A stretch of 64,000 nucleotides of DNA from contig NZ_WESC01000018.1 of NCBI RefSeq assembly GCF_009184905.1, positions 1 through 64,000 on the forward strand, in the 5' to 3' direction. Positions 1 to 64,000 of this stretch are shown here, piece by piece (within the stretch, counting starts at the first letter, position 1; each line of letters begins with the position of its first letter). The DNA comes from Parvibaculum sedimenti. GTDB lineage: Bacteria > Pseudomonadota > Alphaproteobacteria > Parvibaculales > Parvibaculaceae. A model generated the notes under the pieces. The model saw nothing but the letters and a program-made list of their open reading frames with translations, ran no database searches and was not told where the DNA came from. Position numbers and translations under genes: made by a program.

Positions 1-33
1 GATCTGCTCTTCCGTAAAACGCTGCCTCTTCAT
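1..33 (-). CDS. IS3-family transposase OrfA, N-terminal fragment (runs off the window)
   Basis: Eleven codons are visible, reading MKRQRFTEEQI. This is the usual opening of IS3-family OrfA proteins, just ahead of the helix-turn-helix that binds the element's ends. An SD-like GGAAGGGAGA lies about 6 nt upstream of the ATG. The rest of orfA, the frameshift region and the DDE integrase part (orfB) would lie beyond the left edge. The match is short but distinctive in sequence and context. Confidence 0.6.
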   Translation of the reverse strand, partial: MKRQRFTEEQI

Positions 34-103
34 CGTCCGTCTCCCTTCCATAGGGCCGGACTCTAAATCCTTCTGGACGAAAATCTCAGTGGCACGTCAC
101 TTG
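1..103 (-). mobile_element. Left-edge end of an IS3-family insertion sequence
   Basis: The minus strand from about position 100 down to 1 looks like the 5' end of an insertion sequence: a short untranslated end, a GGAAGGGAGA ribosome site, then an ATG at 33 opening a typical IS3 OrfA. It directly follows the premature end of the glycosyltransferase at 86, whose last four codons appear to be element-derived. The exact outer end lies somewhere around 86-103 and cannot be fixed without the other end. Family assignment rests on the first eleven residues of OrfA only. Confidence 0.6.
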
Positions 104-3049
104 CTCGCCGCAATAGATGCCGCTCTGATTGACCAGATTAATCTGCGGACAAATCGGCACATAGTCATGCGCCATAAAGTCGAAGGGCATTCCGAGCGAC
201 CGGGCGACCATTGGAATGAATTGGAGGGCGCGGGACGACCATCCCACCGTGCTGTGAACTTCGATCGCATTTATTGCGATCGACTTCAAAAACTGCGCAA
301 AGGCCTCGCCGTCCTTGTCGATGTCGAACTCTCGCAAATTGGGCAGGTAAGGCGTGTCGTCAATTCCCATCAGCCTGATCGCTCTGCCTTCCGGCGACGC
401 GGGGACGGCGAGCAGCAAGCCTTCGCCAGTTTCACCCATCGAAGCTGCGCGGTCGGTCAGATAGCGTGCAATGCCGCCGCCCAAAAGATGCGTGAAGCAT
501 AATGTGATGCGCTCTGGTGGGCGCTTCAACAGACGCCCGATGTCGAGCCTTGCTCGTGCTTCCTTTGCCGGATCGGCGACAACGTATTTCTCCACCTCCC
601 TGATGTAGCCTGGATGCTTTGCAGTCAGCGCGTTGAGGCCGGTCTTCTTGGCTTGCGTGGCGCCGGCACCGAATGACGTCTCGCCGGAGTGGAATACAAA
701 CACATCCAGCGCATGGAGATTCCGCAGGCCGCGCTCGGAGGCGCGAACGCAAAAATCGTTCTCTTCGCCATAGCCCTTGCCGAATGTCTCGACATCGAAG
801 AGTCCTACCTCGTCAAGCGCCTTCCGTGTGATGTACATACAAAAGCCCACGCCAGTCGGCACATCAACCGCCTGTTGCCGGTTCATTGCCGCGGCTAGAA
901 GATCGACTTCCGAAAATGCGATTTCCAATTCGTTTCGGTTGTCCTTGCAGAATTCCGGATAGCTGCAGATCGTTCCGTTGTTGGTGAAGGGAGTGACCGT
1001 GGCGATGTCCAACATCAGACTATGGGCGTGAATCCGGTCCAGCCAGTCGTTGAACACGAGCGTGTCGCTGTTGAGCAGAAGTACGTCGCGTTCCGGGTGC
1101 GTGGCCATGCCGCGATTGACGGTGCCGACAAATCCGAGATTCCGCTCATTTCGAAGCAGGGTGATAAGTTCCATGTCCGACAGCCGATCGAGCGCCTCCG
1201 ACAGGGCGGGCTCCGGCGAGGCGTCATCAATCACGAGCAGTTCGAAAGGCGTTGTGTTGCGGCTTGTCAGCACCGAAAAGATGCAGGACAACGTATCGTC
1301 GTAACCGCGATAGACAGGTATGATCACGTCCACAAGTGGCGTGCTGCGTCGCATGTAATCACGCGACGAGCCCGCCAATGCTTCAAAGGCGCTCCAGTCG
1401 GGCGCTACCGGCTTGAATGGCGGCATGACAGGCGCATCGATGCCCCCCGCCGCCAAAAAGTGCTTCAAAAGCGAGCCGCCGGGGCCCTTCAATGCAGGAT
1501 GCGCCACAAGAAAAGACGCTGGATCGAAATCTGCGCTTGGGCGACGATTCTCCCGCTCGCCGTAGTGGATGTAGTGCAAAAGCGGGTTCATGCCCGAATG
1601 CCTGACGTCCGGATTTTCGCGCAGATAATAAGCGCTGTCGAAAATCCGGTTTGGCTTTCGGCCCTCGAACGCGCCGAACAGCAAATAATGAACGACCGGT
1701 TCGTGCTCGGAAGCGGCGACATCCCCGTAGGCTTGCTTGTACCACTTCCTGTCAAACAGGCCCGAGCCAGTCAGCGTCCGGCAGGCTCTGGCCAATTCCG
1801 AATACCCCAAGCGCCGCGCGATCGGTCCAACGATGCTCCGCCGCCGCGCCGCCAAATCACTCTTCCACAGGAACGGGGCGAGTGCATGGTATCTTTGCTT
1901 TTGGACCCCCAACTCCTCTTCCAGCGCGTCGATCCGGTTCCGCGCCACGGTGAGCATCTGCTCCCGTTGTGCACGCTCGGCTCGCGCTTCGCGTAGAGCA
2001 ACCGCTAGCGCGTCAATCTCGGCCTGCGCCCGCGCCGCTCGATCGGCGTGTGCAGTCAACTCTCTCTGATACGCGCGGGATTGTTCGCGAAGCGCATCTG
2101 TCTCGGCCTTCGACTGAGCATGCTCCTGATCGCGGCGCAACGCTTCCGCCTTATCTAATGCCAATTTCTCGCGCAGAGCCTTGCCTTCAGACCTCAGGCT
2201 CTGCGCGTCGCGATCATGATCGCGTTCATCGCCATAGCGCGGCACCTTTATGAAATGCTGCGCAAACTCGTCCAGATTGTGCACCTGGCAGCAGACGCTG
2301 GCGCGGCGAATTTCCGGGGCGAGGTGATCGGCAGGCAGCAGGAGAAGGGCGCTTTCGTGGGCGACGCCGAACAGATTTGACGATGCTAAACGAAAATTCT
2401 CCGGATTGAATGCTGGTGTCGACACAAAGTAGAAGGCGTAGTCCCGTCCCTGCATGGCCCGGAAGATATCCGATGCCGCACCAATTGAATTCACCTCGCA
2501 ATAGATGGTGGGCCTGTCCCGCGCGATTGTCCGAGCCGCTCCTTGCAGCGCTGCGGCCTCGCATCCCTCAATATCGAGTTTGATAAACTTGACGCCGTTC
2601 AAGCCGAGCGAATCGAGCGCCCTTATCGGCACATCAATCCGGCCTTCGCCGGGCCGATGCTCCAGGCTCTGCGCGCCTGCGTTGACATATCGCTCATCCG
2701 GCAGTTCGGACATGAAGCCCGTTCCGTCAGAGCCGCTGATGGCGCATGGATATACGGTAATTCTGTTGCGCAGTGCTGTAGTGTTGCGCATGAGCAGAGC
2801 AGCCAACTGAGGCTGTGCCTCGAATGAATGAATCCGAGTTTCTCTGGACAGATCTGCAAGCGCGAGACTGTGTATGCCTACATGGGCTCCGGCATCGATA
2901 ATGGAGCAACCTTCGGCGATGAATTGCGCGAGGAATTCAATCTCGATCTGTGCCCACTCGCCATATGCCTCCAGAGAGCTTGCGATCGGCCGATCGTTCC
3001 CCATGACAAATATTGTGCCCCATCGCGTCTCGATCTCTTCGATCGCCAT
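86..3049 (-). CDS. Multidomain glycosyltransferase with FkbM methyltransferase domain, truncated by IS insertion
   Basis: Large polysaccharide-assembly protein. Residues about 45-190 form an FkbM-type SAM methyltransferase (IIDAGAHVGIHS, then SFEAQP). A charged coiled coil covers about 285-395. At about 430-540 are repeats of the kind FDxxYYLRENPDV...HYIHYGE seen in giant rhamnan or O-antigen transferases. A GT2 domain follows at about 570-790 (VDVIIPVYRG, LLVIDDAS, LLLNSDT), then the start of a third, GT4-like domain (RITLCFTHLLGGG). That last domain stops after about 140 residues at CGEQVTCH, where an insertion sequence begins, so the protein is truncated. Start: ATG at 3049 is favoured over GTG at 3067 because a purine-rich GAGAGAG lies before it. 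It follows rfbA by about 30 nt and is probably cotranscribed. The methyltransferase and GT2 domains may still work. Confidence 0.85.
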   Translation of the reverse strand: MAIEEIETRWGTIFVMGNDRPIASSLEAYGEWAQIEIEFLAQFIAEGCSIIDAGAHVGIHSLALADLSRETRIHSFEAQPQLAALLMRNTTALRNRITVYPCAISGSDGTGFMSELPDERYVNAGAQSLEHRPGEGRIDVPIRALDSLGLNGVKFIKLDIEGCEAAALQGAARTIARDRPTIYCEVNSIGAASDIFRAMQGRDYAFYFVSTPAFNPENFRLASSNLFGVAHESALLLLPADHLAPEIRRASVCCQVHNLDEFAQHFIKVPRYGDERDHDRDAQSLRSEGKALREKLALDKAEALRRDQEHAQSKAETDALREQSRAYQRELTAHADRAARAQAEIDALAVALREARAERAQREQMLTVARNRIDALEEELGVQKQRYHALAPFLWKSDLAARRRSIVGPIARRLGYSELARACRTLTGSGLFDRKWYKQAYGDVAASEHEPVVHYLLFGAFEGRKPNRIFDSAYYLRENPDVRHSGMNPLLHYIHYGERENRRPSADFDPASFLVAHPALKGPGGSLLKHFLAAGGIDAPVMPPFKPVAPDWSAFEALAGSSRDYMRRSTPLVDVIIPVYRGYDDTLSCIFSVLTSRNTTPFELLVIDDASPEPALSEALDRLSDMELITLLRNERNLGFVGTVNRGMATHPERDVLLLNSDTLVFNDWLDRIHAHSLMLDIATVTPFTNNGTICSYPEFCKDNRNELEIAFSEVDLLAAAMNRQQAVDVPTGVGFCMYITRKALDEVGLFDVETFGKGYGEENDFCVRASERGLRNLHALDVFVFHSGETSFGAGATQAKKTGLNALTAKHPGYIREVEKYVVADPAKEARARLDIGRLLKRPPERITLCFTHLLGGGIARYLTDRAASMGETGEGLLLAVPASPEGRAIRLMGIDDTPYLPNLREFDIDKDGEAFAQFLKSIAINAIEVHSTVGWSSRALQFIPMVARSLGMPFDFMAHDYVPICPQINLVNQSGIYCGEQVTCH

Positions 3050-3079
3050 CGACTCTCTCTTTCTCACTCGTACTGACGT

Positions 3080-3988
3080 TCAATTTTCACGAAATTTGCG
3101 ACAGGAATTCGATGGCCCGGGCTCGAGCTCATCGACAATTCGCAGCAGATTCTTTGAGTAGCTCGACTTGCCCATCCGCATTGCGGCCGCCAGCAGCTGA
3201 CTGTCGCTTATGTAACCAAGCTCAAACGCGATGCTCTCGGGACAAGCGACCTGTACGCCTTGTCGGTGTTCTATCGTCCTTACAAACTCGGAGGCCTCCA
3301 GTAATGAGTCGTGCGTCCCCGTATCGAGCCACGCATGGCCGCTCTTCAGCTGCACGACACGCAATTCGCCTAGCTCCAGATAGACGCGATTGACATCGGT
3401 GATCTCGAGTTCGCCTCGGGCCGACGGGCGAATGTTCCTGGCAATATCGACGACCTGATTGTCGTAAAAATAGAGTCCGGTCACCGCCCAGTTGGAGCGA
3501 GGTGCTTTTGGCTTTTCTTCAATACTGCGCACGCGGCCTTCGTCGTCGAATTCAACCACGCCATATCGCTCCGGGTCGCTGACTTGATAGGCGAAGACCG
3601 TTGCGCCCCGGTTAATCGACGCGCGCTGCACCTTTTCCTGCAATCTGTCGCCGTAAAAGAGATTATCGCCGAGAATGAGTGCGCAGGAGTCTGCGCCAAT
3701 AAACTCTTCGCCTATGAGAAAGGCTTGCGCGAGGCCGTCTGGACTGGGCTGCTCGGCATAGGAGAGGTTGATGCCCCATTGCGATCCGTCGCCAAGCAAG
3801 CGTTGGAAGAGCGGCAGGTCGATCGGCGTGGAGATGAGAAGGATGTCGCGTATGCCGGCCAGCATCAGTGTACTGAGCGGATAGTAGATCATTGGTTTGT
3901 TGTAGATGGGGAGCAGCTGTTTGCTGACCGCAAGGGTGATGGGGAAAAGGCGCGTGCCGGACCCGCCCGCCAGGATGATGCCCTTCAT
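3080..3988 (-). CDS. rfbA: Glucose-1-phosphate thymidylyltransferase
   Basis: Makes dTDP-glucose from dTTP and glucose-1-phosphate, the first step of dTDP-L-rhamnose synthesis in the cytoplasm. The N-terminus [18 protein letters not shown] carries the nucleotide-binding GGSGTRL signature, followed by [16 protein letters not shown], and [16 protein letters not shown] further on. The length of 302 residues is slightly above the usual 290. Its ATG overlaps the stop of the upstream rfbB-rfbD fusion in an ATGA, so translation is probably coupled. The downstream glycosyltransferase is in the same operon. No rfbC (3,5-epimerase) is visible; it may lie beyond the left edge. Confidence 0.95.
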
Positions 3989-5982
3989 GACGCCTGCTCC
4001 TCAATTGACTTGCACAGTATTTCATCGAGGCAGTGCTCCAGGCTGACCTGCCATGTCGGGAGGGCGATGCCGTAGTGGCGCTTGATCCGTCTGCAATCGA
4101 GAAGCGAGTTGGCGGGCCTTTTCGCGGGCGTCGGATAGTCCCTCGTGGGAATGGGCACGACCTCGGCAGAACGAACACCATGGCGGGCGGCCCGGGAAAA
4201 TATCTCGCGCGCAAAGCCAGCCCAACTCGTCGCTCCGCTACCTGTGAGGTGGAAGGTGCCGTATTCCGCGCGGCCACCAAGGATCTGCTCGACGATCGCA
4301 GCAATAGCATCCGCAATATCTGCTGCGAATGTCGGCGAGCCGCACTGATCGTCGACGACGGTCAGCCGGTCGCGGGTCTCTGCGAGCCGCAGCATTGTCT
4401 TCACGAAATTGCTGCCGGTTGAACTGTAAACCCAACTTGTGCGCAGGATCACATGTGCCGGCAGGGTGGCGCGTATGGCGGCCTCACCCTCCGCCTTCGA
4501 TGCGCCATATACGTTAATGGGCGTCGTGGGGTCGTCTTCAACATAGGCGCCGCACCTGTTTCCGTCGAACACATAGTCCGTCGATAGATGAATGAGGGGA
4601 ATGCCGGCCGTCGCGCACAGCCTTGCGAGATGCGCCGGCCCATCGCGGTTCACAGCGAATGCGAGGTCGCGTTCACTCTCTGCCTTGTCGACGGCGGTAT
4701 AGGCCGCGGCATTAACGACGAGCCGCGGCTGGTGCAAGGAGAAAGCGTGCGCGAGAGCGTTGACGTCGGTCAGGTCGGCGACGTCGCGACCCAGCGCCAC
4801 ATGGGGCACGGCCCCGAAGCCTCTAGCGTCGAGCGCCTGCGCCACCTGACCATTGTGCCCGATAATGAGAACGGGGCGCCGATCAGGCTTCGGACTGCGG
4901 GGGGAGCCGGTGGGCTTTCCGCCGGTGAGAAGGCCCAGCCGTTCGCCGCCATAGACACCCGCGCGCAGCGGCCGCCACCAGTTCTCATTGGCGAGATACC
5001 AGTCGACAGTCTTGCGCAGCCCGGATTCAAAGTCTTCCTGCGCGCGCCATCCGAGCTCATTTTCGAGCTTGCTCGCGTCGATCGCGTAGCGCCGGTCATG
5101 GCCGGGCCTGTCAGCGACGAAGGTGATGAGATCGCGGCGGCGGACGACGGAAGCGGCGGGTCTCAATTCGTCCAGGCGATCGCAGATCGCTTCCACGACC
5201 TCGAGGTTCGTGCGCTCGTTCCGGCCGCCGATATTATATTTCTCGCCGGGGACGCCGCGCCGGAGCACGAGATCGAGCGCGCGCGCATGATCCTCCACAT
5301 AAAGCCAGTCGCGAATGTTGTCGCCCTTGCCATAGACGGGCAGCGCCTTTTCCTCGAGCGCATTGATCGTCACAAGCGGAATAAGCTTTTCGGGAAAGTG
5401 ATAGGGGCCGTAATTGTTCGAGCAATTGGTGATGAGAACCGGGAGCCCGTAGGTGTGGTGCCATGCGTTGACGAGATGGTCGGACGACGCCTTGCTCGCT
5501 GCGTAGGGGGAATTGGGGCTGTAAGGCGTTGTCTCGGAGAAGGTTCCATCCGGTCCGAGGCTGCCATAGACCTCGTCGGTCGATACATGAAGAAAGCGGA
5601 AGTTCCTGCGCCGAGCCTCCGGCAAGCCTTCCCAATATCGCCGCGCGCATTCGAGCAGCGTGTAAGTTCCAAAAATATTAGTTTGAATAAAATTGTTTGA
5701 ATCTGTGATCGAGCGATCTACATGCGACTCGGCTGCGAGATGCATAACAGCGTCTGGTTCGTGGCGACGAAACATTTCGTCGATCTGTGCCTGATCGCGT
5801 ATGTCGCCCTTGGTGAAACTATAGCGCGGGTGATTTTCTAGCGCGGCGAGAGACCGAAGATTGGCCGCATATGTAAGAGAATCGAAATTTACTATTTCCG
5901 CATCTGTTTTACCGATCAGGTATCGGCACACGGCTGAGCCAATGAAACCAGCTCCGCCTGTTACTACTACTACAAGCTTCAC
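3985..5982 (-). CDS. Fused dTDP-glucose 4,6-dehydratase / dTDP-4-dehydrorhamnose reductase
   Basis: One 665-residue protein with two short-chain dehydrogenase modules. The first (about 1-350) is RfbB-like: TGGAGFIG for NAD binding, the catalytic STDEVYGS triad and the YAASK motif; it converts dTDP-glucose to the 4-keto-6-deoxy sugar. A proline- and glycine-rich linker ([17 protein letters not shown]) joins it to an RfbD-like reductase (about 365-665) with [18 protein letters not shown] and YGASKAEGE, which makes the last step to dTDP-L-rhamnose. GTG at 5982 is chosen as start because GGGAGG lies 5 nt upstream and the Rossmann strand begins at once; an ATG 72 nt further upstream has no ribosome site. 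The 3,5-epimerase step between the two activities is absent from both modules. Confidence 0.93.
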
Positions 5983-6206
5983 ATAACCTCCCTCGTTCTC
6001 GTAATGCAGTTGATTAAAATGCCACCAATAAACTTGAGAGCCACGTTCAATCATAAAATCACAGGTTTACACTCGTCACTACAATTCCTATCGTCGTCTT
6101 GAAAAAAATCTCGCAGGCCCGCACTTCATTCGTCGAAGCGGTGCGCAGTTAGTTGCACATTAAAGAGCGCCACCTTCAGACGATCTGGAGCGAGGCGTCG
6201 GATTGT

Positions 6207-7190
6207 ATGGTTTCGATGCGTGTAGAAACGGCGGATCACTGGGAAAGAAATATCAACGTTATAATTGTAACGTTTAACAGCGCTGCCGTTGTCCGGGATG
6301 CCGTCAGGTCCTTGCCGCGCGGAATGAACGTGATCGTCGTCGATAACGCGAGCGCGGACCAATCGGTATTGGTTGCGGGTGCGGAGGGTGCGCGTTGCAT
6401 AACTTGCGATAGCAATATTGGTTTTGGTCGTGCGTCGAACCTCGGCGCCGCGCGCTCCAGTGCCGAGTTTATCCTCTTCCTGAATCCGGATGCTGTGCTG
6501 GGTGAGCATGCGCTCGAGGCCATGTATCGCGCAGCGATGCGCTTTCCCGACGCAGCCATCGTCGGGCCGCGTTTGATTGACGGTGAGGGTCGCACCTGCC
6601 TGCGCTACTCGTCGATCCTGCATCCCCTTTCTGACGACGCTCTCAACGCGCCATGCGAACCCGAAGGCGTCTGCTGCATGCCGCTGCTGACCGGCGCAGC
6701 ACTCTTATGCCGCCGTTCGGCCTTCGAGCAGGTCGGCGGCTTCGATGAAAATATTTTCCTCTATTACGAGGATGACGATCTCTGTCTGAGGCTGCGCAGG
6801 GCAGGCTGGTCCTTGCTCTATGAACCTGAGGCCGAGGTCTTTCACGGATCGGGCCGGTCGAGCCCGCAAACGTCGGCCATCGCCAGGTTCAAGTCCGCGC
6901 AACGTCTGCTCTCGCGATTCTATATTGCGAAAAAATATGCGCTGCCCTTCGAGCCGGGATACGAGCGGCGCAAGGCCCTGAAACGTTTGGCGATTTCCGT
7001 CGTGAAATGCGATCGGTTGCGTTTCGCCAGCGCCTTGGGCCGCCTTGGCGCGCTGGCGCAACTGAATGATGGCGCGACAGGCCAGACGCCGGCGCAATGC
7101 TTCAATTCCGGTCGCGCGCAATCGTCCCGACACCACGCCGCCGGTAATCCGGCCTTGACACCCACGGCAGAACTGGATCGCCTAATTTGA
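6207..7190 (+). CDS. Family 2 glycosyltransferase (rhamnosyltransferase-like)
   Basis: A GT-A fold transferase of the WbbL type, expected to add a sugar, perhaps rhamnose, to a lipid-linked glycan on the cytoplasmic face of the membrane. Visible motifs are NVIIVTFNS at the start, VVDNASAD, the SNIGFGRASNLG stretch, FLNPDAVL (the DxD-like site), and LYYEDDDLCLRLRRAGW near residue 200. ATG at 6207 is chosen over the start at 6153 because the fold begins about 18 residues after it; the SD is weak (GCGAGGCG). It lies opposite the rhamnose operon across a shared promoter region (5983-6206), and its stop overlaps the TTG start of the ABC exporter, so the pair is coupled. Confidence 0.85.
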   Translation: MVSMRVETADHWERNINVIIVTFNSAAVVRDAVRSLPRGMNVIVVDNASADQSVLVAGAEGARCITCDSNIGFGRASNLGAARSSAEFILFLNPDAVLGEHALEAMYRAAMRFPDAAIVGPRLIDGEGRTCLRYSSILHPLSDDALNAPCEPEGVCCMPLLTGAALLCRRSAFEQVGGFDENIFLYYEDDDLCLRLRRAGWSLLYEPEAEVFHGSGRSSPQTSAIARFKSAQRLLSRFYIAKKYALPFEPGYERRKALKRLAISVVKCDRLRFASALGRLGALAQLNDGATGQTPAQCFNSGRAQSSRHHAAGNPALTPTAELDRLI

Positions 7191-8995
7191 ATGCGCTGAA
7201 ACTCTGGATCGTCTCAAAGCTCTTCGGTAATCCGGATCAGGCTTTGCCTCTGCTGCGGCGTCTCTTCATCGAGAATGTGCGTGAGCATGTGCCGGGCTAT
7301 CTCGCGGCTTTCGGCTGCATGGCGCTGGTCGCCGCCTCGACGGGCGGCAGCGCCTGGATCATGAAGGACATCATCAATCGCATCTTCATCGAGAGAGAAG
7401 AGGCGATGGTGTGGCTGATCGCGGGCGCGGTGGTATCGATCTATACGATCAAGGGCCTTTCGAGCTATGGTCAGGAAGTCATTCTGACCCGGATCGGAAA
7501 TGCCATCATCGCGTCGCTGCAGCGACGCATATATGACCGCCTTCTCGGCCAGACGCTGGACTTCTACCAGCGATATGCCTTCGGCGATCTCGCCACGCGC
7601 ATGTCTTACAATGCGCAGGCCGCGCGCTCTGTGATCGATCTCGTCATGACGAGCCTCGGCCGCGATCTGATGTCGGTCGTTGCGCTCACCGCCGTCATGG
7701 TGGCGCAGGATCCGCTGATGTCGCTTCTCGTTCTGGTGATCATGCCCGGCGCGGTCATCGGTGTCGCCACTCTGGTGAAGCGGGTCAAGCTCGTCATGAA
7801 GGCTGAGCTTCTATCGATCGCGAAGATCGTTTCGACCTTGCAGGAGACCGCGACGGGCATTCGCATCGTCAAGGCGTTCAACCTCGAGAGTCACATGCGC
7901 GAGATCATGGCGCAGTCGATCAGGGATGTCGAGACGCGTTCGAACAAGATTGCGGTCACGAGCGCGATGACGGGCCCGCTGATGGAAACGCTGGGCGGCT
8001 TCGCTGTCGCCGCCGTCATCGTCTATGGCGGCTGGAATGTGATCTCGCGCGGCGCCGATGCGGGCGGCTTCTTCTCCTTCATCACCGCGCTCTTGATGGC
8101 CTATGAACCAGCGAAGCGCCTTGCCCGTCTCAATGTCCAGTTGCACACGAACATTGTCGGCGTGGCCTCGCTTTATGACCTGCTCGATCATCCCATCAGG
8201 ACGGTGGAAGCACCCGATGCCGTCGATCTCGTGGTGACGAAGGGGGAGGTCAGGCTCGACAATGTCGCCTTTGCCTATGGTGCCACGCCGGCTCTGAACG
8301 GCGTCACCCTCGACGCAAGGCCCTGCGCAGTCACTGCGCTGGTGGGGCCTTCGGGCGGCGGCAAGTCTACGGTCTTCTCCCTCATCGAACGCTTTTACGA
8401 TCCGGTCTCAGGCATCGTGACCATCGACGGGCAGGATCTCCGTCATGTGTCCTTCGAGTCGCTTCGCCGCAACATCGCGCTGGTGACGCAGGACACATTC
8501 CTCTTCGATGGAACGATCCGCGAGAACATCGCCTATGGAAAGCCCGGCGCCGCGGAAGACGAGATCGTCGAGGCCGCCCGCAACGCCAATGCGCACGAGT
8601 TCATCACCGAACTCCCCGGCGGCTACGAAACGCGCGTCGGGGAGGGGGGCGGCCATCTTTCAGGCGGCCAGCGCCAGCGCATCGCGATCGCGCGGGCCAT
8701 GCTGAGGGACGCGCCGATCCTGCTCCTTGATGAGCCTACCTCCGCACTCGATGCCGAGTCGGAGTCGAAGGTTCAGGAGGCGCTCGACAGGTTGATGGTT
8801 CACCGAACGACCGTCGTCATCGCCCATCGCCTCTCGACGGTGCGCAATGCGGATCGAATCTATGTCATGGAGCGGGGCAAGGTCCTCCAATCCGGCTCCC
8901 ATGCCGAGCTCATCGCCGCGGGCGGGCTCTATGCCCATCTGCATGTCCTGCAATTCCGCGGTCCTGCCGAAAAGCAGCTTGCCGTAGCCCTCTGA
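7187..8995 (+). CDS. MsbA-type ABC exporter, fused permease and ATPase
   Basis: A half-transporter of 602 residues that should form a homodimer in the inner membrane and flip a lipid or lipid-linked glycan. Six membrane segments lie in about residues 35-310. The ATPase follows: Walker A GPSGGGKST, signature LSGGQRQRIAIARA, Walker B ILLLDEPTSALD and the switch histidine in IAHRLSTV. The start is TTG at 7187, overlapping the previous stop (TTGA); no better in-frame start precedes the conserved part. Position next to sugar-nucleotide and transferase genes suggests export of the same glycan, but lipid A flipping (true MsbA) cannot be excluded from sequence alone. Confidence 0.88.
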   Translation: MNALKLWIVSKLFGNPDQALPLLRRLFIENVREHVPGYLAAFGCMALVAASTGGSAWIMKDIINRIFIEREEAMVWLIAGAVVSIYTIKGLSSYGQEVILTRIGNAIIASLQRRIYDRLLGQTLDFYQRYAFGDLATRMSYNAQAARSVIDLVMTSLGRDLMSVVALTAVMVAQDPLMSLLVLVIMPGAVIGVATLVKRVKLVMKAELLSIAKIVSTLQETATGIRIVKAFNLESHMREIMAQSIRDVETRSNKIAVTSAMTGPLMETLGGFAVAAVIVYGGWNVISRGADAGGFFSFITALLMAYEPAKRLARLNVQLHTNIVGVASLYDLLDHPIRTVEAPDAVDLVVTKGEVRLDNVAFAYGATPALNGVTLDARPCAVTALVGPSGGGKSTVFSLIERFYDPVSGIVTIDGQDLRHVSFESLRRNIALVTQDTFLFDGTIRENIAYGKPGAAEDEIVEAARNANAHEFITELPGGYETRVGEGGGHLSGGQRQRIAIARAMLRDAPILLLDEPTSALDAESESKVQEALDRLMVHRTTVVIAHRLSTVRNADRIYVMERGKVLQSGSHAELIAAGGLYAHLHVLQFRGPAEKQLAVAL

Positions 8996-9191
8996 ACCGT
9001 CGGTCGGCCCAGCGGGGCCCTGTCAACCATGGCGGGTCTTGGGGCCCCTGCGTCAATTTTGACATGTGTTCTTTTCAGATAGAGATTGACCTGCGGCCTG
9101 TCGTTTCCAAAAATCGAGTATCCAAAAGGCCGGAAGGGCCGAGACCTCGGTCGGAACAGGCCGTGAATCAGAAAAAGAAAGAACGCAGTCA

Positions 9192-10703
9192 ATGACAGGG
9201 ACAGAAACGCTCACGAAACCCGCCCCCAAGACCGCTGGGGGCAAGGTCGAACATTTCGACACTTTGATCGTCGGCGCGGGCATTTCCGGTGTCGGCGCCG
9301 CCTATCACCTCCAGGATCAGTGCCCGGGCACGAGCTTCCTCGTGCTCGAGACGCTTGAGAGCTTCGGCGGCACCTGGCTGATGCACAAATATCCGGGCAT
9401 CCGCTCCGATAGCGACCTCTACACCTTCGGCTATCGCTTCAAACCCTGGACCGGCGCGCCGATCGCCAGCGCAGAGGAAATCCTGACCTATATGGGCGAG
9501 GTCATCGACGAGAACGATCTCGCTCGCCACATCCGCTACAAGCACAAGATTTCCTCGGCCCGCTGGTCCAGCAAGGACAATCTCTGGACCATCGAGGCGA
9601 CGCGCACGGACACGGGCGAAGTCTTCCACTTCACCGCGAACTTCCTCTGGATGTGCCAGGGGTATTACCGCCACTCGGAGGGCTATACGCCTGAATGGCC
9701 TGGAATGGAGAAGTTCAAGGGCAATATCGTCCATCCCCAGACTTGGCCCGAAGACCTCGATTACAAGGACAAGAATGTCCTCGTCATCGGCTCGGGTGCG
9801 ACGGCGGCAACGCTCGTTCCGGCCATCGCGGGCGATTGCAAGCATGTCACCCTGCTTCAGCGTTCGCCGACCTACTTCATTCCCGGACGCAATGAAAACG
9901 AGCTTGCCGACCAACTGCGCGCCTTGAAGATCGACGAGGCATGGATCCACGAGATCACGCGCCGCAAGGTACTCGCCGATCAGGCAGAGTTCACGCGCCG
10001 TTCCTTCGAGGAGCCGGATGTCGTGAAGCAGGAGCTGCTCGCCGGCGTCGCCATGTTCCTTCCGCAGGAAGTCGTGGACGAGCACTTCACGCCGAAATAT
10101 CGCCCCTGGCGCCAGCGCATTGCCTTCGTGCCCGATGGCGACATCTTCCAGGCCGCTGCGGCCGGCAAGGCGTCGGTCGTCACCGACGAGATCGAGACCT
10201 TCACGGAAAAGGGCATTCTGCTCAAATCCGGTAAGGAGCTTGAGGCCGACATCATCATCACGGCCACGGGCTTCAACCTCAGCGTGCTCGGCGACATCAA
10301 CTTCGAAATCGATGGCAAGCCGCTCAACTTCGCCGACACCGTCACCTATCGCGGCATGATGTTCACCGGCATCCCGAACATGGTCTGGGTCTTCGGCTAC
10401 TTCCGGGCGAGCTGGACGCTGCGTGTCGACCTGCTCGGCGATTTCGTTTGCCGCCTTCTCAACCACATGAAGGAAAAGGGCGCAAAGCGTGTCACGGTGA
10501 AGCTGCGTCCTGAAGACAAGGACATGAAGCTCATGCCCTGGATAGATCCGGAGAACTTCAATCCGGGCTATCTGATGCGCGGCATGCATCTGTTGCCAAA
10601 GCGCGGTGATAAGCCCGAGTGGCAGCATACGCAGGACTATTGGGTCGAGAAGGAAGAACTGCCCGAAATCAATCTCGACGCCGCCGAGTTCGTTTACGAA
10701 TAA
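9192..10703 (+). CDS. FAD-dependent monooxygenase, Baeyer-Villiger / EthA type
   Basis: A soluble flavoprotein of 503 residues, expected to oxygenate ketones or sulfides with NADPH and O2. The FAD site is VGAGISGVGAAYHL, the NADPH site GSGATAAT, and between them lies FKGNIVHPQTWP, which matches the Baeyer-Villiger fingerprint FxGxxxHxxxW. A TATGFN motif near residue 355 is also usual. The size and the C-terminal pattern are closest to EthA-like enzymes. It stands alone between the exporter and a strong terminator at 10789, so it is probably a single-gene unit. Substrate unknown. An ester product could feed the hydrolases and acyl-CoA enzymes found further along, but that is inference. Confidence 0.88.
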   Translation: MTGTETLTKPAPKTAGGKVEHFDTLIVGAGISGVGAAYHLQDQCPGTSFLVLETLESFGGTWLMHKYPGIRSDSDLYTFGYRFKPWTGAPIASAEEILTYMGEVIDENDLARHIRYKHKISSARWSSKDNLWTIEATRTDTGEVFHFTANFLWMCQGYYRHSEGYTPEWPGMEKFKGNIVHPQTWPEDLDYKDKNVLVIGSGATAATLVPAIAGDCKHVTLLQRSPTYFIPGRNENELADQLRALKIDEAWIHEITRRKVLADQAEFTRRSFEEPDVVKQELLAGVAMFLPQEVVDEHFTPKYRPWRQRIAFVPDGDIFQAAAAGKASVVTDEIETFTEKGILLKSGKELEADIIITATGFNLSVLGDINFEIDGKPLNFADTVTYRGMMFTGIPNMVWVFGYFRASWTLRVDLLGDFVCRLLNHMKEKGAKRVTVKLRPEDKDMKLMPWIDPENFNPGYLMRGMHLLPKRGDKPEWQHTQDYWVEKEELPEINLDAAEFVYE

Positions 10704-10788
10704 GAGGGGCGGTCTCGCGTCAGGGCTGCCGGTCCGTCCGGCCCCCTGACGCAAGGCTCTCTTGGGTTCCGAATGTCATTTGAATACT

Positions 10789-10818
10789 GCGCCGCAGTGA
10801 GAGCTGCGGCGCTTTTTT
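10789..10818 (+). terminator. Intrinsic terminator after the monooxygenase gene
   Basis: A perfect 9-bp stem (GCGCCGCAG with CTGCGGCGC) with a 6-nt loop is followed by six T residues. It lies 85 nt after the monooxygenase stop and ahead of purU. Confidence 0.9.
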
Positions 10819-10899
10819 GTCTTTATGGGGTATGGCGGTGTATGAAGGCACCCGCATGGGCCTTTGGGGGTCCTGCGACGATGAAGACAAGGCGAGCAC

Positions 10900-11769
10900 A
10901 TGCCCGGCAACGAGAACCAGTACATCCTGACTATTTCCTGCCCCGACGCGGTAGGCATTGTTGCGGCGGTCGCGGGGCTGCTCGCGGCCGAAAATCTCTT
11001 CATCACCGAATCCTCCCATTTCGGTGACCCCGACACGAAGCGCTTCTTCATGCGCACGGCCTTCCATCCTGTCGAGACGGGTGCATTCGGGCAGGCCCGT
11101 TTTGCCGAACAATTCGGTTCAGTAGCGACTCGTTTCGGCATGGAATGGCGTCTCCATCATGTCGGCGTGCGGCCCTCTTTCCTGCTGATGGTCTCCAAGG
11201 CCGATCACTGCCTCAACGATCTTCTCTATCGCTACCGGACGGATGCGCTGCCGATCCACATTCCGGCAATCGTCTCGAACCATCTCGATCTCGCGCCGCT
11301 CGCGCAGCAGCATCGCATTCCCTTCTTCCACATACCGGTGACAAAGGAGACGAAGGCCGACTCCGAGCGCCGCATGCTGGAACTGGTGGAGGAAACCAGG
11401 GCGGAATTCGTCGTGCTCGCGCGTTACATGCAGGTTTTGTCGGACGAGACATGCCGCGCGCTCGCGGGCCGGGCCATCAACATCCATCACTCCTTCCTGC
11501 CGAGCTTCAAGGGCGCGAAGCCCTACCACCAAGCGCATGAGCGCGGCGTGAAGCTCATCGGTGCCACCGCACATTTCGTGACGAGCGATCTCGACGAAGG
11601 CCCGATCATTGAGCAGCGCGTCGAGCGGGTGAGCCATACGACGACGGTGGATCAGATGATTGCGGCGGGGCGCGATGTCGAAGCGCTGGTGCTGGCGCGC
11701 GCCGTTGCGGCGCTTGCGGGGCGGCGCGTTTTCCTTAACGGAAAGCGGACGGTCGTTTTTGCTGACTAG
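10900..11769 (+). CDS. purU: Formyltetrahydrofolate deformylase
   Basis: Hydrolyses 10-formyl-THF to THF and formate, balancing the one-carbon pool. An N-terminal ACT domain (about 8-85, starting YILTISCPDAVGIVAAV) is followed by a formyltransferase-type hydrolase domain (about 95-275). The active-site region INIHHSFLPSFKGA and the aspartate in VTSDLDEGPII are present. The length of 289 residues is normal. It has its own transcription unit after the 10789 terminator, with a modest SD (AAGGCGAG). It converges on the small secreted protein at 11776 with only 6 nt between the stops. Confidence 0.95.
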   Translation: MPGNENQYILTISCPDAVGIVAAVAGLLAAENLFITESSHFGDPDTKRFFMRTAFHPVETGAFGQARFAEQFGSVATRFGMEWRLHHVGVRPSFLLMVSKADHCLNDLLYRYRTDALPIHIPAIVSNHLDLAPLAQQHRIPFFHIPVTKETKADSERRMLELVEETRAEFVVLARYMQVLSDETCRALAGRAINIHHSFLPSFKGAKPYHQAHERGVKLIGATAHFVTSDLDEGPIIEQRVERVSHTTTVDQMIAAGRDVEALVLARAVAALAGRRVFLNGKRTVVFAD

Positions 11770-11775
11770 GGCGGC

Positions 11776-12141
11776 TCAGAAACCCTTGCCCTTGCTCACC
11801 GACCATTTGATCGTGGCATCGCCGCCCGTGAACTCGCCGGAGCTTCCGGCGACGGGTGGCTCAGCGATCGGGTCGGTGCAGCTTTCCTTGTCCGCTTTCG
11901 GCATCTTGGTGCAGATGCTCTTGCCCTTCACGCGCCACCATCCCTTCGCCTGCTTGCCGTCAAGCCCGCGGACAATGATGTGCTTGCGGTTGGGATAGTA
12001 GATCTTGGTTGTGCCTGCAGGGCCCGTGAGTTCGACCGTATTCCCGACGAGGCCTGACCCTACATCCGCCCAGGCCGTTACGGGCGTGAGCAGGAGGGTA
12101 GCCGTCAATGCGGCGCGGCAAGTCAGGGAGAAGGCAGGCAT
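11776..12141 (-). CDS. Small exported protein of unknown function
   Basis: A 121-residue protein with a clear signal peptide (about 1-25, cut probably after TAWA) and a mature part of about 96 residues. Features of the mature part are a short segment ending IYYPNRKHIIVRG, then GWWRVKGKSICT and two cysteines (ICTK, ESCTD) that could form a disulfide in the periplasm. I do not recognise the family. The beta-rich look and the WW-K-x-C pattern resemble small periplasmic proteins of alphaproteobacteria. It ends next to purU in a tail-to-tail arrangement and is not obviously in an operon. Confidence 0.7.
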   Translation of the reverse strand: MPAFSLTCRAALTATLLLTPVTAWADVGSGLVGNTVELTGPAGTTKIYYPNRKHIIVRGLDGKQAKGWWRVKGKSICTKMPKADKESCTDPIAEPPVAGSSGEFTGGDATIKWSVSKGKGF

Positions 12142-12255
12142 CGGCGAGTCCGTTGATTCTGATTGGGCAATCTAGCCCGCGCCGCCGGACAAGACGAGCC
12201 TTGCGAGAGCTCTCGCCCGCCCGCGTCTCTTAATTCTCAGACAGTTTTGCCGGTG

Positions 12256-12507
12256 TCATTTGCCGATGCTCGGTGGCTTCAGCAAGAAGAGCACGATCCA
12301 GACCGGTATGAGGACGAGCGCGCCGAGAATGAAATGCGGCAGCGCCCAGTCGAAACCTTCGCGCAGCATCGCCATGATGTGCTGGGGTGTAAATCCCACA
12401 TCGGTGAGAACCTGATCGGCGCTGATGTCGAACTCATTCAGGACGGCTCCGATCAGCACCGCCACGAGTATGAACTTTATGAGCGTCGACAAGGCGTTAT
12501 AAATCAT
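12256..12507 (-). CDS. Small inner-membrane protein, possibly DUF6460-like
   Basis: An 83-residue protein with two predicted membrane segments (about 8-25 and 58-78) joined by a segment with a DVGFTPQHIMAML helix. The pattern of a first helix, an amphipathic middle, and a second helix containing GALVLIPVWIVLFL followed by a short basic tail resembles small alphaproteobacterial membrane proteins that I associate with DUF6460. The assignment is from memory of the pattern and is not secure. Function unknown. It is divergent from the cupin gene at 12591. Confidence 0.65.
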   Translation of the reverse strand: MIYNALSTLIKFILVAVLIGAVLNEFDISADQVLTDVGFTPQHIMAMLREGFDWALPHFILGALVLIPVWIVLFLLKPPSIGK

Positions 12508-12590
12508 GCTGTGCCGCCCCGGCCGGCAAATCTCTATTTGGGACAGTTTAGACGGGCGCGGCGGCGGAACAAGCCTTGGGGAGGGGTTTT

Positions 12591-13085
12591 ATGCCTGGCA
12601 ATGGAGACGAGAAGGCGCTGAAGGCTTGTTTCTGGAGCGCGGAGCGTATCGCCGGGCTGACGGAGCGGGCGCATGTGCATCAGTTCAACTCCAATGCCAT
12701 CCGCCATACCCGCTCGCTGGGCGACCTTGCGGGGTTTTCGGACATGGGTATTCACCTCGTCCGGGTCGAGCCGGGCCGGGACTCGACCGAGCATCACTTC
12801 CACGGGCAGGACGAGGAGTTTCTCTTCGTGCTGTCGGGCCGGGGCGAGGCGAGCATAGGCGAAACGACGATCATGGTAGGGCCGGGCGATTTCCTCGGCT
12901 TCACCAAGGGTTCGCCTGCCCATTCCATGCATGTGCCCGCGGAGGCGGGTGAAGACCTCGTTTATCTGATGGGCGGGACGCGCTCGCCCATCGATGTCTG
13001 CACCTATCCCCGCGCCGGTCTTCGCATGTACCGGATTGACGGCGAGAAGGAATACGCCGCCTTGTCCGATGTGAAGAAAGTCTAG
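12591..13085 (+). CDS. Cupin-domain protein
   Basis: A 164-residue single-domain cupin. The metal-binding motif 1 is HHFHGQDEEFLFVLSG (histidines and a glutamate) and motif 2 lies near GPGDFLGFTKGSPAHSM. Family members bind a divalent metal and are often isomerases, dioxygenases or sugar-binding proteins; nothing here fixes the substrate. ATG at 12591 is chosen because GGGGAGGGG sits 5 nt upstream; a TTG 15 nt earlier overlaps that site and is unlikely. Its TAG stop shares a CTAG with the stop of the AsmA gene on the other strand. Confidence 0.82.
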   Translation: MPGNGDEKALKACFWSAERIAGLTERAHVHQFNSNAIRHTRSLGDLAGFSDMGIHLVRVEPGRDSTEHHFHGQDEEFLFVLSGRGEASIGETTIMVGPGDFLGFTKGSPAHSMHVPAEAGEDLVYLMGGTRSPIDVCTYPRAGLRMYRIDGEKEYAALSDVKKV

Positions 13086-15148
13086 CCGCCGAAGAGCTTC
13101 TTCAACTGGTCGGCGGGCTTGGGCGCTTCCTGGGGTGCGCTGTCGGTGGTGGAGCCTGTGCCGGTCGTTGTGCCTGTCCCTGTCGTCGCGCCTGTGGCGC
13201 CGGGCGTGTCAGTCTTCGCGCCGCCGCCGAGCAGGCCCTTCAGCAATTCCTTGCCGCCGCCGCCCTTGAGGCTCTTGACCTGGTCGATAGTGGCCTCGGG
13301 GTTCTTCAGCATGGCCTCCAGGTCGGGGCGGAATTTCGGCGCGGTCCAGGGTCCTTCGATGATGAGCGGGATTTCAAGGCCCTTGGCGTCGGATGCGCCG
13401 CCCTGGCCCTCCAGCGTTGCCGCGAGCTTCGGATTGACGTGGTAGTTGAGCGTGCGGTTGAGCAGATCCACCGTGCCATTGCCAGCGACGCGCACCAGCG
13501 GGCTCAGCATCTTCAGGTCGTTATTGGTCAGGATGCCCTTGTCGATGGTGAAGGTGCCGCCAAGCTCGGAGAAATCCGTGTCCTGCGAACCGCCGCTGTC
13601 CCAGCCGGTCAGCGCACCCTGTCCGACATTGCGCGCGAGCTGCGCGATATTCACGCCCTTGATCGCGCCGTTGGTGAATTTCACCTCGCCCTTGCCGCCG
13701 AGGTTGCCGACCATCTGGCGCTGGCTCTGGCCGGTTGTCTGAACGGCGAAGTTCAGCGCGGTCTTGCCTTCGAGGCGCTTGAAGTCGGCCGCGTCGGTGA
13801 GAAGACCATTTGCCGAGACGCCGGAGATAGAGAACGAGGCGGCCATTTGCGCCACGCGCTGCGAACCATCCAGCGTCAGCTTGCCGTTACCCGCGCCGTC
13901 GTAAAGCGCGAGCTTCGTCAGGTCGACGTTCATCACGCCATTGTTGAGCCGCAAGGCCAGCGCGCTTTCGCCGATCTTTATCTGTTTGATGAGAAGCTCA
14001 TGCGTGCTGAAGGTGAAGTCCGCATCCGCCGCGCGCAGGCCTGACAGGTCGATGGGTTCGTTGCTCCAGCCCGCATCGCCGCCACCATTGCTGCCGCCAC
14101 CACTCTGCGCCGTGCCGTCGGATGCTAGATAGGTGTTGGCGTCGATACGGTCGACGGTGAGCAGGCCTTTGACGAAGGGCCGCTTGCCGCTCGCATTGAC
14201 CGCGAGTGTGCCGGTGGCGTTCATGCCGTCAAAGCCGATTTTCGCGTCGGAGAAATTATAGACGCCATTGCCGCCTGACGCCTTGCCTTCGATGGAGAGC
14301 GGCCCAAAACCTTTGCCCGCAGGCATCGGATTGCCGAGCCAGGCGGCAAGGTCGCGCACCGAGGCGACGTCGAGTGTCACATTGCCTGCGAACTTCAACC
14401 CTTCGAAAGGCCTGATCGTGCCCTTGTAAGTCGAGTTGATCTTTGAGGATTTGAGTGCAAGTTCGATTGGCGTCTCACCGCCCTCGGTCAGTGCGCGCGG
14501 ACGATCTGCCTTGAGTTCGAGCGAAAGCGCTTCGCTGTTCCAGACGAGAGAGCCATTGGCGGTGAAGGGGTCGTCGAGGCTCGGCAGCGCGAGATCGACA
14601 TTCACCTTTTCGAACGCGAGCGAGGCGCCCGTCTTCTGATTGCGATAGGTCGCCGTGCCGTTTTCAATGGAGACGTCGCCAAGGCTGAGCTGGCGGAGCG
14701 TCGGGGCGCCCGTTCCCTGTGTGGAGGGCGCGTGTTTCGTTTCGGTGGGCGCGGCACCCGCGCTCTCGAACTGCCAGTTCGGAGTGCCGTCGGCCTTCAC
14801 TTCGAGATGGATCACAGGATCGACAAGCATGAAGCTGTCGATCTGAACATCACCCTTGAAGAGCGGGATGATCTTCAGCGCGGCACGCATTTCGCGCATC
14901 GACGCCATGTCGCGGTCCTTGGCCCAGGGCGCGTTCGAGATACTGACATTCTCGACCTTCACCGCGAGACGCGGGAAGAAGGACAGTCCGACATTGCCGC
15001 CGATCGTCAGGTCGCGACCGGTCTGCGCCTTCACCAGCGAAACGATGCGTTGTTTGTAGACGCTGGCGGGCACGAACATCGGCACTGCGACGACGATGGC
15101 TGCGAGCAGCACCACGATGCCGACAATGATGGCGATAAGACGCGACAT
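13082..15148 (-). CDS. AsmA-family protein
   Basis: A 688-residue envelope protein with one N-terminal membrane anchor (about 2-25, MSRLIAIIVGIVVLLAAIVV) and a long periplasmic beta-rich body. The anchor is followed by the AsmA-like phrase PRLAVKVENVSISNAPWA, and the C-terminal AsmA_2-type region includes GKGEVKFTNGAIKGVNIAQ and a final low-complexity Thr/Gly/Pro tail. AsmA relatives are large bridge-like proteins thought to affect outer-membrane lipid transport. ATG at 15148 is chosen: GGGAGGAAAG lies just upstream and the anchor begins there. A longer frame upstream has no ribosome site. It is divergent from the MarR-efflux operon. Confidence 0.9.
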   Translation of the reverse strand: MSRLIAIIVGIVVLLAAIVVAVPMFVPASVYKQRIVSLVKAQTGRDLTIGGNVGLSFFPRLAVKVENVSISNAPWAKDRDMASMREMRAALKIIPLFKGDVQIDSFMLVDPVIHLEVKADGTPNWQFESAGAAPTETKHAPSTQGTGAPTLRQLSLGDVSIENGTATYRNQKTGASLAFEKVNVDLALPSLDDPFTANGSLVWNSEALSLELKADRPRALTEGGETPIELALKSSKINSTYKGTIRPFEGLKFAGNVTLDVASVRDLAAWLGNPMPAGKGFGPLSIEGKASGGNGVYNFSDAKIGFDGMNATGTLAVNASGKRPFVKGLLTVDRIDANTYLASDGTAQSGGGSNGGGDAGWSNEPIDLSGLRAADADFTFSTHELLIKQIKIGESALALRLNNGVMNVDLTKLALYDGAGNGKLTLDGSQRVAQMAASFSISGVSANGLLTDAADFKRLEGKTALNFAVQTTGQSQRQMVGNLGGKGEVKFTNGAIKGVNIAQLARNVGQGALTGWDSGGSQDTDFSELGGTFTIDKGILTNNDLKMLSPLVRVAGNGTVDLLNRTLNYHVNPKLAATLEGQGGASDAKGLEIPLIIEGPWTAPKFRPDLEAMLKNPEATIDQVKSLKGGGGKELLKGLLGGGAKTDTPGATGATTGTGTTTGTGSTTDSAPQEAPKPADQLKKLFGG

Positions 15149-15348
15149 GACTTTCCTCCCGGCTTGTGGCGCTTCGAGGGGCGCCGATTCGACACGGATT
15201 ATGGACCCGAGCCGTGGGCAGAATTGTGACCGCGCGGTTGGCATGAGCGAAGCGCCAATGCGGCCAGCTCGCCGCCGACATCAAAAATATAGGGGATAAG
15301 TCACGCAAATAGATTGAAGACTAATACATAGGAGGTTATCTATAATCC

Positions 15349-15816
15349 ATGGAGCGACATCTCACCAGAAATGAATTCGGCCTCTGGCTACTGCGCGTTT
15401 CCCGCCTCTGGCGGCGGGAGGCCAATGCTGCCGTGGAGGAGTTCGGCCTCTCGGAGGCGACCACGCTGCCGCTCGTCCAGCTCGGGCGGTTGGGCGGCGG
15501 CGTTCGCCAGATGGAGCTTGCCGCCGCGCTGGGCATTGAAGGGCCTTCGCTGGTGCCGCAACTCGACGCGCTGGAAAAGGCGAAGCTTGTCATCAGAAAG
15601 CCCGACCCGACGGACCGCCGTGCCAAGACCCTCTTCCTCACCGCGCGGGGCGAGGCGTTGCTGAAAAAGCTGGAGCCGCATCTCGCCGATATTCGCGCGC
15701 GTCTCCTCGCCGAGGTGAGCGAGGAAGATCTCGCGACCTGCTTCGAGGTGATGGGCAAGATTCAAGCTGCTGCCCAGGCTCTCCATCAGGAGAAGGCGCA
15801 ACGGAGCCGGGAATGA
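15349..15816 (+). CDS. MarR-family transcriptional regulator of the efflux operon
   Basis: A 155-residue winged-helix protein. The recognition-helix region is about 50-75 (RQMELAAALGIEGPSLVPQLDALEK), and the wing contains the usual PDPTDRRAKTLFLT with the conserved Asp and Arg. It is the first gene of an operon; its stop overlaps the ATG of the FUSC transporter (ATGA), which suggests it represses the transporter until an aromatic or phenolic ligand binds. The AGGAGG at 15330 is unusually far from the ATG (13 nt). An ATAGAT/ATCTAT inverted repeat at 15309 and 15338 surrounds that site and is a possible operator. Confidence 0.9.
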   Translation: MERHLTRNEFGLWLLRVSRLWRREANAAVEEFGLSEATTLPLVQLGRLGGGVRQMELAAALGIEGPSLVPQLDALEKAKLVIRKPDPTDRRAKTLFLTARGEALLKKLEPHLADIRARLLAEVSEEDLATCFEVMGKIQAAAQALHQEKAQRSRE

Positions 15817-17897
15817 CCCTCCCAAGTCGGCAGCATTATATTTTCGCGGTGAAGACCTTCGGCGCGGCGCTGCTCGCGCTTTATCTGGCATTCTCCTTTG
15901 ATTTGCCGCGCCCATCATGGTCGATGTTGACCGTGTTCATTGTCTCGCAGCCTTTCGCAGGGATGGTCGCGTCGAAGGCTGTCTATCGCGTCGCGGGCAC
16001 AATCGTCGGCGCCGTCATTTCAAGCTTCATATTGATCGGCTTTGCGGACGCGCCGGAATTGCAGGCGCTGGCGCTCGCCGTCTGGGTGGGGCTTTGCATT
16101 TATGTTGCTTGCCTTGAGCGCAGCCCACGCGCCTATGCATTTCTTCTTTCCGGCTACACGGCGGTTTTCATCGGCTTTCCTACCGTCTCTGCTCCGGCCG
16201 GAATCTTTGACGCCGCCATTGCGCGCTCCGAGGAGATAATTCTCGCCATTCTCTGCGCGACGCTCGTTCACACCATCGTGCTGCCGCAACGAGCGGGCCC
16301 TGTGCTTTCGCACATGATTGACAGGTGGTTCGCAGATGCCGCGCGCTGGGTCGAATATGTCGTTGGACGGCCCGACAATGATGCGAGGGGCGCTTTCGAT
16401 CATCGACGTCTCGTCGCGGAGTCGGGAGACATCGAGAGGCTTCGCGTTCACGCGCTTTACGATACGCCGGAACTCAGGCGCTCCGCCGCCGCCATCGGGC
16501 GGCTGCAGACGCATATGCAATCGATCCTTTCGTTGCTTCTTGCCGTCGAGGATCGGCTGACAATCCTGCGCCGCGAGCGGCCCGATCTCGTCGAGCGGCT
16601 GCGCGGTATTCACGGAGACTTCATTTCATGGCTGCGCGCCACAGCGATGGGCCCCGCGTGCCCCGCCGAAAGCGCCGCGCTTCTTGCGTCGATTGACGCA
16701 ACGCGCCCTTCAGGCCTGTCGTTGCGCGCCGATCCGCAGCTAAGGCTCTTCGCCGCGCTGGTCGAGCGCTTGCGCGATCTCGTTCTCGTCTGGAACGAAA
16801 GCCTGACCTCCCGCAGCGGTGTGAAGTCGGGGCGCCCTCTCCGCGAGGCGGTGCAGCAGCGGACATTCCATGCGGATTATCTTATGGCCGCATTCTCTGG
16901 TCTCGCGGCGGTCATTGTCATCTGCATTTGTTGCGCCTTCTGGATCGGGGCGGCATGGCCGGACGGTTATACCGCAGCGATGATGGCCGCGGTTGGATGC
17001 AGTCTCGGTGCGACGTTCGACGATCCGGCGGGCTTCCTCTTGAAGTTCCTGCAGGGCACGGTCATCGGCACGGTCATCGCCGCATTTTATATCTTCGGCG
17101 TTTTTCCCGTCTTGAGTGGCTTCGATATGCTGGCGCTTGCGCTAGCGCCAGCATTTCTTTTGCTCTGCACGATGATGGCCATGCCCGCCTACACGCCGCT
17201 CGCCCTTCCGATGCTGCTCACCATGACGGCGATGATGAATATCGAGAACAGGATGACCTACGACTTCGCCATCTTCATGAACTTTGGCGTTGCGCAGGTG
17301 TTCGGCATCGCGCTTGCCGCGGCAGTGCTCGCGGTCGCGCGCGCCTCGGGTGCGGAATTGATGATCCGGCGCATAACCGGCGCGATCCATCTGGACCTGG
17401 GCAGGCTCGCCCGCGGCGACCGCAAGCTCACGCGTGAAAGCTTCGAAAGCGTGATGCTCGACCGCGTCGAAGGGCTGATGCAGCGGCGCGGCAGCGGCAG
17501 CGGCGATATAGATGCGTTGATCGATGGCGCGCTTGCGTCGGTTCGCGTCGGGCTCAACATCGCCGCCCTGCGCAGGCATGTGCATGGATTGCCGCGCAAC
17601 AAGACGAGGGTGCTCGCCCGCGTCTTCGCGATCATCGCGACGCATTTCTCGCCCTCCAATCGAGAACACGAGACGAGTTACGCCGCCATGGGGGCCGCGC
17701 TCGATGAGGCCATTGCGGAAGTCGCGCATGACGAAGGCGAGCAAGCGACGCCGGTTCTGATCGGGCTGAGTGGCTTGCGCCAGATCATGCTCGGTCACCC
17801 CGATTTCTTTCGCGCACCGCCGGCTTCGGGTGTCACGCTGGCGAAGAGTTGGGTCGGCTCGCGGATCTACAGGGTGGCGGGAAGGAGGGCGGCATGA
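15813..17897 (+). CDS. FUSC-family inner-membrane transporter (AaeB-like)
   Basis: A 694-residue protein with the two-block FUSC layout: membrane helices in about 10-165, a cytoplasmic stretch in about 170-350, a second helix block in about 350-510, and a cytoplasmic tail. The opening phrase FDLPRPSWSMLTVFIVSQPFAGMV is typical, and its echo FWIGAAWPDGYTAAMMAAVGC starts the second block. Members pump aromatic carboxylic acids or similar compounds out, with a HlyD-type adaptor. It is sandwiched between its MarR regulator and the DUF1656 and HlyD genes, all with overlapping or very close ends, as in the aae system of enterobacteria but with the gene order changed. Confidence 0.92.
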   Translation: MTLPSRQHYIFAVKTFGAALLALYLAFSFDLPRPSWSMLTVFIVSQPFAGMVASKAVYRVAGTIVGAVISSFILIGFADAPELQALALAVWVGLCIYVACLERSPRAYAFLLSGYTAVFIGFPTVSAPAGIFDAAIARSEEIILAILCATLVHTIVLPQRAGPVLSHMIDRWFADAARWVEYVVGRPDNDARGAFDHRRLVAESGDIERLRVHALYDTPELRRSAAAIGRLQTHMQSILSLLLAVEDRLTILRRERPDLVERLRGIHGDFISWLRATAMGPACPAESAALLASIDATRPSGLSLRADPQLRLFAALVERLRDLVLVWNESLTSRSGVKSGRPLREAVQQRTFHADYLMAAFSGLAAVIVICICCAFWIGAAWPDGYTAAMMAAVGCSLGATFDDPAGFLLKFLQGTVIGTVIAAFYIFGVFPVLSGFDMLALALAPAFLLLCTMMAMPAYTPLALPMLLTMTAMMNIENRMTYDFAIFMNFGVAQVFGIALAAAVLAVARASGAELMIRRITGAIHLDLGRLARGDRKLTRESFESVMLDRVEGLMQRRGSGSGDIDALIDGALASVRVGLNIAALRRHVHGLPRNKTRVLARVFAIIATHFSPSNREHETSYAAMGAALDEAIAEVAHDEGEQATPVLIGLSGLRQIMLGHPDFFRAPPASGVTLAKSWVGSRIYRVAGRRAA

Positions 17898-18103
17898 TGA
17901 CGGAACTCGACATCGGCGGTGTTTTCTTCACGCCACTGCTTGGCAGTGCTGAGCTGGCGTTTTTTCTTTGGTTGGTCCTGCGTGCGGGCTTTGTGCGGCT
18001 TGGCGTCTATCGCTGGGTGTGGCACCCGGCGCTTTTCGATCTGGCCCTGCTGGTCCTGCTGTTTGCAGTGGTGGCCCGGCCTTTCGGTTTTCTGGAGGTT
18101 TGA
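17894..18103 (+). CDS. DUF1656 small membrane protein (AaeX-like)
   Basis: A 69-residue protein with two hydrophobic helices (about 15-30 and 45-62). It starts MMTELDIGGVFFTPLLG and contains the basic RLGVYRWVWHPALFD between the helices, the usual AaeX/DUF1656 pattern. ATG at 17894 overlaps the FUSC stop (ATGA), with AAGGAGG upstream. The HlyD gene starts 1 nt after its stop. The family is found almost only in FUSC-HlyD operons; its exact role in the pump is unknown. Confidence 0.88.
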   Translation: MMTELDIGGVFFTPLLGSAELAFFLWLVLRAGFVRLGVYRWVWHPALFDLALLVLLFAVVARPFGFLEV

Positions 18104-18104
18104 A

Positions 18105-18974
18105 ATGCAGTCCGCCCCGCTTCCCGTGCGCGTCGCGATCACCACGATCGTTTTGCTCTTCGCAGTCTTCGCCGGCTATCATCTCTGGAGCTACTACATG
18201 AGCGAGCCCTGGACGCGGGACGGCCGCGTCAGCGCCGATGTCGTCGAGGTCGCGCCCGATGTTTCGGGACTCGTCGTGCAGGTTTCCGTCGTGGACAATC
18301 AGTATGTGCGCGCGGGCGATCCCCTGTTCACCATCGACGCGGAGCGCTTCCGTCTCGCGCTCGACGAGGCGGCGGCGAATGTCGAGAACCGTAAGGCGCA
18401 GATGGAGCAGTTCGAGCGCGATGCCGCCCGCAAGCGTGGGCTTCGCGACGATGCTGTGAGCGCTTCCGCGCGCGAGCAGGCCAATACTAGCGCGGCTGCC
18501 GCGGCCGCTGCCTATCGCCAGGCGTTTGCGACCCTTGCGGTCGCGAAGCTCGACCTCGAGCGCACCACGGTGCGCGCGCCGGTCAATGGCTTTGTGACCA
18601 ATCTCAAGCTGCGCCGCGGCGATTATGGCCATACGGGCGCGCCGCTCCTCGCACTTGTCGATGCGGATACGTTCCACATCAACGGCTATTTTGAGGAGAC
18701 GAAGCTTCCGCGCATCCATGACGGCAATCCGGTTGCGATACATCTCATGGGTGTCGGCAAGGCACTGACCGGGCACGTCGTCGGCATTGCAAGCGCGATT
18801 GCAGACCGCGAGCTTGCGAGCAGCGACAATCTGCTTGCCAACGTCAACCCGACCTTCAGCTGGGTGCGCCTCGCGCAGCGCATTCCGGTCCGCATCGTGA
18901 TCGACAAGGTCCCCGATGGCGTTCGCCTCGCCGCAGGCCAGACGGCGACAGTTACCGTTCAGCCGAAGTCCTAG
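18105..18974 (+). CDS. HlyD-family membrane fusion protein (AaeA-like)
   Basis: A 289-residue periplasmic adaptor. One N-terminal membrane helix (about 8-27), a lipoyl half-motif near SADVVEVAPDVSGLVVQV, a short alpha-hairpin rich in Ala, Glu and Arg (about 85-150), the second lipoyl half (TVRAPVNGFVTNLKLRRGD) and a beta-barrel (FEETKLPRIHDGNPVAI). It links the FUSC pump to an outer-membrane channel, which is not encoded here. ATG at 18105 has TGGAGG upstream; longer readings run back through the DUF1656 gene in another frame and are artefacts. The TAG stop shares a CTAG with the converging hydrolase gene. Confidence 0.92.
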   Translation: MQSAPLPVRVAITTIVLLFAVFAGYHLWSYYMSEPWTRDGRVSADVVEVAPDVSGLVVQVSVVDNQYVRAGDPLFTIDAERFRLALDEAAANVENRKAQMEQFERDAARKRGLRDDAVSASAREQANTSAAAAAAAYRQAFATLAVAKLDLERTTVRAPVNGFVTNLKLRRGDYGHTGAPLLALVDADTFHINGYFEETKLPRIHDGNPVAIHLMGVGKALTGHVVGIASAIADRELASSDNLLANVNPTFSWVRLAQRIPVRIVIDKVPDGVRLAAGQTATVTVQPKS

Positions 18975-19915
18975 GCGCCGCCGTCTTCGCTCAGAAGGAT
19001 TTGCCCGCGCAGCCCGGCCATGGGCACCGGGCGGCCTTCGATCCAGGCGCGGAGCATCGCGTTGACCGCTTCCGGCGCCTCCTGCTGCACCCAGTGCGAA
19101 ACCTGCGGCAGGTAACGGATCGTGAAGTCCTTTACGAGCTTTTCCGTGCCGTAGGTCAGCTCGCGGCCAAGTGCCGAATCCTCCTCGCCCCAGATCATCA
19201 GCGTTGGCGTTTTGAGCTGCGGCGGATTGGTGAGCGCGCCCGTACCGCTGCGGTTGCGGAAGGCGGCGCGATAATAGTTGATCATCGCCGTCATCGCGCC
19301 GGGAAGCATCGCGGTCTTTCGATATTGCTCGAGAACGCTATCGGGAAAACGGCTCTTGTCGACCGCCATGCCGCGAAAGGCCTGCGCCACGGCCTGCGCG
19401 CGGTTCGCCGTAAAGATTTTTTCCGGCAACCATGGAAGCTGAAAGAAAAAGACGTACCAGGAGCGCTTGATCTGCGCCCAAGTCTTCAGCCCCTTCATGA
19501 AGAGCGCGGGATGGGGCAGGTTCATGACGATGAAGCGTTCGAGTGGACGTGCGCCTGAAAGCGCGAAGGCCCAGCCGATGGCGCCGCCCCAGTCATGGGC
19601 GATGAGCGTCACGGGCCCTGTGACGCCACGTGCGCGCGCTGCATCGATCAGCGCTGCTACGTCGGCCGTCAGATGTTCCATGCGGTAGGCATCGACGCCC
19701 TTGGGCCGCGTCGTGCCGCCATATCCGCGCAGATTGGGCGCCCAGGCCGTGTAGCCGAGTTCGGCGAGAAGCGGCAATTGGTGACGCCAGGAAAATTTGT
19801 TTTCCGGGAAGCCGTGAAGGAACAGGGCGAGCTTCTGTCCGTCGCCGCACATATCGACCTCGAAGGCGATGCCATTCGCCTCGATGAAGGCGGTTTCGAT
19901 CGGATGGACGGCCAT
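18971..19915 (-). CDS. Alpha/beta hydrolase, epoxide-hydrolase-like
   Basis: A 314-residue hydrolase. HGFPENKFSW gives the oxyanion hole (the HGxP motif of epoxide hydrolases and dehalogenases). The nucleophile is Asp in HDWGGAIGW rather than the Ser of esterases, and the late His is in QVSHWVQQEAP. A lid region with a Tyr-rich stretch (RSWYVFFFQLPWLPEK) follows the nucleophile. All this favours an epoxide hydrolase over an esterase. ATG at 19915 is preferred over 19930, with GGGAGAGAA just upstream. It converges on the HlyD gene and is divergent from the second MarR gene. Confidence 0.87.
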   Translation of the reverse strand: MAVHPIETAFIEANGIAFEVDMCGDGQKLALFLHGFPENKFSWRHQLPLLAELGYTAWAPNLRGYGGTTRPKGVDAYRMEHLTADVAALIDAARARGVTGPVTLIAHDWGGAIGWAFALSGARPLERFIVMNLPHPALFMKGLKTWAQIKRSWYVFFFQLPWLPEKIFTANRAQAVAQAFRGMAVDKSRFPDSVLEQYRKTAMLPGAMTAMINYYRAAFRNRSGTGALTNPPQLKTPTLMIWGEEDSALGRELTYGTEKLVKDFTIRYLPQVSHWVQQEAPEAVNAMLRAWIEGRPVPMAGLRGQILLSEDGGA

Positions 19916-20225
19916 ATTCTCTCCCGGCATTCTTGTCGTTGATTCCGGGCGTCACTATACGCGATTTGGGGAGGTGCCAAGGTCGATCTGGGGCGAGAGA
20001 ACGGCGAAGCGCGCGAATGCGCCTGCGGGGCAGAAATGTCTCCGAATAGTCGATGGTCGCAGTGATGGTGTCCATTCTCCTTCTCCGCCGGGGCGCTGGC
20101 GCAGTTCCGTGTTCACCGAGTCCGGGGGCAGTGCCGTCTCATGCTTGTCCTGCGTCAGCCTGGGCAGTATGGTCAGAATATCTGTCTAAAAAAGATGATC
20201 TATCTGGCTATATCAAGGAGGGGTG
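19916..20225. other. Divergent intergenic region between hydrolase and MarR genes
   Basis: About 310 nt with no convincing gene. The last 50 nt before the MarR start are AT-rich and contain a small palindrome AGATGATCT (20193-20201), next to the repeated words ATCTGTC and ATCTGGC. This is a plausible operator region for the divergent pair but is weak evidence on its own. Confidence 0.3.
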
Positions 20226-20690
20226 ATGGACGAAATCGACGGACCCGCCCGTCAGATCACATTCGGGGCGCTTTTTCGCGAGCCTTACTCCCATTATCTC
20301 GGCTGGCTCTATGCGCGGCTTCAGGAGCGCGGCTTTCCCGACATTCGGGTCGCCCATAGCGCGGTCGTCCGCACCATTGATGCCGAAAAAGGCTCGCGCG
20401 TCACCACGCTGGCGGAGCGGGCGGGCATGACGAAGCAGAGCATGGCCTATCTGGTCGATTCCCTCATTGATCTCGATTATCTGGAAATCGTGCCAGATCC
20501 GAAGGACAAGCGCGCCAAACTCGCGCGGCTGACGCGGCGGGGACGCAAGCTCATGGCGACGGCGGCTGCGCTGGGCGCGGAATATGAAGCCCTGCTGGCC
20601 GGGCGCATCGGTGCGGACAAAATGGCCGAATTGCGCCGCTTGCTCACCCGCGTCGCCACCGCGCTGCCTGACTGGAAGCCCGGCGAATGA
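20226..20690 (+). CDS. MarR-family transcriptional regulator
   Basis: A 154-residue winged-helix regulator. The helix-turn-helix lies near TTLAERAGMTKQSMAYLVDSL and the wing contains PDPKDKRAKLARLTRRG with the conserved Asp and Arg. AAGGAGGG directly precedes ATG 20226 (a GTG 3 nt earlier is also possible). It is divergent from the epoxide-hydrolase-like gene, so that gene is the natural target candidate. It is not obviously the same lineage as the MarR at 15349. Confidence 0.88.
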   Translation: MDEIDGPARQITFGALFREPYSHYLGWLYARLQERGFPDIRVAHSAVVRTIDAEKGSRVTTLAERAGMTKQSMAYLVDSLIDLDYLEIVPDPKDKRAKLARLTRRGRKLMATAAALGAEYEALLAGRIGADKMAELRRLLTRVATALPDWKPGE

Positions 20691-20812
20691 GGCGAAGGCA
20701 AATAAGCGGGAAGAACTGCGTATTCCAAGGCTTGCCTTCGCAATCCTGCCGAATTAAGTTCCCGGCCACTGCGGGAGGGGCCCCTATGGCGGCCCTGCAT
20801 CCCGCCGCCGGT

Positions 20813-20889
20813 GCAGGCGTAGCTCAGATGGTTAGAGCGCTAGATTGTGGATCTAGAGGTCCCCCGTTCGATCCGGGGCGCCTGTACCA
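20813..20889 (+). tRNA. tRNA-His (anticodon GTG)
   Basis: The cloverleaf folds fully. Acceptor GCAGGCG pairs with CGCCTGT; the D stem is GCTC/GAGC, the anticodon stem CTAGA/TCTAG with GTG at 20847-20849, and the T arm CCCCG-TTCGATC-CGGGG; the CCA end is encoded. The first pair is G1:U72 and the discriminator is A73. The base before G1 is T, so the extra G-1 typical of tRNA-His is not encoded. This is the known alphaproteobacterial variant, matched by the divergent hisS at 63306. Confidence 0.97.
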
Positions 20890-21024
20890 TTCTCCCCAAA
20901 TACAAGAGAAATTCGGGCGCCCGTTGAGGCGTGCAGGTCTTTGCCCTTTCGGGTTCCTTTGCAGCTTGCGTCGACCGGATTCGCACAGCAGGATCGCGCA
21001 ACCAAAAAACCGGAGGAGGGACGA

Positions 21025-21690
21025 ATGGGGTTGATCGTTTACGGGGCGCCGCTGTCGCCTTTCGTGCGCAAGGTGCGCGTTGTGCTTGCCGAAAAGGGGC
21101 TCGATTACAAGCTCGACCCCGTGACGCCTTTCCCGGCGCCGGACTGGTACAAGGAAATTTCGCCGCTCGGCCGCATTCCGGTGCTGCGCGACGAGGATGT
21201 GGGCCCCGACGCGACGTTGCCGGACAGCTCCGTCATCTGTGCTTATCTCGAGCGCAAGAAGCCTGAGCCTGCGCTCTATCCCAAGGAGAGCTTCGCCTAT
21301 GGGCGCGCGCTCTGGTTCGAGGAGTATGCGGATTCCGAACTCGCGGCGAATATCGGCATGGGCGTCTTCCGCCCGGTCGTGCTGGCGAAGCTGATGGGCC
21401 AGGCCTCCGACCGCGCGGCGGCCGAAAAGGCCATTGCCGAGAAACTGCCCAAATATTTCGACTATCTCGACAAGGAAATCGGCGGAAACGAGTTCTATGT
21501 CGGCGGCGCCTTCTCGATTGCGGATATTTCGGTGGCCACGCAATTCGTGAACTTCGCGCATGCGGGCTACTCGGTCGACGAGAAGAAATGGCCCAATCTC
21601 TCGCGCTTCCTGAAGGCGATCCACGCCCGACCGAGCTTTGCGGCCTGCATCGCCGAGGAAAGCGGGTTCGTCGCCAAGCTCGGTCTCTGA
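21025..21690 (+). CDS. Glutathione S-transferase family protein
   Basis: A 221-residue two-domain GST. The thioredoxin-like N-terminal domain runs about 1-78 (MGLIVYGAPLSPFVRKVRV, with Ser11 as the likely glutathione-activating residue; IPVLRDED is the cis-Pro loop and PDSSVICAYLE the glutathione site). The helical C-terminal domain covers about 90-215, with the usual FSIADISVATQF. ATG 21025 has GGAGGAGGG upstream. It follows tRNA-His and precedes a hairpin terminator at 21704. A role in conjugating or isomerising electrophiles, such as epoxide or enone products, is plausible but not shown. Confidence 0.9.
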   Translation: MGLIVYGAPLSPFVRKVRVVLAEKGLDYKLDPVTPFPAPDWYKEISPLGRIPVLRDEDVGPDATLPDSSVICAYLERKKPEPALYPKESFAYGRALWFEEYADSELAANIGMGVFRPVVLAKLMGQASDRAAAEKAIAEKLPKYFDYLDKEIGGNEFYVGGAFSIADISVATQFVNFAHAGYSVDEKKWPNLSRFLKAIHARPSFAACIAEESGFVAKLGL

Positions 21691-21703
21691 GCCTTTTCGA
21701 CCT

Positions 21704-21737
21704 GGACGCGGCGGCGGGGCGGACCACCGCCGCGTCC
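21704..21737 (+). terminator. Hairpin terminator after the GST gene
   Basis: An 11-bp perfect stem, GGACGCGGCGG with CCGCCGCGTCC, with a 12-nt loop starts 14 nt after the stop. The tail is pyrimidine-rich rather than a pure T run, so efficiency is uncertain. Confidence 0.5.
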
Positions 21738-21828
21738 ATCCATCTCTTTCCTTCAAAAACCGCTTCAAACCAGCTATTTGAATACCCAAGCGACACACCA
21801 AAATCACAAGCGCATTGGGAGGTTCACA

Positions 21829-23574
21829 ATGGCCGACACGCCTTGGCCCGCCATGAGCATTGCGGACGCTAACAGTCTGCTCACGGCTCCTGGCACGCCC
21901 TTCGAAATGGAAACCGTGACGATTCGCGGGATTCCGACGCGGGTCTACAAGAACGCGCCGCCGCATCTCCGGTTCATCTTCGAAGCCGGCCGCGCCTATG
22001 GCGCCCGCGACTTCATCGTCTATGAGGGCGAACGCCTCTCCTTTGAGAACCATTATCGCGCTGCGACGGCCTTCGCCCGTGTGCTCGCGAACAAATATGG
22101 CGTGAAGAAGGGCGACCGCGTGACTATCGCCATGCGGAACTTCCCCGAATGGTCGATTGCCTTCTGGGCCATCGCCGCGCTCGGCGCCGTCGTCGTTCCG
22201 GTCAATGCCTGGGGCACGGGACCCGAACTTGAATATTGCATCGCGGATTCCGGCTCGAAGGTCGTCGTCCTCGATCATGAGCGCGTCGATCGCCTGCGCC
22301 CGCATTTCCGCAACCTCGCGCTTGAGGGCATTGTCGCGGTGCGCACGCCGAAGGAAGAACTCGGCGTTGCCGAAGCCTTCGAGGATCTCGTCGGCAAGCC
22401 TTCCGATTATGCATCGCTCTCCGCCGATCCTCTGCCCGATCCGGGCCTCGTTCCCGAAGACGATGCGACGATCTTCTACACCTCGGGCACGACGGGTAAG
22501 CCCAAGGGCGCGCTCGGGACGCAGCGCAACATCATGACGAACCTCGTCAGCATGGCCTATGCGCCAGCCCGCGCCTGCCTACGTCGCGGCGAGATTCCCC
22601 AGCCGCCGAATCCGAGCGATCCGCAGCGCTCGATCCTGCTCTCCGTGCCTCTCTTCCACGCCACGGGTTGTCATTCGATCCTGGTGCCCATGTATGCGGG
22701 TGGCGGCAAGCTCGTCATCATGCACAAGTGGCAACCTGAGCGCGCGCTCCAGCTCATCGAGGAGGAGAAGCTTCAGGCCTTTGGCGGCGTGCCCGCCATG
22801 GTCTGGCAGGTGCTCGAAAGCCCCGACTTCGACAAATACGATACGTCGAGCGTCGAGTCTGTTTCTTATGGTGGCGCGCCGTCGGCGCCCGATCTCGTCA
22901 CGCGCATCAAGCAGCAGTTCCCGAAGGTCCATCCGGGCAATGGCTACGGCCTCACCGAAACCTCTTCGGTGACGACGCAGAATACCGCCGAGGATTATGT
23001 GAACCGTCCGGAAAGCGCCGGTCCGGCGGTTCCCGTCTGCGATCTCAAGGTCGTCGACGAGAACGGCAAGGAGGTGCCCACAGGCATGATCGGCGAGCTC
23101 TGGATCAAGGGGCCGAATGTCGTGAAGGGCTACTGGAACAAGCCCGAAGCGACGGAGGCTTCCTTCACCGATGGCTGGCTCCATTCGGGCGATCTCGTGC
23201 GCATCGACGACGAAGGCTTCGTCTTCATTCTCGACCGCGCCAAGGACATGCTCATTCGCGGCGGCGAGAACATCTATTGCGTCGAGGTTGAGGGCGCGCT
23301 TTATGCCCATCCCGCCGTGATGGACGCTGCCGTGGTCGGCATTCCGCACAAGGTTCTGGGCGAGGAAGTCGGCGCCGTCGTGCAGGTGGCGCCCGGCAAG
23401 AGCGTTACCGAGGAAGAGCTCAAGGCTCATGTCGGCAAGCTCCTCGCCGCGTTCAAGGTGCCGATCCGCATCGAGATTCGCCACGAGCCGCTGCCACGAA
23501 ACGCCAATGGCAAGATCCTCAAGACGGAGTTGCGCGAGGACATGAAGAAATATATCGGCCAGGGCGCAGCCTGA
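21829..23574 (+). CDS. Fatty-acid-CoA ligase-type AMP-dependent synthetase
   Basis: A 581-residue acyl-adenylate-forming enzyme that should activate a carboxylic acid to its CoA thioester with ATP. Motifs: FYTSGTTGKPKGA (A3, ATP phosphate binding), GYGLTETSS (A5), the hinge region SGDLVRIDDEGFVFILDRAKDM and the catalytic lysine region PRNANGKILKTELR (A10). ATG at 21829 is chosen because GGGAGG precedes it. It is followed by an SDR gene 70 nt downstream, probably one unit for oxidation of a fatty or aromatic acid. Chain-length preference cannot be read from the sequence. Confidence 0.9.
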   Translation: MADTPWPAMSIADANSLLTAPGTPFEMETVTIRGIPTRVYKNAPPHLRFIFEAGRAYGARDFIVYEGERLSFENHYRAATAFARVLANKYGVKKGDRVTIAMRNFPEWSIAFWAIAALGAVVVPVNAWGTGPELEYCIADSGSKVVVLDHERVDRLRPHFRNLALEGIVAVRTPKEELGVAEAFEDLVGKPSDYASLSADPLPDPGLVPEDDATIFYTSGTTGKPKGALGTQRNIMTNLVSMAYAPARACLRRGEIPQPPNPSDPQRSILLSVPLFHATGCHSILVPMYAGGGKLVIMHKWQPERALQLIEEEKLQAFGGVPAMVWQVLESPDFDKYDTSSVESVSYGGAPSAPDLVTRIKQQFPKVHPGNGYGLTETSSVTTQNTAEDYVNRPESAGPAVPVCDLKVVDENGKEVPTGMIGELWIKGPNVVKGYWNKPEATEASFTDGWLHSGDLVRIDDEGFVFILDRAKDMLIRGGENIYCVEVEGALYAHPAVMDAAVVGIPHKVLGEEVGAVVQVAPGKSVTEEELKAHVGKLLAAFKVPIRIEIRHEPLPRNANGKILKTELREDMKKYIGQGAA

Positions 23575-23583
23575 CGATAAAAG

Positions 23584-23620
23584 GCCCGCGCGCTTTCGGG
23601 GGAGGGTGCGCGGGCTCTTC
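23584..23620 (+). other. Stem-loop between the ligase and SDR genes
   Basis: GCCCGCGC (23584-23591) pairs with GCGCGGGC (23608-23615), followed by TCTTC. The T run is poor. It may partly end transcription or protect mRNA ends within the two-gene unit. Confidence 0.4.
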
Positions 23621-23644
23621 AATAATCAAGACAGGGAGGAGAAA

Positions 23645-24415
23645 ATGGAAATCTCGTTGAAGGGCCGCGTCGCCCTCGTCACCGGCGGCTCGCGCGGCAT
23701 TGGCCGCGCCATCGCCATCGCGCTTGCGGAAGCGGGCGCCGACATTGCGCTCAATTATCGCCGCGACGAAGAGGCTGCCGCCGAAACCGTCGCTGCAATT
23801 CAGAAGCTTGGATGCAAGGCGAAGGCCTATTCGGCCTCCGTCGAGAATTTCGAGGAAGACCAGAAGATGGTTGCCGACGTGCTGAAGGATTTCGGCTCCA
23901 TCGGCATTCTCGTCAACAATGCAGGCATTGCCTCGCGTGGCCAGTCTGTCGCCGATACCGATCCGCTGGAGATCGAGCGCGTACTGCGCGTCCATGCGCT
24001 GGCGCCGCATTTCATGTCGAAGCTCGTCATTCCGCACATGCGCAAGGAGAAGCGCGGCGACATCATCATCATTTCCTCGGTGGCGACGCTCCACATGGGC
24101 GCCAATGGCGGCCCCTACAACATGGGCAAGGCGGCAGCCGAAGCGCTGGCGCTGACGCTCGCCAAGGAGGAGCGCAAATACGGCATCCGCACGAACATCG
24201 TCGCGCCGGGCCTGACCGATACCGATATGGGCAGACGCCTCGCGGCCGCCCGTGCCGGAAAGAAGGACATGGATATCCACGAGCTCGACGCGCAATATCC
24301 CTTCGGTCATGTCTGTTCGCCGGAAGAAGTTGCGGCGGCGGTCGTCTATTTCGTCTCGGACGCCAATCCTTACGCCAATGGGCAGAAGCTCAACATCGAC
24401 GGCGGCGGGAACTAG
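23645..24415 (+). CDS. Short-chain dehydrogenase/reductase (3-oxoacyl reductase-like)
   Basis: A 256-residue classical SDR. TGGSRGIGRAIA binds the nucleotide, NNAGIASRG stabilises the fold, Ser in IISSVATL and the YNMGK catalytic pair follow, and the C-terminus has VAPGLTDTDMG. The basic residue after the glycine motif suggests NADP(H). Related proteins reduce or oxidise 3-oxoacyl groups or secondary alcohols. ATG at 23645 has GGGAGGAG upstream. It is downstream of the acyl-CoA ligase and upstream of a strong two-way terminator. Confidence 0.9.
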   Translation: MEISLKGRVALVTGGSRGIGRAIAIALAEAGADIALNYRRDEEAAAETVAAIQKLGCKAKAYSASVENFEEDQKMVADVLKDFGSIGILVNNAGIASRGQSVADTDPLEIERVLRVHALAPHFMSKLVIPHMRKEKRGDIIIISSVATLHMGANGGPYNMGKAAAEALALTLAKEERKYGIRTNIVAPGLTDTDMGRRLAAARAGKKDMDIHELDAQYPFGHVCSPEEVAAAVVYFVSDANPYANGQKLNIDGGGN

Positions 24416-24480
24416 TCGATCCCTGTGCCGCCACTCTGGGACAGACCCGGGGTGACATTGGTGGATGTTGCGAGCAAACA

Positions 24481-24516
24481 AAAAAAGGCCGGCATTTTTG
24501 CCGGCCTTTTCTTTTG
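24481..24516. terminator. Two-way terminator between the SDR and beta-glucan synthase genes
   Basis: AAAAGGCCGGC pairs with GCCGGCCTTTT around a 6-nt loop, with a T run on the plus side (CTTTTCTTTT) and a matching T run on the minus strand from the upstream A tract. It serves both converging genes. Confidence 0.92.
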
Positions 24517-24528
24517 TCTTTTTGTCCT

Positions 24529-27225
24529 TCACTCCGCAGGCGACAGCGCGCCCTTGGGTTCGTCCTTCGAGCGTTTGAAGATTGCGGGCAGGACGTTGAT
24601 GAAGGAGAGAAGTACCGCCGCTGCATAGGGGACCGACTGCACGAGCAGCACGCAGATCCATAGGCGCGACAGGCTGTCCGAGAAGTCCTGGTTGAAGAAG
24701 AAGGCGATGGCGAGGCCCCAGAGGAGTGTCAGCATCACCGCTTCTTCGCGGACCTGAATGATGGCTGCCGCGAGCGGCGGCTTGTCCTCACATTTCGGTG
24801 TGCGGAAGAAGGGCTTGCCCGAAGTCACCATGCCGTTGAGCATCGCCTTGGCCACCGTATGGGTGAGGCCGAGAGCGGCTACGCCCGCGCCGAGGCTTTC
24901 GATGAAGGTGCAATCCTTTACGCGCACGGCATAGAGCCAGAGCGAGCGCACGAATTTGAAGACGAAGCTGCCGATGGTCGGGATGAGGAAGGCCGCCACG
25001 GGAAGCTGTACCATCTTCGGGGCATAGAGCGCGAAGAGCGAGAGCCCGATGCTGGTAATCGTAAAGAGCAGCGCGAGTCCATCCGCAAACCAGGGGAGCC
25101 ACCCTGCAAGGAAGTAGTAGCGCTGGGCGGGTGTGAGGCCCCCCTTGCGCGACCAGGGCGCGAGCGCATCCCAGTGGTGCTTCACGATCTGCACAGCGCC
25201 ATAGGCCCAGCGGAACCGCTGGCCGATATAGCCGGCAAGCGTGTCCGGCGTCAGACCCTTGCCGAAGGAGTGGTTGACATAGACGCTGTCATAGCCTGCT
25301 CGGTAGAGCTTCATGCCGAGTTCCGCGTCCTCGCAGATGCACCACTCGGCCCAGGCACCGACCTTCTGGAGCGCGGATTTGCGCACGAGTGTCATGGTGC
25401 CGTGCTGGATGACGGCGTTGAAGTAATTGCGCTGGACCATGCCGATATGGAAGAAGCCGGCATATTCCCAGTTGCACATGTTCTTGAACACGCTCTCATG
25501 GCCGTCGCGATAATCCTGCGGCGACTGCACGAAGCCCACATCCTGCTTTTCGAAATAGGGCACCATGGTGCGCAGCCAGTCCGGCGAAACCTGATAGTCG
25601 CTGTCGATGACGGCGATGATGTCGGCGTCTTCCGCCGTCATCTTCAGGCCGAAATTGAGCGCGCCTGCCTTGAAGCCCGGCCAGTTTTCCAGATGGAAGA
25701 AACGGAAGCGCGGTCCGAGCTGCGCGCAGTAGTCGCGTACGGGCTGCCAGACCTCGGGATCGACGGTGTTGTTGTCGAGGATCAGCACTTCGAAGTTCGG
25801 ATAATCGAGCTTCGAAAGCGCTGTCAGCGTGTCGCGCACCATCTCCGGCGGTTCGTTGTGGATCGGAACATGGATCGACACCTTGTTCTTCGGATAGCCG
25901 CGCGTGTGATCGAAGGGCTCGAAATGGCGTTCGCCATGCCGCGTCCAGATCACCTCGACGAATTCGATCGCTTCCGCGAGGAGAACGATGAGCAGCAATC
26001 CTTGAGCAAGGAACAGGAAGCCCCAGATGATCGTGTCGACCGAGGTGAGATAGAGCCCCGTTACCGACAGGCCCGCCCAAGCGAGCGCCGAGGCCGCCAC
26101 CTGAGTCATGATCGTGAAGATGATGACGCCCGCCGTCTGCACGTTCCGGCGGCGCAGCATGAACATGACCGCCATGACGAAGGCGAGGCCCGCCGCGAGC
26201 GAGGCCCAGAGCCGCCACTGCGGCGCTTCGATGATGCTGCCGGCCATCGGGAATTTCGGCTGGCGCTCGGCGTTGTAGATGCCCCAATAGCTGCCCGCCG
26301 CGCCTTCCTCGGCCGCTTTCCATGGCTGGTCGAAGGCTTCCATCACATAATATGTAAGGTCAGCTTCCTTGGCGCGGTTCAGGAACTCGCGCATGAAGGT
26401 TGCCTGGTTGACGAGCGAGGGCACGGCCTCGCCCGAAAGCTCGGCTTCAGAAATACCGGGATAGGCCTTGCGCGGAATGATCTTGCCGCGGCTCGGCCAG
26501 CCGACTTCGGTGATGACGATGGGCTTGTCGGGATAGGCCTTGTGCAGCTCGTCGAGGCGGTCGAACACGGCATCGACGGCCTGATTGACAGGGATGCCTT
26601 CCCAGTAGGGAAGAATCTGCACGCCGATGTAATCGACCTCCTTCACGAGCTCGGGATATTTGATCCAGATATGCGTCGGCTCGGCGGTTGAGACCGGCTT
26701 CCAGACTTTCGTCTTCACATAGCGGATCTTGTCGATGAGTTCGCTGACCGGGAGGTCGTTGCGCAGCAGCGCTTCATTGCCGACCAGTACGCGCACGACA
26801 TTGCGTTTGGGCGCAATGGAAATCAGATTTGCAATTTCCTCGTCATTGCGCTTCGGGTCCGTGCCGATCCAGGCGCCGACCGCGACGGAAAGTCCATGCT
26901 TGGCTGCGAGATCGGGAATGTTCTCCTGCCCCCTGATGACGCTGTAGGTACGGATCGCCTGCACGGTGCCGGAAAGGAGCTTCAGGTCGCTGTCGATCTG
27001 TTCCTGCGTGGGGTGGATGTTCTTGGTCGGATCCTGGCCCAGCTGATAGGGGCTATAGGAGAAGCCGACGATTTCGCCCGTCCAGGCTTCTGCCTCATGC
27101 GGCTGGTTGAAGGCCGCCCATATCGCGAGGTTGGCCACGATGACCACGGGAAGAACGAAGACGAAGAAGGCCGCGACGCGAGCGAGCGAATTCTTGCTCG
27201 AGGGACGGGGAGCGGGGTTGTCCAT
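24529..27225 (-). CDS. Membrane beta-glucan synthase: GH17-like domain plus GT2 processive transferase
   Basis: An 898-residue inner-membrane enzyme. After a signal-anchor (about 15-37) comes a periplasmic GH17-like domain (about 50-330) that keeps both catalytic glutamates, seen in LVGNEALLR and VITEVGWPSRGK. Membrane helices (about 340-425) lead to a GT2 domain with VSIHVPIHNEP, ENWPGFKAGALN, VIDSDYQVSP, CEDAELGMKLY and QRFRW, the D,D,ED,QxxRW set of processive synthases. More helices follow. This arrangement matches the NdvB type of Bradyrhizobium and Pseudomonas, which makes periplasmic cyclic or short beta-1,3 glucans. The synthase presumably extends the chain and the GH17 part trims or cyclises it. 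No operon partner is visible. The name ndvB would be reasonable but is not proved. Confidence 0.9.
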   Translation of the reverse strand: MDNPAPRPSSKNSLARVAAFFVFVLPVVIVANLAIWAAFNQPHEAEAWTGEIVGFSYSPYQLGQDPTKNIHPTQEQIDSDLKLLSGTVQAIRTYSVIRGQENIPDLAAKHGLSVAVGAWIGTDPKRNDEEIANLISIAPKRNVVRVLVGNEALLRNDLPVSELIDKIRYVKTKVWKPVSTAEPTHIWIKYPELVKEVDYIGVQILPYWEGIPVNQAVDAVFDRLDELHKAYPDKPIVITEVGWPSRGKIIPRKAYPGISEAELSGEAVPSLVNQATFMREFLNRAKEADLTYYVMEAFDQPWKAAEEGAAGSYWGIYNAERQPKFPMAGSIIEAPQWRLWASLAAGLAFVMAVMFMLRRRNVQTAGVIIFTIMTQVAASALAWAGLSVTGLYLTSVDTIIWGFLFLAQGLLLIVLLAEAIEFVEVIWTRHGERHFEPFDHTRGYPKNKVSIHVPIHNEPPEMVRDTLTALSKLDYPNFEVLILDNNTVDPEVWQPVRDYCAQLGPRFRFFHLENWPGFKAGALNFGLKMTAEDADIIAVIDSDYQVSPDWLRTMVPYFEKQDVGFVQSPQDYRDGHESVFKNMCNWEYAGFFHIGMVQRNYFNAVIQHGTMTLVRKSALQKVGAWAEWCICEDAELGMKLYRAGYDSVYVNHSFGKGLTPDTLAGYIGQRFRWAYGAVQIVKHHWDALAPWSRKGGLTPAQRYYFLAGWLPWFADGLALLFTITSIGLSLFALYAPKMVQLPVAAFLIPTIGSFVFKFVRSLWLYAVRVKDCTFIESLGAGVAALGLTHTVAKAMLNGMVTSGKPFFRTPKCEDKPPLAAAIIQVREEAVMLTLLWGLAIAFFFNQDFSDSLSRLWICVLLVQSVPYAAAVLLSFINVLPAIFKRSKDEPKGALSPAE

Positions 27226-27512
27226 TTAAGGTCCCGAAAAAAGAGCCGTCTGGGGGATGATCGCTAAACTGTCCAGCACGCCGAAGGCCCAGCTCCATCG
27301 GCTTCGTCTGGGATATTGCCTGTCACGCGATTACGCATACCGCATTTCAGGGTTTTGCCGAGAGTAGAATTAGCTGCCGGGCGATGAACCGGCGATGAAT
27401 GCGAAATGAAGGCATAAGGCCCTCGATTTTGCGACATCGCCGTTTCGTTGGGCTTTGGCGTCTGGCTCATGCTCCGCCCTTTGCGCCCGGCCTCTGCATC
27501 AGTAGCGGCGCG

Positions 27513-29258
27513 TCAGTCGGCCGCGGCGGGAAGCCGCGCGCCCGAAGGCCGCGCCTGCGCGCCGCGCACCAGCCGCCCGTTCAGCGCCCCGGTCGGCTGG
27601 CCGTTCCGGAAAGCGACCGAGCCGGAAACGACGCTCGCCGTATAGCCGTCCGCATGCTGGATCAGGCGCTTTCCGCCTGCCGGCAGGTCGTTGACGATGT
27701 GCGGCGAATAGAGCTTGAGGCGGTCGAAATCGATCACATTGACGTCGGCCTTCATGCCGGGGGCTACAATGCCGCGATCCTTCAGACCCACGAGATCCGC
27801 ATTGCGGCCGGTCAGGCCATGGATCAGCCATTCGAGGGGCAGCTTGCGTCCCCGCGTCCGGTCGCGGCCCCAATGGGTGAGCAGCGTCGAAGGGAAGCTT
27901 GCGTCGCAGATGATGCCGCAATGGGCGCCGCCATCCGAAAGGCCGAAGGCCGTGTTCGGGTGAGTAAGCATGGTTTCGACATCGGCGAGGCTGCCGCTGT
28001 AATAGTTCATCAGAGGGAAATAGATGAGTGCCTTGCCGTCCCGCTCAAGCATGAGGTCGAGGACGATCTCGCGCGGATTCTTGCCTGCGCGTTCTGCACG
28101 CGCTTTCACGCTTTCCCCGGGCGCAGGTTCGTAGTTCGGCACCTCGCCCAGCGCGAACATCTTGTGGTAGGCGGTGCAGATCATCTCGATGATCTCGCCC
28201 GCCGGATATGCCGGTTCCTCGGCGAGGAGCTTCGCGCGGAACTCGGGGTCGTTGAGCGCCTTCACCTGCGTTTCGAGCGGTGCGCCCCAGATCTGGCGGA
28301 AGGTCTGGTGCATGACGAAGGGGTTGAGCGAGGCCGTGAGGCCGAGCAGGAGGCCCGTCGCGCGCGGCGGCACTTGACCCTTGATCGAAAGACCGGCGGC
28401 ATTGGCGGCGGCGATATTGTCGAGCACACGCTTCCAGACGGTCGGCCAGCGGTCGTCCTGCTCAATAGTGATCGACATGGGGCGGCCGGAAATCTCGACC
28501 ATGCCGCGCAGCATGGCGAATTCGGCGTCCGTGTCCTTGAAATCGGCGATGAGCTGGAGGACGCCCTTGCCCGCCTTGCCCATGGCCCGCGCGATGCCGT
28601 GGAGCTCTTCGGCTTCCGCCTTCAGCGTCGGCGTCGAGGCACCATGCTTGTCGCGGTGCTTCAGCGTGCGCGAGGTGGAGAAGCCGAGCGCGCCCGCGTC
28701 GAGCGCTTCCACGACGAGCCGCGCCATCTCTTCCGTTTCTTCCGCCGTGGCCGGTTCGAGCGCCGGGGCACGATCGCCCATCACATAAGCACGGACGGCG
28801 GCATGCGGCACCTGAAGGCCGACATCGAGCGCGAGAGGCGAGACCTCGACCGCGTTCATGTAATCCGGGAAGCTCTCCCAGTTCCATCTGATGCCTTCGG
28901 CGAGCGCGGTGCCCGGAATGTCCTCGACGCCTTCCATCAGGCCGAGCAGCCATTCGCGCTGTTCAGGCTTGCAGGGCGCGAAGCCGACGCCGCAATTGCC
29001 GAGAACGGCGGTGGTGACGCCGTGAAAGGTGGAGGGCTGGAGATAGGGATCCCAGGTAACCTGGCCATCGTAATGCGTATGCACGTCGATGAAGCCGGGG
29101 GTCACAATCTGGCCGCGCGCATCAATCTCTTCGCGGCCCTGTCCTTCGATCTTGCCCACCGCGACGATGGTCTGGCCATCAATGGCGATATCGGCCTCGA
29201 AAGGCTTTCCTCCGGTGCCGTCGAAAACGGTGCCTCCCCGGATCACGAGATCATGCAT
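27513..29258 (-). CDS. Amidohydrolase family 3 protein, D-aminoacylase-like (paralogue 1)
   Basis: A 581-residue metal-dependent hydrolase. The N-terminal beta part ([17 protein letters not shown]) leads to the TIM barrel with [15 protein letters not shown], whose HxH pair binds metal, and GNCGVGFAP, which is usual for N-acyl-D-amino-acid deacylases. Near the C-terminus, [22 protein letters not shown] and GRLVRG are typical. Relatives open or deacylate cyclic and acyl amide bonds; the real substrate is unknown. Start chosen from GGGAGGAAG just upstream of ATG 29258. The enoyl-CoA hydratase gene ends 86 nt upstream and is probably cotranscribed. A close paralogue lies at 44159. Confidence 0.88.
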
Positions 29259-29344
29259 GGCTTCCTCCCAGATGCTCTTTAATGGTCTTTGGCGGGAAGC
29301 TTAGCGGATTTCGCAAGGCCGGGGAGGTATCCGGGTCCCGGACT

Positions 29345-30133
29345 TTAATTTTTTTGCTGCTGGCCCCGCTGCCTGATCGCTTCGCGGCGAGCTTCGATTT
29401 CGCCGGCATCGACCGCCTGGTTCCGCTCGCTGGTGAAGCGGCGCTCGGTCTTGAGGCTCTCGCCGAAGGTCTCGGCAAAGCCCTCGTCGATGAGCTTCTT
29501 GTAGGTGACGAGGCAATCCGGGATGAGGGAGAGCATGTCTTCGGCGAGCTTGCGGCAGGTGGGGATGAGCTCGTCCGGCTCGACCACACGGTTGACCATG
29601 CCCCATTCATAGGCCTGCGCGGCGGAGAGGAAATTGCCGGTGAGCGAGAGTTCCTTCGCCCGGTAGATGCCGAGGACGCGGGAAAGCTTCTGGCTGAGGC
29701 CCCAGCCGGGCAGGATACCGACGCGGCCATGGGTATCGGCGAAGCGGGCATTGGTCGAGCAGATGAGGACGTCGCAGGCCAATGCCAGTTCGAAGCCGCC
29801 GGTGATGGCGACGCCGTTGATGGCGCCGATCACAGGGCCGGAGAACTGGCCGATCGAGGTTACGGGGTCCTTGTCGTTGACGGCGCTGCCCACCGTGCTC
29901 GCGCCCGAGCCCAGTTCCTTGAGATCCAGGCCCGCAGTGAAGGCCTTGCCGGCACCGGTCAGGATCACCGCGCGGACCTCGGGATCGGCTTCCAGCGCCT
30001 CGAAGGTTTCGGCGATCGCGGAGCGGAGCTCGCCCGACAGCGCATTCATCGCATTCGGGCGGTTCAGGGTGACGAGGGCGACGCCGCCGGACTTTTCAAC
30101 GAGGATGACGGGTTCGGTGGTTGCACCGGACAT
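29345..30133 (-). CDS. Enoyl-CoA hydratase/isomerase family protein
   Basis: A 262-residue crotonase. The first oxyanion-hole segment is FTAGLDLKELG and the second lies in INGVAITGGFELALACD. Aligning with the standard hydratase, the first catalytic glutamate position (PEI in the classic enzyme) is occupied by THG here, while the second glutamate is kept in RAKELSLTG. So water addition may differ from the textbook mechanism, or the enzyme may be an isomerase or another crotonase. SD GGGAGAA precedes ATG 30133. It is upstream of the amidohydrolase on the same strand. Confidence 0.88.
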   Translation of the reverse strand: MSGATTEPVILVEKSGGVALVTLNRPNAMNALSGELRSAIAETFEALEADPEVRAVILTGAGKAFTAGLDLKELGSGASTVGSAVNDKDPVTSIGQFSGPVIGAINGVAITGGFELALACDVLICSTNARFADTHGRVGILPGWGLSQKLSRVLGIYRAKELSLTGNFLSAAQAYEWGMVNRVVEPDELIPTCRKLAEDMLSLIPDCLVTYKKLIDEGFAETFGESLKTERRFTSERNQAVDAGEIEARREAIRQRGQQQKN

Positions 30134-30292
30134 ATTATTCTCCCATAATCATACTTCTGGATTTGCAAGAGCGATGCGGACTCCTCTAACAGAGGGGACA
30201 GAAGGTCGCAATTCGCAGGAGCGGGACCGGTTGACCTCGCCGCTCACTTCGGACAGCATGCGCCCCCTCGCAACCCTAAAGGGCTCGATCCT

Positions 30293-32179
30293 TTGAGCAT
30301 CGCTCCATCCGACGGAGAACGGCCGTTCCAGCTCGCTCTCCACGTCGCCGCAATGGGCGTCGTTTTCGGCGATATCGGGACCAGCCCGCTTTACACCATC
30401 CGCCAGTGTTTCGACCCCGCCGTGGGGTTGAAGGTCACGCCGGAGACCGTCCTTGGTGTGCTCTCGCTCGTCTTCTGGGCGATCACGCTGGTGGTGATGG
30501 TGAAGTACGTCATCTTCATCCTGCGCGCAGACAACAAGGGCGAAGGCGGTGTGCTCGCGCTGACGGCGCTGGCCCTCAAGCAGGCAGTGCCGGGCTCGTG
30601 GCTCGCGTCGGCCATGATTGGCGGCGGCATGCTGGGTGCGGCCTTCTTCTATGGCGATGGCATCCTCACGCCTGCGATCTCGGTCCTCGGCGCGGTCGAG
30701 GGTCTTGAGGTCATCTCCCCGATCTTCAACGGCATGACGGTGCCCATCGCGGCCGTGTTGCTCGTCGGTCTCTTCCTTGCCCAGAGCAACGGCACGGCAA
30801 AGGTTGGTGCCCTGTTCGGCCCGGTCATGGGCGTCTGGTTCGCGGTCCTCGCCGCGCTCGGCGTCTACGGTCTCTTCCGTCACCCCGGTGTGCTGGCCGC
30901 GCTCGATCCCCGTTACGGCATCGACCTGCTGATGGCGGGCCATACCCATCCGTTGCTGCTGCTTGGCGCCGTCGTGCTCGCCATCACCGGCGCCGAGGCG
31001 CTTTATGCGGACATGGGTCATTTCGGCCGGGCGACGATCCGGCGCGTCTGGATTGTCTTCGTCTGGCCCGCGCTTATCCTCAATTATTTCGGTCAGGGCG
31101 CGCTGCTGCTCTCCGATCCGACTGCTGTCGAAAATCCGTTCTACCTCCTTGCGCCGGAAATCCTGCGCGTGCCGCTGCTGCTGCTGGCTACCATGGCCGC
31201 CATCATCGCTTCGCAGGCGGTGATCTCGGGTGCCTTCTCGGTGACGAGCCAGGCCGTGGAACTCGGGTGGCTCCCGCGTGTCCGCATCCGTCATACCTCT
31301 GCGCGCGAAGCGGGCCAGATCTATGTGCCGCAGATCAACGCGGCGCTGATGGTCGGCGTGCTCGCCACCGTGGTCGGCTTCGAATCCTCGTCGAACCTCG
31401 CCTATGCCTATGGCATTGCCGTGACTGGCACGATGGTTATCACGACCCTCATCGGCTTCTACTATTTCCGCCGCATCGCGAAGTGGCCGCTCATTCCGAC
31501 GGCGATCGTCGTTGCGATCTTCCTCACGATCGATATCAGCTTCCTCACCTCGAACCTGACCAAGGTTCTCGAAGGTGGCTGGTTGCCCATCGCGGTGGGC
31601 TTTGCTCTCGTCGTGTTGATGGAAACGTGGCGACGCGGCCGCAAGCTTCTGGCCGAGCAGTTCCTCGATGGCGCCGTGCCGCTCGAGACGCTGCTCAAAC
31701 AGGCGGCGGATCAGAAGATCCAGCGTGTGAAGGGCGCGGCGGTATTCCTCACCGCGAACCTCGATGTCGTGCCGACCGCGCTTCTGCATAACCTCAAGCA
31801 CAATCAGGTTCTGCACAAGCGTGTGGCGCTGCTGCGCGTCAGCACCGAGGACACGCCGCGCGTGCCGCTTGCCGAGCAGCTCAAGGTCGAGACGCTGACC
31901 AACGGTTTCGCCCGCATTGAAATTCGTCACGGCTTCATGCAGCAGGTCGACGTGCCCGAGCAGCTGGAACGCTGCCGCACCTTCGGCCTCGATTTCCCGC
32001 CGATGGAAACATCCTATTTCGTCAGCCGGCAGACGCTGGTGCATGAGCACTCTTCGAAGATGCCGGCCTGGCAGTCGCGCCTGTTCATCCTGTTGATGGA
32101 CTACGCGCTGGGCCCGACGGAATATTTTCAGCTTCCCCCGAACCGCGTCGTCGAACTCGGGACCAAGACGGAAGTCTGA
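30293..32179 (+). CDS. kup: Low-affinity K+ transporter Kup
   Basis: A 628-residue potassium uptake protein with about 12 membrane helices in residues 20-440 and a cytoplasmic tail. The signature VVFGDIGTSPLYTIRQCF is at residues about 23-40, followed by KYVIFILRADNKGEGG and AFFYGDGILTPAISVLGAVEGL, all strongly conserved in Kup. The first usable start is TTG at 30293, with AAAGGG about 10 nt upstream; ATG further in would cut the conserved first helix. A 633-residue open frame lies antisense to it but has no gene-like features. It ends 9 nt from the converging CoA-ligase gene. Confidence 0.95.
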   Translation: MSIAPSDGERPFQLALHVAAMGVVFGDIGTSPLYTIRQCFDPAVGLKVTPETVLGVLSLVFWAITLVVMVKYVIFILRADNKGEGGVLALTALALKQAVPGSWLASAMIGGGMLGAAFFYGDGILTPAISVLGAVEGLEVISPIFNGMTVPIAAVLLVGLFLAQSNGTAKVGALFGPVMGVWFAVLAALGVYGLFRHPGVLAALDPRYGIDLLMAGHTHPLLLLGAVVLAITGAEALYADMGHFGRATIRRVWIVFVWPALILNYFGQGALLLSDPTAVENPFYLLAPEILRVPLLLLATMAAIIASQAVISGAFSVTSQAVELGWLPRVRIRHTSAREAGQIYVPQINAALMVGVLATVVGFESSSNLAYAYGIAVTGTMVITTLIGFYYFRRIAKWPLIPTAIVVAIFLTIDISFLTSNLTKVLEGGWLPIAVGFALVVLMETWRRGRKLLAEQFLDGAVPLETLLKQAADQKIQRVKGAAVFLTANLDVVPTALLHNLKHNQVLHKRVALLRVSTEDTPRVPLAEQLKVETLTNGFARIEIRHGFMQQVDVPEQLERCRTFGLDFPPMETSYFVSRQTLVHEHSSKMPAWQSRLFILLMDYALGPTEYFQLPPNRVVELGTKTEV

Positions 32180-32188
32180 TTTCGACCT

Positions 32189-33649
32189 TCAGCTTGCCGG
32201 CGCCTTGATCCGCTCCGCGCGCAGAGCTGAGCGGCGAAGCTTGCCCGCATCGTCGCGCAAGGGTTCATGCGCGACTTCGAAGCTGCGCGGAATCTTGTAA
32301 CGCACGAGACGTTCGGCGAGATATTCCTTCAGCGCCCCCTCATCGAAACCACCGGGCGCGTCGATGATCGCGTGGACCACGTTGCCGAGATCGTCATGCG
32401 GCAGGCCGATGACGGCGCTCGAGCGAACGCCGGGAAACGAGTCGATCGCGGCTTCCACTTCGGCGGGATAGATGTTCGCGCCGCCGCAGAGGATCATGTC
32501 CGTGTGACGGTCGGCGAGATAGAGATAGCCGTCCTCGTCCATGTAGCCGACGTCGCCGATCGACTCCCACCCGCCTTCGATCTGTTTCGGATCGGCGCCG
32601 ATATAATGATAGGTCGTGCCGGGGCCCGAAAGCGGGCGCATGAACACCTCGCCGACTTCGCCCGGCGGCAGTGTTTCGCCGTTCTTGCCGACGATCTTCA
32701 TCTCGCAGCCGGCGTTGGGCTTGCCGACCGAGCCGCGATGTTCGAGCCATTCCTCGCCCGTGATCCATGTGCCGCCTTGCGCTTCCGTGCCGGCATAAAG
32801 TTCGTGAATGCGAGAGGCGCCGAGCCATTCGATCCATTTTTCCTTCAGCCATGTCGGGCAGGGCGCCGCGAGATGCAACGCGACGCGCAGATGCGAGAGG
32901 TTGTACTTGTTGCGCACGTCTTCCGGCAGGTTCCAGATGCGATGCATCATGGTTGGCACCAGCATCACCCAGTCGATCTTGTGTTCGGCGAGGAGGCGCA
33001 GCGTTTCCTCCGCGTCGAAGCGCGACATGATGACGATGTGGTTGCCCGTCATGAAGCCGAGCATGGAGAAGCTGAACGGACCGTTGTGATAGAGCGGCCC
33101 GGGGACGAGCTGCGCGCGTCCAATTTGCTGATGGTAGAGGGCCTCATCTGGATCGAAGGCGCCGGGCATGCCCGACACGATGATCTTGGGCCTGCCCGTC
33201 GAGCCGCCCGATGTCGGCGCTTTCCAGTAACGTGCGGTAATCTCCGGGAGCGCAGCGTCCGACAGGGACTCGTCGGGTTCGAAGCCGATGGGGAGGCAGG
33301 GCGTTCCGCCATGCATGCCGGGTTCCGCGCCGACGACGAGCGTGGGTTGCCCGACCTCAACAATCATGTCGCGCTCCGCCTTGGGTAGACGCGAGGAAAC
33401 CGGCTGCGGCGTCGCGCCGAGCTTCCAGGTGGCGAAGCAGGCTTCGAAAAATTCGATGCCGTTTGGCAGGCCGATGGTGACGAGATCGCCTTCCCCGACG
33501 CCGGCTTCCTGATAGGCCCGGGCAAGCCGGTTGGTGCGGGCATCGAATTCGGCGCGGGTGACGGTGCGGCCTTCATGCGTCAGCGCAGGCGCATTCGGAT
33601 CGCGCGCTGCCCAATAGGCGGGTATTTGTCCGACGGACATGATGGCCAT
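32189..33649 (-). CDS. Acyl-CoA synthetase, bile-acid/steroid-ligase-like variant
   Basis: A 486-residue AMP-forming ligase. The phosphate-binding motif is APTSGGSTGRPKII, which differs from the usual TSGTTGxPKG but is the form found in BaiB-like and related CoA ligases. Other motifs: ELYAGTEAQGG (A5), GDVGYMDEDGYLYLADRHTDMI and GGANIYPAEVE, with the lysine region near DDAGKLRRSALR. It should activate a bulky or cyclic carboxylic acid. SD GGGAGC lies upstream of ATG 33649. It stands alone between Kup and the LpxR-like gene. Confidence 0.87.
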   Translation of the reverse strand: MAIMSVGQIPAYWAARDPNAPALTHEGRTVTRAEFDARTNRLARAYQEAGVGEGDLVTIGLPNGIEFFEACFATWKLGATPQPVSSRLPKAERDMIVEVGQPTLVVGAEPGMHGGTPCLPIGFEPDESLSDAALPEITARYWKAPTSGGSTGRPKIIVSGMPGAFDPDEALYHQQIGRAQLVPGPLYHNGPFSFSMLGFMTGNHIVIMSRFDAEETLRLLAEHKIDWVMLVPTMMHRIWNLPEDVRNKYNLSHLRVALHLAAPCPTWLKEKWIEWLGASRIHELYAGTEAQGGTWITGEEWLEHRGSVGKPNAGCEMKIVGKNGETLPPGEVGEVFMRPLSGPGTTYHYIGADPKQIEGGWESIGDVGYMDEDGYLYLADRHTDMILCGGANIYPAEVEAAIDSFPGVRSSAVIGLPHDDLGNVVHAIIDAPGGFDEGALKEYLAERLVRYKIPRSFEVAHEPLRDDAGKLRRSALRAERIKAPAS

Positions 33650-33744
33650 GATTTCGCTCCCGGGGATTTGTATTTTGCAGTCGGCCCGGTCGTTGCCGGG
33701 GCCTTTATTCTAGTCCGCTTCCGCCGCCTTGCGAAAGCCCGCGC

Positions 33745-34797
33745 CTAGAGGCCGAAGGTGAGGGTGATGGAGCCGAACTGGTCGGCCTTCGGCTGGTCGT
33801 AGAATTCCTTGCTGCGGAACACATGGGTAAAGCTCAGGCGGGTATCGCCGAGGATCGCGGTCGCGCCGAGCTTGATGTCGGTGACGACGGGCTTCTTGTC
33901 GACGCTCTGGCTGTCGCGAAACGTATTGCCGTCGAGGAAGATGTCGCGCGCGACGCCGCGCAGTTCGCCGCCGCCGAAGACATACCAGTCGAAACCGGGC
34001 GTCGCGCGGAACCAGTCCGACCCGCCGATGCCGGGATAGATGCGGCTCGGGCCGAAATCATCGGGCAGGTCCGGCCCCAAGCGGATGATGGCGCCGACGC
34101 CCGCATAGGTCTGCGCATTGCCGAGGGCGACGACACTATAGGGGATCGTGTCTGTGTCGAGATCGAAGAGGATCGAATCAGTCCGCTCCGAACGCCATGC
34201 GCGTTCGAAGCTCACATTGACGGTCGGTTCATTGCGGAGCTGGTTTGCCCAGCCATTTGCCTGTTCGACATTGATGAGCTTGTGCCAGCCATTCTGCACC
34301 TGCCGTCCCAGAGCCCAGGGGCCGACCACGCCGAGATCGAGTTTCCACTGGTCCTGCCAGGCGCCACCCGCCGCGTTCTCGCGCACACTCTGGAGCGTGA
34401 AGGTGGAATGGAGCCATGCCGCATAGGGCCGGTCGTGGAGAAGAGGTGCGGTCGCGTCGGTATCGTCGGGCGTGAAGATTTCCTGACCGATATTGACGCC
34501 GATCCGCCGCGTCACGCTCACGACATTCGCGTCGTCGGTAAAGAGGCCGAAAAGCGGGGGCGCGGAAAGGTTGTTCAGCCATTCCGGCAGGTCGTCTCGC
34601 GGGGCCGAGAGCCACGCGGCCTGAAGCCCGTTCGTATAGTGCCGGTCAGTATTGGCGAGCTTGGCGAAGAGATCGTTCTCGACCTGCAGCGAGATGAAGC
34701 CGTTATCCATCTCTTCCGCGAAGGCAGGCAGGGCCGTGCCCATTGTGGCAGCGCAAAGGAGCGAGGCTGCGGATAGAACGCGGCAAACGGATGTCAT
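33745..34797 (-). CDS. LpxR-like outer-membrane protein (DUF2219)
   Basis: A 350-residue outer-membrane beta-barrel candidate. A signal peptide of about 25 residues ends at PAFAEE. The mature part starts ISLQVENDLFAK and has DRHYTNGLQAAWLS, the END...YTNG pattern of lipid A 3'-O-deacylases. DRPYAAWLHSTF further on is also typical, and the C-terminus ends in an aromatic residue region (SITLTFGL) as barrels do. LpxR removes the 3' acyloxyacyl chain of lipid A at the outer leaflet. ATG 34797 is preferred to 34824 because the signal peptide begins there and GGAG lies upstream. It faces the ligase at 34962. Confidence 0.85.
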   Translation of the reverse strand: MTSVCRVLSAASLLCAATMGTALPAFAEEMDNGFISLQVENDLFAKLANTDRHYTNGLQAAWLSAPRDDLPEWLNNLSAPPLFGLFTDDANVVSVTRRIGVNIGQEIFTPDDTDATAPLLHDRPYAAWLHSTFTLQSVRENAAGGAWQDQWKLDLGVVGPWALGRQVQNGWHKLINVEQANGWANQLRNEPTVNVSFERAWRSERTDSILFDLDTDTIPYSVVALGNAQTYAGVGAIIRLGPDLPDDFGPSRIYPGIGGSDWFRATPGFDWYVFGGGELRGVARDIFLDGNTFRDSQSVDKKPVVTDIKLGATAILGDTRLSFTHVFRSKEFYDQPKADQFGSITLTFGL

Positions 34798-34961
34798 GCA
34801 GTGAAAACTCCAGATACCCCCCATATGATGTAATCACAAACAGCTGTTCAAGTCTCGACATCCCGGTGTCACCAGCGTGCTTGACGATGGCGCCGGCACC
34901 GCTGTCCAATGGTGGCGGTCAAGCTTCAAAAACAAGAACCGGCCACCCTGGGGAGGGAAAC

Positions 34962-36542
34962 ATGAATATAGCGCAAAACGCAGCCGCGAGCCGCGAGGCT
35001 GCGGCCGCCGTGGGAATGGTGCTCGCGTGGCACGCTGCTCAAGACCCGGATCGTCCGGCGATCATTTCGGGGGCAGGCAGGCGCAGTTACGGGGAGCTTA
35101 ATGCGCGCGCGAACCAGCTCGTCCGTGCGCTTCGCCGCGCCGGTCTGCAGGCAGGCGACGCCGTTGCGCTTCTCTGCTCCAACCGGCCCGAATTTGTCGA
35201 GGTGGTCAGCGCCTGTCAGCGCGGCGGCTTTCGCCTGACGCCGGTGAACTGGCATCTCAAGGGATCCGAGATCGGCTATATCGTCGACAATTGCGAGGCG
35301 AAAGCTTTCATCGCCGATGTGCGTTTCGCGGGCAATGCCACTGAAGCCGCCTCGATGGCGCCGGCGGTACAGGCGCGGCTTGCGGTCGGTGGCGAAATTC
35401 CAGGCTTCGTTTCCTATGACGATGTCGTGAGTCCTGAGGCGCATCACGATCTCGACGATCCGGTGCTCGGCACGCAGATGATGTATACATCAGGCACGAC
35501 GGGTTATCCGAAGGGTGTTTTCCGCCGTGAGGCGCCACCGGTTGCGCCGCTTCAGGTGAAGCTCGCCGAGACCGCGCAGTTCCGTCCGGGCGAGGATATG
35601 GCCCTGGTCACGGGGCCGCTCTATCACGCGGCGCCGCTCGCGCTCAATCTCGTATTCCCGCTCAATGCCGGTGTCGGCTGCGTGTTGATGGACAAATGGG
35701 ATGCCGAGGAAACCCTGCGTCTGGTCGAGGAGTATGGCGTAACGCATACGCATGTCGTGCCGACCATGCTTCACCGTATGCTGAGTCTGCCGTCGGAGGT
35801 GCGGAGCAAGTATGATTCTTCGTCGCTGCGGTGGATACTTCATGGCGCGGCACCTTGCCCCGCGCATGTGAAACAGAACAGTATCGAATGGTTCGGGCCC
35901 GTGGTCTTCGAATATTACGCGGCGACCGAGGGCGGCGGCGTCTTCGTCGAGAGCGAGGAGTGGCTGACGAAGCCTGGCACGGTCGGGCGCGCGCTTCCCG
36001 GCGTCGAACTCGTCGTCGTCAACGATGCGGGCGAGCCTTCGGCCGCAAACGAGGTCGGCACGATCTATTTCAAGGCGCCAGCGCAGGGCCGCTTCGAATA
36101 TTTCAAGGCACCGGAAAAGACCGAGGGCGCCTATCGCGGCGACCACTTCACGATGGGCGACATGGGCTATCTCGATGAGGATGGGTTCCTGTTCCTTACA
36201 GGGAGGAGCGCCGAAGTCATCATCTCGGGTGGGGTCAATATCTACCCCGTCGAGATCGACGAGGAGATACTGAAGCATCCCGCCGTCTTCGATGTCGCGG
36301 CCGTCGGCGTGCCCAATGAGGAATGGGGCGAGGAAATCAAGGCTGTGGTGCAGCTCAAGGAGGGCGTCGCGCCTAGCGAAGAACTGAAGCAGGAGCTTCT
36401 TGCCTTCGCAGCCGAGCGGCTCCCCGGCTACAAGCGCCCACGCTCGGTTGACTTCACGGACGACCTTCCGCGTATGCCGTCGGGCAAGATCGTTCGCCGC
36501 GCAGTGCGCGACCGTTACTGGCAGGGCGACAAGAAGATCTGA
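34962..36542 (+). CDS. Acyl-CoA synthetase (AMP-forming)
   Basis: A 526-residue ligase with MMYTSGTTGYPKGVFRR (A3), YYAATEGGG (A5), TMGDMGYLDEDGFLFLTGRSAEVIISGG (A7-A8) and PRMPSGKIVRRAVRDRY with the catalytic lysine. It is related to the enzyme at 32189 in the DEDGxLxL and GGxNIYPxEV phrases but has the normal A3 motif. GGGGAGGG sits just upstream of ATG 34962; longer readings back into the LpxR intergenic region are not supported. A hairpin follows at 36566. With the neighbouring acyl-CoA dehydrogenase it points to beta-oxidation of a fed-in acid. Confidence 0.9.
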   Translation: MNIAQNAAASREAAAAVGMVLAWHAAQDPDRPAIISGAGRRSYGELNARANQLVRALRRAGLQAGDAVALLCSNRPEFVEVVSACQRGGFRLTPVNWHLKGSEIGYIVDNCEAKAFIADVRFAGNATEAASMAPAVQARLAVGGEIPGFVSYDDVVSPEAHHDLDDPVLGTQMMYTSGTTGYPKGVFRREAPPVAPLQVKLAETAQFRPGEDMALVTGPLYHAAPLALNLVFPLNAGVGCVLMDKWDAEETLRLVEEYGVTHTHVVPTMLHRMLSLPSEVRSKYDSSSLRWILHGAAPCPAHVKQNSIEWFGPVVFEYYAATEGGGVFVESEEWLTKPGTVGRALPGVELVVVNDAGEPSAANEVGTIYFKAPAQGRFEYFKAPEKTEGAYRGDHFTMGDMGYLDEDGFLFLTGRSAEVIISGGVNIYPVEIDEEILKHPAVFDVAAVGVPNEEWGEEIKAVVQLKEGVAPSEELKQELLAFAAERLPGYKRPRSVDFTDDLPRMPSGKIVRRAVRDRYWQGDKKI

Positions 36543-36565
36543 CACGATAACTCCGATGATCCCGG

Positions 36566-36593
36566 CGCGCCGCTTTGGCAAGGCGGCGCGTTT
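36566..36593 (+). terminator. Hairpin terminator after the ligase gene
   Basis: CGCGCCGC pairs with GCGGCGCG around a 9-nt loop, followed by TTTG. The short T run makes it a moderate terminator. It lies about 25 nt after the stop. Confidence 0.55.
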
Positions 36594-36635
36594 GCGTGTA
36601 AGACTTCGCATGGCGGCTCATCAGGGATCGTATTC

Positions 36636-37820
36636 ATGGCAGTGCGGCGCTTCGACACGGATCACTTGAAATTTGTGGTCATTCTCGGCGCGCTCACCGC
36701 CTTCGCGCCGCTGTCGATCGACATGTATCTGCCGGCTTTTCCCGCTATCGCTGCGCATTTCCACGCGAGTGCCGGCGAGGTGCAGGCGACGCTCGCCATA
36801 TATTTCGTCGGCCTTGCGTTGGGTCAGAGCGTCCTCGGGCCGCTCTCCGATCGCACCGGACGGCTACCACCGATGCTTCTCGGCATCGGCGCTTTTGTTC
36901 TCGGCGCGATATGGGCGGCGCAAGCGCCCAATATCGAAAGCCTCGTCGCCGCGCGCTTTGTGCAGGCGTTGGGCGGTTGCGCAGGCATCGTCGTTTCGCG
37001 CGCCATGGTGCGCGATCTTTTCGACGAGCGGGCCTCGGCGCAGGTCTTCTCCATGTTGATGCTGGTGATGGGCCTCGCGCCCATTCTTGCGCCAATGATC
37101 GGCGGTTTTCTGATTGCCCATTATCATTGGCCGGTCATCTTCTGGTGTCTGGCAGGCTTCGGCCTTGCCTGCCTCATTGCGGTCTGGCTCGGGCTCGGCG
37201 AAACGTTGCCGCGCGAAAAGCGCTCGCATGGCGGGCTCGGCCATGTGCTGCGCGCCTATATCGGGCTTTTTGCCGACGGGCCGTTCATGGCGTTTTCGCT
37301 GGCCAATGCCTGCATCTCGGCGGCCATGTTCGCTTATATCACCGGTTCGCCCTTCGTTTTCATCACGCTGCACGGGCTGAGCCCCGAACATTATGCGATG
37401 GCCTTCGGCCTTAATGCCTTCGGTCTCATCACCGCCTCGCAAGTGAATGCCTTTCTGCTTCGACGGGTGTCGGGCCGAACCATTCTCAATGCGTCGATGA
37501 GCGCGCATCTCGCGGCGGCGCTTGCGTTGCTGGGCGCGAGCATCTTCATGCCTCAGTCGCTCGCGGTGCTGATGGTATGCCTCTTCATACTGATTGGAAG
37601 TCTCGGCTTCATCGGCGCCAATGCGACGGCGGCAGCCATGGCGCGGGCGGGAGAGCGCATCGGCGCGGCGGCGGCGCTCACCGGCATCATTCAGTTTGCG
37701 CTTGCCGCAGGCGCGGGCGCGCTGGTCGGCGCGCTCAATGACGGCACGGCCATGCCGATGGCGCTGGCCATCGCGGGTCTGAGCCTCGCTGGAACGACAG
37801 CGAGGCTCTTTGCGCGTTGA
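36636..37820 (+). CDS. Bcr/CflA-type MFS drug exporter
   Basis: A 394-residue major-facilitator protein with 12 predicted helices. The early phrase APLSIDMYLPAFPAIAAHF and LGQSVLGPLSDRTGRLPP (loop 2-3 motif A) are typical of the Bcr/CflA subfamily, as is RFVQALGGCAGIVVSRAMVRDLF at helix 4. It exports drugs or metabolites by proton antiport. The SD is weak (AGGGA). Its TGA stop abuts the TAA of the converging acyl-CoA dehydrogenase gene with no gap. Confidence 0.9.
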   Translation: MAVRRFDTDHLKFVVILGALTAFAPLSIDMYLPAFPAIAAHFHASAGEVQATLAIYFVGLALGQSVLGPLSDRTGRLPPMLLGIGAFVLGAIWAAQAPNIESLVAARFVQALGGCAGIVVSRAMVRDLFDERASAQVFSMLMLVMGLAPILAPMIGGFLIAHYHWPVIFWCLAGFGLACLIAVWLGLGETLPREKRSHGGLGHVLRAYIGLFADGPFMAFSLANACISAAMFAYITGSPFVFITLHGLSPEHYAMAFGLNAFGLITASQVNAFLLRRVSGRTILNASMSAHLAAALALLGASIFMPQSLAVLMVCLFILIGSLGFIGANATAAAMARAGERIGAAAALTGIIQFALAAGAGALVGALNDGTAMPMALAIAGLSLAGTTARLFAR

Positions 37821-39020
37821 TTAAAGGCCGAGGACGGCTTTGGACAGCACGTTGCGCTGAATTTCGTTCGAGCCGCCATAGATCGTGGAGGCACGGCCGA
37901 AACCGTAATTCGCATAGACGGTCTCGCCATAGTCAGGGCCGACGATCGCTTCGTTGCTGCGGCCTTCGAGCCGGTCGCGATGCGAGGCGAGTGCGTAATA
38001 GCCGATGGCTTCCATGGCGAGCGTTTGAAGCGTCTGCTGCACTTCCGTGCCGAGGATTTTGAGGATCGATGCTTCGGCGCCGACGCTACCGCCCTTTTCG
38101 GCGGCGAAGAGAATGCGCAGATTGGTGATCTCGAGCGCGGCGAGCTTCACCTCGACTTCGGCGAGCGCGGCCTGCCACGCCGGATCGTCGGCGAGGCGCT
38201 GTCCGTCGCCGGCGCGCTCGGTGCCCGCGATGAGGTGAAGCTCCTCGGCGGCCTTCTTCGACGAGGCGACGCCCGCAATGCCCGTCCGCTCATGGGCGAG
38301 GAGGAACTTCGCATAGGTCCAGCCCTTGTTCTCCTCGCCAATGCGGTTCGCCACCGGTACACGCACATCCTCGAAGAAAACTTCGTTGAGATGATGCAAT
38401 TCGTCGATGGAGACGATGGGGCGAACGGTGATCCCCGGCGTTTTCATGTCGATGAGAAGGAAGGAAATGCCTTCCTGTGCCTTCACCTGATCGTCGGTGC
38501 GCACGAGGCAGAAAATCCAGTCCGCTTCATGGGCATAGGAGGTCCAGATCTTCTGGCCGTTGACGACATAATGGTCGCCGTCCCGCACGGCTCTGGTCTT
38601 CAGCGAGGCGAGGTCAGAGCCCGAACCCGGCTCCGAATAGCCCTGGCACCACCAGACATCGCCCGACAGGATGCCCGGAATGTGCTGCGCTTTCTGTGCC
38701 ACGGTGCCGAAGGTGTAGATTACCGGGCCGACCATGGAGAGGCCGAATGGCATGAGCGACGGGGCCCCGGCTTGCGCGCATTCTTCCTGGAAAATGTGCT
38801 GCCGGGTGAGCGTCCAGCCGGTACCGCCGGCGGCTTCGGGCCAGGCGGGGGCGATCCAGCCCTGTTCATAAAGGGTGCGATGCCACTTCTTGAGCGCGAC
38901 TTTCGGAACACTGATGCCGACGGAATGCGCCTCCGCGACGTCGCGGGGCAGTTTTTCCTTCAGGAAGGCGCGGACTTCCTGCCGGAAAGCCTCGTCCTCA
39001 GGGTTCAGTGAAAGCTGCAT
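37821..39020 (-). CDS. Acyl-CoA dehydrogenase
   Basis: A 399-residue FAD enzyme that introduces an alpha-beta double bond in an acyl-CoA. The order is N-terminal helical domain, middle beta domain with GYSEPGSGSDLASLKTRA (signature 1 region) and KIWTSYAHEADW, then the C-terminal helices ending FGRASTIYGGSNEIQRN. The usual 380-400 residue length fits. ATG 39020 has GGAGG just upstream; a longer frame has none. Neighbouring ligase, hydratase and luciferase-like genes suggest breakdown of a hydrophobic acid. The electron acceptor ETF is not encoded here. Confidence 0.93.
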   Translation of the reverse strand: MQLSLNPEDEAFRQEVRAFLKEKLPRDVAEAHSVGISVPKVALKKWHRTLYEQGWIAPAWPEAAGGTGWTLTRQHIFQEECAQAGAPSLMPFGLSMVGPVIYTFGTVAQKAQHIPGILSGDVWWCQGYSEPGSGSDLASLKTRAVRDGDHYVVNGQKIWTSYAHEADWIFCLVRTDDQVKAQEGISFLLIDMKTPGITVRPIVSIDELHHLNEVFFEDVRVPVANRIGEENKGWTYAKFLLAHERTGIAGVASSKKAAEELHLIAGTERAGDGQRLADDPAWQAALAEVEVKLAALEITNLRILFAAEKGGSVGAEASILKILGTEVQQTLQTLAMEAIGYYALASHRDRLEGRSNEAIVGPDYGETVYANYGFGRASTIYGGSNEIQRNVLSKAVLGL

Positions 39021-39147
39021 CTCAAATCCTCCAATGATTGGGGGAGAGAATAATTCGAAGGGTGGGGCCCGCGCCAGTCCCAAGGGGCGCTTGGTGCGGA
39101 TGGCCGCGCCCCTGTAGTATGCCGCAGGCTTAAAGGGGAGGAATCAC

Positions 39148-39555
39148 ATGCCATTCGCCTATCCGCACACGGGCCTCGTGACCGTGCTTTCGCTGCTCGT
39201 CTATTTCTGGATGGCGCTCAATGTAGGGCGCGCCCGAACAAAGCACGGTGTTCCTGCGCCTGCGATGAACGGACCGGAAGAACTCATGCGCTATATCCGT
39301 GTCCATGAGAACACGATGGAAGGCCTCATTCTCTTCCTGCCTGTGCTCTGGCTCTTCGCGCTCACGACACATGACCTCTGGGCGGCGGCCATCGGCATCT
39401 TCTATCCGGTCGGGCGCATCCTCTATGCGCGCGGCTATTACAATGCGGCCGAAAAGCGCGGGCTGGGCTTCACCATCGGCATTCTGGCAACGACCATTCT
39501 TCTGGTCGGCTCGCTCATCACGCTCCTCATGGCCGCCTTCTCGGCGCATGCCTGA
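39148..39555 (+). CDS. MAPEG family membrane protein
   Basis: A 135-residue protein with four membrane helices (about 8-25, 55-75, 80-100, 108-130). The motif RVHENTMEGLILFLPVLW and the GRILYARGYYN phrase after helix 3 are the MAPEG signature, with the Arg and Glu that bind glutathione in eukaryotic members. GGGGAGGAA precedes ATG 39148. Bacterial members may conjugate or reduce lipophilic compounds in the membrane. It faces away from the acyl-CoA dehydrogenase and is followed by a hairpin. Confidence 0.9.
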   Translation: MPFAYPHTGLVTVLSLLVYFWMALNVGRARTKHGVPAPAMNGPEELMRYIRVHENTMEGLILFLPVLWLFALTTHDLWAAAIGIFYPVGRILYARGYYNAAEKRGLGFTIGILATTILLVGSLITLLMAAFSAHA

Positions 39556-39565
39556 CGCATAAGCA

Positions 39566-39593
39566 GAAGGGCCGGTGTTTCCACCGGCCCTTC
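39566..39593. terminator. Hairpin between MAPEG and hydrolase genes
   Basis: A 12-bp stem, GAAGGGCCGGTG with CACCGGCCCTTC, with a 4-nt loop lies between converging genes. Neither strand has a strong T run, so it may be a weak two-way terminator. Confidence 0.55.
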
Positions 39594-39638
39594 GCTCCTA
39601 TCCAACGTCCCGTTCGTTTTTATTGACGCCGAATTCCT

Positions 39639-40415
39639 TCAACCGAGCTTTCCGAGCGCGGCGATGACCTGATCGGTTTTTTCGATCGTCACCATGTGGC
39701 TCGCTTCCGCGATGGAGACCAGCTCCGAGCCCTTGATCGCCTTTTTCCAGGCATGGGCATAGGCAGGCGGGATGAGCCTGTCACTGTCGCCCCAGATGAG
39801 AACCGTCTTCGCCTTCACGCGGTAGAGCCGCTGCGCGAGCCCGCGATCCGGGATCGGGAAGAGGATCTTTCCCGCCATGCCCATCTGGCGCGCATTCATG
39901 ACGAGGAAGGCCTTCAGCCATTCCGGGTCATCGAGCGCGACGCCCGCCGTCATCAGCTTCGTGCCGGCTTCCACGTCGTGGAAGAGATATTGCGGCATCT
40001 CATAAGGCAGCATGGCGAAGAGATCGGGGATCGGATGATCGTCGAGCCAGAGACCTGCCGGGCAGATGAGTCCGAGACGCGAAAAATCGTTCGGAGCCAC
40101 GGCAGCCATTTCGGCTGCGATCATGCCGCCCATCGAATGGCCGACGAGGATCGGGTCTTTGAGGCCCAGCCCCGCGACCACATCGGCGGTATGCAGCGTG
40201 ACGTCAAGCATGTCGCGCAGCTCGCCGCATTCCTGAGAGTCGCCATAGCCGGGAAGAAGCGGCGCGTAGACATGATATTTCTGTGCCAGCTTCACAAGCA
40301 GCGGATCCTCGGCGAGAACGCCGCCTGCGCCGTGGAGATAGACCAACGGCTGACCCTTGCCGCCTTCGAAATAGCGGACGGGGACGTGGTGTGTGTCGAG
40401 CGTCTTGGTTTCCAT
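39639..40415 (-). CDS. Alpha/beta hydrolase
   Basis: A 258-residue serine hydrolase. HGAGGVLAED is the oxyanion region, GHSMGG at about 100-105 carries the nucleophilic serine, the acid is in WGDSDRLIPP and the catalytic His is in EASHMVTIEK. Start at 40415: its ATG overlaps the stop of the upstream luciferase-like gene by one base (TGATG) and GGAGGGAAGG lies just before, so the two are translationally coupled. Likely role: cleavage of an ester or ring-fission product made by the coupled monooxygenase. Confidence 0.9.
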   Translation of the reverse strand: METKTLDTHHVPVRYFEGGKGQPLVYLHGAGGVLAEDPLLVKLAQKYHVYAPLLPGYGDSQECGELRDMLDVTLHTADVVAGLGLKDPILVGHSMGGMIAAEMAAVAPNDFSRLGLICPAGLWLDDHPIPDLFAMLPYEMPQYLFHDVEAGTKLMTAGVALDDPEWLKAFLVMNARQMGMAGKILFPIPDRGLAQRLYRVKAKTVLIWGDSDRLIPPAYAHAWKKAIKGSELVSIAEASHMVTIEKTDQVIAALGKLG

Positions 40416-41683
40416 CAGTCCTTCCCTCCGACGGCGGCGGCCATATTCATTTCGTTCGCGCTGATGCCGGGCGTTGCCTGCTTCGCCAGCGGTTTGCACC
40501 AGAATCGGTTGTCGTCCGCATATTCCGGGAACATGTTGCGGAGCTTCGGCATGACGCGCTCGGCGAAAAGCTTCGTCGAATACATGCATTTTTCCTTCGG
40601 CATGTCGCCGACATGGAGGAGGCAGAAGATGTTGCCGACGCGGAGCCCCTTGATGAGGTCTTCCATGCGCTGGCGCACCGTTTCGGGGCTGCCCGCAATG
40701 ACGTGCCCCTGCTCAATCAGGTCCTTCCAGGTGAGCTTGCTGTAGCCGCCTTCGCCGGGCGGGGCGTATTGCGACAGTGCGCCCGTCTGGATCGTCTTGA
40801 TGGTGCGATAGCCCGGCGCATCCGCGAAGCCGCCATAGACATGGAGGCAGCGGTTGTAGAAATAGCTCACATGCTCCGAGTAGAGACGTTCGGCTTCCTC
40901 GTCCGTCTCGGCGACGCAGATCGTCTGGGCGAAGCCGGCGCGATAGGGCGAGGCATCAGGCGCATTGCGTTCGGCGACGCGGTCCCAATATCCCTGCATC
41001 AACGCCTTGGCGCGGATATAGCCGGAGAAGGAGAGGTAGGAATAGGAGTAGGTATTGTCGATGCAGAAGTCGTAGGTCTCGACCGAGCCGCCGCCGGGAA
41101 TATGGACCGGCATGGGGTTCTGAATCGGGCGCGGCCAGATGTTCACATGACGCAGCTTGTTATAGCGGCCGTTGAAGGCGAAGGGCTCCGGTTCCGACCA
41201 GGCGCGTTTGATGAGGTCGTGCGCTTCGCTGTATTTCTCGCGCGTGAGTGCCGGGATCTGGCCGTAGCAATAATTCGTGTCCATCGACGTGCCGACCGGG
41301 AAACCCGCGACAAGGCGGCCGCCGGAGATGCAGTCGAGCATCGCGAATTCTTCCGCGACGCGCACCGGCGGATTGTAGAGCGCGATGGAATTGCCGAGCA
41401 CGACGAGGCCGACATCCTTGGTGCGCCGCGCAAGGCCTGCCGCGATGATGTTCGGAGACGGCATGAGGCCGTAGGCGTTCTGGTGATGCTCGTTGACGCC
41501 GATGCCGTCGAAGCCGAGCGTCGACGCGTATTCGAGCAGGTCCATATGCGAGTTGTAGACGTCGTGGCTCTTCGCGGGATCGAAGAGTTTCGAGTCGATA
41601 TCGACCCACACCGAACGATGCTTCTCGCGGAAGTCGTCCGGTAGATAGGGCCATGGCATCAGATTGAACCAGGTGAATTTCAT
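40415..41683 (-). CDS. Luciferase-like (LLM) flavin-dependent monooxygenase
   Basis: A 422-residue TIM-barrel flavoprotein of the bacterial luciferase superfamily. Typical phrases are LGFDGIGVNEHHQNAYGLMPSPNIIAA, VVLGNSIALYNPPVRVAEEFAMLDCISGGRLVAGFPVG and the late AGSPETVRQRMEDL. It uses reduced FMN or F420-type cofactor to oxygenate a substrate; which one is not decidable here. SD GGAGGAGACGG precedes ATG 41683. It forms a two-gene unit with the hydrolase. An 18-bp near-palindrome at 41756 lies 73 nt upstream of its start and is a likely operator. Confidence 0.9.
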   Translation of the reverse strand: MKFTWFNLMPWPYLPDDFREKHRSVWVDIDSKLFDPAKSHDVYNSHMDLLEYASTLGFDGIGVNEHHQNAYGLMPSPNIIAAGLARRTKDVGLVVLGNSIALYNPPVRVAEEFAMLDCISGGRLVAGFPVGTSMDTNYCYGQIPALTREKYSEAHDLIKRAWSEPEPFAFNGRYNKLRHVNIWPRPIQNPMPVHIPGGGSVETYDFCIDNTYSYSYLSFSGYIRAKALMQGYWDRVAERNAPDASPYRAGFAQTICVAETDEEAERLYSEHVSYFYNRCLHVYGGFADAPGYRTIKTIQTGALSQYAPPGEGGYSKLTWKDLIEQGHVIAGSPETVRQRMEDLIKGLRVGNIFCLLHVGDMPKEKCMYSTKLFAERVMPKLRNMFPEYADDNRFWCKPLAKQATPGISANEMNMAAAVGGKD

Positions 41684-41755
41684 TGGCCGTCTCCTCCTCC
41701 TGAGACAGGCGCGCTCGCCGGGCCCTTGGGGGCTCTTTTGCGGCCGCCTTCTGTT

Positions 41756-41773
41756 TTAGGGTAATTGCCCTAA
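41756..41773. promoter_or_regulatory. Near-perfect 18-bp palindrome, candidate operator
   Basis: TTAGGG-T-AATT-G-CCCTAA reads the same on both strands apart from one mismatched pair. It lies between the divergent LLM monooxygenase and aldo/keto reductase genes, the usual place for a TetR- or GntR-type repressor site. No regulator gene is adjacent. Confidence 0.4.
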
Positions 41774-41918
41774 TTCCGGAGTCTAAAGATTTTGCCCTGG
41801 AGGTGCAATCGCGGCGCAAGAGCGATTACTGACAGAACTGTTACTCATTGTGCGCTGCAAGATACGTTAAGCTCTTTCATCCGTATTCACATGTTGTCGG
41901 CATTGGGGAGTAACGCAG

Positions 41919-42863
41919 ATGCGAATGAAAACCCTCGGAAAATCGGGGCTTAAGGTTTCGGTCGTGGGCCTGGGCTGCAACAATTTCGGCATGAAGTGCG
42001 ATCAGGCGCAGACCGATGCGGTAGTGCATCGCGCGCTTGATCTTGGCGTCACGCTGTTCGACACGGCCGACATCTATGGCAACAGGGGTGGGTCGGAGAC
42101 GATGCTCGGCAATGCGTTGGGTGCGCGGCGTAAGGACATCGTGCTCGCGACGAAGTTCGGCATGGCCATGGGCGATGGCGAGTATATGAAGGGGGGCTCA
42201 CGTCGCTATATCATCAACGCGGTTGAGGCGAGCCTGAAACGGCTGGGTACGGATTATATCGATCTCTATCAGCTTCATTTTCCCGATCCCGAGACGCCGA
42301 TCGAGGAAACACTCTCGGCGTTGGACGATCTCGTAAGGGCGGGCAAGGTTCGCTATATCGGGTCGTCGAACTTCGCGGGCTGGAAGATCGTCGAGGCCTG
42401 GTATGCCGCCGAGAAGAGCGGATTTTCAAAATTCATCACTGCGCAGAACCACTACAATCTGCTCGACCGCAAGATCGAGCTGGAAATCGTGCCAGCCGCA
42501 AATGCCTATGGCGCCAGCGTGCTTCCCTATTTTCCGCTCGCGAGCGGCATGCTTACCGGTAAGTACAAGCGCAATCAGGCAGGGCCAAACGACTCCCGCC
42601 TCGTCATGTGGGGCGAGCGGGCGAAGTCGATCCTCACTGACGACAATTTCGATATTGTCGAAAAGCTCGAAGTTTTTGCCTCGTCACGCGATCGCACGAT
42701 CCTCGATCTCGCCTTCGGCTGGCTAGTATCTCAAGCGCATGTAGGCAGCGTGATAGCGGGCGCAACGAAGCCGGAACAGGTAGAGTTGAACGTGAGGGCC
42801 GGCGAGTGGGAGCTTTCGGCCGAAGACCTCGAAGAGGTCGGACGGATCAGTTTCCGGCTTTAG
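41919..42863 (+). CDS. Aldo/keto reductase
   Basis: A 314-residue (beta/alpha)8 NADPH reductase. The catalytic set is visible: Asp and Tyr in TLFDTADIYG, Lys in VLATKFGM and His in DLYQLHFPD. The coenzyme-binding region near the end reads AGATKPEQV. Members reduce aldehydes and ketones. GGGGAG lies 8 nt before ATG 41919; ATG 41925 is a near alternative. Its TAG stop overlaps the TAA of the converging pentapeptide-repeat gene (TTAG). It is divergent from the LLM gene and may share its operator. Confidence 0.92.
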   Translation: MRMKTLGKSGLKVSVVGLGCNNFGMKCDQAQTDAVVHRALDLGVTLFDTADIYGNRGGSETMLGNALGARRKDIVLATKFGMAMGDGEYMKGGSRRYIINAVEASLKRLGTDYIDLYQLHFPDPETPIEETLSALDDLVRAGKVRYIGSSNFAGWKIVEAWYAAEKSGFSKFITAQNHYNLLDRKIELEIVPAANAYGASVLPYFPLASGMLTGKYKRNQAGPNDSRLVMWGERAKSILTDDNFDIVEKLEVFASSRDRTILDLAFGWLVSQAHVGSVIAGATKPEQVELNVRAGEWELSAEDLEEVGRISFRL

Positions 42864-43945
42864 GCCCGCCGTGTCGCGAGTGACGTGCCTTCGAGGTTGC
42901 CGGTGAGAACGCGGTCCTGCTTTGCGCCGGTGAGGTCTGCGCCGCGCAGGTCGGCGCCGCGAAGGTCGGCACGGGAGAGATTTGCGCGGGTCAGCACCGC
43001 ACCGCGAAAATTCGCTGCGGCAAGGATCGCGCCTTCCAGATTGGCATCGGAGAGGATCGCGCGTTCGAATTTCGCGCCGGCGAGGATTTTGCCCGCCAGG
43101 TTGCAGCCACCGAGAAAGGTTTCGGTGAAGTCGGCGCGAATGCCTTCGCGGCGGTCGGAGTGAATCCAGAGGATATGGGCGGCGAGGATTTGCTCAAGAT
43201 GCTCCGGCGATGGCGCGCGCCGGGATCGCCTTGCGCCGGAGAGGTCCGTACGTTTGAACGTATCCTCGTCCATGATCGCTTCGCGCAAATCCGCGTCGTC
43301 GAGATTGGCGGCGGCGAGCAGGACATCGACAAGTTTGGCGCCCGCGAATTTCGTGTCCCGGAGATCTGCGCCCTTCATGTTGACACGGTCGAGCGCCGCG
43401 CCCTCGAAGCTCGCGCCGGAGAGCTTCGCGCCGGAGAGATTGGTGCCACGCAAATTCGCGCTCTTGAAGCTCGACACGCTTTGGCGAATGCTGCTGTCCG
43501 CGCCGTGCTTGAAAACCACGCCGAGGCCGAGATTGGCGCCGTCGAGCGTCGCGGCGTTGAGTTCCGCGCCTTCGAACTGCGCGCCACGCAGATCCGCGCC
43601 ATCGAAATTCGTGCGGGTCAGATTGGCGCGGTCGAAATTCGCGCTGAAGAGGTCGGCGCGGGAGAATCTCGCATCCTCAAGATCGGCATTGGCGAAATTG
43701 CAGGAGACGAATTGCGCCTCGGCGAAATTGAGACCGCGCAGATCGAGGCCACTGAGATCGCAATCGCGAAGATGGGCGCGCCAGCCATTGGGTTTGCGAA
43801 GCAGATAGCGACGATGGAGTTCTTCGATACGGGCGATCAGCTGCTGCGGGATGCGCTTGCCCTCCAGGATCTTGCGCCCCTGCTGCCCTCCGTCCGCAGG
43901 TCTGGCGTCGGATTGGGACTGAATGCCGGGAGGCCTGGTGGACAT
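42860..43945 (-). CDS. Pentapeptide-repeat protein
   Basis: A 361-residue protein with an N-terminal non-repeat part (about 1-60, rich in polar residues) and then three blocks of A(D/N)Lxx repeats (about 60-140, 155-230, 285-345), such as ANFDRANLTRTNFDGADLRG and the final ADLRGADLRGADL. The blocks are separated by short breaks, one with a WIHSDRREG stretch. Such proteins fold into right-handed quadrilateral helices and some mimic DNA; no partner or function is evident. Its stop overlaps the aldo/keto reductase stop. Confidence 0.9.
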   Translation of the reverse strand: MSTRPPGIQSQSDARPADGGQQGRKILEGKRIPQQLIARIEELHRRYLLRKPNGWRAHLRDCDLSGLDLRGLNFAEAQFVSCNFANADLEDARFSRADLFSANFDRANLTRTNFDGADLRGAQFEGAELNAATLDGANLGLGVVFKHGADSSIRQSVSSFKSANLRGTNLSGAKLSGASFEGAALDRVNMKGADLRDTKFAGAKLVDVLLAAANLDDADLREAIMDEDTFKRTDLSGARRSRRAPSPEHLEQILAAHILWIHSDRREGIRADFTETFLGGCNLAGKILAGAKFERAILSDANLEGAILAAANFRGAVLTRANLSRADLRGADLRGADLTGAKQDRVLTGNLEGTSLATRRA

Positions 43946-44158
43946 CTGGGACCGTAACGCTAACTGAAGGGGTTTTCATCAGTTAACGGGTGGTCTCTTA
44001 AAGGCGGGTGAAATTCGTATTTCAGTTTTAGTATAAGTTTAACGAAAGGCGGTTAACGGCTGCGGTCTTGCGAGGCTTTCTTGCCGCCAGAGCCCCGAGC
44101 GTTAGACTGATCGTAACAAGACATCACAAACGCGATTCAAGAATGTTGGGAGGAAGAC

Positions 44159-45895
44159 ATGCGCCAGGTCGATCTGGTTATCCGTCGTGGAACGGTTGTT
44201 GACGGAACGGGAGGGAGCCCTCGCATCGCCGACGTCGCGATCGACAAGGGTGTGATCGTCGAGGTGGGTGACGTCTCGGCGCAGGGGCGTGAGGAGATCG
44301 ACGCGAAGGGCCTCCTCGTCACGCCCGGCTGGGTCGACATCCACACGCATTACGATGGGCAGGTCACCTGGGACCAACGGATGACGCCCTCGTCCATCCA
44401 CGGGTCGACGACCGTCATCATGGGCAATTGCGGCGTGGGCTTCGCGCCTGTGCGCAAGACGGACCACGACACGCTGATCCGCCTCATGGAAGGCGTCGAG
44501 GATATTCCGGGCGCGGCGCTCCATGAGGGGCTTTCCTGGGAGTGGGAGAGCTTCGCCGATTATCTCGATGCGATCGAGAAGGTGCCGCACGACATTGACG
44601 TGGTGACGCAGGTGCCGCACGGCGCGCTGCGCGTCTATGTGATGGGTGAGCGCGGCGCGAAGCGCGAACCTGCGACGGAAACCGAGATTGCCGAGATGAA
44701 GCGGCTGACGCGCGAGGCGATCGAGGCCGGCGCCATCGGCTTCTCGACCACGCGCACCATGGTGCATCGAACTGCCGACGGCGATCTGACGCCAACCGTG
44801 GGGGCGGCAGACGCGGAGATGATCGCCATTGCCGAGGGGCTTCGCGAGGCGGGGGCGGGTGTCCTGCAATGGGTATCGGATTTCCGCGAGTTCGATCATG
44901 AGTTCGACCTCGTCGAAAAACTGGTGCAGGTGTCGGGCCGTCCTTTGAGCTTCTCCATGGTGCAGGCCGATGTGATTCCGAACCAATGGCGCGATCTGAT
45001 GGCGCGTCTCGACAAGGCGGCGGATGCCGGCCTTCCGATCAAGGCGCAGGTGCAAGGGCGTCCCGTCGGTCTGATGCTTGGGCTTCAGGGCTCGGTCCAC
45101 CCCTTCGTCACGCGCCCTTCCTACAAGAAGATCGCGCATCTGCCGCTTGCCGAGCGCGTGGCCATCATGCTGGAACCCGCATTCCGCGAGAAGCTTCTCG
45201 CCGAGGCGCCGGAGGCGGGGCATCCCTTCGTCAATTCGCTTGCGGGCGCCTACCACAAGATGTTCGACCTCGGCGATCCGCCGAATTACGAGCCGGCGCC
45301 CGAAGAGAGCATCGCCGCGCGGGCGAAAGCGACGGGCGAGAATCCCGACGCCATCGTCTATGACATTCTGACGGCGAATGGCGGCACGGGCTTCCTCTTC
45401 TTCCCGTTGCACAACTACACCGAGTTCAATCTCGACAATACGCTGACCATGATGCGCAATCCGAACACGCTGTTCGGCCTGAGCGATGGCGGCGCGCATG
45501 TCGGCGCGATCTGCGATGTGAGTGTGCCGACCTATATGCTGACGCACTGGTGTCGTGACCGGACGCGGGGCGAGCGGCTCGATCTTCCCTTCGTCGTGAA
45601 AAGCCAGACGCGCGACACGGCCGAGGCGGTTGGCCTTCTTGATCGCGGCCTCATCGCCCCGGGCATGAAGGCGGATGTCAATGTGATCGACTTTGAGCGG
45701 CTGCAACTGCGCCCGCCGCATATGGTCTACGACCTTCCGTCCGGCGCGCGGCGTCTGATGCAGGAAGCAGACGGCTATGTGGCGACGATCTGCTCGGGCG
45801 AAGTCATCTATCGCAACGGCGAGCATACCGGCGCGCTGCCGGGCAAGCTCGTGCGCGGGCACAAGTCCGCCCCCGTTGCGCGCGCAGCCGAATAA
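44159..45895 (+). CDS. Amidohydrolase family 3 protein, D-aminoacylase-like (paralogue 2)
   Basis: A 578-residue metal hydrolase with the same layout as the gene at 27513: [45 protein letters not shown] and the closing [22 protein letters not shown]. The two proteins share these stretches nearly word for word over their whole length, so they are clear paralogues about 16 kb apart on opposite strands. GGGAGGAAGAC precedes ATG 44159. Its stop abuts the stop of the converging hydrolase gene. Substrate unknown; perhaps cyclic amides or acylated amines. Confidence 0.88.
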   Translation: MRQVDLVIRRGTVVDGTGGSPRIADVAIDKGVIVEVGDVSAQGREEIDAKGLLVTPGWVDIHTHYDGQVTWDQRMTPSSIHGSTTVIMGNCGVGFAPVRKTDHDTLIRLMEGVEDIPGAALHEGLSWEWESFADYLDAIEKVPHDIDVVTQVPHGALRVYVMGERGAKREPATETEIAEMKRLTREAIEAGAIGFSTTRTMVHRTADGDLTPTVGAADAEMIAIAEGLREAGAGVLQWVSDFREFDHEFDLVEKLVQVSGRPLSFSMVQADVIPNQWRDLMARLDKAADAGLPIKAQVQGRPVGLMLGLQGSVHPFVTRPSYKKIAHLPLAERVAIMLEPAFREKLLAEAPEAGHPFVNSLAGAYHKMFDLGDPPNYEPAPEESIAARAKATGENPDAIVYDILTANGGTGFLFFPLHNYTEFNLDNTLTMMRNPNTLFGLSDGGAHVGAICDVSVPTYMLTHWCRDRTRGERLDLPFVVKSQTRDTAEAVGLLDRGLIAPGMKADVNVIDFERLQLRPPHMVYDLPSGARRLMQEADGYVATICSGEVIYRNGEHTGALPGKLVRGHKSAPVARAAE

Positions 45896-46783
45896 TCAGG
45901 CCGGTAGGGCCCATCGACGAGCGGGTGCTCTTTCGGGGGTGCCCGTTTTCATTTGCACTTCGGCAGCGATGCGTGCGGCTTCATGTTCGAGGAAAAGAGC
46001 GGCGCGTTCGGCGATTTTCTGCCAGCCATCTTCGCTCGGCAGCCAATGAGCGTGGCCTGGCAGCAGTTCGAACCGGGCCATCGCACCGATATATTCGGCA
46101 TTGCGCTTGGCGAGCACGGGCGAGGTTATACGGTCATGCCGCCCCGTGAGAAAGAGGAGAGGGCAATTGATCTCTTCGCGCCGTATCAACGAGGCGCGAT
46201 GAGGGTCGAGATAGTTGAAGGCGATTTCGGCCAGCGCCCGACCCGATTCCGGTATGAGCTGTGTGTAGAGCTTGACCGCCTCTTCTTCCGAGCAGCCGTT
46301 GAGAACGCCCCAGCGCATGGTCCGGTAGGACGGAAGCTGCGGCTTCTCCCAGAAGCGCCGTCGAAGCATCGTGCTTGCGAAGATGCGGGCAACACAGGAG
46401 TTGATGGCGACGATAGGCCCGCAATGCGCGGATGCAAGCAGGACGCCCGCGCGCAGGAGGCCACGCGCGGCGAGCATCTGCGTGAGCAACCCGCCCATTG
46501 AATGGCCGATGATGAAGGGGGGCTCGTCGAGCTTGCGGATGTCTGCCTCAAGGTCGGCGGCATAGTCGAGAAGGCTTGTCGTGCCGAGGTCCGGGTGAGG
46601 GTGTGTATCGCCACCGCTGCAGCGGTGGCGCAGGATCGGCGTCACGACGCGATAACCCCGATCTTCAAAATAGTGCTGGAAGTTGGCCCAGACATCCGGG
46701 CGGCTCCACATGCCGTGGATCAGCATGATCGTCCGCTCGCGTCCGCTCGCCACGCATCCCGAGATCATGTTAATGTTCATCAT
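45896..46783 (-). CDS. Alpha/beta hydrolase (lysophospholipase-like)
   Basis: A 295-residue serine hydrolase. The oxyanion-hole phrase is LIHGMWSRPDVW, the nucleophile is Ser in GHSMGGLLTQ (about residue 95), the acid lies in TGRHDRITSP and the His in LPGHAHWLPSE. The C-terminus is Arg- and Ala-rich. No strong SD is seen before ATG 46783, and ATG 46768 is equally possible. Its promoter region is shared with the divergent GST-like gene at 46837. Substrate unknown. Confidence 0.85.
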   Translation of the reverse strand: MMNINMISGCVASGRERTIMLIHGMWSRPDVWANFQHYFEDRGYRVVTPILRHRCSGGDTHPHPDLGTTSLLDYAADLEADIRKLDEPPFIIGHSMGGLLTQMLAARGLLRAGVLLASAHCGPIVAINSCVARIFASTMLRRRFWEKPQLPSYRTMRWGVLNGCSEEEAVKLYTQLIPESGRALAEIAFNYLDPHRASLIRREEINCPLLFLTGRHDRITSPVLAKRNAEYIGAMARFELLPGHAHWLPSEDGWQKIAERAALFLEHEAARIAAEVQMKTGTPERAPARRWALPA

Positions 46784-46836
46784 TAAGCAAGGCGCAGCTG
46801 CGGCGGCGTCCGGAAGAACTGGGGAGGAGAAGCATC

Positions 46837-47850
46837 ATGAACAGCGGTACCTATCGGATTCTCGGAGGGCTCGGCTCGCCCTATTCCATGAAAATGCGGG
46901 CCGTCCTGCGTTACAGGCGACTCCCGCATGTCTGGGTACAATTGAACGACAGAAACGCTTACGAAATTGCCAACGTCAAGCCCGCCGTCATTCCGATCAT
47001 TCAGTTTCCGGACGGTTCCCTGCACAATGATTCGACGCCGATGATCTTCGAGCTGGAGCGGCTTCACGCCGGCCAGCGTTCGATCGTGCCCGACGACGAG
47101 GGGCAGGCCTTTCTCGCCTTCCTGCTTGAGGACATGGCCGATGAGTGGGGCACCAAGATGATGTTTCATTACCGCTGGTTCCGTCAGCGCGACCAGAAGC
47201 AGATGTCGGAGTGGCTCGCCTTCGACAGGCTTGCGGGGCATGGCCGCGCGTCGATCGACAGGCATGCGGAACTGTTCGCCGCGCGGCAGATCGGCCGCAT
47301 GGCGCTGGTCGGCTGCACGGCAGCGAACCAGCCCCTGATTGAGGAAACGGCGCGGCGCGTCCTCGCCCTGCTCGAGGTCCATGTCACCGAAGAGCCCTAT
47401 CTCTTTGGCTCGCGACCGTCGCTGGCCGATTTCGGCTGGATGGGACAGCTCTCGCAGCTTGCTGTCGATCCGACGCCCGCCGACCTCATGCGCGAAGCCG
47501 CGCCTTACACATTCCGCTGGCTTGCCCAGCTCGACGATGCGTCGGGTATCGAAGGCGAGTGGCGTAACCCCGCCGCGCCGCTTTCGCCGGCGGTGAAGGG
47601 GCTCCTCGCCATGGCGGGCGAAGTCTATTTTCCGTTTCTCGTCGCCAATGAAGAGGCTTTGAAAGAGGGCGCAGAGACCTTTTCCTTCGTTGCGCTCGGC
47701 ATGGGCTATGAGCAGGGTGCGTTCAGATATCAGGCGAAATGCCTTGCCCAGTTGCGCGAGCGTTTCCGCGCCTTGAGCGGCGCCGCGCGCGAGCGGCTCA
47801 CACCGGCTCTGCGCGAAGCCGGCTGCCTCGAATATCTCGCGGTGGGTTGA
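46837..47850 (+). CDS. GST-like protein with extended C-terminal domain
   Basis: A 337-residue protein. The N-terminus is a GST thioredoxin fold (YRILGGLGSPYSMKMRAVLRYR, then AVIPIIQFPDGSLHNDSTPMI for the cis-Pro and glutathione site). The helical second domain is longer than in classic GSTs and includes RPSLADFGWMGQLSQL. The extra length, by more than 100 residues, is like some metaxin- or Grx-like relatives. GGGGAGGAG precedes ATG 46837. Function unknown; it shares a divergent promoter with the hydrolase. Confidence 0.82.
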   Translation: MNSGTYRILGGLGSPYSMKMRAVLRYRRLPHVWVQLNDRNAYEIANVKPAVIPIIQFPDGSLHNDSTPMIFELERLHAGQRSIVPDDEGQAFLAFLLEDMADEWGTKMMFHYRWFRQRDQKQMSEWLAFDRLAGHGRASIDRHAELFAARQIGRMALVGCTAANQPLIEETARRVLALLEVHVTEEPYLFGSRPSLADFGWMGQLSQLAVDPTPADLMREAAPYTFRWLAQLDDASGIEGEWRNPAAPLSPAVKGLLAMAGEVYFPFLVANEEALKEGAETFSFVALGMGYEQGAFRYQAKCLAQLRERFRALSGAARERLTPALREAGCLEYLAVG

Positions 47851-47956
47851 GGCATCGGCGCGCGACGAGGCGCCGCTTGATTGATCCTTACATTGTCGGC
47901 ACTCTTTCCGTTATGCCGATCGGTACGGGACGCTCGGCGCCAAACCTTCATCGGGG

Positions 47957-48451
47957 ATGATCATGACGGACAGACGAAAGACGACTGCACGCAAGGCGCC
48001 ACGCAGCGCCGCCGCACGCGCCGCTGCGGGAGCAGGACCGGCGGCGGCCCGGCCCGCGAAGAAGGCGACAAAGGCTGCGCCGGCAAAGGCCAAGGCGACG
48101 ACCAAGCCCAAGGCGACGACGGCGGCAAAGCCGCGCAAGACAGCAGCAAAGACTGCGAAGCTTTCGCCCGAACAGTCCACGGCCAAGAAGGCGCTCGAAA
48201 AGCAGGTCAAGACCATTTCGCGCGATATCGACAAGGCCGAGCGCGAAGCGAAGAAGGCTCTGAAGGCTGCGGAGAAGCGCTATCGCGGCCTGGTCGCGCA
48301 GCTCAAGACCGACCGTGGCGCGCTCCAGAAGCGGCTCAAGGTTCTCGCGGGGCAGGGCGAAAGCGCCTTCGACGAGATCAAGATCGGCGTCGAGGGGGCC
48401 TACAAGGAACTGGCCGAGGCGGTTGCCAAAGCCTATGGGCACTTCAAGTAA
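47957..48451 (+). CDS. Histone H1-like Ala/Lys-rich protein
   Basis: A 164-residue protein in two parts. Residues about 5-68 are a low-complexity Ala/Lys/Pro/Thr tail with repeated AKKAT/KAKATTKP words like the C-terminal tail of histone H1. Residues about 70-164 are predicted helical, with alternating Lys, Glu and Ala heptads, ending in EAVAKAYGHFK. It should bind DNA without sequence preference through the basic tail, while the helical part may pair. ATG 47957 and 47963 are both possible starts; the SD (GGGG) is weak. A terminator follows at 48491. Confidence 0.8.
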   Translation: MIMTDRRKTTARKAPRSAAARAAAGAGPAAARPAKKATKAAPAKAKATTKPKATTAAKPRKTAAKTAKLSPEQSTAKKALEKQVKTISRDIDKAEREAKKALKAAEKRYRGLVAQLKTDRGALQKRLKVLAGQGESAFDEIKIGVEGAYKELAEAVAKAYGHFK

Positions 48452-48490
48452 GCGCCCCGATTGGCGAGATGCGGGCGCGGGGTCCGAAAG

Positions 48491-48520
48491 GCCTCGCGCT
48501 TTTTCTTTGCGCGAGGCTTT
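48491..48520 (+). terminator. Terminator after the histone-like gene
   Basis: GCCTCGCGC pairs perfectly with GCGCGAGGC around a T-rich 9-nt loop, followed by TTT. It lies 40 nt after the stop. Confidence 0.7.
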
Positions 48521-48596
48521 GCCTGCCATTGCGCGCCGCCGCGCGACCGGGCTTACTCGCATTCAAAGCCATTAAAAACTGACCGGGAGGACTGCC

Positions 48597-49532
48597 ATGA
48601 ACCGCGTACTCGCTCATACGGGCGCCAAATATCCGATCGTCCAGGCGCCGATGGGCTGGATCGCCCGCTACCCGCTGGCTTCCGCCGTGTCGAAGGCGGG
48701 CGGCATCGGTATCATCGAAACATCGTCGGGTGAGACGGAAAACTGCAAGGCCGAGATCATGAAGATGATCGAGCTTGGTCTTCCCTTCGGCGTCAACCTG
48801 CCGATCATGTTCCTGCGCGACGACGCGATGCTGAAATTCGTCTGCAATTCGGGCGTGAAATTCGTCACGACTTCGGCGGGAAGTCCGGCGAAGTTCATCG
48901 CGCCGCTTAAAGATGCGGGCATTACCGTCTATCACGCCGTACCAACGCTCGACGCGGCGGTGAAATGCGCCGAGGCGGGCATTGACGGGCTCGTAGTCGA
49001 AGGCGCTGAAGGCGGCGGCTTCAAGAACCCGGAAGAAGTCTCCACGCTGGTGCTGCTGCAGGCAATCCGCGCGGCCGTCGACGTGCCGCTCATCGCGGCG
49101 GGCGGTATCGCGGATGGACGCGGCATGGCGGCTGCCTTCGCGCTCGGCGCCGAGGCCGTGCAGATGGGCACGCGTTTTGTCAGCGCCGCCGAGAGCCCGG
49201 TCCATCAGAACTACAAGCAGAAGATCATCGACTCGAAGGAGACGGGCACTTACGTCCTCAACAAGAAGGCGACGCCTTGCATCCGTGCGCTGAAGGCGAA
49301 GGTGCTCGATCCGATTCATGAAGAAGGCCGCATGCCGCCCGACATCCTGAAGAACATCATGGATGTCTATTTCGGTGGCGACATGGAGGCGGCGCCAGCG
49401 CTTGCCGGCCAGTCGGTCGGCCTCATTCACGAGGTGAAGCCGGTGAAGGAGATCATCGACGGTATGGTCGAGGAGTTCTTCGCCATCTCGCAGCGGATGG
49501 GCGGCTACGCGAGCGCACGCAACTTCGGCTGA
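48597..49532 (+). CDS. Nitronate monooxygenase family protein (FMN)
   Basis: A 311-residue TIM-barrel flavoprotein. YPIVQAPMGWIA opens the barrel, GVKFVTTSAGSP and AVPTLDAAVKCAEAGIDGLVVEGAEGGG carry the flavin phosphate region, and IAAGGIADGRGMAAAFALGAEAVQMGTRF is the family's C-terminal signature. The EGAEGGGF stretch has Phe where many nitronate monooxygenases have GGH, so the reaction may be a dehydrogenase or enoyl reductase type instead. GGGAGGACTG precedes ATG 48597. It is a separate unit converging on the gene at 49536. Confidence 0.85.
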   Translation: MNRVLAHTGAKYPIVQAPMGWIARYPLASAVSKAGGIGIIETSSGETENCKAEIMKMIELGLPFGVNLPIMFLRDDAMLKFVCNSGVKFVTTSAGSPAKFIAPLKDAGITVYHAVPTLDAAVKCAEAGIDGLVVEGAEGGGFKNPEEVSTLVLLQAIRAAVDVPLIAAGGIADGRGMAAAFALGAEAVQMGTRFVSAAESPVHQNYKQKIIDSKETGTYVLNKKATPCIRALKAKVLDPIHEEGRMPPDILKNIMDVYFGGDMEAAPALAGQSVGLIHEVKPVKEIIDGMVEEFFAISQRMGGYASARNFG

Positions 49533-49535
49533 TTT

Positions 49536-50045
49536 TCAATGCAGGCGCGGCATGGCGTGCGGGAAGGGCAACTCGCCCATGCGCGTCATGCCGAAGCGGA
49601 GGCCGGTGGCGTTGAACGCTATCGCAAGACGTTGCGCGGCGGCCCAGAGGCTTTTCGCGTCGCGAGACGCCCATGCCGGATCGCAGGCGGCGAGCGGCGT
49701 GCCGTCGCGTGTCTGCATGGCGGCGAGGAACATGAGGATGCGCGCCTCATCGCTCGTCAGGACGCGCCATTTCGGGCAGGGGATGGAAAGCGGCCGCCCG
49801 GTCGCCTGCGTCAATGCGTCGGTAAGATCCGCCACCAGTCCGGCGCCCTCCGGCATGTCGAGAGCATCGAAGGCGCCCTGCAGCACCAGGGAGCGCTGTT
49901 TGCCGGTGCCAATATGGGTCCATTGCACACGCAGAGCCCAGGTCGCGAACTGCTCGGCAAAGCCGAGTTCCGCAACGGGCTGATCGGCAAAATAGGCGTG
50001 GCGGGTGGCGGGATTGGGAAAGAAGGCGCGGTCGGCTTGTTTCAT
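49536..50045 (-). CDS. Conserved-looking protein of unknown function, possibly iron-regulated
   Basis: A 169-residue soluble protein of no family I recognise. Visible features: an N-terminal DRAFFPNPATRHAYFADQPVAELG, a middle with CPKWRVLTSDEARILMFLAAMQ and a C-terminal PFPHAMPRLH with two histidines. One Cys and several His and Met could suggest a metal, but this is guesswork. ATG 50045 has GGAGATCACCG just upstream; a longer frame lacks a site. A Fur-like box lies about 37-60 nt upstream on the same strand, hinting at iron control. It ends 3 nt from the nitronate monooxygenase stop. Confidence 0.75.
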   Translation of the reverse strand: MKQADRAFFPNPATRHAYFADQPVAELGFAEQFATWALRVQWTHIGTGKQRSLVLQGAFDALDMPEGAGLVADLTDALTQATGRPLSIPCPKWRVLTSDEARILMFLAAMQTRDGTPLAACDPAWASRDAKSLWAAAQRLAIAFNATGLRFGMTRMGELPFPHAMPRLH

Positions 50046-50081
50046 CGGTGATCTCCGCTGCTGGGGCGACGAGCGAAGAAT

Positions 50082-50106
50082 ATCGCAAATGAGAATTAGT
50101 CGCAAT
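50082..50106 (-). promoter_or_regulatory. Candidate Fur-type iron box
   Basis: On the minus strand the region reads TGCGACTAATTCTCATTTG, close to the Fur box pattern of AT-rich ATTCTCATT half-sites with a TGCGA/TGC frame. It sits 37-61 nt upstream of the start of the 49536 gene. Irr and RirA often replace Fur in this group, so the controlling protein is uncertain. Confidence 0.35.
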
Positions 50107-50200
50107 AGTAACGGGGGTGGGCGACCGACGCGGCCTGTCGTTCGTGATGGGCGGAAATGTGAATTTTGCACGTCTAAGCGGCAGTTTTCCTAGGTTTTCA

Positions 50201-50229
50201 TTGACACGCTGCACTGCGTCAATTACATC
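50201..50229 (+). promoter_or_regulatory. Candidate promoter for speDE
   Basis: TTGACA at 50201-50206 and TACATC at 50224-50229 are separated by 17 nt. The -35 is a perfect consensus, the -10 is weak, as often in alphaproteobacteria. The spacer contains a loose dyad (GAC..TGCA..GTC). Transcription would start near 50236, giving a leader of about 345 nt before speD. Confidence 0.4.
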
Positions 50230-50357
50230 AGCGCTCGAAACGCAATCGCACGTGCCCCTGGCCAGACTGGTTACGTAACGGCGTACGCGTCTCTTTTGGA
50301 AAGTTTGGCGGCCTGCCGCATCAGGCAAAACCCGCTGGGTTTCGAGGGAGAATGCAT

Positions 50358-50384
50358 ATGCCGGATTATAGTCTGAGGGGCTAA
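50358..50384 (+). CDS. Putative leader peptide (8 codons) upstream of speD
   Basis: ATG at 50358 encodes MPDYSLRG followed by TAA. GAGGGAG at 50344-50350 gives an ideal 7-nt spacing; an in-frame ATG 6 nt earlier is too close to that site. The TAA codon forms most of the four-base loop of a GGGGC/GCCCC hairpin, so a ribosome ending there would melt it. That is the kind of arrangement used by leader peptides that control the next gene. No homologue can be checked here. Confidence 0.35.
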   Translation: MPDYSLRG

Positions 50385-50465
50385 CGCCCCGGATTAAAGT
50401 CGAGCCGTCCTGCGAAGCTGGACAGGCCGGGCGAGACCGCCCCGCACTCGGCAAAAACCTAGCGA

Positions 50466-50492
50466 AGCGTTTCTTCAAGAAAGCTTTTGTTT
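50466..50492 (+). terminator. Attenuator-like hairpin in the speDE leader
   Basis: AGC-(G)-TTTC pairs with GAAA-GCT around TTCAA, followed by TTTGTTT. It is a short, weak stem, so it could only end transcription conditionally. It lies about 90 nt before the speD start. Confidence 0.4.
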
Positions 50493-50580
50493 CATGGGCC
50501 CCGGCGCATCCCGGAAGGGATATTCCGTTGTTGCGGAGCGCGTCCGGCAAGCCCGGTCATCTACTGGTTGGAGAGTGGCT

Positions 50581-51111
50581 ATGTCCGAGCCCCGCGCCCT
50601 CTTCCAATTGGGGATCGACTTGAATCGCGATTCAAGGAAGACCCAGGCGGAAGTTCTCGAGTTCCCTCATCACGCTGCCGATCTCGCCAATGTCGAGACG
50701 CTGTCCGAAGGACCGCGCCCGCATGCCGAAGAGCGGAAGGATTTCTTCATTGAGCGCGATGGCGTCCGTTTCGCCGGCACGCATCTCATCATCGACCTGA
50801 TCGGCGCGAGCCGTCTGGACGATCTCGCCCATATCGAGGAGACGCTGGTCCGCTGCGTCGAAGTATCGAAGGCAACGCTTCTGCACATCCATCTCCACCA
50901 CTTTACGCCCAATGGCGGCGTGTCGGGCGTGGCGGTGCTGTCGGAAAGCCATATCTCGATTCACACCTGGCCCGAGGCGGATTATGCTGCTCTCGACGTC
51001 TTCATGTGCGGCGAGGCTGAGCCGCAGAATTCGATCGCGGTGCTGCAGGAAGCCTTCGGGCCTTCCAATATCCGCGTCGAAGAACTGCGTCGCGGGCAGG
51101 GCATGGTCTGA
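50581..51111 (+). CDS. speD: S-adenosylmethionine decarboxylase proenzyme
   Basis: Decarboxylates SAM to give the aminopropyl donor for spermidine. The proenzyme cuts itself between Glu122 and Ser123 in LSESHISIHTWPE to form the pyruvoyl group; His128 and Cys143 (in FMCGEA) match the processing and catalytic residues of the short bacterial type. The 176 residues include about 55 extra at the N-terminus compared with the usual 120-130, mostly polar and probably flexible. GGAGAG precedes ATG 50581. The stop overlaps the speE start by one base (TGATGA). Control is probably through the long leader at 50236. Confidence 0.95.
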   Translation: MSEPRALFQLGIDLNRDSRKTQAEVLEFPHHAADLANVETLSEGPRPHAEERKDFFIERDGVRFAGTHLIIDLIGASRLDDLAHIEETLVRCVEVSKATLLHIHLHHFTPNGGVSGVAVLSESHISIHTWPEADYAALDVFMCGEAEPQNSIAVLQEAFGPSNIRVEELRRGQGMV

Positions 51112-51995
51112 TGACCGACGGAAAGAACGGTCCGCGCTGGGTGACGGAGACCCTCCATGAAGAGGGAGGGCTTCGCACCTCCTATCGCGCGGACCGCGTT
51201 CTTTTCGAAGAAGGGACCGAACACCAGCATCTCGTCATTTTCGACAATCCGACCTTTGGCCGGATGATGACGCTGGACGGCGCTACGCAGGTGACCGAGC
51301 GCGACGAGTTCGTCTATCACGAGATGATGACCCATGTGCCCGTGCTGGCGCATGGCAATGTGAAGAAGCTGCTCATCATCGGCGGCGGCGATGGCGGCAT
51401 CCTGCGCGAGGCCGCGCGGCACAAGGGCATCGAGAAGATCACCATGGTCGAAATCGACCCGGCGGTGACCGATTTCTCGAAGTCCCACCTGCCGATGATT
51501 TCGGCGGGCGCCTTCGGCGATCCGCGCCTCGAACTCGTTTTCGCCGACGGCTCCAAATTCGTCGAGGGCGAGGGCGAGACCTACGATGTCATCATCGTCG
51601 ACTCAACCGATCCCGTCGGTCCCGGTGCGGTGCTTTTCGAGGAAAGCTTCTATCGCAACGCCAGGGGCCGTCTCACCGAAGGCGGCATCATGGTGACGCA
51701 GAACGGCGTGCCGTTCCTGCAACCTGCGGAACTTGCGAGCACCATTTCGAAGTTCCACCGTCTCTTCAAGGTCTGCAGCTGCTACCTGGCGACGATCCCC
51801 ACCTATGTCGGCGGACCGATGGCCATGGGTATCGGCACGGATGACGAATTCGCCAAGGCCGTGACGGTCGAAGCGCTGGAACATCGTTTCGCGGCGGCGG
51901 GCTTCAAGACGCGTTATTACACGCCCGAAGTTCACAAGGCCGCCTTCGCGCTTCCCGCCTATGTGCGGGAGATCGTCGACGCCGCGCGGCGTTGA
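51111..51995 (+). CDS. speE: Spermidine synthase
   Basis: Transfers the aminopropyl group from decarboxylated SAM to putrescine, making spermidine in the cytoplasm. The 294-residue protein has the N-terminal beta domain with HQHLVIFDNPTFGRMMTLDG, the SAM-binding LIIGGGDGGILREAARH, the acidic EIDPAVTDFSK and the gatekeeper stretch DSTDPVGPGAVLF. All residues of the usual active site are visible. It is translated together with speD through a one-base overlap. No ornithine or arginine decarboxylase is present in the window, so putrescine comes from elsewhere. Confidence 0.96.
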   Translation: MTDGKNGPRWVTETLHEEGGLRTSYRADRVLFEEGTEHQHLVIFDNPTFGRMMTLDGATQVTERDEFVYHEMMTHVPVLAHGNVKKLLIIGGGDGGILREAARHKGIEKITMVEIDPAVTDFSKSHLPMISAGAFGDPRLELVFADGSKFVEGEGETYDVIIVDSTDPVGPGAVLFEESFYRNARGRLTEGGIMVTQNGVPFLQPAELASTISKFHRLFKVCSCYLATIPTYVGGPMAMGIGTDDEFAKAVTVEALEHRFAAAGFKTRYYTPEVHKAAFALPAYVREIVDAARR

Positions 51996-52020
51996 CGATC
52001 TTTCGCATCAGCCGATCTTC

Positions 52021-52500
52021 TCAGTCGATTTTCTGGGCGCTGGCGACGATGCCGTCGGCATCCGCATAGAGATATTCGCCGGGGCGGAAGGTCACGCCCG
52101 CGAAGCTCACCACAACATCATATTCGCCGAGGCCCTTGCGGTCGCTCCGCTTCGGATGGGCGGCGAGTGCCTTCACGCCGACAGGCTGCGCCGCGATCTC
52201 GGCTGTATCGCGCACGCAGCCATTGATGACGAGGCCCGCCCAGCCATTCTTGGCCGCAAGCACGGCGAGATTGCCGCCGAAAAGCGCGCAGCGCAGCGAT
52301 CCGCCGCCATCGACCACCAGCACACGGCCATTTCCCGGCCCCTCAAGCGCCTGACGCAGCTTCGGATTGTCCTCGAAGGTCTTGAACGTCGTGATCGGCC
52401 CCGAGAAAGCGAGCTTGCCGCCGAAATCGCGGAAGATCGGTTCGGCATGCTGAATGTCGGGATGTGCGTCGGAGAGATCGGTGGTGGCGGGGGAGGTCAT
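52021..52500 (-). CDS. RraA family protein (HMG aldolase / RNase E regulator fold)
   Basis: A 159-residue RraA-fold protein. [20 protein letters not shown] and [18 protein letters not shown] carry the glycine loop and the Arg-Asp pair that bind pyruvate and metal in the aldolase members. The family includes both the RNase E inhibitor RraA and 4-hydroxy-4-methyl-2-oxoglutarate aldolases; the conserved Arg and Asp allow either. SD is not obvious near ATG 52500. It converges on speE with 25 nt between stops. Confidence 0.88.
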
Positions 52501-52590
52501 CTTGATATCCGGAGTTGAACGCGCAGACAGAATGGCGAAATAGGCCCGAAGGACCGGCAGACAAACCGAAAAGCGGTGCGTTTCCCGGCG

Positions 52591-53997
52591 TCAGGTCCCG
52601 TAGGTGGCAGGATCAATTTCAAAGGCGAGTCCGGCCATCTCCTCGCCCTTTGCGCGTCGCTCGGTATTTGCGCGCGCGATTTCCCGATAGAGTTCGAGCG
52701 CCGACCGGTCGTCGAGAGCAGAGGTGTCGATGCCAAGGTGTTCTTCGAGAAGGTCGCGGCGCAGACTTTTGACCACATCGGGCGCCCAGAAGCTCGCGTT
52801 GAGTTCCGTATCACCGAAGAAGGAACGGTTGGCGACATTGCAAGACCCGATGGTTGCCCAGCAATCGTCGATCAGGCAGATCTTCGCATGCACATAGACA
52901 TTCCGTGAAATCCCGTCGCTTCCCCTCGCCGCGATGCCCACGAGCGAGAAATGCGGATGACGACTGAGCGAAGCCAGCTTTTCGAAGAATGAACGGCTGC
53001 GGGGATTGGCGCGTGCTTCTTTCGTGAATCCGTTTGCGTCGGCGGGAACGAGATAGACCACATCGACCCCGCGCGTCAGGGCGCTGTCCAACCGGTCCAC
53101 GATGTCTTGCGAGGCTATGGACTGATCTTCCAGATAGATCGTGCGTCGCGCCGCATCTATTGCGGCGAGATACTGGGCATGGATGCTGGACTCGCCCTCA
53201 TGGATCGCAAAGGGCTCACCGCCCGGCGGAGGTGTCGGGTCGGTATAACGGCCAGCGCGGACCGTGCGCTGGATATGCACGATGGCGTCGCCCGCAGCGG
53301 GAGAAATCGCTCCCGGGAACGGCAAGTCGCCTTGCAGTTCATGCGATGGCCAGACGCCGTCACGTTCGGCGCGATCACTGGCCTCGTTCCAGCGCTGGAC
53401 GAAGTTGTGATGAACGTCGGTCGCAGCCGGTCCCCTGATCTCCGCATAGACGTCATGCGTACTTTCTCCGGCATGGCTCCCATGTCCGGGGGCCACGACG
53501 GATTCGGGATCCAGATTGATACCTCCGACAAAGGCGATTTCCTCCGGCAAGCCGGCGTCGATCAGCCAGCTCTTCTGGTGCTGGCAGTAGGCACCGTGGG
53601 CGCGATCCCAGCGGACGAGGAATTGAGTGCTGCGCTTGCTGAGATGGTCGAGATGATGCGGCTCGCCGGAAAAGACGGAGGTTCTTGGAAAATTCACGTC
53701 CTCGTTCATGCGCCAGAAAATGACGCGCACATCGACGCCTCGTGCAACGGCTGCATCGAGGACATCGAAGAGGCTGCCTCTCCCGTCCGGCATCTCAAAA
53801 TCCGGATGCATGAATGCGACGGTAACCCACACGCTCTTCTGCGCTGCTTCGACGGCCTTGCCGATGCGCCGGAAGGCCGGTTCGCCGTCGATCAGAGGCC
53901 GCACGATGTTGCCATGTCGCACGGGGTATGAACCGGTCGTCGGGAAAGGAATGTAGGGAGTGATTTGGGCGTGCTGATCTGTCGCCGTCTTGTCCAT
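52591..53997 (-). CDS. Phospholipase D-like protein (cardiolipin-synthase type)
   Basis: A 468-residue enzyme with two HKD motifs: HQKSWLID (first, about residue 170) and HAKICLID (second, about 370), each with the trailing acid and GxxN. Both have the full HxKxxxxD. The N-terminus has no membrane helices, unlike most Cls enzymes, so it may act at the membrane surface or be exported. It makes or breaks phosphodiester bonds in phospholipids. ATG 53997 has GGGAGAAGACAGG just upstream; a longer frame has no site. It begins just after the first copy of the duplicated terminator. Confidence 0.88.
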   Translation of the reverse strand: MDKTATDQHAQITPYIPFPTTGSYPVRHGNIVRPLIDGEPAFRRIGKAVEAAQKSVWVTVAFMHPDFEMPDGRGSLFDVLDAAVARGVDVRVIFWRMNEDVNFPRTSVFSGEPHHLDHLSKRSTQFLVRWDRAHGAYCQHQKSWLIDAGLPEEIAFVGGINLDPESVVAPGHGSHAGESTHDVYAEIRGPAATDVHHNFVQRWNEASDRAERDGVWPSHELQGDLPFPGAISPAAGDAIVHIQRTVRAGRYTDPTPPPGGEPFAIHEGESSIHAQYLAAIDAARRTIYLEDQSIASQDIVDRLDSALTRGVDVVYLVPADANGFTKEARANPRSRSFFEKLASLSRHPHFSLVGIAARGSDGISRNVYVHAKICLIDDCWATIGSCNVANRSFFGDTELNASFWAPDVVKSLRRDLLEEHLGIDTSALDDRSALELYREIARANTERRAKGEEMAGLAFEIDPATYGT

Positions 53998-54062
53998 CCT
54001 GTCTTCTCCCGAGATTTTCTTGTGTAACGGTAGCCTCTCCCAAAGATCGACCTGAGGCAAAG

Positions 54063-54099
54063 AAAAAGGCCGCGGAGATTGCTCTCCGCGGCCTGATCG
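54063..54099 (-). repeat. Copy A of a 37-bp direct repeat containing a terminator
   Basis: Identical over 37 bases to 54688-54724. The core is an 11-bp stem GGCCGCGGAGA/TCTCCGCGGCC with a TTGC loop, and the AAAAA at its plus-strand left end gives a T run for minus-strand transcription. It terminates the small secreted protein gene at 54188 or its lost predecessor. Confidence 0.95.
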
Positions 54100-54117
54100 C
54101 AGGATGTGCGCGCGTGC

Positions 54118-54162
54118 CTACTGGAACTGCTCGGCTTCCAGCGAGTTGCGGCCGGCTATCAT
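54118..54162 (-). pseudogene. Relic of an isocitrate lyase C-terminus
   Basis: The minus strand ends in MIAGRNSLEAEQFQ and a TAG. This lines up with the real AceA end, [13 protein letters not shown], in the spaced S-EA-QF pattern. The stop lies 19 nt before the copy A repeat, and the real aceA stop lies 18 nt before copy B, with a shared GGCACGC between. So copy A looks like an old aceA tail with its terminator, missing all upstream parts. Short, so not certain. Confidence 0.5.
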
Positions 54163-54187
54163 CGGCATCTGGCATCAATGAAGATTC

Positions 54188-54517
54188 TCAGTCCGTCTCG
54201 CGAATTTCAAGAACATGGCAGTCAGGCTTTGAAAGTGCGATTTTCGGTCCTCCGCCTAGAGTTGTGCTACCGGACGGGACATATGTGATTACCCAATATT
54301 GCCAGGTCTTAACGTCTTCAATCTCAACTATCGGCCTCCACGCTTGGCGCTCCGCCTGAAACTCGAGGTAGACGTAAGACAAAATGTCCTTAGCGACGGC
54401 TATCGCCTGTTCTTTGCTCTCACAAATTCGCGGTGGGGCAGCATTCGCGTTTACAGCGAAGAGGCAGATCGCGGTAGCGAGCCATGACATCTGACAAGTA
54501 GCGGCAAGCCGGATCAT
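54188..54517 (-). CDS. Small secreted protein, NTF2-like immunity-protein candidate
   Basis: A 109-residue protein with a signal peptide (about 1-27, cut near NANAAPP). The mature part (about 82 residues) has AIAVAKDILSYVYL, then WRPIVEIEDVKTWQYWVITYVP, and ends GGGPKIALSKPDCHVLEIRETD. The order of an early helix, a tryptophan-rich strand, then GGxPxIxxxK..C..xLxI recalls the NTF2-fold immunity proteins of toxin systems, but the match is by eye. The region is clearly more AT-rich than its neighbours, a sign of foreign origin. ATG 54517 has GGGGGAG upstream. It is flanked by the two copies of the repeat. No toxin gene is nearby. Confidence 0.6.
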   Translation of the reverse strand: MIRLAATCQMSWLATAICLFAVNANAAPPRICESKEQAIAVAKDILSYVYLEFQAERQAWRPIVEIEDVKTWQYWVITYVPSGSTTLGGGPKIALSKPDCHVLEIRETD

Positions 54518-54687
54518 ATCGAGCGCTCCCCCGAAGATGCAAAGATAACGACTGCGCACGTGTAGGCAGAATATTGGTACCTGATACTGCGCCGTCGCGC
54601 CAAGTTGTCAGTTGAAGGTGCGTTGTGGCGAGAGGGTCCGGTCTCATGGCGTTCATCAGCGTCGGTTGCGATAGAGCACCCACATAT

Positions 54688-54724
54688 AAAAAGGCCGCGG
54701 AGATTGCTCTCCGCGGCCTGATCG
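54688..54724 (-). repeat. Copy B of the 37-bp repeat: the aceA terminator
   Basis: Same 37 bases as copy A, 625 bp away. For the minus strand it forms an 11-bp GC-rich stem with a four-base loop followed by TTTTT, 18 nt after the aceA stop. Confidence 0.95.
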
Positions 54725-54742
54725 TTTTAGGCGTGCCGTTTA

Positions 54743-56035
54743 TTAGTGGCCCGACTTGAACTGCGCGGCTTCGGTCGAGTCGCCGAGAGCGGTCGTCGAG
54801 CTTTCGCCGCCGGCGGCCGCCAGCGAGACGAGGTCGAAGTAGCCGGTACCGACTTCGCGCTGATGGCGCGTCGCCGTGTAGCCCTTGGCTTCCGAGGCGA
54901 ACTCGGCCTGCTGCAGCTCCGAGTAAGCCGCCATGCCGCGATCGCGGTAGCCGGAAGCCAGCTCGAACATGCCGTGGTTGAGCTGGTGGAAACCGGCCAG
55001 CGTCACGAACTGGTACTTGTAGCCCATCGCCGCGATTTCGCGCTGGAACTTCGCGATGGTTTCCTTGTCGAGCTTCGCTTCCCAGTTGAAGGAGGGCGAG
55101 CAGTTGTAGGCCAGCAGCTGGTCCGGGTATTCCTTGCGGACCGCCTCGGCGAAGCGCTTCGCGTCGGCGAGGTTCGGAACCGAGGTTTCCCACCACAGCA
55201 GGTCGGCATAGGGCGCGAAGGCGAGGCCGCGCTTGATGCAATGGTCGACGCCCGTGCCCGGCTTCAGGCGGTAGAAGCCTTCAACCGTGCGGCCCTTGTC
55301 GAAGTCGATGAACTCGTGATCGCGCTCGTCGATGTCCGAGGTGATCAGGTTCGCCGATTCCGCGTCCGTGCGGGCCATGATGAGGGTCGGAACGCCCATG
55401 ACGTCGGCGCCGAGGCGCGCGGCGTTGAGGTTGCGCTCATGCGCGCGGGTCGGGATCAGAACCTTGCCGCCGAGATGGCCGCACTTCTTTTCCGAGGCGA
55501 GCTGGTCTTCGTAGTGAACGCCCGAAGCGCCGGCTTCGATATAGGCCTTCATGATTTCGAAGCAGTTCAGCGGGCCGCCGAAGCCGGCTTCCGCGTCGGC
55601 AACGATCGGCACGAACCAGTCGCGCTTCGCGCCGCCTTCCGAGTGCTCGATCTCGTCGGCGCGCTTCAGGGTGCGGTTGATGCGCTTCGCGAGTTCCGGG
55701 CCAGCATTCGCCGGGTAGAGCGACTGGTCGGGATACATGGACGAGGCGGTGTTCGCGTCGGCGGCGACCTGCCAGCCCGACAGATAGATCGCCTTCAGAC
55801 CGGCGCGGACCATCTGCATGGCCTGGTTGCCGGAGAGCGCGCCCAGCGAGTGGATGTAGTCTTCCGTGTGGAGGCCTTCCCAGAGCTTGTTCGCGCCGCG
55901 GGTGGCGAGCGTGTACTCGATGGGGAACGAACCGCGCAGCTTCTCCACGTCTTCGACGGAGTAGTTGCGCTTCACATTGTCGAAGCGGCCCTTGGGCGCG
56001 CTCGGGATCAGGTCGTAGAAGGTCTTGTTGCTCAT
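54743..56035 (-). CDS. aceA: Isocitrate lyase
   Basis: Splits isocitrate into glyoxylate and succinate, the entry to the glyoxylate shunt, needed for growth on acetate or fatty acids. The active-site [13 protein letters not shown] with the catalytic Cys is present, as are the metal site in [13 protein letters not shown] and the late phrase YVP-like [16 protein letters not shown]. The 429 residues are normal for this subfamily. The C-terminus ends in SGH. ATG 56035 has GAGGAC upstream; 46 nt separate it from the aceB stop, so both belong to one operon. Transcription ends at the 54688 terminator. Confidence 0.97.
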
Positions 56036-56081
56036 GGGTCTGTCCTCAGGGGTCAACAGTCGGGGTAGGTGATCTCGGGTC

Positions 56082-57701
<1,620 letters not shown>

Positions 57702-57906
57702 GGGCTCTCTCTCCGCTGCTGGCTCTGCTTTTTCGCCTATGGGGCGCGGTCATACATCCACAACAACCAAATGTCCAAAGCATTCCTAAGTCTTTGAAAT
57801 TGTTAAAGTAAAGAACTTAACAAGATGGGGGAATGAAATCGTTGAGAATGTAAAGTTAGTAAATTATAGTGCCCGCGCAGCACCCTTCTGGAGGGGGTTC
57901 GACGCT
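57702..57906. promoter_or_regulatory. Shared promoter region of aceBA and scfR
   Basis: This 205-nt AT-rich stretch separates divergent genes. It contains a dyad GTTAA-N10-TTAAC at 57802-57821 and several TAAAGT/TAAAG words on both sides (near 57805 and 57850). RamB/ScfR-type regulators bind short AAGTTTGC- or TTTGCAA-like sites; the repeated TAAAG words may be the local version. Only the dyad and the position are seen. Confidence 0.45.
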
Positions 57907-59352
57907 ATGGCATCCGAGAAAAAAGTCTTTGCTGGTCCGCGCGTTAGGCGGCTTCGCCGGGAACGGAACCTGACCCAGGCCCGCATGGCCGCCGACCTCG
58001 GCATTTCGGCCAGTTATCTCAATCTGATCGAGCGCAATCAGCGGCCCATGTCGGCCCAGATCCTTCTGAAGCTCGCCGAAGTTTACGATGTCGAGCTGAA
58101 AAGCCTCGCCGGCGACGACGAGGCCCGGGCGCTCACCGCGCTGCGCGAGGTCTTTGGCGACCCGCTTTTCCGCGACAGTGGCCTCACCACGCAGGACATG
58201 CAGGAAGTCGCTTCGGCGAGCCCGGCCGCCGCCGAGGCGCTGGCGACGCTCTACCGCGCCTATCAGCAGGCGGTCGCCAACACCTCGCTCCTCGCCGAAC
58301 GTCTCGCCGACCGGGATCTGCTCGATGGCGGGCAGGCGGTCAACGCGCCTCTCGAAGAGGTGCGCGACTTCATCAACAGCCGCAACAATCACTTTCCGGT
58401 ACTCGATGAAACCGCGGAAGAGCTTTACCGCAAGGCATCGCTTGGCGCGGACGAACCCTATGTGGCCTTGCGCAACTATCTGCGCGTTGCGCATGGCGTC
58501 GCCACGCGCGTGGTGCCCGCCGATCTCATGTCGGGCGAGCTTCGCCGTTATGACCGCCATCGCCAGACGATCTTTCTGTCCGAACTCATCGATCAGCCGG
58601 GCCGCTCGTTCCAGCTCGCCTATCAGCTCGCCTATTTCGAGCAGTCCCGGGCCATTGAGGACATCGTGGAAACCGCGGGCCTCAAAGACGACGAGGCGCG
58701 CACGCTGTGCCGCGTCGCGCTCGCCAATTATTTCGCCGCTGCGCTTCTCATGCCTTATGCGGCGTTTCTCCGGACTGCGGAAGAGTCACGCTACGATCTG
58801 CGCCTCGTCGGCCGCCGCTTTGGCACGAGCTTCGAGCAGGTCTGCCATCGCCTTACGACCTTGCAGAGGCCCGGCGCGCGGGGCATTCCCTTCTTCCTCA
58901 TCCGCGTCGACAATGCGGGCAATGTGTCGAAGCGGTTTTCGGCGGCAGGCTTTCACTTCGCGCGTTTCGGCGGCACCTGCCCGCGCTGGAATGTACATGA
59001 CGCCTTCCGCGTACCGGGGCAGATCTACACTCAGGTCATCCAGATGGAGGATGGCACGCGCTATTTTTCCATTGCGCGCACGGTGAGCCGTGCGGGCTCC
59101 GGCATCGGCGTTCCCGGCGACCAGTATGTGGTAGGCCTCGGCTGCGAGATCACGCATGCGCGCAAGCTCGTTTATAGCCAGGGCTACGATCTCAACGACG
59201 AGCGCGGGGCCATGCCCATCGGCGTCAATTGCCGCCTCTGCGAGCGGCTCGATTGCTCGCAACGCGCCTTCCCGCCGTTGAAGCAGAAGCTGCGTGTCGA
59301 GGATCATGTGCGCGGCATCTCGCCTTTCGGCGTGCCGGTGAGCAATGGCTGA
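57907..59352 (+). CDS. ScfR/RamB-type regulator of the glyoxylate shunt
   Basis: A 481-residue regulator. An XRE helix-turn-helix is at about 10-65 (RRERNLTQARMAADLGISASYLNLIERNQRPMS in pieces). The centre is the ImmA/IrrE-like domain, but the zinc motif is replaced by QLAYQLAYFE, so no metal site or peptidase activity is expected. The C-terminal DUF2083 domain keeps NCRLCERLDC and TCPRWN cysteines. Mycobacterial RamB and Rhodobacterial ScfR with this layout sense short-chain acyl-CoA and control isocitrate lyase or related genes. Its divergent position to aceBA is direct support. GGAGGGGG precedes ATG 57907. Confidence 0.9.
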   Translation: MASEKKVFAGPRVRRLRRERNLTQARMAADLGISASYLNLIERNQRPMSAQILLKLAEVYDVELKSLAGDDEARALTALREVFGDPLFRDSGLTTQDMQEVASASPAAAEALATLYRAYQQAVANTSLLAERLADRDLLDGGQAVNAPLEEVRDFINSRNNHFPVLDETAEELYRKASLGADEPYVALRNYLRVAHGVATRVVPADLMSGELRRYDRHRQTIFLSELIDQPGRSFQLAYQLAYFEQSRAIEDIVETAGLKDDEARTLCRVALANYFAAALLMPYAAFLRTAEESRYDLRLVGRRFGTSFEQVCHRLTTLQRPGARGIPFFLIRVDNAGNVSKRFSAAGFHFARFGGTCPRWNVHDAFRVPGQIYTQVIQMEDGTRYFSIARTVSRAGSGIGVPGDQYVVGLGCEITHARKLVYSQGYDLNDERGAMPIGVNCRLCERLDCSQRAFPPLKQKLRVEDHVRGISPFGVPVSNG

Positions 59353-60013
59353 GGCGGCGGAGCGCGGGCGGATGTGGCGGCATGCCGTCGTCGCTGCGGC
59401 AGTGCTTGCGCTGCATGCGCTCATTGTGCTGCCGTTGCTCTACCACGCCGCCCCGCCGCCGCTGCCGGTCGAGCCCACGCTGGTCACAGTCGACCTCACT
59501 GCGAGCGAGAAGACGGAGGCACCGGCGCTAAAGCCAGTCGAAATTCCCGAGCCGGTACTGGCGCAGCCGGTGATATCCATGCCCATCATGCCGCGCCCCA
59601 GACTGCCGTCGCCCGTACCCACCACCAAGCCGGCGCCGGCCGCTCCGGCAGTGGCGCCAAAGCAGTCAAAGGCCGCCGCCGCGCCGAGCGGGATGGCCTC
59701 TTCTTCGTCCGACGCGATCAAGGAAAGGTACACAGCGAAGCTGCGGGCGTGGCTCGCCGCGCATAAGCGCTATCCGTTGCAGGCGCGGCGAATGCGGATA
59801 AAGGGTTCGACAATTCTTCAATTGAGCGTCGCGCCCGACGGTCATGTCGTCGCGCATCGCATCGAGCGGAGTACGGGTTCGGACCTGCTCGACCGCGAGG
59901 TGGAGGCGATGCTCGCGCGCTCCGAGCCATTGCCCGCGCCCCCTCCGGAGCTTGCAGGTGGGCATCTGGAGTTTCGTTTCCCGATCCGCTTCGATCCCGG
60001 CGAGTTCGACTAG
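59345..60013 (+). CDS. TonB family protein
   Basis: A 222-residue protein in the TonB layout: one N-terminal membrane helix (about 12-33), a Pro/Ala/Lys-rich linker (about 38-118, with PEPVLAQPV and PTTKPAPAAPA) and a C-terminal TonB domain (about 125-220) with YPLQARRMRIKGSTILQLSVAPDGHVV. It would pass energy from ExbBD to outer-membrane receptors; no exbB, exbD or receptor is adjacent. Its start overlaps the end of scfR by 8 nt, so it is cotranscribed with a carbon-metabolism regulator, which is unusual. Its TAG stop shares a CTAG with the converging GT8 gene. Confidence 0.85.
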   Translation: MAEAAERGRMWRHAVVAAAVLALHALIVLPLLYHAAPPPLPVEPTLVTVDLTASEKTEAPALKPVEIPEPVLAQPVISMPIMPRPRLPSPVPTTKPAPAAPAVAPKQSKAAAAPSGMASSSSDAIKERYTAKLRAWLAAHKRYPLQARRMRIKGSTILQLSVAPDGHVVAHRIERSTGSDLLDREVEAMLARSEPLPAPPPELAGGHLEFRFPIRFDPGEFD

Positions 60014-61164
60014 GTGGAAGCGCCCTCGACGCCGGGCTCGGCATCCGGCAGCGTCTCGCCGTTTCCGCGCCAACGGCTCCTCCGGTCGCGGTTCGGGCGA
60101 AGTCGGCTGCCTTGCCGCAATACAAGGCCTTGGGCGACGTCGGCGAAGTCGGCCTCGGCGCAATATCGGGCGAACCTTTCAATGAAGTCTTTCATCTCCG
60201 CGCCGCTGGGTCCGGTGGATTTGCCCTTGAGCCGCCGTCTGGTGGTGCGGATCGCCGAAGATATGGCGTTCTTCAGGTCGGACATCGTCCACTGCGTCCC
60301 AAGCCAGCGCGGCCATGGCGAAGTGGCCAGAAAGGCTTGATAAAGCCTGTAGGCCTGAGGATCGGGAAAGAGCGGCTTCTCCTTGCCGAAACGCTTCCAG
60401 GGTTTGTCGGCGCCGGCGTAATGCACGATCGCGGGCTCGATCAGGTCGTGCAGCGGCAGATACGGGCTGCGTCGAGGCAGCATGTTCCAGACCGGAGACA
60501 GGGACGCGAATGCACTGTCGAGTACGGCGTTCAGGCTGTCTTCGTCGGGCAGCATGCAAAGCTTGGGATTGCGGCGCACATAGTCGAGAGTACGTTCGGT
60601 CAGCCCGGCGCGGTTCCAGGCGGCAACGTCGATGCAGATCACTCCGGTGTTGCAGTAACGAAATGGCCGGCTCATCCCCAATTCTGCAAAATGCGCCTCA
60701 CCGGTGGCTCGCTCCTTTTCCGTCGCGAAGACCACGCCCCGGCGCTGCGCTGCGATGGCGTGGCCGCCGAGATCCAGATCGAACAATGCGGTCACGTCGG
60801 CATGAATGGTGAGGTCGGTGTCGAGATAGAGAATGCGCTCGTAACGCTCGGCGAAAATCTCCGCGAGAAGGAGTTTGATGAGCGTTGCAGTCGTCAATCG
60901 ACCCATGCTGATGGTGATGTCGCGCAAGGGCTCGAAATCGAGAATTTCGTGCTTGATGCCTTTTGCGGCCATCCATTGCCGATCAATCTCGGTTGCGGCG
61001 TCCGCGTCGGTAACGACAATGGTGTCAAAGGGCTCTGCCGTTGGATCGGAATGCGCGCGGACCGCATCGGCGACGAACAGGGCGGGCATGAGCATGTTGC
61101 GGTCGGTGCAAAGCACCACCGCATTGCGCCTGGACGCCGTGTTCTTCTCGATTGAATACGTCAA
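60010..61164 (-). CDS. Family 8 glycosyltransferase
   Basis: A 384-residue retaining sugar transferase. AVVLCTDRNMLMPALFVADAV begins the nucleotide fold, YLDTDLTIHADVTALFD is the DxD metal site, and YCNTGVICIDVAAW and IVHYAGADKPWKRF are the usual GT8 phrases. It probably adds a glucose or galactose to LPS or another glycan. The start is TTG at 61164; there is no ATG before the fold until residue 24, so the call is tentative. The C-terminal 60 residues are Arg-rich and probably flexible. Confidence 0.88.
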   Translation of the reverse strand: MTYSIEKNTASRRNAVVLCTDRNMLMPALFVADAVRAHSDPTAEPFDTIVVTDADAATEIDRQWMAAKGIKHEILDFEPLRDITISMGRLTTATLIKLLLAEIFAERYERILYLDTDLTIHADVTALFDLDLGGHAIAAQRRGVVFATEKERATGEAHFAELGMSRPFRYCNTGVICIDVAAWNRAGLTERTLDYVRRNPKLCMLPDEDSLNAVLDSAFASLSPVWNMLPRRSPYLPLHDLIEPAIVHYAGADKPWKRFGKEKPLFPDPQAYRLYQAFLATSPWPRWLGTQWTMSDLKNAISSAIRTTRRRLKGKSTGPSGAEMKDFIERFARYCAEADFADVAQGLVLRQGSRLRPNRDRRSRWRGNGETLPDAEPGVEGAST

Positions 61165-61255
61165 TTTGTGCGACCGCCCCCGGTGATGCTGCAGCCGGAA
61201 TGCTAGTTCACCGGATGCCGCATTGCGAGTGCGAGGTACGAACAGGCGTCGGACC

Positions 61256-62776
61256 TCAGCGGATCAGCCGTTCTGGCGGAAAGCGCAGCGCAATATCCAT
61301 CGGCAGGTTGCCGCCACCATGCGCGTCGAGCGTGCCGCCATGCAGTTCCATCACCTTGCGCGTGAGGGAGAGCGCGAGGCCCTGCATGCGGGCCGCGCCG
61401 CTATCCTCGGTGCTGATGAAGGGATCGTCGCAATAGGGAAGGCGGGTCTGAAGCCCGTCGTCCTCGTGCGCGACGAGTTCGTTCAGCATCAGCAACAATC
61501 CGTGCTCGTTTTCGGTGACGGTGAGGCGCAGCGTCGCGCCGCGCCTTGCGCTGAAGATAGCTTCGGCGACGAGACGGAAAAGCCCTTGGCGCAGGCGTTT
61601 CGCGTCGCCGCGCAGGCCGGACAATTTAGCCGGGCAGTCGATCTCGATCTTGAGGCCTTCTTCGCCTGCGCGGATCTTCTGGCTCGCGACGGCGATTTCG
61701 AGCAACTGGCCGAGATTGCAGATTTCGTCCGTGAGGCTCGTATTCTCCGTTTCAGCATCGGCAATGCCGAGCAGATCCTCGATCATGTCGAGGAGCATCG
61801 TGCCGCTCGAATGAATGTCGCGGGCATATTCGCGATAGCGTTCTCCGCCGATGGGGCCGAGCTGTTCGTTCTTCATCATTTCCGAAAAGCCGATGATATG
61901 GGTCAGCGGCGTGCGGAGATCGTGATTGACGTTTGAGAAGAAAGTGCGGCTGCGCTTATTCGCCTCGCGGCTCTGCGCTTCGGCTGCCTCCATGGTGCGT
62001 TCAAGCTTGCGGCGCACGGTGATGTCGTTCAGCGCGGCGACGCGGGCCGGCACGCCGCCCCAGCGTGAGTCGACGATGCGCATTTCGGCGAAGCGATTGT
62101 CGCCATCCGGGCGCAGTACAGCCACCTCATGTTCACCGGGATCGGTCGGTAGCCCGAAAGGCTTGCCGATCAGCTCCCCCGCGCTGCGCCCCATAAGCTC
62201 TTCGGCCGCAGCGTTGACGAAGCGCACATTGCCGTGACTGTCGAGAATGACCATCGCCTCGGAGGCTTCCTGAACGAGCGTCATCTGCGGTTCTGCCGTG
62301 GGGCGAACCTCGGCGATCTCACGTTTGTCGCGGGCCTGCCGTCGCGCCACCGCGCGGCGAAGCGCCAGCAGCACATGCATCGTCTCCGTGTCGGGGCCCA
62401 GGCAATCTTCGGCGCCCGCTGCCATCGCGCGCATTTGCAAGGCGGCGTCCTCGCGGCCGATCGCAAGCACGGGCGCATCGGGCCCGAGCGAGATCACGCG
62501 CGTGAGAAATTCGATTTCGCCATTTTCGTCATCCGCAATGTCGACGATCACGGCGTCAATGCCGGGGCTGAGCAAGGGCTCGATGCCCTGCGCAGGCGAT
62601 GAAACGCTGAAGCTGACCGCGCCTTTTCCGTCGGGTGACGCCCATAGAAACGCCAGGCGCAAAACCTCGTTCGCGCTTACCACATGAACAGCGAGTGCGG
62701 CGAGGGCGTCACGCCCTTCGCTGCCTGCCTTGGAAATGGGGCCCGCCGACCACAATTGCGTCGAACGGCGCATCAT
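61256..62776 (-). CDS. PAS-containing sensor histidine kinase with degenerate ATPase domain
   Basis: A 506-residue cytoplasmic protein. About 25-145 is receiver-like (VIVDIADDENGEIEFL with a possible Asp), about 165-255 is a PAS domain (ASEAMVILDSHGNVRFVNAAAEELMG), and a short coiled coil leads to HisKA with the phosphoacceptor His285 in NVNHDLRTPLTHIIGFSEMM. The ATPase domain is odd: where the N-box should have NxxxNA it reads FRLVAEAI, and there is no DxGxG; only a GLALSLTRKVMELHGG G2-like box is left. Autophosphorylation is therefore doubtful. ATG 62776 has GGAAGG upstream. No response regulator is adjacent. Confidence 0.85.
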   Translation of the reverse strand: MMRRSTQLWSAGPISKAGSEGRDALAALAVHVVSANEVLRLAFLWASPDGKGAVSFSVSSPAQGIEPLLSPGIDAVIVDIADDENGEIEFLTRVISLGPDAPVLAIGREDAALQMRAMAAGAEDCLGPDTETMHVLLALRRAVARRQARDKREIAEVRPTAEPQMTLVQEASEAMVILDSHGNVRFVNAAAEELMGRSAGELIGKPFGLPTDPGEHEVAVLRPDGDNRFAEMRIVDSRWGGVPARVAALNDITVRRKLERTMEAAEAQSREANKRSRTFFSNVNHDLRTPLTHIIGFSEMMKNEQLGPIGGERYREYARDIHSSGTMLLDMIEDLLGIADAETENTSLTDEICNLGQLLEIAVASQKIRAGEEGLKIEIDCPAKLSGLRGDAKRLRQGLFRLVAEAIFSARRGATLRLTVTENEHGLLLMLNELVAHEDDGLQTRLPYCDDPFISTEDSGAARMQGLALSLTRKVMELHGGTLDAHGGGNLPMDIALRFPPERLIR

Positions 62777-63305
62777 AAGCCTACCTTCCGGCCCCCGCCG
62801 TTGGTCGATATGAAGTCTTTCGTCACGCTTCAAACGACCGGTCCACTTATTCGATTTGTCGTGCAACTCAACGTCCGAGCGATTGAGGCATTGCCCATGG
62901 AATCTGCTGGTTAATGTCCGTGCAGCTCCGCCTCACGCGGTCTTTAGAATCGACCCCAGAAGTAAATACTTGGTAAAGATTGAGGATATCTTGTGGGTGC
63001 AGTGTGAGCGACCTACAAGGAAAAGCCGGAGCGAAATTTCTAGAAAATATTTTTTAAATCAATGGCTTATGGTGGAAATACCGCGCGCCGGACCTTGGTA
63101 AACAAAATCTTTCCTCTTCATCTTTCGTTAGGGCGGTTCCGGCGCCGCAAAGGGTGCTTTCCAGCTTCTCGGCGGTGTCGCTCTGCGCATTTCGGTTGGG
63201 TGGTGATTCGAAAACGGGCGCGGAAGCCAAACTTGTTCCACCTGCCGCAATGGGTTAGGTATGCGCCCGCGCCGTTTCGGCGCCTTCAGACGGTTTCCGA
63301 CGGTT
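62777..63305. other. Intergenic region upstream of hisS
   Basis: About 530 nt between divergent genes, with no convincing reading frame. The part from about 62930 to 63060 is AT-rich and holds the dyad AAGTA-AA-TACTT (62960-62971). The 240 nt next to hisS are GC-rich. Promoters for the kinase and for hisS are expected here, but no clear -35/-10 pair stands out. Confidence 0.4.
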
Positions 63306-64000
63306 ATGGCCAAGCAGGAAAAGACCTTTCGCCCCAAGGCGCGCGTGCCGAAGGGGCTTCGCGATGTCGCTGCCCCTAATGTGCGGGCCGAGGCGCGCAT
63401 GCTTGCGCGTATTCGCGAGGTCTATGAGCGCTATGGCTTCGACCCGCTGGAGACCTCGGCGCTCGAATATGCCGATGCGCTGGGCAAGTTCCTGCCCGAC
63501 GAGGACCGTCCGAACGAAGGCGTCTTTTCCTTTCAGGACGATGACGAGCAGTGGCTGGCGCTGCGCTACGATCTGACCGCGCCGCTCGCGCGCTATGTCG
63601 CCGAACATTACGACGGCCTGCCCAAGCCCTTCCGCCGCTACCAGGCGGGCCCCGTCTGGCGCAACGAGAAGCCGGGCCCGGGCCGCTTCCGCCAGTTCAC
63701 CCAGTTCGATGCCGACACGGTCGGCGCCCCCACCATCGCGGCCGATGCCGAGATGTGCATGATGGCTTGCGACACGCTGGAGGCTTTGGGCTTGCAGCGC
63801 GGGCAGTATCGGCTGCGCGTCAACAACCGCAAGGTGCTGGACGGCCTCCTCGAAGAGATCGGCCTCGGCACTGACGCCGCCGACCGCACGCATATGACCG
63901 TGCTGCGCTCCATCGACAAGTTCGACAAGCTCGGCCGCCGCGGCGTGGAGCTTCTACTTGGCGCGGGCCGCAAGGATGAATCCGGCGACTTCACGAAGGG
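63306..64000 (+). CDS. hisS: Histidyl-tRNA synthetase, divergent alphaproteobacterial type (partial, runs off the window)
   Basis: Charges tRNA-His with histidine. The 231 residues seen cover the first half of the class II core: motif 1 region [12 protein letters not shown] and [16 protein letters not shown], then [16 protein letters not shown] and the motif 2 loop [20 protein letters not shown]. In standard HisRS that last stretch reads PMFRHERPQKGRYRQF; the form here, followed by FDADTVGA, is that of the alphaproteobacterial type, which charges a tRNA without G-1. The tRNA-His at 20813 is exactly of that kind. Start ATG 63306 has only a weak SD. The His-binding LDYY motif and anticodon domain lie beyond the right edge. 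Confidence 0.93.

Follow-up and report, generated by a model that had tools for sequence, protein, structure and literature searches.

By what means bacteria sense spermidine has been asked for a long time, and few answers at the level of RNA are firm. The speD–speE locus of Parvibaculum sedimenti, situated in the 64 000 nt stretch of DNA analysed here (the window), raises this question in a particular form, as a long leader precedes speD. A preliminary description, made from the sequence of the window, had proposed that this leader, which contains a tiny ORF, sets the expression of both genes through ribosome stalling at the ORF or through binding of a ligand by the RNA. Which part of the RNA could exert such control, and does it belong to a known system? 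The genes and the putative promoter are located as follows.

50201–50229, + strand: promoter-like pair, TTGACA (50201–50206) and TACATC (50224–50229), 17 nt apart (putative)
50581–51111, + strand: speD, S-adenosylmethionine (SAM) decarboxylase (PF02675, E 2e-35)
51111–51995, + strand: speE, spermidine synthase (PF01564, E 4e-56)

A 169-aa ORF on the minus strand (49539–50045), divergent from speD, has no Pfam match. For the leader, 51 loci of the window's family were examined, many of which represent one genome taken twice. A single script detected both the 5′ block and the ORF hairpin (see below) in 41 of the 51; two are truncated contigs, and eight (four lineages, each present twice) could not be anchored because the script seeks the start-site core, so their four leaders were read separately. 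Removal of identical copies left 25 distinct leaders (alignment A5). TTGACA was found in all 25 of these; a consensus scan of the leader listed no promoter, and the promoter call therefore rests on the occurrence of this hexamer in every leader. From this, the transcript is inferred to start at approximately 50235–50240, which gives a leader of about 344 nt up to the speD ATG at 50581. The long leader reported in the preliminary description is confirmed; it is conserved and lacks any Rfam match, and the position of the conserved promoter-like hexamer, far upstream of 50560, argues against a transcript start close to the latter position. None of the refuting outcomes named in that description was observed. 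The weak terminator-like hairpin also reported did not hold up. A scan for intrinsic terminators found no terminator-like sites in the leader, where 0.8 would be expected in shuffled sequences, and intrinsic transcription attenuation of speD was rejected on these grounds. Two reported palindromes, GTTACGTAAC (50270–50279) and GCGTACGC (50281–50288), are both present by eye; the former is not kept in relatives.

In leaders from outside the family, the upstream parts differ, whereas the stretch over the speD start is near-identical in most. This stretch corresponds to a predicted two-state RNA element, which begins inside the interval of the preliminary description (50201–50580) and extends beyond it.

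50558–50654, + strand: element spanning speD from its ribosome site through the start codon to about codon 24 (covariance model R1, 92.3 bits, E 1e-19)
50558–50575, + strand: 5′ strand of state A, CATCTACTGGTTGGAGAG, which includes the speD ribosome site (helix A counts)
50598–50616, + strand: 3′ strand of state A, CCTCTTCCAATTGGGGATC, speD codons 6–12 (helix A counts; frozen synonymous codons)
50600–50612, + strand: 5′ strand of state B, TCTTCC-AA-TTGGG, overlapping the 3′ strand of state A (helix B counts)
50619–50636, + strand: upper hairpin of state B, CTTGA:TCAAG (93.5% of cells paired); an 18-nt perfect palindrome in the window
50642–50654, + strand: 3′ strand of state B, CCCAG-GC-GGAAGT (helix B counts)

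The order shared by these loci is CAUCUACUGGUUGGGGAG, a variable linker carrying the start codon, GCCCUCUUCCAAUUGGGGAUGGACUUG, a variable loop and CAAGCA..CCCAA.CGGAAG. In state A, CAUCUACUGGUUGG(G/A)GAG pairs with CCUCUUCCAAUUGGGGAU in codons 6–12, and the start codon lies in the loop. The pairings of state B are UCUUCC:GGAAG(A/U), UUGGG:CCCA(A/G) and CUUGA:UCAAG. Helix A, which buries the ribosome site, and helix B overlap at 50600–50612 and are mutually exclusive; each is supported by covariation. The internal loops of state B are conserved only in part, so that no obvious ligand pocket is visible. An initial guess of two end-to-end hairpins was replaced; folds of single sequences give one long hairpin running from CAUCU to GAUG.

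Covariation was assessed in an alignment (A3/A4) of 62 rows, hand-chosen for matching R1 (E below 4e-4). As R1 includes helix A and the upper hairpin, the counts for both are biased in favour of the model. R1 does not contain the lower helices of state B. Nine of 71 sources were dropped: L117, L120, L121, L122 and L150, which are copies of kept rows, L111, a close Kiloniella relative of kept rows, and L078, L012 and L020, which gave no match at E 0.01. The R1-matching L133 and many near-identical loci were never in the alignment, and five opposite-strand R1 matches (L026, L028, L034, L047 and L111), attributable to the palindromic make-up of the element, were left out.

Across the 62 rows, 90.6% of the 1101 cells of helix A are paired, compared with at most 60.3% in controls slid by 1–3 columns, and both sides change at nine of its 18 pairs. 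Helix A exceeds shuffled alignments on all measures, the observed value being reached in at most three of 500 shuffles. For helix set B the corresponding values are 84.8% of 974 cells, at most 55.0% in slid controls and changes on both sides at 10 of 16 pairs, including four of the five pairs of the upper hairpin; this set exceeds shuffles on four of five measures. Further pair types in helix B were not above shuffles (246 of 500, and 265 of 500 in the unfitted alignment). In an alignment fitted to no structure, 88.3% of cells are paired in helix A (slid controls at most 61.8%) and 83.5% in helix B (at most 57.5%). The base-pair covariation that the preliminary description had suggested looking for is therefore present in both helices at the speD start.

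In addition, strands were permuted between species in the 32 lowest-scoring rows (2000 permutations). On average, own strands paired more stably than permuted strands, both in helix A (−13.39 versus −12.42 kcal/mol, p 0.008) and in helix B (−8.69 versus −7.84 kcal/mol, p 0.007); taken one comparison at a time, the own pair equalled or exceeded the permuted one in only 63%. Of the 62 5′ strands, 49 pair with z below −2 relative to shuffled strands. By eye, some lineages change letters yet keep both states, for example L132/L135 and L140. Taken together, the comparison supports the presence of two competing helices, their overlap and their tie to speD.

The predicted energies of the two states are close, with a median difference of 2.9 kcal/mol favouring B and a middle half from −4.9 to +6.4. 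State A lies within 5 kcal/mol of the best fold in only 27 of the 62 rows and state B in 39. The window's own copy of the element is not more stable than its shuffles (z +0.63), as a balanced pair of folds would allow, though this gives no support by itself. A run of wobble pairs in state A is kept, with U-G in 58 of 62 rows followed by G-U in 53 and 41, respectively. The 5′ letters of this run are unused in state B and are free to become Watson–Crick. Runs of G-U wobbles are possible polycation sites, and the run in state A may offer such a site or may tune the balance between the states.

The coding half of the element carries a further signal. Codons were tabulated for 61 speD genes from the 62 rows (L153 gave no gene). 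Within the element, one glycine is encoded by GGG in 59 of the 61, and other residues are similarly frozen to CAA (48 of 49), GAC (45 of 46), AGC (40 of 41), GAA (42 of 44) and TTG (41 of 46). GGG is found in 3–11 of the 40–61 genes at other well-conserved speD glycines, and codon usage is mixed in other columns. Not all codons of the element are frozen, as an alanine is GCC in 27 of 41 and a second glutamine CAA in 28 of 43. GGG, CAA and TTG are uncommon in the long ORFs of the window, at 12% of Gly, 19% of Gln and 7% of Leu codons, unlike AGC and GAA. The frozen synonymous codons argue for selection at the RNA level in addition to some at that of the peptide; the protein itself may account for part of the coding conservation (LG[MI]D).

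The distribution of the element follows speD. Model R1, built from 28 sequences, matches 41 of 385 alphaproteobacterial genomes (class search, E up to 0.1), representing 25 families, and each of the 41 is one of the 157 that carry a SAM decarboxylase gene. speD follows the element in all 30 fetched loci and in 10 of 11 further loci; the eleventh is at a contig end. R1 gives a single match below E 1 in the window's own genome, at the speD start. A refined model, R2, gives a weak second match in that genome (L263, contig C1, 279507–279599, minus strand, E 0.04). No R1 match was found in 116 of the 157 speD genomes, and R2 adds three genomes at E below 0.001 among 83 R1-negative speD genomes inspected, so the element is common and far from universal. 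In a wider sample of the phylum, R1 matches 18 of 398 genomes, 17 of them in the same class, and no convincing element was found outside the alphaproteobacteria in this sample. The sole match outside the class (G722, E 0.056) was taken as chance, as there is no speD in the 1.0 kb inspected, and likewise a weak match within it (G698, E 0.013; no speD in 1.7 kb). Locus inspection covered the phylum matches other than G629, G700 and G742.

Several loci show related or unusual arrangements. In six loci missed by R1 (L109, L155, L167, L178, L214 and L223), the first speD codons contain a different frozen-looking stretch, CTGAAGCGGAGGCGGTnnRCGCCCGAGCAGAGGT, which is able to form a hairpin of its own. 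L225 is intermediate, with an R2 match and a similar stretch. This suggests, on sequence grounds, that the stretch is a diverged form of the start-site element. L257 (1501–2043) carries a full element (R1 91.5 bits) before a putative SpeD-like protein that is strongly diverged, sharing 26% identity with the SpeD of the window over 164 aa. In L184, L191, L201 and L232 a CATCTAYTGG-like stretch is seen by eye near the ribosome site, without a convincing model match.

These comparisons make it likely that the start-site element acts in cis on the speD mRNA as a switch of translation. In state A, the 5′ strand would pair with codons 6–12, burying the ribosome site and turning speD off; in state B, the same coding strand would pair with later codons, leaving the ribosome site free and speD on. 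State A is fully transcribed before state B and would form first; B would follow more slowly and, on average, be the slightly stabler of the two. The balance may be shifted by a pathway product, with spermidine as the first candidate and SAM or decarboxylated SAM as the next. Feedback would need the product to favour A, or its scarcity to favour B, and SAM decarboxylase would then be made only when needed. By analogy, the element would work like a translational riboswitch, a candidate with a hypothetical ligand. More tentatively, it could represent a new riboswitch class, widespread in alphaproteobacteria, in which the speD mRNA senses spermidine (or SAM or decarboxylated SAM) directly by means of a competing helix supplied by the first 24 or so codons of the gene itself. 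The wobbles would then be polycation-sensitive, and in one family, that of the window, an ORF switch would be stacked in series, placing two RNA gates on spermidine synthesis.

The upstream part of the leader in this family comprises the following features.

50240–50300, + strand: near-invariant 5′ block of the transcript, ACGCAATCGCACGTGCC ... GTAACGGCGTACGCGTCTC (invariant columns, 25 rows)
50280–50296, + strand: strand complementary to the ribosome site and start of the leader ORF, 50344–50362 (RNAalifold)
50344–50362, + strand: ribosome site and start region of the leader ORF, GAGGGAGAATGCATATGCC (GGAGA and ATG in 25 of 25 rows)
50358–50384, + strand: 8-codon ORF, MPDYSLRG-stop (M-x5-R-G-stop, gapless, in 25 of 25 distinct leaders)
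50377–50390, + strand: hairpin GGGGC-TAAC-GCCCC with the ORF stop in its loop (five stem pairs, invariant, 25 of 25 rows)

The 5′ block, with the consensus ACGCAATCGCACGTGCC ... GTAACGRCGTACGCGTCTC, is nearly invariant across the 25 leaders and has one significant copy in the window's own genome. Within the block, the strand GGCGUACGCGUCUCUUU can base-pair over the start region of the ORF, including its start codon and ribosome site, each pair being possible in 21–25 of the 25 rows (RNAalifold). A local alternative within the block (ACGC:GCGU, CGC:GCG and CGU:ACG) is predicted for the window's block alone and for that of L011, with one pair lost in six of the 25 rows (GRCG); in the model, this hairpin would compete with the pairing to the ORF ribosome site. 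As the letters of the block and of the ORF site hardly vary, covariation cannot test either fold. The window's fold from 50238 to 50385 is unusually stable (z −3.8). Extra stability as a family trait was rejected, since the median z for the family leaders is −0.8, with five of 25 below −2. A pattern for the 5′ block, allowing two mismatches, matches 164 of the 385 class genomes, a count made uninformative by a reversed control that also matches.

The 8-codon ORF with its ribosome site, and the stop codon in a hairpin loop, were both noted in the preliminary description and can be read directly. The ORF (ATG CCG GAT TAT AGT CTG AGG GGC TAA) starts at 50358, 7 nt downstream of the end of GGGAG; an in-frame ATG at 50352, only 1 nt past GGGAG, is a poorer start. 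The stop (TAA, 50382–50384) lies in the loop between GGGGC (50377–50381) and GCCCC (50386–50390). All 25 distinct leaders keep an ORF of exactly eight codons with its ribosome site, as well as the stem; the stop is TAA in nine and TGA in 16. The peptides range from MPDYSLRG to MSGSSLRG, MAGSRPRG and MLYLNGRG. The leader is conserved beyond chance, in that the 25 sequences run ungapped through the ORF and codons 2–6 differ without a stop or frameshift. The amino acids that these codons specify vary (pN/pS 0.67, from 12 distinct sequences), and the Arg-Gly codons, though invariant, double as the 5′ arm of the hairpin, so that the conservation lends no separate support to peptide-dependent stalling. 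Of the control proposed in the preliminary description, a conserved short ORF and an RNA component are supported, while sensing through the peptide is not.

By sequence, the ORF-containing leader is an extra module 5′ of the start-site element in the window's family. Its 5′ block would pair with the ribosome site of the ORF, which ends in the hairpin, and translation of the eight codons probably remodels the leader, in which case being translated would count for more than the peptide made. Four lineages of the family (L005, L012, L020 and L025) keep the 5′ block, ORF and hairpin with an eroded start-site core; an R1 match persists in L005 (48 bits) and is lost in L012 and L020, and L025 is known by pattern only. 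The two modules thus look separable. A different arrangement is seen in the Hyphomicrobiaceae-type leaders (L033, L036, L037, L040, L041, L043, L044, L046, L048, L050, L058, L061, L064, L076 and L257), which have their own near-invariant 5′ module, TCCGTTCGTCCACCTGCCC ... CCCCAAAGGTAAGGAGCGGACGGG, upstream of the element. In the prediction, this module closes a long helix immediately 5′ of the start-site element, and no ORF is seen in it by eye.

Other explanations of the locus can be weighed against this evidence. A ribosome stalled at Arg-Gly-stop in response to polyamine or arginine supply could alter the downstream structure or protect the transcript from Rho, and such leader-peptide control could coexist with the start-site switch. 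The constancy of ORF length, start, Arg-Gly and stop in all 25 distinct leaders fits this explanation, as do the position of the stop codon in a hairpin loop, the choice of AGG (6% of Arg codons in long ORFs of the window) and the bacterial precedents of speFL (ornithine) and mdtU (spermidine) (PMC7815308). However, codons 2–6 vary, and the hairpin arm itself takes in the constant Arg-Gly codons; the loop U-R-A-N might have been retained for its tetraloop fold, and no intrinsic terminator was found in the leader. Among 110 loci scanned, moreover, the hairpin pattern is restricted to the window's family, so that a leader peptide cannot be the general mechanism. We regard this explanation as possible and on the whole doubtful.

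Similarly, the choice between states A and B could be made by a trans-acting RNA or an RNA-binding protein, including SpeD itself acting autogenously, in place of a small molecule. The 5′ strand CAUCUACUGGUUGGGGAG is highly conserved as sequence, and the strict tie to speD is what autogenous control would give, but much of the sequence constancy is explained by the two competing pairings, in which letters change in concert; we consider a trans-acting factor rather unlikely, although conceivable. It is very improbable that there is no switch at all and that the pairing is a by-product of a conserved N-terminal peptide (LFQLGMDL...SS..Q.E) and a ribosome site. The residues L-G-M-D do recur even in divergent members, but several codons are fixed at the third position, in some cases to a codon that is uncommon in the window, and changes in the untranslated 5′ strand go together with changes in the coding strand while the linker between them is free. 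A translational switch at the speD start is the preferred reading.

This switch would be a precisely defined and deeply conserved candidate for RNA control of speD, present in at least 25 families. Half of the element is coding sequence held by frozen synonymous codons, which suggests why screens of intergenic regions would miss it, and overlapping constraint at gene starts may serve as a general search principle for hidden switches. The element is uncatalogued. The window searched against Rfam at gathering thresholds yielded one tRNA only; the region 50050–50650 at E up to 10 yielded one chance match to a human lncRNA; and a search of five loci, up to E 1, yielded one chance match that lay outside the element. 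Neither the speF family (RF00518) nor the SAM families, both raised in the preliminary description, match the leader or the element. No report of the start-site element was found among the matches listed in a search of the open-access literature, a scope that leaves out most subscription papers.

Comparison with known systems places the element beside several RNA controls of polyamine genes. The spermidine riboswitch is described as a variant of SAM-I that acts by transcription termination (Salvail et al., 2023, PMC10853860). Like the speD element, it is a cis-acting RNA on polyamine synthesis genes, including speD, and its off-switch logic would be expected for the speD element too. Unlike it, the speD element has no SAM-family match and no intrinsic terminator, and it spans the start codon and coding sequence. 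The speF element (RF00518) is also found in alphaproteobacteria, ahead of a polyamine gene and in a long leader, with conservation from near the transcription start; it concerns another gene and its model lies upstream of that gene, and its authors saw no binding of ornithine, putrescine, spermidine or other compounds (Corbino et al., 2005, PMC1273637). The covariance model of the speF element gave no match at speD, even at E up to 10.

A short ORF ahead of the gene for the same enzyme is known from mammals, where the MAGDIS leader peptide of AMD1 (SAM decarboxylase) causes peptide-dependent stalling. The speD ORF is unrelated in sequence, and for it such stalling is not supported. The gene oppA has an initiation-region hairpin, which is not known to have a competing coding-region helix or deep covariation. 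This hairpin resembles the speD element in that the ribosome site and start codon lie in a structure that spermidine may alter (PMC7815308). The same work describes speFL and mdtU of E. coli, which respond at upstream ORFs to ornithine and spermidine, respectively, and which share with the window's leader an upstream ORF before a polyamine gene (PMC7815308). A further parallel is that a region in mdtU is predicted to base-pair with the ribosome site of the gene that follows. At 34 codons, and with its C-terminal portion conserved, mdtU differs from the speD leader ORF, which has eight codons and a barely conserved peptide. Unlike both, speD would carry its RNA switch at the gene's own start.
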